This document shows, one piece after another, positions 1 through 33,317 of a stretch of 33,317 nt of DNA. The stretch lies in IMG/VR virus record IMGVR_UViG_3300018080_000409, positions 1-33,317 of that record; one strand, 5' to 3'. The notes beneath the pieces are model-generated. The model saw only the letters and a program-made list of their open reading frames with translations. It was not told the DNA's origin and made no database searches. The translations under genes were made by a program, and so were the position numbers. Position 1 is the first letter of the stretch. The number at the start of each line of letters is the position of its first letter. Source of the stretch: a virus.

Positions 1-1113
1 AGTAGGTGTCCTGTCTTCAGTTTCAACCCTAACTGTTAAATCAGTTTGCCATGCAGTTTGATTTTCTTCATTTTCACCTGAACTGAAATTATAACTTGAC
101 TGTGTAATGCTAAGGTCTTGTTGAATGTCTAAACTAAATATATCTGAATTGTTAAATGAATTGCTTGTATCGTTAGCGTACCAAGTATAGTTATAGAAAG
201 CCCAGTCAGGCATAGTCTTTACAACTGAAGCGTTGTATGATGTAGGACTTCCTGCTATTTCAACCCAACTATCGTTCAACCAAGAACTACTACTTTCATT
301 ATATTTAGAAAAGATGTAACCGCTTATTCCTACATCATCATCAATCTGAATACTAATGTTAACATCATCATTAACAGCAGGGTTAGTTGCGTTTGTTGCA
401 TTGTTTGAAAATGAAGGTAGGATTGTAACACTACTAACTACTTCACAATCTGAATCATCTCCATACCATACCTTAACCCAATCCCACTGCATCTGTTTAT
501 CACTTTCCTGTCCAGATATTAAAGAAACGTTTACTAAAGTTAATGCAGTAGCACTACCTGCAACTTCTGTAGCACCATCATCTATTATGTGATGAGTTGC
601 ACTTGTAGATAAATATAAAGTTGAATTATACCATGTATCATCTAAAAAAGTTCCGTAATCAGAACCGCCATTTTGTGTTGCACCATCAACACCAAATCTC
701 CAATCATTAACAACAAACAAATCAACTCCATTTGAACCGCCTATTGAAGTACAATCATTAGTGCCTTGACCACCGCATGATACAACTTGTGGAAATGCAC
801 CATAAGTTGTAGGTTGTGCAGATACTTTATACCTAACTTTTACTGTTAAGTTTGTTGCATTTATTGTAAAGTCTTGAATAGAATCTAAAACAGAATCCCT
901 ATAAAAAGAACCATCACCAGTCATATTAAGTTGCCCATCACCAACTGTTATTTCATCTCCTAGCTCGTTCCAAATTGATGCATTAACCGAACTACCATCA
1001 AATTCATCATAAATCAAACACGCAGGTTTAGCACTAACACCCATAGCCATAACTACCAATAATGTACCAATAACTACCAATTTGGTAGCAAAGTTAATAT
1101 TATTATTCGACAT
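1..1113 (-). CDS. Secreted LamG-like surface protein, partial (C-terminus outside window)
   Basis: The frame stays open for 371 codons from an ATG at 1113 to the window edge, so the C-terminus is missing. The N-terminus is a short polar stretch followed by a hydrophobic segment at about residues 12-26 ending in VSA, which fits a cleavable signal peptide. From about residue 35 (YDEFDG) to 180 the aromatic and glycine pattern, with VNDWRFGVDG, resembles a concanavalin/LamG-type beta sandwich; after that comes a Ser/Thr/Asn-rich Ig-like region. N-x-S/T sequons are frequent. It starts 11 nt inside the end of the upstream surface-protein gene. I infer a virion or host-surface glycoprotein, perhaps for receptor binding; the exact function is unknown. 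Confidence 0.8.
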   Translation of the reverse strand, partial: MSNNNINFATKLVVIGTLLVVMAMGVSAKPACLIYDEFDGSSVNASIWNELGDEITVGDGQLNMTGDGSFYRDSVLDSIQDFTINATNLTVKVRYKVSAQPTTYGAFPQVVSCGGQGTNDCTSIGGSNGVDLFVVNDWRFGVDGATQNGGSDYGTFLDDTWYNSTLYLSTSATHHIIDDGATEVAGSATALTLVNVSLISGQESDKQMQWDWVKVWYGDDSDCEVVSSVTILPSFSNNATNATNPAVNDDVNISIQIDDDVGISGYIFSKYNESSSSWLNDSWVEIAGSPTSYNASVVKTMPDWAFYNYTWYANDTSNSFNNSDIFSLDIQQDLSITQSSYNFSSGENEENQTAWQTDLTVRVETEDRTPT

Positions 1114-2248
1114 TTATATACACCCCGTCTGAATCTTCAATGTCTTGCACGATTTGCCAATCCTCAGTATCAGAAATGTTAAGTTGTCTGCAAGGAACGC
1201 CTAGATTGTAACAACTGTTCAAGTCCCTATCGTTCCAAGAACCACCCCTTTCTAAACTTTTAAGAGTTAATATTGGATAATCCATTGAACCTGTCATGCC
1301 ATCAAAACTAACGTACCTTTCCTGGTTAGGTGGTGATATTGTAATGTTAATACCATGCCTATTTTTTGGATAACATACTTCTGTTACGTTCCAATCAATA
1401 CAACCTGTAACGCTAGTGTTCCAATAAGTTGTAACATTATAAGGTATAGTTTCTTCACAGGTAAGGTTAACTTCTGAACAGGTATAATCACAATCTATAC
1501 ATTCACTAACGTTCCACATTGAATAATTATAATAAGTGTTAGTCCTGTTATGAGTTGTAACGTTAGTTTGATATTCTATACAGTTCCTGCTTAGTTCTGT
1601 CATGTCACAGTCATAGTTCCAAGTATATGTCATTCCATTTACCATTATTGTTGGGTCAACAAACAAGTTACCTTTAGTACCACCATAATAATATTCATTA
1701 TCTTTTTCAAACTTCAATTGGTCATCTTTAGGAAAGAATTTAAACCCGTACTGTTCTGTTAAGTCACGTTTCATTCTAAGAACTATGTAATGACCGTAAT
1801 TTTCAGCTGAACTGCTAGGGTCATAACTGTAAGACCATTTAAGTCCTTTCTTGTCAAACCTGTAACTTTCAATAAGTTTACCATCATAACTTGAAGTGCT
1901 ACCTCTATTATAAGTAGTTTGTTTATTGACTATAAAATAATCTGGCGTTTGTTCTTCAACCCATTGTTTAATTGTTGCAATGTTACGATTGTTCTGTTCC
2001 CAACTAGTTTCCAAATAATTATGTCTTTCGTTAAGAACTATCGTGTCCCATTCAGCTATAATGTATCTACCACATTTTAACCTGTTAGTATCAGTCTTTT
2101 CAACTATTAATTGAAGACTTGAACAATCACTTAAACTGTCAGTCCATTCAACTGTTACGTCATCTTCATTGATAGTTACGTTATAAGTTGCAGTACCCAC
2201 CAATAAAGTTAATACAACAACTAACCCGGTCCATTCATTAATTTTCAT
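1103..2248 (-). CDS. Cysteine-rich secreted or membrane-anchored surface protein
   Basis: A 381-residue protein with an N-terminal hydrophobic segment (about residues 8-20, GLVVVLTLLVG) and no other obvious membrane span, so it is exported or anchored. The middle and C-terminal parts hold many cysteines (for example SECIDCDYTC at about 250-260), probably disulfide pairs, and about eleven N-x-S/T sequons, most of them between residues 220 and 300. I do not recognise a named family. The ribosome site is GGTG about 7 nt before the ATG. It lies downstream of fibre-type genes and overlaps the next secreted protein by 11 nt, so the two probably act together at the virion tip or the cell surface. 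Confidence 0.8.
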   Translation of the reverse strand: MKINEWTGLVVVLTLLVGTATYNVTINEDDVTVEWTDSLSDCSSLQLIVEKTDTNRLKCGRYIIAEWDTIVLNERHNYLETSWEQNNRNIATIKQWVEEQTPDYFIVNKQTTYNRGSTSSYDGKLIESYRFDKKGLKWSYSYDPSSSAENYGHYIVLRMKRDLTEQYGFKFFPKDDQLKFEKDNEYYYGGTKGNLFVDPTIMVNGMTYTWNYDCDMTELSRNCIEYQTNVTTHNRTNTYYNYSMWNVSECIDCDYTCSEVNLTCEETIPYNVTTYWNTSVTGCIDWNVTEVCYPKNRHGINITISPPNQERYVSFDGMTGSMDYPILTLKSLERGGSWNDRDLNSCYNLGVPCRQLNISDTEDWQIVQDIEDSDGVYINVE

Positions 2249-2250
2249 AT

Positions 2251-2739
2251 TTAAACACCTATAGCAATGATTGATTCACAATAACCTGTTCCTGATCCAG
2301 CATTACCATCACTTACAACTGTTACGTGTACTTTCCAATCATTTGTTAAAGTTTCATCTGATGATGTAATAACATACATAAATGCACCCCCACCATAAGT
2401 TGGTGTTGCTGATGCGTCACCGTTTTTTACACCTAAAGAAAAATCTAAAGCTTGTCTTTCAGTGTTAGACGTTGCAGTATCACTTGTACCTGTCCGTAAC
2501 TTAAAGTTACAAGCTTTTGGAGAACCATCATTATTAACAGCATTACCTATTACATTTGCCATAATTATAACGGCTGAATATGCGTCGTTACCTGATATGT
2601 TTAATTCAACCAATTCAGTTTCAGTTGTACCTATAGTATTAAGGTTAGCTGAACCTTGTGTAAGTGTACTTCCTATGTACTTAAACAATTCTGATGCGTT
2701 TAATATATCTCCGTCTGTTTTATTCGGTACTGTTGTCAT
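2251..2739 (-). CDS. Putative tail fibre or tip protein
   Basis: A 162-residue soluble protein rich in Thr, Ser, Gly and Asn, with alternating beta-type patterns and no membrane segment. The start is the ATG at 2739, because GGGTGAT lies 5 nt upstream; a GTG three codons earlier would sit inside that ribosome site. It follows the tail hub and two small tail genes and precedes the secreted surface proteins. Position and composition suggest a tail fibre, collar or tip decoration protein. I see no recognisable enzymatic motif, and the assignment rests on context. Confidence 0.6.
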   Translation of the reverse strand: MTTVPNKTDGDILNASELFKYIGSTLTQGSANLNTIGTTETELVELNISGNDAYSAVIIMANVIGNAVNNDGSPKACNFKLRTGTSDTATSNTERQALDFSLGVKNGDASATPTYGGGAFMYVITSSDETLTNDWKVHVTVVSDGNAGSGTGYCESIIAIGV

Positions 2740-2744
2740 TATTA

Positions 2745-3086
2745 TCACCCAAACATTATATTTCCATTTTCTATATTAACTGAACCTTGCGTAGTTCCAT
2801 TATCTAAATCTTCTTTAGTATCAAAGAGCCAAGCTCTCCTTAAAATTTCACCAGCAGACGTTCTACGATCACCAAGTTTGCTAGTGCCTAACACACCATT
2901 ATCTGGATGTCCTAACACGAATGAATCGTTAATGTCCCATGCTTCAAGAACAACGTTCCATTCTTCTGGTTCAACAATCTCCATCGGTGCTAACAGTTCA
3001 GGTGGTATCACTCCTTCGTGGGCAAGACCTTGATTAGTTTCAGCTTGTTCTGAAAATGTTTTACCTAAATAGTTACCTAAACTCAT
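2745..3086 (-). CDS. Hypothetical tail-region protein
   Basis: A 113-residue acidic soluble protein that I do not recognise. It has a Pro/Glu-rich middle (EGVIPPELLAPMEIVEPEEW, about residues 25-44) and a C-terminal half with LGDRRTSAGEILRRAW. Its ATG shares a base with the upstream stop (TAATG), and GGTGA precedes it by 4 nt, so it is translationally coupled to the 117-aa protein before it. The location between the hub and the fibre-type genes suggests a tail tip or baseplate accessory role. Confidence 0.65.
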   Translation of the reverse strand: MSLGNYLGKTFSEQAETNQGLAHEGVIPPELLAPMEIVEPEEWNVVLEAWDINDSFVLGHPDNGVLGTSKLGDRRTSAGEILRRAWLFDTKEDLDNGTTQGSVNIENGNIMFG

Positions 3087-3439
3087 TATTTCACCTTAAA
3101 AGATATTTGTGCTTGAATTTGAATTGTGTTATCTTTATCTGTACCTGTCCAAGTTATCCTGTTAGTCATTGTACCATCTGTTGCTGCATTGAACGAACCT
3201 AACTCTTTCAGCGTTGTTCCGTTTCCTTCCAAGAAACCTAACGTTCCAGATATGGTTGCTATGTTCTTTGACCTTGTAGCTGTGTTGACTGATACTCTTG
3301 CTTGTTCACCTGCAAGTGACGTGTCAAACTCGTTTGGTGAATCACTACTCGTTCCGAAAGCTACATAAGTTGGTGGATCAACTGATTCACCTGCTAGGAA
3401 CTTAGCTAATTGTACCTTACCATCAAATGTAAATACCAT
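3086..3439 (-). CDS. Small tail fibre or baseplate-like protein
   Basis: A 117-residue soluble protein with a pattern common in small phage fibre and baseplate proteins: a YVAFGTSSDSP turn near residue 25, an acid and Ala/Arg segment (SLAGEQARVSV), and repeated beta strands ending QAQISFKVK. The start ATG at 3439 has GGAGG 10 nt upstream and follows directly on the stop of the tail hub gene. I infer a tail tip component; the family is not certain. Confidence 0.6.
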   Translation of the reverse strand: MVFTFDGKVQLAKFLAGESVDPPTYVAFGTSSDSPNEFDTSLAGEQARVSVNTATRSKNIATISGTLGFLEGNGTTLKELGSFNAATDGTMTNRITWTGTDKDNTIQIQAQISFKVK

Positions 3440-4837
3440 TTAGATTGCATCCTCCTCATCTTCTAATGATTTAAGTTCAGATTTCCAGATTGAATTGTTA
3501 ATGAAGTTAAGTCTTAGATTTTTCTGATCAAAGTTATAAGATTTAATGGTATGTGCAATAAGTTCAGTTGTAGTAAAATTATCAGTGTTACTTACCACAA
3601 CGTCAGCTTCATAACGTGGGTTTGCCCATAACTTAAGTAAACCAATACCCCACTTTCTACCTTGTTCTTCAGCTTCCCTCCTAAGAACTGCATCATATTC
3701 AGCATCATTTGCTACAGTAATTGAACTACCTTTTGTTGCAGCAGGTGAATTGTTAATTGGACTTGCATCAAAGTCAGCTGAAGATTTAAAATATGTGGTG
3801 TATGGGTATGCACTTGGAAACCTGTCAACATTAACGTCAAAACTGTCACGATTAGCTGATTCTTCATTAGTCATAAGACCTTCAGTTAAATTTTGATATT
3901 TAGATATATATCTCCACCTTGCCCCATGTTTTGTAAGTGAACTTGAATCTGTAACAAACACAGTGTTACCTCTATTTGACGGACTTTTACCAACATTAAT
4001 TATAAGTGTATTAACTATGTCATCTTTAGACTTCTTAATGTCAATCTCGGTTGGTTGCGTTCCTTCAGTTAACGTAGTTGTGTTAACAGTTTCATTCTTA
4101 GGTCCCCAATAAAAATAATTATCAGATGACAGTTTATATTCATAAGCACCATCATTAGTATATTCATCAGAAGAATATTTTTTAATTAGTTCAATTGCTT
4201 TCCTATATATCTCACGAACTGTTACAGCTTCACTAAACGCTGTACCTTCACTGTTAACCCTTGATATTGTTACTTCGTCAGCCGTCCTTTCATCTCCGTT
4301 ATGATCCAAATATTTACCTACGTCTGTATCATAATAAACAAACTTAATCTTTTTGGAATCTTCTTCAGCAGTAAGATTATTTGCATCATTAACTTTACCC
4401 ACAATGTTAGCTATGGCTTCAGGTAATGTATAAGTTTTAGACTGGTCAGACGTAGTATCATTATTAATGTTAACAAACACAAGAGCTTGAAACATCATAT
4501 CTATCCTTGAATAACCTTTAACAGTTAGTATTCTACCTTTTGAGTTAGCTTTAAAAGGTACTTCTGTTACTGTTCCGTCAATCTGTATATCGTCAGAAGT
4601 ATAAGTAGATTTGTTTTTATAAAAATAAACTCTAACCTGATCACCAACTTCAATACTGTTCTCACCATTAAAATATTTGTTGTTTGCATTAACAATATTA
4701 AACTTAAACACGTCTTTCTTATCAGCTTTACCTGTTTCTACCTGGATGTTATAAGAGTTTGAAAGAGTAATGGGACTACTAGAATACCCTGTTCCCAATT
4801 GTTTGTTTAATAACACTGTTTGTTTATAATAAGCCAT
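3440..4837 (-). CDS. Tail hub / baseplate protein (gp27-like)
   Basis: A 465-residue protein placed after the distal tail protein. The N-terminal region has the usual hub pattern: a beta-rich domain with a conserved phrase like EVGDQVRVYFYKNK (about residues 61-74), then KGRILTVKGYSRID (about 99-112). This is the arrangement of tail-associated hub proteins of the T4 gp27 / phage late control D type. The C-terminal part (VVVSNTDNFTTTELIAHTIKSYNF) also fits. The hub joins the tail tube to fibres at the tip. No lytic domain is fused to it. The start shares TAATG with the previous stop. Confidence 0.65.
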   Translation of the reverse strand: MAYYKQTVLLNKQLGTGYSSSPITLSNSYNIQVETGKADKKDVFKFNIVNANNKYFNGENSIEVGDQVRVYFYKNKSTYTSDDIQIDGTVTEVPFKANSKGRILTVKGYSRIDMMFQALVFVNINNDTTSDQSKTYTLPEAIANIVGKVNDANNLTAEEDSKKIKFVYYDTDVGKYLDHNGDERTADEVTISRVNSEGTAFSEAVTVREIYRKAIELIKKYSSDEYTNDGAYEYKLSSDNYFYWGPKNETVNTTTLTEGTQPTEIDIKKSKDDIVNTLIINVGKSPSNRGNTVFVTDSSSLTKHGARWRYISKYQNLTEGLMTNEESANRDSFDVNVDRFPSAYPYTTYFKSSADFDASPINNSPAATKGSSITVANDAEYDAVLRREAEEQGRKWGIGLLKLWANPRYEADVVVSNTDNFTTTELIAHTIKSYNFDQKNLRLNFINNSIWKSELKSLEDEEDAI

Positions 4838-5490
4838 TAATTATCCACTTCCGTTTCAGTTAATTCAAGTGTGTAAGTCCATTTCTGACCTTCTTTAACT
4901 TGTGTATTAAATGATATATTAAAATTCTGAACAATTACATACATAAACTGTGAACTTGAATCTGAACTTGTAAAATTACCTAATATGTTTACTATTGCAT
5001 TGTCACTTGCAGACGCAGCAGTCGTACCTGCAACGCCTCTAGTACAACCTGTAAAAGATGTACTTGTCGTTCCAGTATAAGAGATAATCTCGTTACCAAT
5101 CCTTATTGTGCCTGTGCTACCTGCTCCTTCAGTAGAATCAACAGTAATGGTGGAATCTGAAGATGATATTGATCCATCAAGTAAAGTTTCCTGGTTACCT
5201 GTTCCGATAAAGAACTTGATAGCAGATGTACTTTCACCTGTAAACTCAATTCTTGAAAAAGATTTTAAATGTTCAGACGTAGTCTTATCAGTATCAATAT
5301 CTATTATACCGTTTAAACTTACATAAGGATTTTCAAAACCTGCAACGTCAACTTCAACAATGTCAAACTTACCAGGTACAGGTTCTTTGTTATAAAGATT
5401 TTTCCAAACATATTTAACAGATACACCATTAAGAATTACTGCATTTCCATTGTTAACGTCTGGATGTTGTAATGATACTATTCCTGCCAT
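4837..5490 (-). CDS. Distal tail-like protein with an inserted carbohydrate-type module
   Basis: A 217-residue protein directly after the tape measure gene, the usual place of the distal tail protein. The ends (residues 1-95 and 170-217) look like a tail-tip beta domain. The middle, about residues 100-165, has the pattern STITVDSTEG, GTIRIGNEIISYTG and TGCTRG, a small beta module often seen in phage tail and baseplate proteins. GGTGG lies 5 nt upstream of the ATG, which overlaps the tape-measure stop as TAATG. The distal tail role is inferred from position. Confidence 0.6.
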   Translation of the reverse strand: MAGIVSLQHPDVNNGNAVILNGVSVKYVWKNLYNKEPVPGKFDIVEVDVAGFENPYVSLNGIIDIDTDKTTSEHLKSFSRIEFTGESTSAIKFFIGTGNQETLLDGSISSSDSTITVDSTEGAGSTGTIRIGNEIISYTGTTSTSFTGCTRGVAGTTAASASDNAIVNILGNFTSSDSSSQFMYVIVQNFNISFNTQVKEGQKWTYTLELTETEVDN

Positions 5491-7046
5491 TATTGACCAC
5501 CTATTTGTAGGTAAATGTCATCAGTAACTTTTTGTTGTAAAGCATCCACAATTGATTCTGGACTACCATCTGTTTTAACATCAACCTGATTAATATTAAA
5601 TACACTTACCTGTTCAGGAGCAATACTTTGTTGTTGACCAAAATAACTGTCATCAGAAGTACCACCAAAGTAATCGTTTTGTCCCATGTTAGTAATTGTG
5701 TCTGAAGCGTTACTTGGACCAGTCATCCAATCAATATCACTATACAAGTCAGCAGCTCTCTTGTTTATTAATTCTTGTGCAGATGCCATTCCTGCATTAA
5801 ATTGATCATAACCTAAATTCCTTCTTTGCCAATCATCAACATCACTTTTTATTTCATCATTATTTTTTCTCCAATCCTCAATAAAGTTATCAAGGTTTGG
5901 TAATCTCCAATCTGCACCTATTGCAGACAAAGCTGAATTTATTAATTTAAATATTGTTTTAAGTGGTTTTGTTATTGATTCAACAATACTAATTCCTAAA
6001 TCTGTAAATAATGAGTCAAGGCTTTGTGCAATATCAAATCCTATATTTAACATGAAAATTACTAAGTTACCTGCTAACCGAATAATTGTAGTGATAATAC
6101 TTAGTATGATTTGGATTATGCCTGTACCTAACCGCATTAAACCACCAAGTAACATATTAGAATCGCCTGTAAGTATTCCCCTGACAAACTCTGAAAATCC
6201 TTTAATGCTTTGTTTTAAACCTTCAAATATACCACCAAATCCATCTGTAATAGCACCAACCCAACTTTTCATAAAATCTTGGATTCCACCAAAGTTAGTT
6301 TCCCATATCTCTTTCAATAATATTACAGCTGCAATAATTATAACTAACCATGCAATCAATTCACCAAAACCCATAGCTGCAATAGCATTGCCTAGCTGAG
6401 TACCCATGATTTTTCCTATAAATAAAGTAAATGCTTCAAACACACCATTAAATGCAAGTTTTAACATTCCAAACGTAGTTAATAACGCACCTAGTGCAGC
6501 TCCAAAAATAATAATTCCTGCAACAAGTCTAGGATTCTTTTCAACCCATTCTGCCAATGCCATTATAATATCCATAATCATTGGTATAAATGGTGCTAAC
6601 GCTGAGTTTATGGCATTACCAACAGTAAAAGCCAGGTATTGCATTGATGCAGATAATAATTGTATGTTTGACACTCCATCTTCAGTTGTAGCCATAACTT
6701 CGTTAAAGACTGAAAAAGCTTTTCTTAATATACCTTGAAACAATCGTTGGATAGCCATACCAAAAAACATGATAGATAATGCCCATCCCTGAAATTTAGG
6801 GACCATACCTTTCATTTTTTTTTGAAATCTTTGGACAGAATTACCAGTCATTTCAATAGATTTAGCTGCACCTTTGCCACGAGTCTCTACAACACCAAGA
6901 GCATTACCCATTTCTTTTCCACTTACATTAAACTTCTTACCCTCTTTAGCAAGAGTGGTCATACCTAACTTTAAACGATCTATTGTTCTTTGAACTCCTT
7001 CAGAACCTAACAATCTAAGAATTATGTCAATATTATTTTCTGCCAT
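5490..7046 (-). CDS. Tail tape measure protein
   Basis: A 518-residue protein with an N-terminal helical region (residues 1-85, charged, EGVQRTIDRLKLGMTTLAKE), then several long hydrophobic stretches (about 90-110, 140-165, 175-200, 215-245, 300-340), and a C-terminal helical domain rich in Trp, Asp and Asn. This is the classic tape measure layout. It follows the two tail assembly chaperone genes. Tape measures set tail length; at the usual rise of about 0.15 nm per residue this one would give a tail of roughly 75-80 nm, shorter than in most siphoviruses. The ribosome site is GAGG before ATG. Confidence 0.85.
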   Translation of the reverse strand: MAENNIDIILRLLGSEGVQRTIDRLKLGMTTLAKEGKKFNVSGKEMGNALGVVETRGKGAAKSIEMTGNSVQRFQKKMKGMVPKFQGWALSIMFFGMAIQRLFQGILRKAFSVFNEVMATTEDGVSNIQLLSASMQYLAFTVGNAINSALAPFIPMIMDIIMALAEWVEKNPRLVAGIIIFGAALGALLTTFGMLKLAFNGVFEAFTLFIGKIMGTQLGNAIAAMGFGELIAWLVIIIAAVILLKEIWETNFGGIQDFMKSWVGAITDGFGGIFEGLKQSIKGFSEFVRGILTGDSNMLLGGLMRLGTGIIQIILSIITTIIRLAGNLVIFMLNIGFDIAQSLDSLFTDLGISIVESITKPLKTIFKLINSALSAIGADWRLPNLDNFIEDWRKNNDEIKSDVDDWQRRNLGYDQFNAGMASAQELINKRAADLYSDIDWMTGPSNASDTITNMGQNDYFGGTSDDSYFGQQQSIAPEQVSVFNINQVDVKTDGSPESIVDALQQKVTDDIYLQIGGQ

Positions 7047-7252
7047 TATTTCCTCTTTGTCTTATTCATATTACGTTTATGTTCTTCTGCTTCCTTTTTC
7101 ATCTTGTTAAGTAATAAATTGATAAAGGGGATTGGCTGTTTCATTAAAGTATCGTAATCCCAACGAAACTTACTTACTAATGCGTATGTTATGTCACCCA
7201 AAGGATCGTTTGATGAACCTTTAAGTTTCTTTAACTTATTCTTTATACTCAT
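7046..7252 (-). CDS. Tail assembly chaperone, second ORF
   Basis: A 68-residue very basic protein between the first chaperone and the tape measure. It has the short pattern typical of the second chaperone: PLGDITYALVSKFRWDYDTL, a Pro-rich hinge, and an EAEEHKR tail. It overlaps the upstream gene by ATGA. In many phages the two chaperone products are linked by a programmed frameshift; here the overlap is a plain ATGA with no clear slippery heptamer, so re-initiation is more likely. The pair would hold the tape measure during tube assembly. Confidence 0.65.
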   Translation of the reverse strand: MSIKNKLKKLKGSSNDPLGDITYALVSKFRWDYDTLMKQPIPFINLLLNKMKKEAEEHKRNMNKTKRK

Positions 7253-7632
7253 TTCGTTGCTAAGTTTTGTGTGTTAACTTCCAATACAACTGGCATTAAA
7301 GCAAACAAGTTACTTGCTGCAAAACCTTCCAGTTTCTTTTCGTCAACATCTGGATAACTTACTTTCAATGAACTAAATACTAAATCGCTTATTTTGTCCA
7401 TTGCTTCTGAACCAAAAGCTTCTAAGAATTTCCGTGTTTTTTCCTCATTAGGAACATTATCATCTTGTAGAGCGTTTAAGTCTACACTGCTCATAACTTT
7501 CATAACATCAAATAACAATCCCATCTTTGAAAAAGGTAAGGGTTGTATAACAAACACATCTTTCTCTCCACTTTCAGATTCAATTTCCACTTCTTTCCCT
7601 TTAGCTATATGCCTATCAAATTTGTCAACCAT
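7249..7632 (-). CDS. Tail assembly chaperone, first ORF
   Basis: A 127-residue protein. I start it at the ATG at 7632 because GGAGTGA lies 6 nt upstream; a GTG three codons earlier falls within this ribosome site. The N-terminus (FDRHIAKGKEVEIESESGEKDVF) followed by a helical domain (FSKMGLLFDVMKVMSS, KFLEAFGSEAMDKISDLV) fits the first chaperone of phage tails, similar to the lambda G family by size and layout. It sits just before the smaller partner and the tape measure. Sequence identity is weak, so position carries most of the weight. Confidence 0.65.
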   Translation of the reverse strand: MVDKFDRHIAKGKEVEIESESGEKDVFVIQPLPFSKMGLLFDVMKVMSSVDLNALQDDNVPNEEKTRKFLEAFGSEAMDKISDLVFSSLKVSYPDVDEKKLEGFAASNLFALMPVVLEVNTQNLATK

Positions 7633-7682
7633 TTCAATCACTCCATATTATTATCTATTTTTATTGTTTTTAAAATATTCGT

Positions 7683-8000
7683 TTATTTGTTACCGAAAGT
7701 CTTGGGTTTAGCCTTTTTTGGTTCATCTGGCTGCTGTTGTAACTGCTTTTCAAGTTCTTCAACCCTGACCTTAAGCTCCATATACTGTTCAAACAATAAT
7801 GCTTCTTTAATGTTTGAGTTCTTTGCATCAAGTAACAGTTTTAGTCCCATTGGATAATTATCATTTGCTTCAACCTTACAGAACTCTGAAAATTCCTGGT
7901 GTATCTTTTCAGGACAAGATTTAATGTTAAAATTAACTGTAACTAAATCAAGTACCTTTTCTTTGATACTACACTTATCTTTACATTCTTCTTCACTCAC
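7683..8000 (-). CDS. Hypothetical coiled-coil protein, GTG start
   Basis: A 105-residue protein. The start codon is GTG at 8000, with GGTGA 6 nt upstream. It has an N-terminal cysteine cluster (EEECKDKCS), a middle phrase IHQEFSEFCKVEANDNYPMG at residues 34-53, a predicted coiled coil at about 60-92 (LLFEQYMELKVRVEELEKQL) and a Lys/Pro-rich tail. I do not recognise the family. The middle phrase resembles short helical proteins in archaeal viruses and plasmids, which is a weak impression only. It overlaps the preceding gene by 8 nt. Confidence 0.65.
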   Translation of the reverse strand: MSEEECKDKCSIKEKVLDLVTVNFNIKSCPEKIHQEFSEFCKVEANDNYPMGLKLLLDAKNSNIKEALLFEQYMELKVRVEELEKQLQQQPDEPKKAKPKTFGNK

Positions 8001-8238
8001 TTTGTTTCACCTCTACTATAATGTTATCAAAATCTTGAGTATTATATATCTTATAATCTGTACCTTGTTTGTCATATAAGTCACATAAGTCATAGAAAGT
8101 TGTAACAGACTTCGGTACTATTATGTTATCTTTACCTGTTATGTCTTTCAATTTTGATACAAACTTAAATCCTTCTCTTGTAATCTCTTTATACCTTTCC
8201 AACTTCATAAACCGATCTATCGGTGTTTCTGATACCAT
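7993..8238 (-). CDS. Hypothetical small protein after the glycosyltransferase
   Basis: An 81-residue charged soluble protein that I do not recognise. The start ATG at 8238 has GAGGTG 7 nt upstream and lies 22 nt inside the end of the glycosyltransferase gene. It overlaps the next gene by 8 nt. It could be the last member of the sugar cassette or the first of the resumed tail module. There are no membrane segments or metal-binding motifs. Confidence 0.6.
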   Translation of the reverse strand: MVSETPIDRFMKLERYKEITREGFKFVSKLKDITGKDNIIVPKSVTTFYDLCDLYDKQGTDYKIYNTQDFDNIIVEVKQSE

Positions 8239-9209
8239 TCATAACCACCTCTGTCTTTACAGATATCTAACGCTTCTTTATACCTTTTAACACTGTTCTC
8301 ATAATTGAAATATTCTACATCATCATAAGCCCTGTTTAAGATGTCATCAACGTCTTTGTTTAACACTGTCTTGAATATGTCCCTAGTCTTATCAGTATTA
8401 AAAGGATCACAGGTTAGTTCTGGAGTTAACTTTGAATATGAAAAGACTCTATCACTACCAACAACAGGTTGTTTCCAACACGCACATTCAACACCGTTCC
8501 TTCCGTAAGTGTGGTATGGGTTTGGATCGTACAGACAAGCTTCACCCATTATTAACTGTGCAAACTGTGGAAAGTTAGTTAACGGAACAATCCTATCAAA
8601 CATTATTCCATGCCAAGATTGCATTGGACTTTTACCATCCATGTAACTAAACATCTTTGTCATGTTAATCTTATCATTTTCTTTTTTAACCTTGTTAAGT
8701 GTCTTGTAAGGTAGATATGTTTGTTCTGCCCACCAATGAAATATAAAACCTATAGAATTTTTAGCATTAAAATCAGTTCCAAGCTTCTTAAGATATTTAG
8801 TGTTTGAAGGGTGAGGCATACAGAAAGCACCTTCAACAAGGTTAGACGTTTGATGAGGTTCAGTTCCAAACACCATGTCACCCATACGTTGATAAGTATC
8901 ATACATCAATGGATCAATACCAAACTTTTCCCAGTATTCACAAACATAATCATTGTTAACTACTAACATGGTACTGCTGTTTTTAAGCTGTTCTCTAATC
9001 AAAGGAATCATAGGCATATCTTTTGGACTTGCATTAACCTGTATAACATCATAATCCTCAAGTCTATCTTTAATTGACCAATAAGTGTTAATCTCACCAC
9101 CTAATGCAAATATCCAGTTGTATAGTCCTGACCTTGCAGGTTGTTCAGCCAAAGTATCTTTAATGTTTTTTGGTATTTCTTTAGCTATCATTACTTGTGT
9201 ATATTTCAT
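8217..9209 (-). CDS. Putative GT-B-like glycosyltransferase
   Basis: A 330-residue soluble protein. The N-terminal half shows Rossmann-type alternation (DYDVIQVNASPKDM, MLVVNNDYVCEYW) and the C-terminal half has a donor-site-like stretch: LIMGEACLYDPNPYHTYGRN, then VECACWKQPVVGSDRV, a pattern close to the E-x-x-x-C/A-G-x-P-V region of GT-B glycosyltransferases. The family is not certain. It overlaps the radical SAM gene by ATGA (9206-9209) and has a GGTGA ribosome site. The neighbours (sugar dehydratase, second glycosyltransferase, radical SAM) suggest a sugar-transfer pathway acting on a virion or host surface glycan. Confidence 0.6.
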   Translation of the reverse strand: MKYTQVMIAKEIPKNIKDTLAEQPARSGLYNWIFALGGEINTYWSIKDRLEDYDVIQVNASPKDMPMIPLIREQLKNSSTMLVVNNDYVCEYWEKFGIDPLMYDTYQRMGDMVFGTEPHQTSNLVEGAFCMPHPSNTKYLKKLGTDFNAKNSIGFIFHWWAEQTYLPYKTLNKVKKENDKINMTKMFSYMDGKSPMQSWHGIMFDRIVPLTNFPQFAQLIMGEACLYDPNPYHTYGRNGVECACWKQPVVGSDRVFSYSKLTPELTCDPFNTDKTRDIFKTVLNKDVDDILNRAYDDVEYFNYENSVKRYKEALDICKDRGGYEWYQKHR

Positions 9210-10270
9210 ATAAAGTTCACCTCATCATCATTATTGTTTATGTAACTAATTAACTTATTAATCTCATGACATTTACAACATACCTGACATTTGTTAAGGT
9301 TTAAGTTCTTTAACATACTAACTCGTTTTGATGAGTTCCAGATGTCATTAAACGATTGATTATATATGTTACCAAAAACAAAGTCTGGATCGTTTAACAG
9401 ATACATACAAACGCATAAGTCACCATTAGAATTAAGTACACATTCAAACTGATGACCTTCACAGATATCATAAGTCTTACCATAATCAGTTTTCATAAGA
9501 TCATTAAACTTGTCCCAAGATATTCTTAGTTCTGTATTACCGTACTTAACACCATCAATAATCTTAAGGTAACTAATTTGTTCAGATAATATTTCTCTGT
9601 TAACTTTTTCTTTGTTATAAAATCTTGGTAACACCGGTCTAACTTGTAAGTAATCAACTTTTAGTTCTGATGCCAGGTCCATTAATGATAAGGCTTCTAT
9701 CATCTGGTTTGGTTCTTGAGGCATATTCATGTTTATTCCAACTTTAATAACTGATTTGTTAATGTCACTAATAACATCAATTACTTTTTCAACTGCATTA
9801 ACACCTTTAATGTCAAGATAATGTTGACGATCGTTTGTGTCTAACGAGTATCTAACCCATTTACAACACGTTTCAATAGTACGATTATACTCTTTTGGAT
9901 AAAGTCCACAAGTCATTAATCCCTGATCAAGTCCAAGTTTCTTAGCATAGTTTAAGATACTACAAAAGTCTGGATGTTGTGTAGGTTCACCACCTCCTGA
10001 CCAAGTAACAGATTTACCACCTGCTTCAACATATTCTTTAAGGAACTGTTTAAGTTTATCTGTCTTGATAACATTATTATTCTTAGCTGAATAACTTGAA
10101 ATGCACCATTTACAAGACAACGGACATCTATCAGTCAAGTTAACTTCAATTAAGATTGGCGAATCAGTTGATCCTGATACTTTGTACTGGTTTAGTTTGT
10201 TACTATGCTTAAACATCTTAACTTGACTATTAAACGGATTGTCTGTTACAACTTGCATATACTCATTCAT
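9206..10270 (-). CDS. Radical SAM enzyme with SPASM-like C-terminus
   Basis: A 354-residue enzyme. The radical SAM iron-sulfur motif CPLSCKWC is seen with Cys49, Cys53 and Cys56 (C-x3-C-x2-C), followed by a GGGEPT motif (SWSGGGEPTQHPDF) that contacts SAM. The C-terminal region holds a second cysteine set (CEGHQFECVLNSNG, CVCMYLL, then KCQVCCKC) like the SPASM or twitch domain, which binds extra clusters in peptide-modifying and sugar-modifying enzymes. It starts 8 nt inside the end of the sugar dehydratase gene. The substrate is not evident; sugar or peptide modification are both possible. Viruses rarely carry such enzymes next to glycosyltransferases. Confidence 0.85.
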   Translation of the reverse strand: MNEYMQVVTDNPFNSQVKMFKHSNKLNQYKVSGSTDSPILIEVNLTDRCPLSCKWCISSYSAKNNNVIKTDKLKQFLKEYVEAGGKSVTWSGGGEPTQHPDFCSILNYAKKLGLDQGLMTCGLYPKEYNRTIETCCKWVRYSLDTNDRQHYLDIKGVNAVEKVIDVISDINKSVIKVGINMNMPQEPNQMIEALSLMDLASELKVDYLQVRPVLPRFYNKEKVNREILSEQISYLKIIDGVKYGNTELRISWDKFNDLMKTDYGKTYDICEGHQFECVLNSNGDLCVCMYLLNDPDFVFGNIYNQSFNDIWNSSKRVSMLKNLNLNKCQVCCKCHEINKLISYINNNDDEVNFI

Positions 10271-11183
10271 CTTGAATCATCTCTCTTAATATTGTATCAA
10301 TATCTTTATACGCTTGAAGCTGGTTCATGTTCCTTAACTTTGAATCGTCAAGACTGTACCTTCTATCATGCCCAGGTCTAGCATGATGAAAATCTATCCA
10401 TTTAATCATGTTATCAGGTAACTTTTCTTTCTTGATAATTTCATAAATTTTTGATGCTAACGTATATACATCAACCTCGATACCAGCAATATGAAATATC
10501 TCTTTAGGTTTAATATCTTTTAACAATAAATAATGTACGTCTGCTGCTACATCCTCTGCATATACCCAGTGTCGTGACGCAACGTCATCTTTACCTGTTC
10601 CGTGTAATATTATCTTTTGTTCGTTCCTTATTGCTTTGATAGTCTTACCTATAAACTTATTTTCATTTTCACCTTGTCCGATTACGTTCATACACCTAAC
10701 GATAAATATGTTAAGTCCAAACGAATGTGCAAAAGAATAAGCTAACATCTCTTGAGATGCTTTTGTTGCTGAATAAGGATTGGAAGGTTTAAACGGAGCA
10801 GATTCATTAAACGATTCAGTACGTTTAGCTGGTCCTAACACTTCATCACTAGAGAACAAACAAACCTTTGCCTGTTCCTGATGTTTTTTGATCCATTCAA
10901 ACAATATACCAGTAAACATAACATTATCAAGAATGAAAGGCATAACATCATCAAGACTTTCATCAACTTGTGTTCTTGCTGCCGTGTGAACGATGTAATC
11001 AAACTTAACCTTATTCATTTGATGTATGTGCTTATTAATGTAAACCCTATCACTGTTTGGAACCCTGTCTGAACTACTTCTTGTTAATGCATAAATTATC
11101 CAGTCTGTATGTTCCAAGAAATACTTAACCATGTTATGAGCTATGAACCCATTTGCTCCAGTAATCAATATCCTTTTAGTCAA
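10263..11183 (-). CDS. NAD-dependent sugar-nucleotide epimerase/dehydratase (RmlB-like)
   Basis: A 306-residue extended short-chain dehydrogenase/reductase. It has the NAD-binding TGANGFI at residues 8-14, the SSDEV phrase matching the S/T-DEV active-site region of dTDP-glucose 4,6-dehydratases, the NPYSATKAS motif with the Y-x3-K catalytic pair, and ARPGHDRRYSLD near the C-terminus, a signature of RmlB-type dehydratases. It would convert an NDP-hexose to a 4-keto-6-deoxy sugar in the cytosol. The start is TTG at 11183, preceded by GGGTGA at a spacing of 6 nt. It overlaps both neighbours by 8 nt, so the cassette is translated as a unit. Confidence 0.85.
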   Translation of the reverse strand: MTKRILITGANGFIAHNMVKYFLEHTDWIIYALTRSSSDRVPNSDRVYINKHIHQMNKVKFDYIVHTAARTQVDESLDDVMPFILDNVMFTGILFEWIKKHQEQAKVCLFSSDEVLGPAKRTESFNESAPFKPSNPYSATKASQEMLAYSFAHSFGLNIFIVRCMNVIGQGENENKFIGKTIKAIRNEQKIILHGTGKDDVASRHWVYAEDVAADVHYLLLKDIKPKEIFHIAGIEVDVYTLASKIYEIIKKEKLPDNMIKWIDFHHARPGHDRRYSLDDSKLRNMNQLQAYKDIDTILREMIQDE

Positions 11184-11745
11184 AATGCTTCACCCATTCA
11201 ACTTTTTTGTTTCTATAAGTCAATTTATCTTTCATGTTAAGGTGAGGTTTAGATTCTTTTTCATAATCAATCTCCATTAACACTGCATCAGGATTATAAA
11301 CAATCTCTTTCAAATGTATTGTTACATCTGTTAGCTCTGTATCGCCATAGTTTTGCTTGTAATCATCAGAAAATAAGCCCATGTCATAAGGCAATTTCTC
11401 AATTAACTTTCGGGATATAAGCCCTGCTGTGGCTATATGACCATACCATTTCCCATCATTAAACACGCACAAACCTTTACCAGTCTTTTGTAACGTATCA
11501 TAAGCGATCTTAACATAATTAATACCTGGAAAATAATCGTCACAAGAATAAATTAAATAATCATAGTTTAGGTTTCTGGCTGCCCAGTTCTGCATTGCAA
11601 CCCAACCTTCTTTATATTCATCTTCCATCAAATATACTTGCACAGGCATCCCAGCTCTTGATTTGTGTATGTCGGCTGCCTTTGTTGCCTGTTCAATTTC
11701 ACCCTTTCTGTAAGGGATTACTACTAATATCTTCTCATCATCCAA
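11176..11745 (-). CDS. Putative GT-A glycosyltransferase, TTG start
   Basis: A 189-residue protein with a GT-A fold pattern: an ILVVIPYRKGE beta strand and loop at the N-terminus, a NYDYLIYSCDDYF segment holding the acidic metal and nucleotide-binding motif (D-D-Y in place of D-x-D), then a substrate region. I start it at TTG 11745, because GAGGTG lies 6 nt upstream. A GTG three codons earlier (11754) would lie inside the ribosome site. It is first in the sugar cassette and overlaps the dehydratase gene by 8 nt. The donor sugar is unknown. Confidence 0.7.
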   Translation of the reverse strand: MDDEKILVVIPYRKGEIEQATKAADIHKSRAGMPVQVYLMEDEYKEGWVAMQNWAARNLNYDYLIYSCDDYFPGINYVKIAYDTLQKTGKGLCVFNDGKWYGHIATAGLISRKLIEKLPYDMGLFSDDYKQNYGDTELTDVTIHLKEIVYNPDAVLMEIDYEKESKPHLNMKDKLTYRNKKVEWVKHFD

Positions 11746-11763
11746 TTCAAACACCTCAATTAA

Positions 11764-11785
11764 TCAAAAATTAAAAAAATAAAAA
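11764..11785 (-). terminator. Poly-T stretch after the tail tube pair, candidate archaeal terminator
   Basis: On the minus strand this reads as runs of T broken by single A bases (TTTTTATTTTTTTAATTTTT), directly after the stop of the 44-aa gene. Archaeal polymerase terminates at U-tracts without a hairpin, so this could separate the tail tube transcript from the sugar cassette. It may also be plain AT-rich spacer. Confidence 0.35.
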
Positions 11786-11920
11786 TTATTCTTCTTCTTT
11801 CTTACTGCTTTTCTTCTTCTTAGGATATCTACCTGCAACTGCTGTTCCTGATGCAGTCATCCTAACAATAGTTACTGTACCGTCACCGTTATCAGTTTCA
11901 GATAGTATTTTATCTTTCAT
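11786..11920 (-). CDS. Small basic protein after the tail tube gene
   Basis: A 44-residue ORF starting 3 nt after the stop of the tail tube gene. It begins MKDKILSETDNGDGT, has a short beta-type middle (TVTIVRMTASGTAVAG) and ends in a Lys/Glu tail (KKKKSSKKEEE). No strong ribosome site is seen, so it may be made by re-initiation. I do not recognise it. A poly-T stretch follows it. Position next to the tube gene suggests a tail accessory role. Confidence 0.6.
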   Translation of the reverse strand: MKDKILSETDNGDGTVTIVRMTASGTAVAGRYPKKKKSSKKEEE

Positions 11921-11922
11921 CT

Positions 11923-12645
11923 TTAATTAGTGTACCTGTATCTTGTGGTTGTAGTTCCAGCTGTCCAACTAGGTGTTGTAGTAGCTGACCAATCAAGATA
12001 ACCTTTAGATATCCTTAACAGACCTGAATTACTTGCTGCATCTGTTGCAGTTGTAGTCATACTAGCTAAGATTGTTGATGTAGTACCATTATAGATACCT
12101 TCTTGTTCAATAAAGTTAGCAAATCCGTCAGAGTCTGCTGATGAAAATTCTAGGTTAAGTGTTCCTTTCATATATTCATCTGCTGAAAATTCTTTATCAA
12201 ACGTAACTGACTTAACGTCACAACAAATCATTCTGTATATTGCTTGATCTTGTGATGGTACAGTTACAGTATTACCTGAGTTAGATACATGATACTGACT
12301 GTCTTGGAACCAGAATATGATTCTCCATCTACTTGTTGCGTCTGTTGATAATACTAATCTATTGTTTGATGAGTCTGGTGTAGTTGAATTACTACCGAAC
12401 TGTGCAAAGTCAAAGAAAGTATCGTTTATCATTATGTCAAAACTTAATGTAAACTTCTCTCTTGGTTTCTGGAAGTTAAATGTTTTACCTCCAAATGCAT
12501 ACACGTCTTCTGTAGGTTGAGCTCCTCCACCAGAGTTCCATGTTAATACTTTTCCATCAACGTTTGTGATGGTTTGTGAACCTTCTCTTTCGAAAGTGAT
12601 TATTACATCTTCACCTTCATAATGGTCCAAACTTGTTATTGCCAT
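11923..12645 (-). CDS. Major tail tube protein
   Basis: A 240-residue beta-rich protein located between tail completion proteins and the tail chaperones. The layout (an N-terminal beta domain with QTITNVDGKVLTWNSGGGAQ, a KPREKFTLSFDIMINDTFFD middle, and a late SADEYMKGTLNLEFSSADS strand pair) is that of phage tail tube subunits. The ribosome site AAAGGTGAT is one of the clearest in the window, which fits a highly expressed virion protein. No sheath gene is found next to it, which argues for a non-contractile tail. Confidence 0.7.
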   Translation of the reverse strand: MAITSLDHYEGEDVIITFEREGSQTITNVDGKVLTWNSGGGAQPTEDVYAFGGKTFNFQKPREKFTLSFDIMINDTFFDFAQFGSNSTTPDSSNNRLVLSTDATSRWRIIFWFQDSQYHVSNSGNTVTVPSQDQAIYRMICCDVKSVTFDKEFSADEYMKGTLNLEFSSADSDGFANFIEQEGIYNGTTSTILASMTTTATDAASNSGLLRISKGYLDWSATTTPSWTAGTTTTRYRYTN

Positions 12646-12688
12646 TATTTATCACCTTTTAGTTTTATAATTAATTTTGTCACTCGAC

Positions 12689-13180
12689 TCATTGTACTTT
12701 CCAACCAGATATACTATCTCCAGCTTGTGGCACTCCACCACTCTTGTCATTCACTAATAAACTTGCAACTTGATTATTTATCTGTTCCACGTCATAACTT
12801 ATAAATTTTAATATTGCTTTCTCAAACGGATGTTTGGCTACTGAACCTCTATCATTAGGTCCTCTTGAACTTTTATCTGACCTTCTTGTTCCATATTCAA
12901 CCCATTCAGGCTTGATACCCCTACCTTTTCTTTTCATCTCAACTTTCAAGTAAGCGTCTTTATAATCAACAAAGATTGTCTTGTTTAATGATTGGGGAGT
13001 ATTATGTCCATTTGCAGTGTAACCATGATAAGGTAATATGTTAATCTGATCTCTAACACGTTTAACTATCCTACGACCATAATATTTAGCTAAACCTGTC
13101 TTTCTAAACTCTCTCATAGTCTGTTGAATACCAGTTAACTTTGAGAATGCATCCTTAATATCAACTGATACATTTATCAT
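12689..13180 (-). CDS. Tail completion / head-tail joining protein (HK97 gp10-like)
   Basis: A 163-residue basic protein. The N-terminal helix, the RRIVKRVRDQINILPYHGYT segment and the VEYGTRR phrase followed by a HPFEKAI segment fit the HK97 gp10 family, which joins the head connector to the tail. It overlaps the upstream gene by ATGA (13177-13180). The 43-nt gap after it holds several in-frame stops and the GGTGAT site of the tail tube gene. Confidence 0.75.
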   Translation of the reverse strand: MINVSVDIKDAFSKLTGIQQTMREFRKTGLAKYYGRRIVKRVRDQINILPYHGYTANGHNTPQSLNKTIFVDYKDAYLKVEMKRKGRGIKPEWVEYGTRRSDKSSRGPNDRGSVAKHPFEKAILKFISYDVEQINNQVASLLVNDKSGGVPQAGDSISGWKVQ

Positions 13181-13608
13181 TGTGAAATAAACCTAAAAGA
13201 AACAATAAGATCAATCCTATGTTTCTTTTTACCCCCTTCCTGCCAACTGTCAGATACACCTTCACCAATGTTCATATTCTTTAGTCCGTTACCTGCTAAG
13301 ACTGTCCTACCACTTAATAACGAATTTGTAACTTCATCGGTTAAAGCTTTAACGTTCTGAGCAGAATTATGATATATTGATATAGCAATCATAACATCTG
13401 AATTTGTTTTTAAGCCTGTTACAGTTTCTTTATTAATTGATGCTGAAGGTGAATTAATTATTACAACTGGATATCCTTTATCTTCAATCAGTTGACTGTT
13501 GAATGCCGAGAAAATGTTATTTGTAGATATTGCGTATGTTCCTGTTTGTAACAGATTATATACTGCGTCCCATGAACTTGTTCTTATTGTTGCTCTTGTA
13601 ACTGCCAT
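13177..13608 (-). CDS. Tail terminator/completion-like protein
   Basis: A 143-residue protein. I start it at the ATG at 13608 (MAVTRATIRTSS), with a GAGG 4 nt upstream; the frame is open a few codons further. The pattern of an N-terminal helix (WDAVYNLLQ), then strands including GYPVVIINSPSA and a C-terminal HRIDLIVSFRF, fits small tail terminator proteins. It lies between the head closure gene and the gp10-like gene, which agrees with that role. Recognition is weak. Confidence 0.55.
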   Translation of the reverse strand: MAVTRATIRTSSWDAVYNLLQTGTYAISTNNIFSAFNSQLIEDKGYPVVIINSPSASINKETVTGLKTNSDVMIAISIYHNSAQNVKALTDEVTNSLLSGRTVLAGNGLKNMNIGEGVSDSWQEGGKKKHRIDLIVSFRFISQ

Positions 13609-13647
13609 TTTGCCTCGTAGCAAGTGACATATATGTCAAATATGCCA

Positions 13648-14046
13648 TTACCAATTTATTATATCATCAACTCGTGTCAATGATACTTGATTAAATACTA
13701 AAATGCTTTGTGCCCTTGTAGGTTGAATTTCAATAACCCTATAATTGACACCATCAATGTTAACTCTATCGTTAACTGATATTGTAACGTCATCTCTAAA
13801 TATCTTTGAATCGTTACCCAAAGTTTCCATACCCTGCATAACCATTGATAATTGACTCTTTATATTGATACCATCAACAACTTTAGTTTCTGTTATTACT
13901 GCTGTTGTTCCCCAGCTTGTGATTGTTTCATCACCTTCATCTGAAGTAGTCTTTGTTGCTGACGAATAAGGATAAACTGTTGAATCGTTACCAAAAGTAT
14001 TCACTAAGTTTCTAGTAGTAGTTACCAATGAATTTGCTAACGCCAT
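13648..14046 (-). CDS. Head closure / head-tail stopper-like protein
   Basis: A 132-residue beta-rich protein. The central phrase NDRVNIDGVNYRVIEIQPTR is typical of head closure (stopper) proteins, where an SH3-like barrel plugs the connector. It overlaps the upstream gene by one nucleotide (TTAATGG junction at 14046). The product would close the portal vertex after packaging. Assignment rests on this motif and on gene order. Confidence 0.6.
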   Translation of the reverse strand: MALANSLVTTTRNLVNTFGNDSTVYPYSSATKTTSDEGDETITSWGTTAVITETKVVDGINIKSQLSMVMQGMETLGNDSKIFRDDVTISVNDRVNIDGVNYRVIEIQPTRAQSILVFNQVSLTRVDDIINW

Positions 14047-14402
14047 TAAACATCCTCTGAATCTTTAAACAATATTCTTAACCCACTTAACGAATAACCT
14101 TGTATTACTGCTGCCCTGTCTGCTTCAACCTTGAAATAGTTACGCATTGATGTCAAATCTTTTTCACCAACACTTAATGTCCCTATTGTCTTATTGACAC
14201 CATCAACACCACCAATAACCTGATTAACTGTCATTGCATCTGCTAATGGTCTTATGACTGAATCGTCACTTGATGATCCACCAGCAGCAACAACAAAGTT
14301 ACTTGCCCTGTTAATGATGGATGTAACAGCAGTTGTACCACCATCTACTGCATCATAGATTTCGCCTGTGTCAGCCGATACGTCACTTATTGAAACTGTC
14401 AT
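14046..14402 (-). CDS. Head-tail adaptor-like protein
   Basis: A 118-residue protein. The start is the ATG at 14402, with GGTGAT 8 nt upstream; an earlier in-frame start lies inside the ribosome site. It is Ala, Gly, Ser and Asp rich, with helical segments (AVTSIINRASNFVVAAGG; ADRAAVIQGYSLSGLRILF). Its place before the head closure and tail completion genes suggests a connector (adaptor) protein. I do not recognise the family. Confidence 0.55.
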   Translation of the reverse strand: MTVSISDVSADTGEIYDAVDGGTTAVTSIINRASNFVVAAGGSSSDDSVIRPLADAMTVNQVIGGVDGVNKTIGTLSVGEKDLTSMRNYFKVEADRAAVIQGYSLSGLRILFKDSEDV

Positions 14403-14425
14403 GTTAATAATCACCCATTTAACAT

Positions 14426-14593
14426 TTATAAAATAGTTGTTTTCTTAACTTCATCAAAGATTACTATGTTATATATGCCTTTAACCATCATTGCATCTTT
14501 ATCTTCAAACTGATAAGCAATTCCACCTTTCAGTTTACCTAGTTTTGGATGATTAACTGTTGTTCCTTTCTTAGTGTTTAATACCCATTTCAT
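14426..14593 (-). CDS. Hypothetical small head-region protein
   Basis: A 55-residue protein (MKWVLNTKKGTTVNHPKLG start). The start at 14593 overlaps the stop of the coiled-coil gene by ATGA, and AAGGTGG lies upstream. Its short beta-type pattern (GGIAYQFEDKDAMMVKGIYN) is reminiscent of small proteins near connector genes in phages. No further assignment is possible. Confidence 0.65.
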   Translation of the reverse strand: MKWVLNTKKGTTVNHPKLGKLKGGIAYQFEDKDAMMVKGIYNIVIFDEVKKTTIL

Positions 14594-14805
14594 TTTAAGT
14601 CCACCTTCTTTAATATTGATGATATCTTTGACCACTTAGAGTTCAGCTCAGTTATCTGACCTTCTTTCTGTGCAAGTTGGTTCTTTAATGAGTTTATCTC
14701 ACTTCTTAAACTTTCAACCATCCGTTCCTGAGATGCTATTTGGTTGTTCTTATCTTTAATCTTTTTCTGTATGTTGTCAAACAAGTCATTCAATTCATAA
14801 TCCAT
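14590..14805 (-). CDS. Coiled-coil protein
   Basis: A 71-residue protein that is almost entirely a predicted coiled coil: heptads run from residue 10 to 65 (RMVESLRSEINSLKNQLAQK). The ribosome site GAGGTGA lies 7 nt before the ATG. It lies between a small membrane protein and the connector genes, and may be a small scaffold or stalk protein. No enzymatic motifs. Confidence 0.65.
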   Translation of the reverse strand: MDYELNDLFDNIQKKIKDKNNQIASQERMVESLRSEINSLKNQLAQKEGQITELNSKWSKISSILKKVDLK

Positions 14806-14812
14806 TTACAAT

Positions 14813-14995
14813 TCACCTCTTAAGATAAAATTCAATAGTTGACCAGATTCTTTCTGCACCGATACCGCCAACCCATGCCCATTGTGGTTGTCCAGCTAAC
14901 GTAGTTAACCAAAGACCTAACAATGCAATGGCTGGTCTTTTAAGTCCCAGTGCAAACTTTTTCCAATCAAATGCTTCTACTTTCTTCTTTACCAT
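14813..14995 (-). CDS. Small membrane protein
   Basis: A 60-residue protein with a basic N-terminus (MVKKKVEAFDWKKFAL), one hydrophobic segment (about residues 20-35, RPAIALLGLWLTTLAG) and a Trp-rich C-terminal half. The adjacent gene encodes a coiled-coil protein with a membrane end, so the pair may act together at the membrane, possibly in host exit or entry. A holin-like function is possible but not shown. Confidence 0.6.
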   Translation of the reverse strand: MVKKKVEAFDWKKFALGLKRPAIALLGLWLTTLAGQPQWAWVGGIGAERIWSTIEFYLKR

Positions 14996-15253
14996 TTAAC
15001 TCACCTGTTGTATTATTAAGACTACCACTGATACTATTGCAACAATTAATGTTATGGTAGCCCAATATCGTTTATCCATTACGTCTATCCGTTTATGTGC
15101 AGAGTAAGACATTTCTCTGATTGATCTAATCTTACCTGTTCCTTCATCTAACTTATCATCTATCTTTGATAACCTAAAATCATGTTCATCCTGTTTTCTT
15201 CGGATATATTCAAGATGTGTTAACATCACTTCATTAATATTTTTAGGTGCCAT
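14996..15253 (-). CDS. Coiled-coil protein with C-terminal membrane segment, holin-like
   Basis: An 85-residue protein. Residues 10-60 are charged and helical (RRKQDEHDFRLSKIDDKLDE), and residues 64-83 form a single transmembrane segment (WATITLIVAIVSVVVLIIQQ). The layout is like XhlA-type haemolysin/holin-associated proteins and other phage tail-anchored proteins. The start overlaps the stop of the upstream surface protein (15253). If the host is an archaeon, a lysis role remains speculative, because no wall-degrading enzyme is seen in the window. Confidence 0.6.
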   Translation of the reverse strand: MAPKNINEVMLTHLEYIRRKQDEHDFRLSKIDDKLDEGTGKIRSIREMSYSAHKRIDVMDKRYWATITLIVAIVSVVVLIIQQVS

Positions 15254-16035
15254 TATCTTATATTATCTATCTCTCTGTATTTGTCACATTCAGAACTGTA
15301 AGGATCGTTCCATACACAAGTAGCAATAGTAGTTCTATTTATCTCTGTACCACCACCATTAGTTATAGTTCTTGGACTAAACAGTTCCCAGATATATTCA
15401 AAAAACCTTGAGTTCCTAAGATTAACTGATAACGTTCTAACTGCTGTAAAGGTTGATATTGTTGACTTGTTAACGTAATCAAGAGTATTATTTATTTCAG
15501 TAGTTTGAGTAAAAATGTTGTTAGACGTATCATTAATGTCATTAACTATTACTTCAACATCGTTTAATGTATCGTTAATCTGATTAGTTGTATCGTTAAC
15601 GTTAGAAACGTCACTTATAATCTGAACAGTATTATTTGTTATTGTAGTTAAATTCTTATTTATTGTAGTTGTATCTGCTGGTTTTATTACAACAAATTCT
15701 CGCATTTCTGTAACTTGTGAATCATCAGAATTATTACAAGTATAAATTGCTAACCATTCACCAACTTCATCTATGATATTAATTGGATATAAATAAAATC
15801 TACTACCTAAAAGAATCATATCTTCATTATCAATGTCAGGGTTTCCAGAAGGGTCATACATTGTAATCTTACACTCAGCATCAGTTATGAAATCCGAATG
15901 GTTACTAACAAATATCTTTAATACAAATGGTTCGTCTATACAATAACTTTTATAATTTGAATCTTCGTAAGATATACCACCATAAACTGATAAGACTGAT
16001 ACAAGCAATACAAAAATAAAGATTATACGTTTCAT
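15253..16035 (-). CDS. Secreted stalk-like protein with sequon-rich coiled coil
   Basis: A 260-residue protein. I start it at the ATG at 16035, because it overlaps the upstream stop by ATGA and gives a clean signal peptide (MKRIIFIFVLLVSVLS). After a beta domain (residues 22-125) comes a region at about 130-195 with repeated N-x-T sequons at near-heptad spacing (NLT, NNT, NDT and NNT patterns), which I read as a glycosylated coiled-coil stalk. A second hydrophobic stretch is not obvious. It is similar in layout to the 516-aa protein before it and likely a partner. Function unknown; probably cell-surface or virion exposed. Confidence 0.75.
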   Translation of the reverse strand: MKRIIFIFVLLVSVLSVYGGISYEDSNYKSYCIDEPFVLKIFVSNHSDFITDAECKITMYDPSGNPDIDNEDMILLGSRFYLYPINIIDEVGEWLAIYTCNNSDDSQVTEMREFVVIKPADTTTINKNLTTITNNTVQIISDVSNVNDTTNQINDTLNDVEVIVNDINDTSNNIFTQTTEINNTLDYVNKSTISTFTAVRTLSVNLRNSRFFEYIWELFSPRTITNGGGTEINRTTIATCVWNDPYSSECDKYREIDNIR

Positions 16036-17582
16036 TTGCTTATGAAAATCCTCCCTAGCCATGTTAAGATACTTGATGATATACTTTCAAAAGCTGATAC
16101 TTCATCGTTCCTGTAAGTGTGCATTGTTACTGTTGCGTTTATACAAGCTGATGATTGATTGTCAACTGGTACTTCAACTTCAATAAAACCATCGTTGGTT
16201 ACTTCTAACCTGCAATTTATATCAGTTCCGTTACAATAACTAGCTGAACAACTTTCTAAGTTTTGAACGTTATAAAAGTCATCAAAATCTATCATTCCAT
16301 CTTTAACACTATCAGTGTAAGCGTCAACATATTCAGCAGTGTTTAAATCTAACCTTAAATCAATGTTACCAGCGTTACCGTCAGGCATCCAATCATTATA
16401 CTTGTCACTGCTCATGTTAACAGTTGTTGTCAAGATTTCGTTATTATCACCAGTAATCTGCCAGTCAGCATTGATTCCTAAGTCTGAAATCGTAATGTTG
16501 AAATTATCACTTCTATCGCTATATAACTTAATCCTTTGACCTTCATCGTTCAGTACCCAGACTTCAACAGATGCTAAACAGTTGTTAGTTCTACCTTGCA
16601 TCCATCTCTTTTCAGGTATTACCATAGCCCAACAATGATTAAGTGTCTGGTTAGCATTAATACCTCGTCTGTCAGGTTCATTTGTAGGTGTAGCTGCGAT
16701 AACTACCCTGTCCGTTGAAGTAAAAGTGTCACCGCACCAAACTTTATAATAGTTCTCAGTGTTTATTCTTTCTGTTGCGTCAACAGTTGTCACATTTGCA
16801 CAAACAGTTAATACTTCCCTTGCTTCAAAATTATCACGCCTTGTAAGTGCTTCAACGCTTAACCATTTAGATGTTTCAAAACCAATTGAAGTTGAACCTT
16901 GATATTTTTCTATGTCTGTTCCGTCTTCATCCCAACACTTATTATCACCTGTTTCACAATGGCAAGATATGTCTGCTAAATAACTTGTATCTTCAGCCAA
17001 GTTTTCAGGTTTTAATATACCACTACTAACAAATTCACCATCAATAGAATCAGTTGTAGTTTCTGATATTTGTAAAGGTGCACCATTATTATCTGTAGCA
17101 TAAACTGAACAATGTGCATTGTCTATTTTTTTACCATTTACGTCTTCAATGGTACAATCAACTGAAAAGTCTGAACCGATAAAAGCTTTAGGTTTAAACT
17201 GACAGTTGCCAATTATTAACCTGTTACCTACTGTGTCAGTGGTATTAAACGTGTCTGAACCTTCTAAGTTTGTTCCTGTAAGGTTAGCACTTGCATAAGT
17301 CCAGTTGATTGCAGTTGAAGGTATCTGGTACGTCTTAAAGAAAGGTGTGTCTTCAACAGATGGTGTTATGCCTGTATCTTCTTCAAGTATTGTCCCTGAA
17401 CCATTGTACCAAGTAAGCGTGTAAGCTTTAGACTTTTCTGTTGCGTCTGAACAAGTCATTATAGCTTCAGCAGTTTCTGTAGGGTTATAAACTTCCTTGT
17501 CAAGCGTAACTGTACAAACTGCACTGACAATGCTAGTTAACATTAAAATCATTATCATTAAACTTATTATTATTCGTTTCAT
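16032..17582 (-). CDS. Large secreted multi-domain surface protein
   Basis: A 516-residue protein with a signal peptide (MKRIIISLMIMILMLTSIVS, residues 1-20). It contains several Ig-like beta domains with paired cysteines (for example CHCETGDNKCWDEDG near residue 208, and CSASYCNGTDINC near 450) and N-x-S/T sequons. The ribosome site GGTGATT lies 5 nt before the ATG. The pattern resembles extracellular proteins seen in DPANN archaea and uncultured viruses; I recall this only as a type, not a named family. It starts 2 nt after the stop of the 839-aa protein and overlaps the next one by ATGA. A role in host-surface interaction is inferred. Confidence 0.75.
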   Translation of the reverse strand: MKRIIISLMIMILMLTSIVSAVCTVTLDKEVYNPTETAEAIMTCSDATEKSKAYTLTWYNGSGTILEEDTGITPSVEDTPFFKTYQIPSTAINWTYASANLTGTNLEGSDTFNTTDTVGNRLIIGNCQFKPKAFIGSDFSVDCTIEDVNGKKIDNAHCSVYATDNNGAPLQISETTTDSIDGEFVSSGILKPENLAEDTSYLADISCHCETGDNKCWDEDGTDIEKYQGSTSIGFETSKWLSVEALTRRDNFEAREVLTVCANVTTVDATERINTENYYKVWCGDTFTSTDRVVIAATPTNEPDRRGINANQTLNHCWAMVIPEKRWMQGRTNNCLASVEVWVLNDEGQRIKLYSDRSDNFNITISDLGINADWQITGDNNEILTTTVNMSSDKYNDWMPDGNAGNIDLRLDLNTAEYVDAYTDSVKDGMIDFDDFYNVQNLESCSASYCNGTDINCRLEVTNDGFIEVEVPVDNQSSACINATVTMHTYRNDEVSAFESISSSILTWLGRIFISK

Positions 17583-17584
17583 TT

Positions 17585-20104
17585 CTAATCACCTTGATAT
17601 ATTTCCCAACCGTTAGTTACACAGGTTGTAGCGTCAGTTTCTACACCGTTACAAGCATAATATCTCATACCGAACTCTGTAGCTTCAAGTACACAATATT
17701 TAAACTCGTCAGCAAAACCGCCGTCACAGCTAGGTTCAGTTACAGTAATTGTAGTTCCAAGAACGCTTGACACAGTACCATTGTACCAATCATTCGTAGG
17801 AATAACAGTTAAGTTATAAGTGGTAGTTGAACTTAAACCTTCAATCTTAACAGTGTTATCAGTAGTAGTACCGTTAAACACGTTATCAAGTAATAACCAG
17901 TTAGATGTCCATTCAACATTGGTTGGGTTTGTCCATGTAAAGTTTAAGAAGTTTGTACCTTCACTTGCAGATATTAAATTAGTAATCCTAAGCCTAGTTG
18001 TAGCAGTTACACTTTTAGTTGTAACCTCTTTAGTATCATCACACTGAACCTGTACAGTATGTTCCTGATAACTTATGTTAGTCCAGTTATAATTGATGTT
18101 AAACACAACGTCTCCTGTAGTATTAAGACTATTATTAGACTGAATCGTGACTGAATCTCCTATAATGTCACAATCAACTGTATCGTTCTGTAAATCACTA
18201 ACATTATATTCAATGAACAACCAGTTCCTGTCATAAGTACCAGTTACTGGACTGATTATTGTAACGTTTGGTGCATCGTTTGGTATCGTAAAGTTAACTG
18301 TTAATGTATAATTGGTAGCTATCGTTTCTGCACCTGCACTGTCAAAAGCACCACAACTCCATTCATAAACACCGTTCCTTAAAGATTTAGTAAACGATTG
18401 TGTATGATTACTTGTGTTACCTAGTATGATAGTTTCGTTAGCTATCCAATTTAAACTATTATTATCTGATAGATAGAATGTCATGTTAGACAAGTTAAAG
18501 TCGTCTGTTGCGTTACACTTAAAATCAAATGAAGTTGTTGTAATGTTAATCTCATTGTCAGGCGGTGATATTAAGTTTACTGTTGGTGGTGTGTCACCTG
18601 ACGTATAATCAAAAGTTACGTTGTAAACGTTAGGTGTTACTGTGTTTGATACTGTGTCTAAGTATAAGTTGTACCTTGCATACTGACCGCTTATGCTTGG
18701 TATGTTTACTGATGGTGTTTTAAGAAAATCAATTTCATAAGAGTTTGTAAAGTCGCTACTGTTAGATATTTCTATAGTTCCGTTAATCTTTGTAACACCC
18801 CTAAGATATAAGTTTTCAATCTCTGAATCAGATAGGGTACGGTTAAAAATTGCTACTTCGTCTATCGTTGCATTAATAAAACTACCAAAACCTGACTCTA
18901 AAGCATTTGCGCCAATAGAAAAGGAATTAACAAAATTATCTATTGCGCCAGAACAAGATGTCGTATCACTTGATTCAAGTTGTCCATTTACATATATATT
19001 ATTTTGTGAACCGTTATAAGTACCAACAACATGATACCATTCGTTCAAACTTGCTTCTGTGGTTGAAACTGCTACACAGTTTCCACCTGCTGTATCAATC
19101 CTAAACCTAAACGTATTACTTAAACTTGCACCATCATATTGTAATTGTAATAAATCTGTTGAATCCCCTTGAAAAAACATCTTGCCTGAAATCGTACCTT
19201 TAAGTTTTACCCAAACAGAACCCGTAAACTTACCCATTGAATAATCAATGTCTGTAGTATTAATTGCATCATTAACACCGTCAAAGTCATAAGCACTTGA
19301 ACCTACTTTACTGTTACTTGTCAATGTTGCACCTGACACAATTCCGTCATTGTTACCTTCTGTATCTTGTGCGTTACCTTCAAAACCCCACCTGCTAACT
19401 ATTCCTGTATAATTGAAATATGAACTATCTTCGCTACTGTTAAGACCACCTGCATAGTCAAGGTACATAGTATAATTGTTCCAAGTTGTTTCAGTTGAAC
19501 TACTGTCAAAGGATTGACTTAGATAAGTTCCGTTATAATAAGATAAGTTAAGTTGTAAAGCGTTCTCTGTTGTATTATAAAAAGTTTTGTTGTATGTTCC
19601 CAAGTCAAAGTCAGATTGTAAAGTTGTAATAAATGTTGAATTGTAACCAATCTTACAATATCCAGAAGTACACAGACTTAATATTTCTTCAGGACTGAAT
19701 GTGTAAGAACCAGGATAATAACCAATAATAAAACCATTGTCCATGAAAGGATTAGTTCTTTCTTGACATAGTTGATGAGGATTGATCGGGACTAAACTAT
19801 TGTCTTTAAATCCGTAAGGACATTCTTCTTCATAAGTGTTAACTACTTTAATCAGTCCAAGTTCATATTCATATTCTTCCTGGTAATTAACTGATCCTTT
19901 CCAACCTTCATAACATCGTGTTCCGTCTGAAAAGTTATTAGAATGAGGATAACAGGTAATGCCTGAACTTGAAAAATGTTCACATTCACTTATGATTCCT
20001 CTTTGTTCACAAACATAAGTTTTATCTGTAACGATATAACCTGCAAGGATTGCTAACAAGACGATTGTTGCTGCACCGAGTCCTGCCCAAGTTTTACGTT
20101 CCAT
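17585..20104 (-). CDS. Giant membrane-anchored LamG / Ig-like surface protein
   Basis: An 839-residue protein. Residues 8-25 form a membrane segment (GLGAATIVLLAILAGYIV), followed by a cysteine-rich region (31-150). Residues about 231-435 fit a LamG/concanavalin-like domain (SRWGFEGNAQDTEG, then FDGVNDAINT and ATIDEVAIFNRTLSD). Residues 495-700 hold two or three Ig-like domains (PPTVNLISPPDNEINIT, then SPVTGTYDRNW), then a fibronectin-III-like part and a Cys-containing end. Sequons are dense throughout. It follows the 96-aa zinc-site protein directly. Such proteins bind sugars or partner cells; here it may be a virion spike or a virus-made host-surface protein. Confidence 0.8.
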   Translation of the reverse strand: MERKTWAGLGAATIVLLAILAGYIVTDKTYVCEQRGIISECEHFSSSGITCYPHSNNFSDGTRCYEGWKGSVNYQEEYEYELGLIKVVNTYEEECPYGFKDNSLVPINPHQLCQERTNPFMDNGFIIGYYPGSYTFSPEEILSLCTSGYCKIGYNSTFITTLQSDFDLGTYNKTFYNTTENALQLNLSYYNGTYLSQSFDSSSTETTWNNYTMYLDYAGGLNSSEDSSYFNYTGIVSRWGFEGNAQDTEGNNDGIVSGATLTSNSKVGSSAYDFDGVNDAINTTDIDYSMGKFTGSVWVKLKGTISGKMFFQGDSTDLLQLQYDGASLSNTFRFRIDTAGGNCVAVSTTEASLNEWYHVVGTYNGSQNNIYVNGQLESSDTTSCSGAIDNFVNSFSIGANALESGFGSFINATIDEVAIFNRTLSDSEIENLYLRGVTKINGTIEISNSSDFTNSYEIDFLKTPSVNIPSISGQYARYNLYLDTVSNTVTPNVYNVTFDYTSGDTPPTVNLISPPDNEINITTTSFDFKCNATDDFNLSNMTFYLSDNNSLNWIANETIILGNTSNHTQSFTKSLRNGVYEWSCGAFDSAGAETIATNYTLTVNFTIPNDAPNVTIISPVTGTYDRNWLFIEYNVSDLQNDTVDCDIIGDSVTIQSNNSLNTTGDVVFNINYNWTNISYQEHTVQVQCDDTKEVTTKSVTATTRLRITNLISASEGTNFLNFTWTNPTNVEWTSNWLLLDNVFNGTTTDNTVKIEGLSSTTTYNLTVIPTNDWYNGTVSSVLGTTITVTEPSCDGGFADEFKYCVLEATEFGMRYYACNGVETDATTCVTNGWEIYQGD

Positions 20105-20395
20105 TTAATTCAAACTTCCTCCATTTAATATGTGTTCAAGCATCCCTTCAACGTGTGTACGTTCATAAACAGGTTTAAATGTACCATGATAATCAACAAC
20201 CAGTCCAGTTGGTCTGTAATATTCATCTTCTTTCTGTGATAACGTATCTTGACAATAAACACAAGTGTAAAGGTTAAGTCCAGTTATATTACCATCAAGT
20301 ATTTCAATCTTAGGTTCTTCAAGTACTATAAAATCATGTTTACAATCACAAGGTTCTTGTTTGTTTGGTACTAACGTAGTGTATCTTATTGTCAT
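20105..20395 (-). CDS. Small protein with paired cysteine motifs
   Basis: A 96-residue protein with two Cys pairs, PCDCKHD at residues 16-22 and CVYCQD at about 45-50, which together could bind one zinc ion, and an ending VEGMLEHILNGG. The start shares TAATG with the upstream stop. I do not recognise the family. It separates the head genes from the surface-protein genes. Confidence 0.65.
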   Translation of the reverse strand: MTIRYTTLVPNKQEPCDCKHDFIVLEEPKIEILDGNITGLNLYTCVYCQDTLSQKEDEYYRPTGLVVDYHGTFKPVYERTHVEGMLEHILNGGSLN

Positions 20396-20814
20396 TAACC
20401 CATCACCAAATATGTATATGATCCGTCATTACTTGCACTCGTAATACTGATTGTAATGTTGTATAAAGAAAGTCCAAATGATTTTGATCTTGCTACACCA
20501 TCATCAGATTCCCTTGCTTCAAAAGTTGTTAAGATTACGCCTGTATCTGTATCAATAACATTAACAGTAAAGGTATCTGAAGCGTTTGGTGCAGAAACAC
20601 CAATAAAGTCACTCTTAATATTAACATTAGTTAAAGCAACAGAACCAGAACCGCTAGTTACAGTAATTGTGCCAGATTGTCTATTATCTGACGTAACATT
20701 AACCGTTTTTACATCTAGGTAAGCCTTATCACCTGAAGATGATACAGTAACTTCTCTCCTAACAGAGTTTTTTGAATCTGCATTATCTTCATAACCACCT
20801 AGCTGTGTTGTCAT
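20395..20814 (-). CDS. Head-region beta-rich protein
   Basis: A 139-residue soluble beta-rich protein (GTITVTSGSGSVALTNVNI; NVIDTDTGVILTTFEARESD) with a Gly/Tyr end. The ribosome site AAGGGG lies 6 nt before the ATG. It may be a head fibre or capsid-associated protein, given its place after the capsid genes. No family recognised. Confidence 0.6.
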   Translation of the reverse strand: MTTQLGGYEDNADSKNSVRREVTVSSSGDKAYLDVKTVNVTSDNRQSGTITVTSGSGSVALTNVNIKSDFIGVSAPNASDTFTVNVIDTDTGVILTTFEARESDDGVARSKSFGLSLYNITISITSASNDGSYTYLVMG

Positions 20815-20824
20815 TCAAACCCCT

Positions 20825-20986
20825 TTAGCTAGTTGCTATCACTGCAAACATTACTTGATTAGTTCCACTACTCCATGAAGTTATTAATACGTTCCCACTA
20901 TTTGCAACTGCTGTAAGAGCTGTATCTATGCTCGTATCATCTGTTGCAACAAAGGGACCTAGTACACTTACATCTCCAGCTGCCAT
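20825..20986 (-). CDS. 53-residue head-region protein
   Basis: A short ORF beginning MAAGDVSVLGPFVATDDTS and ending VMFAVIATS. It has an AAAGGTGAT ribosome site 6 nt upstream and overlaps the upstream stop by one base (TAATG), as do other real genes here. The same style of small Ala/Thr/Ser-rich protein is common near capsid genes of tailed viruses. Function unknown. Confidence 0.7.
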   Translation of the reverse strand: MAAGDVSVLGPFVATDDTSIDTALTAVANSGNVLITSWSSGTNQVMFAVIATS

Positions 20987-21336
20987 TATTTATCACCTTT
21001 CTTATTATGATCTTTAACTACTTCTTCAACCCAAGTAGGATTGCCTGACTTATCTCTTGAAAGTATAATGTTACCTTCTGTATCTTTACCTGAAGGTTGG
21101 ATTTTCTTACAATTACTTAACATTGCACGATACTTAAGTTCAACGTGTCTGTTAACTGATCCTTTCCAAAGTTCAATCTTTTTATCTATTCCTTCCTTTG
21201 TTAAACCATCTGGGTTTTCCATAATATGTTCTTTTTCTGATTCTTGAAACACTGTAAAAGGTTTACCCTTCTGTCCTTTTGAATCACTATCTACTCCTTT
21301 TGGAGTTATATCTACATAATCTTTCTTTTCAACCAT
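20986..21336 (-). CDS. Hypothetical charged protein
   Basis: A 116-residue Lys/Glu-rich soluble protein. I start it at the ATG at 21336, with GGTGA 5 nt upstream; an earlier in-frame GTG lies inside the ribosome site. It has a helical middle (GLTKEGIDKKIELWKGSVNR) and a basic end. I do not recognise it. It sits between the LEM-like protein and the small head proteins. Confidence 0.6.
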   Translation of the reverse strand: MVEKKDYVDITPKGVDSDSKGQKGKPFTVFQESEKEHIMENPDGLTKEGIDKKIELWKGSVNRHVELKYRAMLSNCKKIQPSGKDTEGNIILSRDKSGNPTWVEEVVKDHNKKGDK

Positions 21337-21357
21337 TTCGTTCACCTTCTAAATCTT

Positions 21358-21624
21358 TTACTGAAGTTTTAGCAAAAGTTCAACCCTTTGCTTTTCATAG
21401 CGAGGAATCTTTTCTGCTCCTAACTTATTAAGAAGTTTAACCTGTTCATCTTTCTTTAAGTCAAACAATTCTTCTTTAGTTAGTTTCTTAACCTTCTTAA
21501 CCACTTCTGGTTTTGATCCTTCAAGTTCTTTAAGTTCTGCTTTGGCTCTATGAACTATATACTTGTTGTAAGGTTTCTCACTATAAGCTTCAATCTTAGA
21601 TTTTAAAATTTCTTTCTTATCCAT
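21358..21624 (-). CDS. Small protein with LEM/HeH-like C-terminal helices
   Basis: An 88-residue basic protein. The C-terminal 42 residues (KLTKEELFDLKKDEQVKLL, then KLGAEKIPRYEKQRVELLLK) match a short helix-turn-helix unit seen in phage and archaeal virus proteins, related to the LEM/HeH fold that binds DNA or partner proteins. It lies just downstream of the capsid gene. A role in capsid or DNA contact is inferred. Confidence 0.65.
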   Translation of the reverse strand: MDKKEILKSKIEAYSEKPYNKYIVHRAKAELKELEGSKPEVVKKVKKLTKEELFDLKKDEQVKLLNKLGAEKIPRYEKQRVELLLKLQ

Positions 21625-21626
21625 CT

Positions 21627-21845
21627 TTAATCATCTGACATTGGTGCCCATGTTGTTGAGCCGTCTGAATTTCTGTATATGCTTGATGTTCCTGGTGTTG
21701 CGTCAACTTTAACGTACAAAGTCTGAACAGGAGCTGCGTGTGCTGGTGTTCCTACACCCATTTCTCTATCCCCTACTTCATTTGCTGCTGCTGGTGAACC
21801 CCAGTTACAATTAAGTCCGTTTTTACATCCAATATTGTAAACCAT
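21627..21845 (-). CDS. Small capsid-region protein
   Basis: A 72-residue protein, Gly/Ala/Pro/Thr rich, with two cysteines near the N-terminus (GCKNGLNC). The ribosome site is AAAGGTGAT 6 nt before the ATG. It follows the capsid gene and its T-rich spacer. A minor head or decoration protein is possible. No family recognised. Confidence 0.65.
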   Translation of the reverse strand: MVYNIGCKNGLNCNWGSPAAANEVGDREMGVGTPAHAAPVQTLYVKVDATPGTSSIYRNSDGSTTWAPMSDD

Positions 21846-21860
21846 CTTTTATCACCTTTT

Positions 21861-21890
21861 AGTATATTAAAAATAAAATAAAAATATTCA
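21861..21890 (-). terminator. T-rich spacer after the major capsid gene
   Basis: The minus strand reads as T runs of four to five broken by single A bases (ATATTTTTATTTTATTTTTA), just after the capsid stop and before the AAAGGTGAT site of the next gene. It could be a partial terminator that leaves the capsid message most abundant. The same kind of stretch follows the tail tube pair. Confidence 0.35.
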
Positions 21891-21894
21891 CTAC

Positions 21895-22773
21895 TTACGT
21901 AGTGGTAATTTCTGACATTGCATTAGCTCTCCAGTAATCTGCTGCAAACCTTTGAGTTACAACAACAAACTGAGTATCTCTTGCATAGTCCATGTAACGT
22001 TCAACTGTTAATGGTCTTTTTTCAGATACTATAAATGCGTGTTTTGCATCAATTATGTATGCAAGTTTTGCAGATACATTGTTACTTACAAGAACTTTCA
22101 TTCCAAAGATTTGACCGATCAAACTGTTTGATGGGTTATTAACTCCAGACTTGTCAGCTTCTACAAAAGTGTCAATGTTTCTTAGATCGTTAGCAATCTC
22201 TACACCGATTATCATGTGTGTAGGTTCATAATTGTCTGCTTCAATCTGTTGCATTGCTGCTGTAATGTCACTTATAGGTAGAGTTGCGTTACTGTTAGCC
22301 ACAGTGTGACTTGATGCAGTTGTTCCTGAGTCAAGTGCTGATACAATCAGACTTTCTTCATTGTCTGCAAATTCGTAACCTGCAAGTTCTGCATGGTAAC
22401 TGATTAGGTTTGTTATACCATCTTCCATAAGTTCTTTAACAACTCCAACCCTTGCACCATACTTAACTGGTGTGATTGTTTTGTTTTCAAACTCTGTTTG
22501 TGTAAGAGGTATCTCTCCACCTTCACCAACCCTGTCAACTGACATTGCGTTGTTTGAAGTTATTTCTGACTGAAATGGAATAACAAGTGTTCTTCCAGGT
22601 ATGTCAGCAGGACCAAAAGTCATAGCTGCAAGTCCCCTTAGTAATAGTTTCTTTCTAGCTGCTTGAATAACTTTGTTTAGAAGTCTTCGAGGCACTAGAT
22701 ATGAAGTAGTAGCAGAGTTTGCACTAGATGATGCAAAGTCTGCACTTCCTGTATTTAGTATTTGTGTTGGCAT
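21895..22773 (-). CDS. Major capsid protein (HK97 fold)
   Basis: A 292-residue protein. It has the layout of HK97-type capsid proteins: an N-terminal arm (about 1-45), an E-loop region with FQSEITSNNAMSVDRVGEGG (about 65-85), a P-domain helix (VGVVKELMEDGITNLI), and the A-domain with KVLVSNNVSAKLAYIIDAKH followed by RFAADYWRANAM. It has the best ribosome site in the window (GGAGGG, 7 nt before the ATG). No large N-terminal scaffold domain is fused; scaffold functions are in the upstream gene. Confidence 0.85.
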   Translation of the reverse strand: MPTQILNTGSADFASSSANSATTSYLVPRRLLNKVIQAARKKLLLRGLAAMTFGPADIPGRTLVIPFQSEITSNNAMSVDRVGEGGEIPLTQTEFENKTITPVKYGARVGVVKELMEDGITNLISYHAELAGYEFADNEESLIVSALDSGTTASSHTVANSNATLPISDITAAMQQIEADNYEPTHMIIGVEIANDLRNIDTFVEADKSGVNNPSNSLIGQIFGMKVLVSNNVSAKLAYIIDAKHAFIVSEKRPLTVERYMDYARDTQFVVVTQRFAADYWRANAMSEITTT

Positions 22774-22786
22774 CTTTTATCCCTCC

Positions 22787-23278
22787 TTATAGTGTTAATT
22801 TCCAGATAATGTATTTTCCTTCTGCACTTCCACCTGTCAATGCACGACCGATTTTATATCTGCCTTGATCAATATCTGCTTTTGCTACTGTTGTTGTACC
22901 TTCTGTTAGTGTTACTACATAATTAGCTGCTGTAGTTCCATCTGGAGATGCCCTGATTGGATCACCTGCTTCTGTATCTGATTTAGCTGCGTGGATAAAT
23001 ATTCCTTCCATTGCTGCTGCACCATATCCATCAACTGGTATGTCTTCTAATGCTACTCCTATTGGTTGTTTATAACCTGTAGTTGCACATAGAACAGACT
23101 TAACTTTGATATCTCCACCTGCATAAGCGTTCCTTGCGGATGCTGCTGTGCCTGTAAGAACATCATTATTTACTGCACTATATACTACGTCACCTGCTGT
23201 AATTGCAGTTGTTCCTGAATCGTTAAGAACAGTTATTGTTCTACCTTCATCAGAAAGCTGAAATCCTGACTGTGCCAT
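22787..23278 (-). CDS. Capsid decoration-like protein
   Basis: A 163-residue protein. The repeated small beta segments with GDVVYSAVNNDVLTGTA and a GYGAAAMEGIFIHAAKSDTE region resemble phage decoration and DUF2190-type proteins, placed before the capsid gene. The ribosome site is GAGGGTGA. It would stabilise the capsid from outside. Confidence 0.65.
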   Translation of the reverse strand: MAQSGFQLSDEGRTITVLNDSGTTAITAGDVVYSAVNNDVLTGTAASARNAYAGGDIKVKSVLCATTGYKQPIGVALEDIPVDGYGAAAMEGIFIHAAKSDTEAGDPIRASPDGTTAANYVVTLTEGTTTVAKADIDQGRYKIGRALTGGSAEGKYIIWKLTL

Positions 23279-23279
23279 C

Positions 23280-23714
23280 TTATCTCACCCTCTCAATTAT
23301 TTCTTTATTAAACTTGTCGTATGCTTCTTTAGTAAAAGATACACCAGACTTATTCTCTGCATATTCTTTAAGTTCAGGTTCTTTAGCTGATTCTTCATCT
23401 TCTTCATCATCGTCCCCTTCACTTTCAACTATTGCATTGTTTGTTGTTTCTTTATTTTCAACAAGTTTTTGTTCGTATTGCTTGATCATTTCAAGCTTGT
23501 CTTCACTTTCTTTCATCAATTCTTCTTTCTTAAGCTCTGAGTTCAGAGATAGAATAGATTCAACAATCTCACTTTTCTTTGCTTCTTTCAAAGCTTTCAA
23601 TTCATCTTCTAACTTCTTATTTGATTCCTTTAGAGCCTCTACATCTTCAACTGGCTTTTTTTCAGCTTCAGGTGCAGGTGCTGGAACATCTTTCTTTGGT
23701 TCTTCATCTGCCAT
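23280..23714 (-). CDS. Internal-start scaffold product (in frame)
   Basis: The ATG at 23714 (MADEEPKKD) is in frame within the protease-scaffold gene and has AAAGGTGAT 7 nt upstream, the same site used by many real genes here. It would give a 144-residue acidic, coiled-coil-rich scaffold without the protease. The tail is rich in Glu, Asp and Lys. This parallels the internal scaffold start in lambda; it has not been shown here. Confidence 0.6.
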   Translation of the reverse strand: MADEEPKKDVPAPAPEAEKKPVEDVEALKESNKKLEDELKALKEAKKSEIVESILSLNSELKKEELMKESEDKLEMIKQYEQKLVENKETTNNAIVESEGDDDEEDEESAKEPELKEYAENKSGVSFTKEAYDKFNKEIIERVR

Positions 23715-24389
23715 TTTATTATCACCTTTGTCGTTGTTATTCTTTTCGTCACCATCTTGTGACTCATTCATTTCGTTCCATTTCTTATCAAAACTTTCTG
23801 CCAAAGCATAGTCAATAGATGCAGATTTAACACCTTGAAAAGCTACTAAACCTACTCCGTCAATTGAAAGTCCTTCAACATAATATTCATCTTTCTTTCG
23901 TTTAACTTTCTTAGCTGAAGCGTGAATTGAAGGTCCAAGAAACCCGTCTGCAACCTGTTCAACAATGTCAGGATGGTTTGAAGTGTTTCTTATCTTACCT
24001 TCGTGAACTAATTTACCTTCTTCTAAAGTTAACTTACCTTTACCTACAACGTGACTTTCTGCCTCTCTCGGATGACCTACTAACCACTTAAACTCTTTAC
24101 CATCGTTCTCTTTAAGATTTTCAATAGTATAATGATTCTTATTTTCTGATACACCTTCAACAAGTGCAGTACCACCAATGTTTAACCAATTCTTATCTTT
24201 ATCAGACTTTTTAGCCTCAAACACAGTTGGATTAAACGTAAACTTTACATTCTCTATAACTTGTTCTTCCATTTTATCCTCCTTATTATTTGCATAATAT
24301 CTCTTAACTTGGTCTTTAGTCCATATCTTACCTGATGGACTCTTATACTTTCCTTTATTCTTTCCTGTCTTTATTAATGTAAACGGCAT
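23280..24389 (-). CDS. Capsid maturation protease-scaffold fusion with nested starts
   Basis: A 369-residue protein. Residues 1-39 form a basic head piece (GKYKSPSGKIWTKDQVKRYY). From residue 40 on comes a protease domain with VGHPREAESHVVGKGKL, GFLGPSIHASAKKV and VEGLSIDGVGLVAFQGVKSA, the His and Ser region typical of U35-like prohead proteases. Residues 225-340 are an acidic, helical scaffold region rich in Lys and Glu. A strong AAGGAGG sits 5 nt before the ATG at 24272, and AAAGGTGAT before the in-frame ATG at 23714. Three products may thus be made from one frame, as in lambda C/Nu3. The downstream neighbours are the decoration and capsid genes. Confidence 0.8.
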   Translation of the reverse strand: MPFTLIKTGKNKGKYKSPSGKIWTKDQVKRYYANNKEDKMEEQVIENVKFTFNPTVFEAKKSDKDKNWLNIGGTALVEGVSENKNHYTIENLKENDGKEFKWLVGHPREAESHVVGKGKLTLEEGKLVHEGKIRNTSNHPDIVEQVADGFLGPSIHASAKKVKRKKDEYYVEGLSIDGVGLVAFQGVKSASIDYALAESFDKKWNEMNESQDGDEKNNNDKGDNKMADEEPKKDVPAPAPEAEKKPVEDVEALKESNKKLEDELKALKEAKKSEIVESILSLNSELKKEELMKESEDKLEMIKQYEQKLVENKETTNNAIVESEGDDDEEDEESAKEPELKEYAENKSGVSFTKEAYDKFNKEIIERVR

Positions 24390-24390
24390 T

Positions 24391-24660
24391 TTAGTAATTC
24401 TTCTTTAACTGACCAATCTTTTCTCCTGTTGGTCGATAGTCTGGACCATGAATTTCTATTGTGGTTGGAATGGCTGTATCTTCTAACGTACTTGATCTGT
24501 TCCAATTATAACCAGATCTTGTAAGTTGGTCCGTTGGTTTAACATCTTGATATATCTTCTGATTAGGTGCATTCGTAGTGTTTGGACATATAAAGTCTTT
24601 ATTGTCATATCTGTCATTTACTGTATGTTTCTTACCACAGACTGGACAATCTATCATCAT
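24391..24660 (-). CDS. Zinc-ribbon protein near the portal
   Basis: An 89-residue protein whose N-terminus has CPVCGKKH (residues 5-12) and FICPN (about 23-27), three cysteines and nearby histidine that could bind zinc. The rest is polar with GPDYRPTGEK near the end. It overlaps the upstream gene by ATGA and ends just before the protease gene. Function unknown. Confidence 0.65.
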   Translation of the reverse strand: MMIDCPVCGKKHTVNDRYDNKDFICPNTTNAPNQKIYQDVKPTDQLTRSGYNWNRSSTLEDTAIPTTIEIHGPDYRPTGEKIGQLKKNY

Positions 24661-24851
24661 AACGATCGCCTCTCAATTAACTGTTGATAAGGTAATTTCT
24701 TATCCTTACCATTGTCAACATATTCACCGACAACTTGTCCTTGTTCACCAATAATTTCCATTACAACTTGATTCTTTTTACTGCCTGAAACTACACCAAT
24801 GTCACCTGGTTGCAATGCTCTCTTAAATTTCTTATTTTGATCTAAACTCAT
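24657..24851 (-). CDS. Small SH3-like protein after portal
   Basis: A 64-residue basic protein. PGDIGVVSGSKKNQVVMEII and GQVVGEYVDNGKDKKLPYQQ suggest a small beta barrel. It overlaps the portal stop by ATGA and the zinc-ribbon start by ATGA. Portal-adjacent function is inferred from context only. Confidence 0.65.
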   Translation of the reverse strand: MSLDQNKKFKRALQPGDIGVVSGSKKNQVVMEIIGEQGQVVGEYVDNGKDKKLPYQQLIERRSL

Positions 24852-26203
24852 TTTATAGGTACTTTCCTATCTGTTTTGTTAACACGACTGTTAGTATTCT
24901 TATTCTTAGTAGTTTGAGTAGGATCATTAGGATTATCTTTAACCTTATCAGTTTTCATTTGTGAATTTCTTGGACTCTGAACCCCATCCTGCCCTTGTTC
25001 CTGACCATTCAACAAAGGCATTTGGGGGAGGATTTCGTGAAATCGTGGTGGTAACAGATCATTGGCTTTTTGGGGGCTTAGAATACCATCTGTTACCAAT
25101 CCACGTAATATGTCTACTTCTATTTCCCATTCCCGTTCTTCTGCTTTTCCCCAAACCAACTTATCTTCTTGTGTACCAATATCTTGACCTACTATAATCT
25201 TATCCTCAAACTCTGTCTTTAATATACGCTGAATAGCTTTAATGTGTCTACCAAAATTTCTTAACGATACTTCTGCTGTTGCTTTATCAATACCATCTGA
25301 CCTACCCAACAAAACAGGTGGAACTTGACCACCAGTAATTATTTCTTGGTCAGCAGTCTTAATTGGTGTTTGTAAATCAACACCTTTAGAATCAAACGAT
25401 TTAATGTCAATGTCTACCAAATGACTGACTGTAAGTTCACTTTCTGCTTGTAAATCTTTCAAATCATTAGCAATTTCTTGAACAACTGTATCATTTGCAG
25501 GAAACTCATCAGTTCCAACCTTAGCAACAATCAATGGTGCTGCATATTTCTTAAGAATCTTACCTAAGTTAGCATTCATTGACTTTTTTAAACTTAAATT
25601 TTGTAACAATGGTCTTACAACACTTGTTCCATACTTTTCTGGTCCAATAACGTTATATTTAAAGTGTACAATTGAATCTATGCTGGAAATACGAGTTTTA
25701 AAAGATTTATCTTTATCTTTGTTACCTGTAGTTCCCCATAAAACCATCTTTTGATCCTGTATAATCTGTCCGTAACCTTTAACATCCCCTGTTTTTGATC
25801 TGTAAACTTCAATTTGTCGAGAATCTAAAATTTTTAACTGTTCAATCTCTTTCTTATTCTTATCAGTGTTAACAACTTCAACAAACACGTTACCATAAAT
25901 TAAAAAAGGTTTAGTTAATCTGTGAAAAAAGTTTAACAAATTAATCTTATCTGACCATTCCATCAAAGATTTCTTATTTGGTCCTTCAAAATAAAATTCT
26001 TGTGCAACTTGATCAGCTTGAACGTCAATAATTGAAGTTACTAACGGATAATGTTTGTAAGCTTTAAGATAATCTTCATACAATTTTAATCTATCTTCTT
26101 CTTCATCATCTTGTGAACCCCATACTGAATTAGTAGGATTATTAACTACTAGAGCTTTACCTGATTCTTGAATTCTGCCAAACTGGAAGCCAAATAATTT
26201 CAT
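24848..26203 (-). CDS. Portal protein
   Basis: A 451-residue protein with the portal pattern: N-terminal DRLKLYEDYLKAYKHYPLVT, then a stem and crown region with PFLIYGNVFVEVVN, YGTSVVRPLLQNLSLKK, and a C-terminal helical part (LRNFGRHIKAIQRIL) with an Asn/Lys/Thr-rich end. It follows the large terminase gene. It forms the ring through which DNA is packaged and where the head joins the tail. The ribosome site is weak. Confidence 0.85.
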   Translation of the reverse strand: MKLFGFQFGRIQESGKALVVNNPTNSVWGSQDDEEEDRLKLYEDYLKAYKHYPLVTSIIDVQADQVAQEFYFEGPNKKSLMEWSDKINLLNFFHRLTKPFLIYGNVFVEVVNTDKNKKEIEQLKILDSRQIEVYRSKTGDVKGYGQIIQDQKMVLWGTTGNKDKDKSFKTRISSIDSIVHFKYNVIGPEKYGTSVVRPLLQNLSLKKSMNANLGKILKKYAAPLIVAKVGTDEFPANDTVVQEIANDLKDLQAESELTVSHLVDIDIKSFDSKGVDLQTPIKTADQEIITGGQVPPVLLGRSDGIDKATAEVSLRNFGRHIKAIQRILKTEFEDKIIVGQDIGTQEDKLVWGKAEEREWEIEVDILRGLVTDGILSPQKANDLLPPRFHEILPQMPLLNGQEQGQDGVQSPRNSQMKTDKVKDNPNDPTQTTKNKNTNSRVNKTDRKVPIK

Positions 26204-26248
26204 TACAATACTCTTTAGAAAGTTATCCTTTTTAAAATAATTGATTTT

Positions 26249-29200
26249 TTATTTAGCTACAGCAAAAAAAGGGTTAGATTGCTTGTTATATTTCCTGTGA
26301 CTACCCTTAATAGCTCTAAACAAACCCATTGAGATGTGTCTAGCGATAAAATTGGCTAATGATAAAGAGATCACACAATTATGAACAATAGTATTCTCTG
26401 CTACATAACTTACATCTTCTTCAACTTCAATATTATAAACATCTTAACGCATATAACCTTCATTAATCCTATGTATAGCTGAAATTAAATAATCACCTTC
26501 AATAGTTACTTTTACATTGTTATGTTTACTCTCTTTCCAAGAAACCCAGTATTGATCTTTATTTTTAGTGCCATACCTTTTCCTTTTTAATTTACTAATC
26601 AAAGCAGGTTTATTCATCCTTAAAAGTATCATCTGCATCTGAAGTGACAACTCTTTACTAATAGAAGCAGTTATATGATTTCCGTTTGGATCAACATATC
26701 CATCACCACAGAAATACCCATCATATAACGCTTTTTGATACTCAACAGGATATTTTAAAAAAGAAGAAGGTAACTTTCTATCTTCACTTTTACCTAAATT
26801 TAAATAAAACTGTATATGTTTTTTCATACCTTTCTGAAGAATAACACAATTATTATACGTATATTGTTTAAATTCTAAACCATATTCTTTTTTCATGCAT
26901 TCTTTTGCTTTCTTAATATCTTTTTTATTCTTAGAATTAAAAGAAAGACAGAACATACCGTCATTTTTACAACTTCCGTTTGCTAGATAAAATCCAATCA
27001 ACCACATTTTTTCCTTAGAATATGGACATTTAATAGTCTGTCGCATGATTGGATACATTGTTCTATAACCATTTGCTAACTGGTGTGGTAATACCCATTT
27101 TGGATTCCAAAACCTTTTTGCTTTACTTTTATCTTTATATTTATAAAAAAAATTACTTTTCTTACAAGCATAAATTGGATGTTCATGTGTAACATCAAAC
27201 TCAAGTGATCCATAAGGTTTGATACGAAGATATTTGCCTTTAAATGGTTTCTTTACTGTTCTCCATACTTTCCTAAACCTGCCTCTATGAGTTAAAACAG
27301 AATCTCCAATCTTAACATCTTCAACAGGTTTCCATCCATTTTCTGTAAAAATCCTTGTCCCCTCCCGAAGACAATCATCGTATTTTCCCAAGCCCTCAAA
27401 CCTAACAAGCTTTTTCCTTGCATCAAATATGATTCCAAACTTAGTAAGTTCATCCATTAAAGTTTTAACTGTTGTCCTTGTTTTAAAATCATCTGGACTG
27501 TAAGGAATTATGAACCCCTTCTTTTCAAACTGATCACGTAACGCTTTAATCAAATCTTCTTTTGAACCAGGTGTAAACTTAAACCCATCAATCGGAATTC
27601 CTTCAGCTTTAAGATCATAAATAAACGTTTTACCAAAAGAACTCTCATCCCCTAGTATCTTAGTGACCTTAAACTTATTAGAAAGCTCTACAATGCGTTC
27701 TTTCTGTATATTGTAGTCCAGACCTTTCCAACGATAAATGTTCAGTAGACGCAGTTTATTTGTGTCTAAACGCTTTTCAAGAATTGTAACAACAGTATAA
27801 TCTGCACCTGATTGAGCAGACATAGCAAAGTCAACACCCATAAAAGTCTGAGTATGGTTAGTTAATTCTTCAGTAAACGATTGGGATGTATCAAGACAAA
27901 CGGAAATCATTGATTCTGGAAACAATTGATCTTGAAGTCCAACAGGATTTAACATAAACTCTTGTTCCCAAGTAAGTGACGAATATGTTTCAATAACTTG
28001 ACCAGTTTTTCTGTCAACAATGTGAACTGCACCATCAACATATTCAATCTTTGAATCAGGGTATCGTTCTTCAAACAAGTTACCTTTATCACCTGTTGCT
28101 GGAAACCTGTCAGTATAAATTGAACTAAAACCTGGATCAGATTCAATCTCATGTAAAACGTCAATAGAACTTTTAGGTGTTCCAACACCAATAAAGAAAC
28201 CCCTATGAGCTCTAATTGTTGGTAATATTGCTTTAGTTAAAATCTCTGAATCTTCATATTCACCAATTTCGTCACAAGCAATACCACCAAAATGAAAACC
28301 TCTAATACTGTTTGTGTAAGGTTTTGATAAAATACGACCACCATTGTTAAGTTCAATCTCAGTACGGCTCCAACTTTTTGATCTGTTCGGTGGAACTAAC
28401 GTTTTTAACATCTTATTAGTTAAGATAGTTTCACGAATGTTACGCAAAACCCCAATAGCTTGTGGTAAAGTTTTAGAGATTATACAATATCCATCAGTGT
28501 GTATCATAGGATTAGTTACGGCTTTCCAAATAAAATAATTAACAAGTAATTGTCTTGTTTTTCCTGAATTGTGAACTAAAATGTTATTTGCAACAAACCA
28601 TTGTTTGACAGGTACGTGTAAATCGTACACATCTTCAATACCTTTATAAGTAATTTTTTGTATCTGACACCATTTAAAGATTTCATTATCTGAACCTTTT
28701 TCAAAACATTGAAACTTATATTTTTTAAACTTATATTGGTCGGTGATGTCATAATCACAATTAAAAAACTTATTATTCTCATTAGCTTTTAGAACTTTGT
28801 TAACATCTTTACCGATAGGCTTAACCAATTTACAAAATTTAGTTTGTTGTTTGGCACGTTCAATCATAACATTAAATTGTCCTTTTGATTTCTTAACATA
28901 AGAATGAATACCTAACCTTTTCAGAAGTGCACAAACATACCTGGCAAATATCTTCTTCAAACCACAATGTAACGAGATAGAAGCATATTTACCTTCCCTT
29001 ACATAAAAACAACCATCACTTGCATATAAACCTTCTAAAAACTTAATTATGTCTTTGTTAGTAGAAGTTAAGATGTCTAACGGAAAATAGTCATCAATCT
29101 TTAAAGAGCGTAACTCTGTTCTTAACCTATTAGGTTTAAATGTTTTTTTACCAGAAGTAACAACATAATCATACCCATTACCTTTCTTATATTTTCTACA

Positions 29201-29740
29201 AATAAGTTCTGGATATTCTTTAATTATTAATTCTTCAAATCTTTTTAACAAATCCAAATTTGTATTAATAAACTTGATAGACTGTCCTTTCTCTAAAGCT
29301 TTGAAACAATAAGAATCTGAGGATAACAAACCTAGTAATAAAGGATTAATTTTACATTTACTACCCCTTTTCTTTTTCTGAACTAAAGTTGCAACAATGT
29401 CACCCACATTTAAATCTTTAACTTGTTTCCAACCTTTAGTTGTAAATATTGGATGTTCAGCAGTTGCGTCTAAATAATTCTTATTATTAAGTTTAATCCT
29501 ATAAGTTTTATTCTTACCCATACACCAAGCATCAGGATGATCTTTAATCTGACAAACTGAACCATCTCTGTTATGAACTACTGTATTACCTGATAAACAT
29601 GACCTAAACGCCATAAGACTAATCCTTTTCTTAGTTTCAACTAACTTAAGCCACTCAGCTTGGTACGAAGTAAGTTCCATACCAATAATGTGTTTAATGA
29701 AATAAGAAGGATCACTTCTCAGCTTTTTCTTGTCCAACAT
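26249..29740 (-). CDS. terL: Terminase large subunit with two inteins and an in-frame stop
   Basis: The frame from ATG 29740 to TAA 26249 is 1163 codons, broken by one TAA at 26444-26446. Removing both inteins gives a 487-residue terminase, a normal length. Extein parts: residues 1-47 end AFRS and join SGKTRQ (Walker A across the first intein); Walker B is ACDEIGEYED (Asp490, Glu491); nuclease motifs are GVDFAMSAQSGADYT, ILGDESSFG and GKYDD joined to CVISLSLANF. The start lies 29 nt inside the small-subunit gene. The enzyme is the packaging motor. The TAA falls inside intein 2, 22 codons before its end, so full-length product would need readthrough, a corrected base or a sequencing error. Confidence 0.85.
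26378..27373 (-). mobile_element. Intein 2 in TerL, in the nuclease motif, with an internal stop
   Basis: An intein of 331 residues plus one stop codon. It starts with Cys790 (CLREGTRIF) directly after GKYDD, has block B VTHEHPIYA with His854, LAGLIDADG-type segments GFYLANGSC (Asn921 where an acid is expected) and LYDGYFCGDGYVD (Asp1013). The last 22 codons (block F: DVYNIEVEEDVSYVAEN; block G: TIVHN) lie after a TAA at 26444, and Cys+1 follows. The homing nuclease may be inactive in one active site. Because the block F/G end is intact and in frame, the stop looks recent or is a base error. Confidence 0.85.
28568..29599 (-). mobile_element. Intein 1 in TerL, inside Walker A
   Basis: A 344-residue intein. 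It starts with Cys48 (CLSGNTVV, block A), has block B DATAEHPIF (91-99), two LAGLIDADG-type segments (LLGLLSSDSY, about 135-143; FLEGLYASDGCF, about 234-246) with acidic residues Asp142 and Asp242, and ends with block G ILVHN followed by Ser (+1). Splicing would rejoin AFRS with SGKT, restoring Walker A. Because the insertion splits the ATP-binding loop, the terminase is inactive until it splices. Confidence 0.9.
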
Positions 29741-30086
29741 CCTTTATCCAAGACGAAAAATCTTCTGGTTCTGCTGTGTCTTTTTTACGTGAATTGTGAA
29801 ACAACCGATAAAACCTCATCAAATCGTTCTGTAAATTTCTTGCATAATCACACAACGGATTAATCTTCATAAGACCGTTAAAGTCATAAGTAGTCCCCTT
29901 CTGTTCAATCTTATCCTCAACACTCTGAAGTGTCATCCAAGTAGCAACCATCCTATTAGCCATCATTAAATCTGCTGGTTTTGTCAATTCCCAGTTCTTA
30001 ATGACAAGACTTAATATCTTAGAAAATAGTTCCTTATCTTGAGAAGGTAACTTCCCACCTACTTTAACCAAAAAATCTTGTTCCAT
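29712..30086 (-). CDS. terS: Terminase small subunit (P27-like)
   Basis: A 124-residue protein. I start it at the ATG at 30086 because GGTGA lies 7 nt upstream; an ATG 17 codons earlier has no ribosome site. The helical layout with KPADLMMANRMVATWMTLQS, GLMKINPLCDYARNLQNDL and FYRLFHNSRKK fits P27-type small terminases. It overlaps the terminase large subunit by 29 nt and the 56-aa ORF by 28 nt. It would bind viral DNA and guide the motor. Confidence 0.7.
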   Translation of the reverse strand: MEQDFLVKVGGKLPSQDKELFSKILSLVIKNWELTKPADLMMANRMVATWMTLQSVEDKIEQKGTTYDFNGLMKINPLCDYARNLQNDLMRFYRLFHNSRKKDTAEPEDFSSWIKDVGQEKAEK

Positions 30087-30229
30087 CTTATCTTCACCTT
30101 TCCCCTTGACAACTTTATAGCTTCCAAATGATTCCATTTGTCTGCTTGTCTTTGATTAATGTTATCTGGAGTAAAAATCATCTTTTCCTGTAAATATACT
30201 GCCAGTTTATACTTTAAAAATCTTATCAT
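30059..30229 (-). CDS. 56-residue basic ORF between receiver and terminase genes
   Basis: An ORF of 56 codons that starts with ATGA overlapping the receiver gene's stop, with GGAGAG 8 nt upstream, and ends inside the small terminase gene in another frame (28 nt overlap from 30086). The protein is basic and Trp/Leu rich (MIRFLKYKLAVYLQEK start). I do not recognise it. The coupling junction supports translation. The alternative is that this is plain spacer in which the terminase frame was extended upstream. Confidence 0.55.
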   Translation of the reverse strand: MIRFLKYKLAVYLQEKMIFTPDNINQRQADKWNHLEAIKLSRGKVKIRWNKIFWLK

Positions 30230-30582
30230 TTTAAATACTCTCCAACCATGTCAACCAAATCAGATGGACTGTAAGGTTTATGTAACGCACCAACAAACAG
30301 GTCAGGTCTGTACAATGGTTCTTTTGATGCAGCATGAAGGTTGCCACTACAAAGCATTATTGGCGTGTCAGGACTACTTTCTTTGACTAAGTCAGCCAAC
30401 TCTACACCGTTCATTACAGGCATTTCATAGTCAGTTATGATAAGGTCACAAGTAACTGTGTTAATTGCCTTGTACGCTTCGTGTCCGTTACTAAAACCTA
30501 CTACATGATATTTAGGTTCAAGTACCATTTCTACTAATTCTCTTACAGTATCGTTATCATCTACTACATATATTGTTTTCAT
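30226..30582 (-). CDS. Stand-alone response-regulator receiver domain
   Basis: A 118-residue protein with only a receiver domain: acidic pair Asp8 and Asp9, phosphoacceptor Asp51 in IITDYEMPVMNG, Ser79 (MLCSGN) at the T/S switch position and Lys102 (LHKPY). All expected active residues are there. No output domain is fused, so it acts like CheY or Spo0F, as a phosphorelay or binding partner. The ribosome site is GAGG about 10 nt before ATG. It precedes the packaging genes, which is an unusual place for a two-component protein in a virus. Confidence 0.9.
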   Translation of the reverse strand: MKTIYVVDDNDTVRELVEMVLEPKYHVVGFSNGHEAYKAINTVTCDLIITDYEMPVMNGVELADLVKESSPDTPIMLCSGNLHAASKEPLYRPDLFVGALHKPYSPSDLVDMVGEYLK

Positions 30583-30601
30583 TATTGATTTACCTCATAA
30601 C

Positions 30602-30838
30602 CTAAATATTATGCGTGTCGTTAGACCAAAGTTTTGTGGTGGAAGGCTTGTCCTTCTTAACCGTGAAAGATTTATTAGGGGACTCTGCATTGGCAGAGCT
30701 TGAGTTCGAGAGGTTTTGTCCTATATCCTCTACTTCTTTATGTAATAATTTTACTTGTGATTTTGTTCTTTCTAAAGTATATAAGCATTCATCAATACTT
30801 CGATGTAACCATCTTATTCTATCTTTATTGTCTATCAT
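30602..30838 (-). CDS. Small coiled-coil protein
   Basis: A 78-residue protein. I start it at the ATG at 30838 because GAGG lies upstream; earlier in-frame starts lie in the palindrome region with no site. Residues 1-50 are helical with heptads (IDECLYTLERTKSQVKLLHK), then a Ser/Asn-rich and Lys-rich tail. Its 5' leader, including the ribosome site, forms a 13-bp perfect inverted repeat with its own coding region near codons 42-46. I do not recognise it. Confidence 0.6.
   Translation of the reverse strand: MIDNKDRIRWLHRSIDECLYTLERTKSQVKLLHKEVEDIGQNLSNSSSANAESPNKSFTVKKDKPSTTKLWSNDTHNI
30683..30698. repeat. Palindrome in the coiled-coil gene tail
   Basis: CTCTGCATTGGCAGAG is a perfect 6-bp stem with a 4-nt loop. 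It lies within the Ser/Asn-rich tail (SANAES) of the 78-aa protein, close to the left arm of the 13-bp inverted repeat. It adds to the cluster of palindromes between 30680 and 31060. Confidence 0.55.
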
Positions 30839-30855
30839 TGTTAAAACCTCTCGAA
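30705..30855. repeat. 13-bp inverted repeat around the small coiled-coil gene's leader
   Basis: TTCGAGAGGTTTT at 30705-30717 and its reverse complement at 30843-30855 are identical. The right arm covers the ribosome site of the 78-aa gene (GAGAGG); the left arm is about 120 nt into its coding region. The loop between is about 125 nt. Confidence 0.75.
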
Positions 30856-30870
30856 TTTTGCCTAATATTA

Positions 30871-30924
30871 GAGTAAAAGCGAGTGGCGAAGCCATTCGGA
30901 TGAACGGAGTGAATGTTTTTACTC
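30871..30924. repeat. Compound stem-loop between methyltransferase and coiled-coil genes
   Basis: An 8-bp outer stem, GAGTAAAA at 30871-30878 and TTTTACTC at 30917-30924, encloses the hairpin TGGCGAAGCCA (30884-30894) and the arms CATTC and GAATG. The outer arm on the methyltransferase side includes part of that gene's stop codon. It may act as a terminator-like or processing element, or as a DNA cruciform. Confidence 0.6.
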
Positions 30925-31621
30925 ATATTAAATCCTCCGATTTATCGGACTGCGAAGCAGAGTCGGAAGGAGTTGCGATTAGTTGCTCAAGATATTCTGA
31001 CCATTGTTTAGCCATCGCTTGTGCTATTCCTGGAAAGGTTTTGCTTCGCAAAATCTTAATCTCTTCTGAATTGTAAGGAATTTTTTTTCCGTTTTCATCT
31101 ATTGGGTCATGCGACCATTTTGCCATTTTCTTACCAGAAGGGCTAATATAAAATTCTCCCTCATCAACAATTTTAGTGGGTTTTAAATTTGGAAGACCCT
31201 TTAGCCATAAGCAAGTTGTTTTTTTTGCTTTATCTCCAAATTGATATGGTTGAATAATTTGATTTGGTTTCCTCCATTTAGTAGACATAATTCCTACAGG
31301 GTTTTCTATGGCTACTCTCGGACATTTGCAGTTAGCAAACTTCATAAAAAAATTAATACCTTCTTGTTGCCTTCCATCTTTGATTTTTTGTGCGAAATGT
31401 TTTGCTCCACTAACTGCTAAATGTGTGCATGGAGGAAATGCAATAACCATATCCCACTCTTTTTCTAAAAGAGGGAGAACATTTGATTGAATATGCCATT
31501 CTGGATGACCTCCACTACAAGGCAAAATGTCACAACTATATGCTTCATGACCTAATTTTCTAAATTCCTTACAAACTGCCTGGCTTTCTTCACAAGCGAT
31601 TAGTATTCTGAATTTGGTCAT
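30923..31621 (-). CDS. Phage-type DNA cytosine-5 methyltransferase-like protein
   Basis: A 232-residue protein with the small phage Dcm-like pattern: an N-terminal SAM-site region (RILIACEESQAVCKEFRKLG), FPPCTHLAVSG with catalytic Cys65, ENPVG at 106-110 (like the ENV motif), and TTCLWLKGLP and SKTFPGIAQAMAKQW later. It would methylate cytosine in viral DNA, protecting it from host restriction. The last 17 residues (ATPSDSASQSDKSEDLI) are encoded by a palindrome-rich tail not needed for the fold. The ribosome site GGAAGGAG lies in a 14-bp inverted repeat whose other arm is in this tail. Confidence 0.85.
   Translation of the reverse strand: MTKFRILIACEESQAVCKEFRKLGHEAYSCDILPCSGGHPEWHIQSNVLPLLEKEWDMVIAFPPCTHLAVSGAKHFAQKIKDGRQQEGINFFMKFANCKCPRVAIENPVGIMSTKWRKPNQIIQPYQFGDKAKKTTCLWLKGLPNLKPTKIVDEGEFYISPSGKKMAKWSHDPIDENGKKIPYNSEEIKILRSKTFPGIAQAMAKQWSEYLEQLIATPSDSASQSDKSEDLI
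30936..30960. repeat. Two adjacent palindromes in the methyltransferase tail
   Basis: TCCGATTTATCGGA (30936-30949) and CTGCGAAGCAG (30950-30960) are perfect hairpins with 4- and 3-nt loops, back to back. They encode the methyltransferase tail residues SASQSDKSED. GCGAAGC forms a very stable DNA mini-hairpin, and the same core is in the compound stem-loop nearby. Confidence 0.65.
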
Positions 31622-31639
31622 TGGAGCAACTCCTTCCGA
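30963..31639. repeat. 14-bp inverted repeat flanking the methyltransferase gene
   Basis: The 14-mer TCGGAAGGAGTTGC at 30963-30976 and its reverse complement at 31626-31639 are identical. The right arm holds the methyltransferase ribosome site (GGAAGGAG); the left arm is in the last codons of the same gene (residues ATPSD). In the message the two arms could pair. It may also mark the ends of an inserted cassette. Confidence 0.7.
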
Positions 31640-31651
31640 TTGGATTTAATA

Positions 31652-31664
31652 TGCGTTATACGCA
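31652..31664. promoter_or_regulatory. Palindrome TGCGTTATACGCA, operator candidate
   Basis: A perfect 5-bp inverted repeat with a 3-nt spacer. It lies about 25-37 nt downstream of the TATA-like box, at or just after the predicted transcript start, where a repressor could block initiation. Confidence 0.45.
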
Positions 31665-31688
31665 ATTCTTTTCTTAACGTCTCTATCC

Positions 31689-31701
31689 CTATAATTATAT
31701 A
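31689..31701 (-). promoter_or_regulatory. TATA-like box upstream of the methyltransferase gene
   Basis: The minus strand reads TATATAATTATAG in the only gap of more than 150 nt on the right-hand side. An archaeal TATA box would set a start about 25 nt further on, leaving a leader of about 50 nt before the methyltransferase ATG at 31621. The same bases contain TATAAT, so a bacterial -10 element is possible, but no well-spaced -35 is seen. Confidence 0.45.
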
Positions 31702-31706
31702 GTTAC

Positions 31707-31724
31707 ACAAGGTATATGCCTTGT
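31707..31724. promoter_or_regulatory. Near-perfect 18-bp palindrome upstream of the TATA box
   Basis: ACAAGGTATATGCCTTGT matches its reverse complement in eight of nine pairs. It lies directly upstream of the TATA-like box, where a dimeric regulator could act. A second palindrome lies downstream of the box. Confidence 0.5.
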
Positions 31725-31782
31725 TTATACCATTTCCTAAATGTATATGTTGTATATGGTTAGTTATCATTCTTTTTTAACC

Positions 31783-31986
31783 TCATTCACCTGCTTTGTT
31801 CCAGTGGTTATTAGCAAACCTTAATTTAATTGGTAACTTTTTCCTAATGTTCTCAGCAATTTCTATCCAATCTTCTGCACACTTCGGTTTATTTCTTTTA
31901 TAGCTTTTTATACCTAAGTTCATAGTGTAATGTATAGCTTCAATTTCTTCTGCTGTGAATTGTAATGTTATTTTGTCTAATTTCAT
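31783..31986 (-). CDS. Hypothetical small protein
   Basis: A 67-residue basic protein with a helical N-terminal part (LQFTAEEIEAIHYTMNLGIK) and a Trp/Asn end. It overlaps the upstream gene by ATGA. I do not recognise it. After it comes the regulatory gap 31622-31782, so it is the last gene of the right-hand unit. Confidence 0.65.
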   Translation of the reverse strand: MKLDKITLQFTAEEIEAIHYTMNLGIKSYKRNKPKCAEDWIEIAENIRKKLPIKLRFANNHWNKAGE

Positions 31987-32402
31987 TCTTTCATCAACTC
32001 TTTCAATATATCTATAAATTTAACATCTTTATCATAAGCGTTTACAACATTACAATTAGTAGTAACATCAACATGGTTATTATTTATAGCATCTATTATT
32101 AAAATCTGTATTCGAGAATTGTAACCATCATGCAAATAATTTATGGTAAATGTATTAAAACAAACAAAAGTTTCTTTACCTTTAAGACAATCGTATTTAT
32201 TAATAATCAAAAACAAACCTTTATCTTTAAAGATTTCAAACTCTTTTTCTATCTTTGGTAACAATTCATTAAACCTTTTCTCTCTTTCAGATACATCATC
32301 AATATCTTTTACTGTGACATCTAACTCATTAAGTTCATCCTGATACGTATCTATCAAAGTATGAAAATATCTAGTGTATAATTCATCTGTTTTCGTTTTC
32401 AT
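31983..32402 (-). CDS. Hypothetical protein
   Basis: A 139-residue soluble protein. The first 60 residues are helical and charged (YQDELNELDVTVKDIDDVSE), and the rest alternates strands and helices (LFLIINKYDCLKG; IQILIIDAINNNHVD). No known motif is visible. Its ATG shares ATGA with the end of the frameshifted small gene, which shows that the two are translated in sequence. Confidence 0.7.
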   Translation of the reverse strand: MKTKTDELYTRYFHTLIDTYQDELNELDVTVKDIDDVSEREKRFNELLPKIEKEFEIFKDKGLFLIINKYDCLKGKETFVCFNTFTINYLHDGYNSRIQILIIDAINNNHVDVTTNCNVVNAYDKDVKFIDILKELMKE

Positions 32403-32570
32403 TCTTTCATTAATTCCTCAATTAACTTTTGTTTTTCAAACAATCTGTTTTCAAGATACGATATTACATTTTTTTGATATGTTCTGTATTCTTTACGTTC
32501 TTTTAGACCTTCATCTATCAATCTTTCTATCTTTAATTCTAATTCTTTACAACGTTTGCATTTAGTCATT
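32399..32570 (-). pseudogene. Small Cys-pair gene with an apparent +1 frameshift
   Basis: The ATG at 32570 overlaps the upstream stop (ATGA) and gives MTKCKRCKELELKIER, then a stop three codons on. In the next frame the coding pattern continues as DEGLKERKEYRTYQKN, then ENRLFEKQKLIEELMKE, and its stop overlaps the next gene's start as ATGA. Removing one T from the TTT at about 32519-32521 gives one clean 57-codon gene: an N-terminal C-x2-C pair followed by a long charged helix. Both ends keep normal junctions, so the frame break is recent, a sequencing error, or a programmed +1 shift. Confidence 0.7.
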
Positions 32571-32772
32571 CTTTCTTATGGTCAGTTGAAAACTTGCGTT
32601 CAAAAATTAAGCCCGTCATTTTTTTCTCGTTTCTATCTTTACACCCATTACAAATTCCAAAGTGTTTTGCACTGAAACTTGACATATTTCTTCCACACTG
32701 TGGGCAAACACTCATTTCTACTCCCACATATCTATACGGTACACTTTTATCATTAAAATCTTTGTTACTCAT
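32566..32772 (-). CDS. Zinc-ribbon protein
   Basis: A 68-residue protein with two cysteine pairs, CPQCGRN (about residues 23-29) and CNGCKDR (about 41-47), a four-cysteine zinc ribbon, followed by a basic end. A transcription or replication accessory role is possible. It overlaps the frameshifted gene by ATGA-type junction. Small zinc proteins are frequent in archaeal virus genomes. Confidence 0.75.
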   Translation of the reverse strand: MSNKDFNDKSVPYRYVGVEMSVCPQCGRNMSSFSAKHFGICNGCKDRNEKKMTGLIFERKFSTDHKKE

Positions 32773-32805
32773 TTTTCCTCCTTAGGGCTTAATTTTTGGT
32801 TGGAT

Positions 32806-33015
32806 CTAACATAAATCAATATTATCTAATGCATTTGGGTATTTCTTTTGTAACTTTTCCATCTTTTTAATAGCATTATCTAATCTACTCCGTTCTTCTA
32901 CACATTTCCTACAACTAGGTACACAACTATAAGTTTTTGTTTTCTTATTATATAACAATATCATTTCTTCATCTTGATTATGTTTGTTGCATCTTTTTAA
33001 TTCGAATAGTGTCAT
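32806..33015 (-). CDS. Small cysteine-pair protein
   Basis: A 69-residue protein. I start it at the ATG at 33015, with GGAG about 11 nt upstream; the frame is open to a GTG further up. It has CNKH near the N-terminus and a CVPSCRKC cluster (about residues 31-38), likely a zinc-binding site, then a helix rich in Lys and Glu. Not recognised further. Confidence 0.65.
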   Translation of the reverse strand: MTLFELKRCNKHNQDEEMILLYNKKTKTYSCVPSCRKCVEERSRLDNAIKKMEKLQKKYPNALDNIDLC

Positions 33016-33069
33016 TTCTTTTCTTTCTCCTACTTGCACAGTAGCTAACGTTTCAAATATAATCTTCGT

Positions 33070-33317
33070 TTATACCAACTCACTAGTTTCACGTTTCATA
33101 CGTTCAACATCATCTTGCATGGACTTAACGTGTTTATGTTTATCAAAAAGTTCAGTTAGACTTTGTAAATTAACTACGTCACCCTTTTCAATCATGATTA
33201 AAGTAATATCTTTTTCTTCAGATCCCATGACTTTACGAACATCACTGTTAAACAGGATGTATGCTTGGGGATTACCACGTTTAATGTTTCTTAGTTTGTA
33301 CTTTGTTTCTGTTATTA
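33070..33317 (-). CDS. AbrB-like protein, partial (N-terminus outside window)
   Basis: The open frame gives 81 residues of C-terminal part up to the TAA at 33070-33072. The phrase RNIKRGNPQAYILFNSDVRK followed by EEKDITLIMIEKGDVVNL fits the swapped-hairpin AbrB/MazE-type DNA-binding domain (G-N-S-x-G-x-R-I-P pattern), followed by a helical, charged tail. The start is beyond the window. It may be a small regulator or antitoxin; certainty is moderate. Confidence 0.55.
   Translation of the reverse strand, partial: ITETKYKLRNIKRGNPQAYILFNSDVRKVMGSEEKDITLIMIEKGDVVNLQSLTELFDKHKHVKSMQDDVERMKRETSELV

Follow-up and report, generated by a model that had tools for sequence, protein, structure and literature searches.

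The window analysed here (the whole 33,317 nucleotides of IMG/VR virus record IMGVR_UViG_3300018080_000409) carries four overlapping genes that are one variant of an exchangeable glycan-tailoring site around a constant GT-B-fold glycosyltransferase, and the dehydratase and radical SAM enzyme (rSAM) among them are part of a wider SDR-rSAM unit. The four genes most likely make and attach an unusual sugar. Somewhat better than even, at roughly 55%, is our estimate for the model as a whole, in which a glycan-building slot in the late gene block would be expressed late and glycosylate virion proteins with a 6-deoxysugar altered by radical chemistry. Hallmark PHROGs for capsid, portal, and tape measure suggest that the virus is probably an archaeal head-tailed virus (Caudoviricetes). 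The only named phage matched by the capsid protein was Halogranum tailed virus 1 (27%, two records), and a 36% match in a Pacearchaeota bin also supports a relation to archaeal viruses; the host is perhaps of a Pacearchaeota type. The features of the locus are as follows.

17585..20104, minus strand: 839-aa sequon-rich surface protein, possible acceptor (sequon count)
11923..12645, minus strand: tail tube protein, 240-aa candidate (gene order; conserved in the family)
11786..11920, minus strand: 44-aa ORF between the tail tube gene and the T-tract (read from the sequence)
11765..11786, minus strand: oligo-T tract, probable archaeal-type transcription terminator (conserved behind tube and capsid genes)
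11176..11754, minus strand: GT-A-fold glycosyltransferase, 192 aa, likely start TTG at 11745
10263..11183, minus strand: RmlB-like NDP-hexose 4,6-dehydratase, TTG start (Pfam and NCBIfam matches, motifs)
9206..10270, minus strand: radical SAM enzyme with SPASM/Twitch C-terminal domain, ATG start (Pfam matches)
8217..9209, minus strand: GT-B-fold glycosyltransferase, constant member of the slot, ATG start (structure model)
7993..8238, minus strand: 81-aa protein after GT-B (37% identity to the homologue adjoining GT-B in 3300037586_002662)
7683..8000, minus strand: o105, 105-aa protein, constant right-hand neighbour of the slot (conservation in relatives)
7046..7641, minus strand: two small genes (130 and 68 aa) in the tail-assembly-chaperone position (gene order)
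5490-7046: tape measure protein (phrog_58, E 1e-11)

The initial annotation had reported four overlapping genes between the tail tube and tail chaperone genes, and they proved to be real and rightly placed. All four lie on the minus strand with successive overlaps of 8, 8, and 4 nt, and GT-B shares 22 nt with the gene that follows. On the 5′ side of the cassette are a head closure gene (phrog_161, E 1.4e-5), a possible tail-terminator gene weakly matched by phrog_176 (E 0.0037), and the 240-aa tube candidate; on the 3′ side the tape measure gene is preceded by two small and two chaperone-like genes. The gene order agrees with the reported setting, the names tube and chaperone being themselves assigned by gene order; the tail tube gave no PHROG match, and a PDB search with a tube alignment gave no meaningful match. 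A short ORF occupies the position of the 44-aa ORF in one relative (L003). The first two genes were also said to start with TTG, unlike their neighbours. The dehydratase does so, and although the longest GT-A ORF opens with GTG, the TTG at 11745 is likely the better start because GAGGTG lies just upstream. The contrast with the neighbours was half right, since several nearby ORFs open with GTG.

Relatives were examined among 36 contigs selected by their capsid gene. Eight span the site, or seven after 3300007511_000277 was merged with 3300009008_000071 (99.98% identical over 14,581 bp); one (L025) ends within GT-A and stands outside the count, and the other 27 have no matched gene beyond the site, the sequence of L044 amounting to 508 bases only. 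With the window included, and the truncated GT-B of 3300035698_011995 counted, GT-B lay inside the structural module in 8/8 distinct family viruses spanning the site, the relatives' proteins being 52-63% identical to that of the window. Its partners were GT-A, dehydratase, and rSAM in two viruses, GT-A alone in one, and one or two methyltransferases in five. On the right of the slot, o105 was found in all seven distinct viruses reaching that point (window included), and it travels with the slot in two. We had considered the four genes as an indivisible operon and rejected this, given that GT-A, the dehydratase-rSAM pair, and the methyltransferases come and go around GT-B; the idea of one four-gene set thus did not survive comparison. 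The genes do occur independently in relatives with respect to gene content, but the partners are still glycan-type enzymes, and their swapping suggests an exchangeable sugar coat. A distant virus in the Pacearchaeota bin has the order GT-A, SDR, rSAM, GT-B inside a larger cluster of glycosyltransferases and methyltransferases. Because its SDR, GT-A, and GT-B lack close homology to those in the window, the common order represents a shared plan rather than a shared set. No host donor was found in 279 genomes of that bin's phylum, as the searches gave one weak partial match for GT-B and no match for GT-A.

The main rival to virion glycosylation is a change made by the cassette to the surface glycan of the infected host cell, which would block other viruses or aid release. 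Pelagiphage glycosyltransferase and deoxysugar genes are interpreted as host-surface modification in the available text of PMC7029224, and distant rSAM homologues in the bin's phylum often lie, as judged by eye, among surface-glycan genes. However, every family member seen has the slot among its virion structural genes rather than in a separate host-takeover region, and we regard host-surface modification as unlikely, though still a serious competitor.

A recent insertion of neutral cargo, without a fixed role, would agree with partner genes that differ between relatives, and the poly-T stretch noted before the block could hint at a boundary. The stretch is indeed present: 11765-11786 is the sole minus-strand stretch with at least 16 T in 20, where 50 shuffles averaged 0.04. 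Nevertheless, it belongs to the tail-tube gene and not to the cassette. Relatives keep a T-tract behind the tail-tube gene, and 19 of the 25 relatives scanned at the capsid locus (distinct contigs, out of the 36 capsid loci) have one after the capsid gene. The tract behind the tube gene of 3300037586_002662 was seen by eye and falls under the 16-of-20 threshold. An insertion mark was rejected on the ground that the tract follows the tube gene, even in one relative with a relocated tube, and the tract is best read as a probable archaeal oligo-T terminator rather than a scar. The retention of GT-B in all eight viruses, together with a cassette GC content level with that of the surrounding region, further weakens the neutral-cargo explanation, which we judge very improbable.

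The enzyme names given to the four genes were right, with domains and motifs behind the dehydratase and rSAM and predicted folds behind the glycosyltransferases. RmlB enzymes are recognised by a catalytic [ST]DE triad, YxxxK, and RxGHDxRYxxD. The dehydratase has SSDEV, NPYSATK, and RPGHDRRYSLD, with equivalent sites in L005, as well as RmlB structural relatives and a match to PF01370 (E 5e-38). Its match to TIGR01181 (E 4e-52) is under the curated cut-off (177 vs 365 bits), so the protein is named RmlB-like rather than RmlB; dTDP-glucose is a candidate substrate. The rSAM matched PF04055 (E 3e-16, 60.4 bits vs a cut-off of 29.5) and the SPASM domain PF13186 (E 9e-10, above cut-off), and its CX3CX2C motif is C49/C53/C56. 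A full SPASM domain has seven auxiliary cysteines and two auxiliary clusters. Only C270, C288, C328, C331, and C332 are conserved among close relatives, a pattern that does not match the seven-cysteine one and that a single, Twitch-like auxiliary cluster would fit better. The rSAM also resembles BtrN (PDB 4m7t, E 6e-8), a radical SAM enzyme with a C-terminal auxiliary-cluster domain; most of the match is through that domain, whereas the core domain barely matches. BtrN is an aminocyclitol dehydrogenase, acting on a sugar-like ring.

In the rSAM clade, a sugar SDR is the gene directly upstream of rSAM in 13/13 loci with upstream sequence, at spacings of -11 to +2 nt (longest ORFs). L093 (identical to L089) and L095 (which begins at a contig end, without upstream sequence) were left out of this count. 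Three types of SDR are found beside this rSAM, and SDRs make up 8 of the 194 other ORFs of at least 150 aa in the same loci. An SDR is not a general companion of rSAM genes: it was upstream of none of those examined in six accessioned phage records, and seven genomes from the phylum of the Pacearchaeota bin, leaving out that bin, yielded 14 rSAM homologues of which only two had one. Finding relatives depended on alignments, as single-sequence scans of viral contigs gave at most two relatives each (none for the dehydratase), and a two-sequence rSAM scan gave one. The rSAM had been judged unexpected in a plain glycosylation set, and a possible modifier of a sugar or a peptide. Within its clade it is no stray, and the constant SDR neighbour favours a sugar over a peptide as its target. 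The SDR beside rSAM is not RmlB-like in 9/13 loci, and the substrate therefore need not be a 4-keto-6-deoxysugar.

Modification of a virion or cellular peptide by rSAM, with incidental glycan neighbours, is very improbable. SPASM maturases modify peptides, and NCBIfam peptide maturases and cofactor enzymes are among the rSAM matches that fall below their cut-offs. Against this stand the SDR pairing, the five rather than seven auxiliary cysteines, and the resemblance to BtrN; moreover, no precursor peptide was recognised beside rSAM, without a dedicated search.

Neither glycosyltransferase matched Pfam, PHROG, or NCBIfam, and structure prediction confirmed the GT-A and GT-B fold assignments that these libraries had missed. 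The GT-A AlphaFold model (pLDDT 73; residues 1-172) gave VIA-align Z scores of 12.4-15.1 against the 50 matches listed, all GT-A enzymes or GT-A-domain proteins, the best among them being the WrtF fucosyltransferase (Z 15.1, 151 residues, 2.4 A). Virus-linked glycosyltransferases matched by fold included the PBCV-1 capsid enzyme, STIV A197, and those of cyanophage ACG-2014f and mycobacteriophage Che8. The acidic DxD-type motif, a putative metal-binding one, is CDDY, and D72-D73 is invariant in four family members. The GT-B model (pLDDT 72.6) scored Z 18.1-19.8 over 281-310 aligned residues against the 50 matches listed, all GT-B enzymes or pseudo-enzymes; the best of these, at Z 19.8, were GT-B enzymes aligned over ∼290 of 330 residues. 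The GT4 motif is E-x7-E, of which the second Glu alone is conserved, in the segment YGRNGVE. T-even phages glucosylate their own DNA and the GT-B fold is common to many enzymes, but glucosylation of viral DNA is highly improbable here, as the neighbourhood showed no recognisable gene for hydroxymethyl-pyrimidine or any other base modification, the matches listed for the GT-B model included no DNA glucosyltransferase, and the cassette sits in structural genes.

From the observed gene content, order, folds, motifs, conservation, and swapping, we infer the following substrates, reaction order, and acceptor for virion glycosylation. The dehydratase would convert a host-supplied NDP-hexose to an NDP-4-keto-6-deoxyhexose, and rSAM, translated in step with it, may abstract hydrogen from that sugar (leading to epimerisation, dehydrogenation, or deoxygenation). 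Transfer of sugars to a growing glycan would fall to GT-A and the constant GT-B. Since methyltransferases replace the dehydratase-rSAM pair in relatives, the slot would vary the outer sugars. A virion surface protein is the most likely acceptor because the slot sits amid virion genes and none of the family members seen lacks it; possibly this is the 839-aa protein, whose first sugars may come from host machinery. That protein has 37 N-X-S/T sequons vs 18.8 expected (z 5.0), and the tail tube and capsid proteins are not enriched. Sugar making and transfer remains the best reading of the genes, and sequon-rich targets hold for the surface protein but not for the tube or capsid. Besides the sequons, support comes from the glycosyltransferase folds, the dehydratase motifs, the 13/13 SDR-rSAM and 8/8 GT-B counts, and the gene order of the bin virus. 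Counted against the model are the tube and capsid proteins without sequon enrichment, the 9/13 SDRs that are not RmlB-like, the lack of close homology between the window and the bin virus in SDR, GT-A, and GT-B, the host-surface interpretation given to similar pelagiphage genes, and the fact that the window showed no recognisable gene for synthesis of the initial NDP-sugar.

Glycosylation by viruses is established for a handful of phages, and among archaeal viruses there are some with glycosylation or with putative glycosyltransferases. Virion glycosylation is described for mycobacteriophage Che8 and relatives (PMC11256854, in the available text, which cites Freeman et al. 2023), which are likewise tailed viruses with their own glycosyltransferases. 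In that text, however, the Maravista glycosyltransferases are near the 3′ end of the genome, the host is bacterial, and rSAM or dehydratase genes find no mention; for the window there is a candidate acceptor only. Pelagiphages and cyanophages carry pairs of glycosyltransferase and sugar SDR (ACG-2014f has a GT2 and epimerase pair) and rSAM cassettes in hypervariable regions, but these, in the available text of PMC7029224, are large bacterial myophages with an island beside tail-fibre genes, in contrast to a small archaeal virus with one tail-module slot and a constant GT-B. The podovirus MW202801 (Manatee Spring) has an rSAM (25% identity), two glycosyltransferases, a methyltransferase, and a NodB-like gene within its structural module; it is an unrelated virus, the block is behind the capsid gene, and its rSAM lacks an adjoining SDR. 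AprD4/AprD3 of apramycin biosynthesis offer a possible parallel, joining a sugar-ring radical SAM enzyme to an NADPH-dependent reductase, although AprD4 acts on an aminoglycoside (PMC5461906, in the available text) and the parallel is drawn at the level of enzyme description.

A literature search, mostly without subscription journals, found no description of GT-B slot swapping or SDR-rSAM pairing. We tentatively propose, at less than even odds, that SDR and Twitch-type rSAM constitute an undescribed radical tailoring system for nucleotide sugars (or glycans), which would move between archaeal and bacterial tailed viruses, accept three SDR types, and, in the archaeal family described here, occupy the interchangeable glycosylation site next to the tail tube, giving virions sugars that no known phage makes. 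The SDR-rSAM pairing is a practical starting point in the search for radical chemistry that acts on sugars of viruses. A whole family of uncultured archaeal viruses keeps one GT-B in its structural module while exchanging the tailoring enzymes around it, and the slot is thus a testable model of surface-sugar diversification in tailed viruses.

The window spans one entire IMG/VR record (33,317 bases). Sequence and structure comparisons established the anatomy and conservation of a cassette of four overlapping genes, located between the tail-tube candidate (tube; named by gene order) and the genes ahead of the tape measure protein:

11765-11786, minus strand: oligo-T tract (poly-T)
11176-11754, minus strand: putative GT-A glycosyltransferase (GT)
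10263-11183, minus strand: sugar dehydratase
9206-10270, minus strand: radical SAM enzyme (rSAM)
8217-9209, minus strand: putative GT-B GT
7993-8238: small protein between GT-B and o105
7683-8000: o105, a 105-residue protein, right-hand neighbour of the slot

Two of the four cassette genes fall into clear families, one encoding a sugar dehydratase that depends on NAD and the other a radical SAM protein bearing a SPASM/Twitch domain; both GTs had zero matches in Pfam, PHROGs and NCBIfam. AlphaFold models of the GTs drew on four sequences for GT-A and eight for GT-B; their mean pLDDT was moderate (73 for both). The GT-A model resembled GT-A enzymes with Z up to 15.1 (WrtF, 151 residues, 2.4 Å), and the GT-B model resembled GT-B enzymes with Z up to 19.8 and about 290 of 330 residues aligned. 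Foldseek matches of the GT-A model included the PBCV-1 capsid GT and STIV A197, and its viral-library matches included GTs of ACG-2014f and Che8. A common fold, as predicted here, does not by itself give the donor or the acceptor. The dehydratase carries the motifs SSDEV and NPYSATK and a RPGHDRRYSLD block, and its nearest solved relatives are dTDP-glucose 4,6-dehydratases; because it scored 177 bits with TIGR01181, against a cut-off of 365, it is termed RmlB-like. The rSAM contains CX3CX2C and five conserved C-terminal cysteines, and its C-terminal part matched BtrN. Its last residues (window 9206-9220), NFI or NFL, are kept in close rSAM relatives, and this conserved end may be a functional C-terminus.

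When a three-sequence rSAM alignment was used for searching, 13 viral loci were recovered, comprising the known family member and 12 more (L-numbers are our handles for loci of related viral contigs or bin contigs). In a set of 13 loci that also takes in the window and L076 (window, L005, L076, L086-L092, L094, L096 and L097), the gene immediately upstream of rSAM encoded a sugar SDR in every case (13 of 13), with a spacing of -11 to +2 nt between longest ORFs; SDRs made up 8 of the 194 other ORFs of at least 150 aa in these loci. The SDR was RmlB-like in the window, L005, L088 and L089, epimerase-like and devoid of the dehydratase acids in L076 (a bin contig, see below), L086, L087 and L090-L092, and GDP-mannose-dehydratase-like in L094, L096 and L097. 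The SDR type switches and the pairing persists. Because the loci share ancestry, they do not represent 13 independent events. The pairing is not a general rule: every rSAM gene inspected in six accessioned phage records lacked it. A search for capsid relatives of the window's family in the records behind ten of the pair loci gave 0 of 10, but these records are fragments. One L087 gene we take, from a motif, to be a T4-like sigma factor.

A capsid alignment yielded 36 viral contigs of the family. Eight span the cassette site and two of these are near-identical, leaving seven distinct viruses, or eight with the window. GT-B was present in 8 of 8.

Slot content in the eight distinct viruses (methyltransferases called by Pfam for 3300009008_000071 only, and by BLAST against those for the rest)
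Window, 3300035698_011995: GT-A, dehydratase, rSAM, GT-B (GT-B of 3300035698_011995 cut by contig end)
3300035698_010569: GT-A, GT-B
3300009008_000071, 3300025122_000126, 3300038314_001080: GT-B and two methyltransferases
3300002231_000728: GT-B and one methyltransferase
3300037586_002662: methyltransferase, then GT-B

Two relatives, 3300038314_001080 and 3300002231_000728, have the slot and o105 at an earlier point of the structural module, before a tail-terminator-like gene; in both, a second o105-like gene is still ahead of the chaperones. In a 72-kb virus, a distant GT-B (35%) precedes genes for a dehydrogenase-like protein, a deacetylase and a methyltransferase. L052 (IMGVR 3300021490_000001), 72 kb long, has a 1914-aa ORF that contains, by eye, DNA-ligase-like and other segments and lies upstream of the genes of its capsid region. 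The o105 gene is duplicated in two relatives (L047, 12122-12400 and 14708-14947; L051, 11567-11845 and 13743-14003), one copy moving with the glycan slot; by eye, o105 resembles a short ribbon-helix-helix-like and coiled-coil protein. Small proteins also intervene between GT-B and o105 in L061 (12125-12367) and L003 (10977-11324), and their C-terminal parts, together with that of the window's, appear similar by eye. Elsewhere in the window, the large terminase gene (26204-29740, minus strand) has a pair of intein-like insertions, of which one falls in the Walker A region. Because the second has an in-frame TGA just ahead of its C-terminal part, the gene would be either broken there or read by other means; the terminase is uninterrupted in L005 and other relatives.

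Poly-T tracts were found 12-19 nt past the tube gene in L005, L049 and L050, and directly behind a short ORF that follows tube in the window, L003 and L025. L061 has a weaker tract behind tube; in L051 the tract follows the relocated tube, with none before GT-B; L047 has none. A similar T-rich tract lies within 30 nt past the capsid gene in 19 of 25 distinct relatives (e.g., L003, L005, L049, L050, L025 and L011), and none lies behind the window's capsid gene. Because archaeal transcripts end at oligo-T without a hairpin, the tube and capsid genes, presumably the two structural genes required in most copies, would each have a stop signal behind them. Given these signals, the cassette would be transcribed at a lower level.

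Among named phages, the capsid protein matched Halogranum tailed virus 1 alone (27%), a virus of archaea. Searching a genome collection with the capsid alignment gave a single relative (36% identity), which belongs to a Candidatus Pacearchaeota bin. Among 279 genomes of that phylum, the best rSAM match lay on another contig of the same bin (E 1.6e-90, 40% identity), in a cluster ordered GT-A, SDR, rSAM, GT-B. The GT-A, SDR and GT-B of this cluster have no close similarity to their counterparts in the window. Because the same VYSDTLSL repeats close one bin contig and open the other, the two are probably parts of one virus. These two contigs (L054 and L076/L082-L084; 27.8 and 61 kb) seem to belong to a single archaeal virus, roughly 89 kb in size, that carries long VYSDTLSL repeats and a large cluster of glycan genes. 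Since binning errors are possible, a Pacearchaeota host is a lead.

As to acceptors, N-X-S/T sites were doubled in an 839-aa surface protein (37 vs. 18.8 expected), and a large surface-type protein from L003 likewise had 54 vs. 29.2 expected; tube and capsid proteins were not enriched. Some archaeal viruses are described as glycosylated, a few with putative GTs (PMC10384203), and cassettes that combine radical SAM proteins with GTs have already been published for pelagiphages (PMC7029224). AprD4/AprD3 (PMC5461906) sets a precedent, since in that pair a radical SAM enzyme cooperates with a reductase to act on a sugar. A glycan begun by the host could be lengthened by enzymes from the virus. The dehydratase would form a 4-keto-6-deoxysugar, rSAM would alter this sugar through radical chemistry, and the GTs would place the product onto a glycan of a virion protein. 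Such a dehydratase-rSAM-GT route, with putative substrates and acceptor, is the most likely role of the cassette.

What the first reader, a model, noticed from the sequence alone, without database searches (positions are those of the whole stretch)
26249..27373. In-frame TAA inside a TerL intein, 22 codons before its splice junction
Reading past the TAA at 26444-26446 in the same frame gives an intact intein end (blocks F and G, TIVHN then Cys) and an intact terminase C-terminus that completes the nuclease motif (KYDD joined to CVISLSLANF) and ends SNPFFAVAK. A stop at this point removes the last splice block and 42 residues of terminase, an essential enzyme. No in-frame ATG, GTG or TTG is found between the stop and the junction, so an ordinary split intein translated from its own start is unlikely. 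Options: base error, nonsense mutation in a dying genome, readthrough, or a rare start such as ATT for a split form with a very short C-terminal intein half.
Basis: partly seen in the sequence, partly recalled or inferred. Interest (0 to 1): 0.8.

Follow-up and report, generated by a model that had tools for sequence, protein, structure and literature searches.

The report
Phage packaging-gene intein with nonsense codon
A phage's DNA-packaging gene carries an ordinary self-splicing protein insert that is interrupted near its end by one stop codon, most likely a simple disabling mutation or a sequence error rather than a new mechanism.

Summary
The large terminase gene (TerL, 26249-29740, minus strand) carries two LAGLIDADG inteins, at Walker A and at the nuclease motif KYDD^C. 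The second (26378-27373) has an in-frame TAA at 26444-26446, 22 codons before its end, while all splice residues and the C-extein are intact. Read through, it gives a confident Hint + LAGLIDADG model (pLDDT 93.7). The stop falls inside a long predicted beta-strand.

None of 80 homologous inteins has a stop in the aligned part. Eight of them sit in terminases at the same DD^C motif, all contiguous. The codon position is variable in sequence. TAA ends 21 other genes here and no tRNA gene is present. The C-terminal piece has no usable start codon or ribosome-binding site, and there is no RNA structure at the stop. No other gene that could be compared with relatives is broken. Related contigs also carry isolated breaks in essential genes.

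Best reading: one nonsense substitution, real or a consensus error, in an otherwise normal cis-splicing intein. Reads would be needed to tell which. Split-intein and readthrough readings have no positive support. Interest is low.

The parts
29600..29740 (-). TerL N-extein (47 aa, from ATG)
   Evidence: matches relatives at 42-59% identity
28568..29599 (-). Intein 1 (344 aa), Walker A site, C...VHN then S; intact, LAGLIDADG
27374..28567 (-). TerL middle extein (398 aa), SGKTRQ...GLGKYDD
   Evidence: Pfam Terminase_6C; 54-66% to close relatives
26378..27373 (-). Intein 2 (332 codons, one of them TAA), nuclease-motif DD^C site, Hint + LAGLIDADG
26978..26980 (-). Asn132 of intein 2 in LAGLIDADG motif 1 (Asp or Glu in 41 of 42 homologues); endonuclease probably inactive
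26444..26446 (-). In-frame TAA, residue 310 of intein 2
26378..26443 (-). Last 22 codons of intein 2 (blocks F and G), intact in frame, no start codon
26252..26377 (-). TerL C-extein (42 aa), intact

Best explanation
Intein 2 is an ordinary contiguous (cis-splicing) LAGLIDADG intein in the nuclease motif of the terminase. In the reported consensus one codon at a variable position, 22 residues from its end, reads TAA, most simply through a point substitution. Either this is a real nonsense mutation in the sampled phage molecules, which should prevent splicing and active terminase in that genome, or it is a base error in the consensus; I put these two at about equal odds. Shown: the sequence, the intact flanks, no stop in homologues, no initiation or recoding signal. 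Inferred: that the allele is non-functional and recent.
For: Frame and all splice residues are intact on both sides of the stop: C1, T62, H65, D320, H331, N332. 0 of 80 homologous inteins carry a stop in the aligned part, and the aligned residue varies, G/V/T/A/E/D and others. TAA is the ordinary stop of 21 other genes and there is no tRNA gene. Other genes with relatives are full length. The C-part has no in-frame ATG, GTG or TTG and no Shine-Dalgarno-like site placed for it. RNA around the stop folds no better than shuffles, z 0.86. Isolated breaks occur in essential genes of related contigs: portal TAG in L044, several frameshifts in the L070 contig. The exact flanking DNA is in no other viral contig.
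Against: It is the only interruption found in 33 kb and it lies in an essential gene. No reads and no near-identical genome were available, so mutation and base error cannot be told apart. The sequence after the stop shows no decay, which would also fit a functional stop.
Confidence: 0.9

Rival explanations
1. Natural split intein: the N-part ends at the TAA and a C-part of at most 22 residues plus the 42-residue C-extein is translated separately and trans-spliced.
For: Blocks F and G and the C-extein are intact after the stop. C-inteins of 6-7 aa have been engineered and trans-splice in 4 of 14 inteins (PMC3620165). Atypically split TerL inteins exist, AceL-TerL and GOS-TerL (PMC11766414).
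Against: No ATG, GTG or TTG before Cys+1 and no ribosome-binding site. Known natural C-parts are about 35-40 aa, and the natural atypical ones have a short N-part instead (PMC10189870). The break lies within predicted strand 295-317. No homologue is split there.
Confidence: 0.04
2. Programmed or host-dependent UAA readthrough makes full-length TerL at low level.
For: Intact frame after the stop; terminase is needed in small amounts (general knowledge).
Against: No RNA structure at the stop. TAA is the commonest terminator in this genome and no tRNA gene is present. No relative keeps a stop there.
Confidence: 0.03
3. Genome decay: a defective prophage or dying lineage in which TerL is one of several broken genes.
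For: LAGLIDADG motif 1 has lost its catalytic acid.
Against: All genes with relatives are full length. Loss of the endonuclease acid is expected in the normal homing cycle and does not mark host-gene decay.
Confidence: 0.03

Closest known systems
Contiguous LAGLIDADG inteins of phage terminases at the DD^C motif (IMG/VR loci L095, L097, L105, L109, L117, L127, L145; L093 one residue later)
   Same: Hint + LAGLIDADG intein, same insertion motif in the terminase nuclease domain, same splice residues and block F/G wording
   Different: Their reading frame is unbroken; window intein 2 has one in-frame TAA and Asn in LAGLIDADG motif 1
Inteins in phage DNA methyltransferases (e.g. Lactobacillus phage Nyseid)
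   Same: About 26% identity over most of the intein, same layout
   Different: Different host protein; unbroken frame
Atypically split TerL inteins AceL-TerL and GOS-TerL
   Same: Intein in a phage large terminase
   Different: Short N-part (25-37 aa) and separately translated halves (PMC11766414); here the break is near the C-terminus and the C-part has no start codon
TliVMA intein (PDB 7qsu)
   Same: Best structural match of the read-through model, Foldseek E 1.3e-20, TM 0.79
   Different: 17% sequence identity; a VMA intein, not a terminase one

Membership tests
LAGLIDADG intein, contiguous | Cys or Ser at 1, block B TxxH, C-terminal His-Asn, nucleophile at +1 | tested here: met
   C1, T62, H65, H331, N332, C+1 present
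LAGLIDADG intein, contiguous | Hint fold with LAGLIDADG domain | tested here: met
   Read-through model pLDDT 93.7, Foldseek to VMA inteins E 1e-20; Pfam Hint_2 and LAGLIDADG_3
LAGLIDADG intein, contiguous | One open frame from N-extein to C-extein | tested here: not met
   TAA 26444-26446: by descent a contiguous intein, by this sequence an interrupted one
LAGLIDADG intein, contiguous | Catalytic acid in both LAGLIDADG motifs (needed for homing, not for splicing) | tested here: not met
   Motif 1 Asn132, motif 2 Asp224 kept
Naturally split intein | C-intein translated from its own start | tested here: not met
   No ATG, GTG or TTG in frame, no Shine-Dalgarno-like site
Naturally split intein | Break shared by relatives | tested here: not met
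   0 of 80 homologues have a stop in the aligned intein; none is a close relative of this intein
Naturally split intein | Trans-splicing of the two halves | not testable with these tools
   Needs expression
TAA reassigned to a sense codon | TAA avoided as terminator; suppressor tRNA | tested here: not met
   22 of 38 listed frames end in TAA, this one included; no tRNA gene. The host genome was not available

The most novel reading that the evidence does not exclude
The TAA is fixed in this phage and terminase is still made, through trans-splicing of a C-terminal intein piece of at most 22 residues started at a non-canonical codon, or through programmed UAA readthrough that sets the dose of terminase.
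Probability: 0.06. Interest if true: 0.75.

Novelty: new member of a known kind. Interest (0 to 1): 0.17.

Why it matters
If the stop were fixed and functional, it would be a natural intein with an extremely short C-terminal half, or a readthrough switch on DNA packaging. As it stands the case is mainly a caution: single-contig breaks in essential phage genes also occur among its relatives and need reads or a second genome before a mechanism is claimed. The side result, that the terminase nuclease DD^C motif is a recurrent intein site, is of modest interest.

Tried and rejected
(1) Near-identical contigs: a 30-base pattern with the stop codon left open had no match in viral contigs; the nearest TerL relatives are about 66% identical, so the codon could not be compared directly. 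(2) genome-contig scan: no relative. (3) L070, a relative whose Walker B intein is frameshifted before block F, first looked like a second case of a break at the same place. Its contig has other frameshifts in conserved genes and the break lies at a T-run, so it was set aside as probable sequencing error. (4) RNA structure at the stop: none. (5) The out-of-frame ATG just after the TAA opens only a 10-codon peptide in the wrong frame (sequence).

Full report
Observation. The minus-strand gene 26249-29740 is a terminase large subunit (Pfam Terminase_6C) with two inteins. Intein 1 (28568-29599) sits in Walker A (AFRS^C...VHN^SGKTRQ). Intein 2 (26378-27373) sits in the last nuclease motif (GLGKYDD^C...VHN^CVISLSLANF). 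The open frame ends at TAA 26444-26446. Translation through it gives the last 22 intein residues, 42 residues of terminase and a second TAA at 26249-26251.

What intein 2 is. Hint and LAGLIDADG parts match Pfam, and by tblastn it resembles inteins in phage DNA methyltransferases and other proteins. A profile scan of viral contigs returned the best 80 of 488 homologues. In an alignment with 42 of these every splice residue is present in the window: C1, T62, H65, D320, H331, N332. AlphaFold2 of the read-through protein, with the stop read as one residue, gives mean pLDDT 93.7; its closest solved structures are VMA inteins (7qsu, E 1.3e-20). The stop is residue 310, inside predicted strand 295-317. 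It therefore removes the end of that strand and the whole C-terminal hairpin with the catalytic His-Asn.

Is the stop shared? No. None of the 80 homologues has a stop in the aligned intein, and the aligned residue varies freely (29 G, 9 V, 9 T, 8 A, 6 E and others). That scan keeps the best matches, so badly broken inteins would be under-represented in it. Seven homologues (L095, L097, L105, L109, L117, L127, L145) sit directly after a DD motif, L093 one residue later, all in one frame. PHROGs calls all eight host proteins terminase large subunit. Distant terminases L015 and L018 also have contiguous inteins there. The 25 close terminase relatives readable at this junction have no intein there. 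No contig shares the DNA around the stop. So there is no near relative with which to compare the codon, and none that supports a functional stop.

Is TAA read as sense, or is the C-part started separately? TAA ends 22 of 38 listed frames, this one included, and the contig has no tRNA gene. There is no in-frame ATG, GTG or TTG before Cys+1 and no Shine-Dalgarno-like site placed for a start there. RNA around the stop folds no better than shuffles (z 0.86). Natural split inteins usually have C-parts of 35-40 aa, and the known atypical natural ones have a short N-part instead (PMC10189870; PMC11766414). Engineered C-inteins of 6-7 aa work for 4 of 14 inteins (PMC3620165). A short C-part is thus chemically possible, but no way of making it is visible here.

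Is the genome decaying? Open frames of seven related contigs were matched to the window. Genes with relatives are full length; only TerL is interrupted, by its inteins and this stop. Genes without relatives could not be judged. The relatives themselves give a rough base rate. Eight conserved genes scored in 144 instances (some contigs are counted in two overlapping pieces) show one mid-gene in-frame TAG in a portal gene (L044 nt 5704), and one contig (L070/L091) has several frameshifts. Stops reported for gene 23280 in some relatives probably lie upstream of the true start and were not followed up. Isolated breaks in essential genes are therefore not rare in this collection.

A further feature is Asn in place of the catalytic acid of LAGLIDADG motif 1 (Asp or Glu in 41 of 42 homologues). 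This suggests a dead endonuclease, as expected late in a homing cycle. It does not explain loss of the splicing part, which the phage should need.

Conclusion. The best-supported account is an ordinary cis-splicing intein with one nonsense codon in the reported consensus. Whether it is a real, probably lethal allele or a base error cannot be settled without reads. The mechanistic alternatives have no positive evidence.

Noticed in passing
28568-29599 and 26378-27373: Two LAGLIDADG inteins in one terminase gene, with only short stretches of detectable similarity to each other; the close relatives readable at these junctions lack both.
   Followed up: partly
L093, L095, L097, L105, L109, L117, L127, L145 (from 2501): The DD^C motif of the terminase nuclease domain is a recurrent intein site in several phage groups; the mycobacteriophage survey PMC5050341 reported only ATPase-domain sites.
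   Followed up: partly
L070:1576-2497: A relative has an intein in Walker B (C^DE) with a one-base frame break at a T-run before block F; the contig has other frameshifts, so probably sequencing error.
   Followed up: yes
L044:5704: In-frame TAG in the middle of the portal gene of a related contig (IMGVR_UViG_3300035698_010264).
   Followed up: partly
30226-30582: A stand-alone response-regulator receiver domain (Pfam Response_reg, E 1.2e-19) encoded just upstream of the likely terminase small subunit.
   Followed up: no
9206-11183: A radical-SAM-like protein and a nucleotide-sugar epimerase/dehydratase encoded among structural genes; related contig L043 has both in the same order.
   Followed up: no
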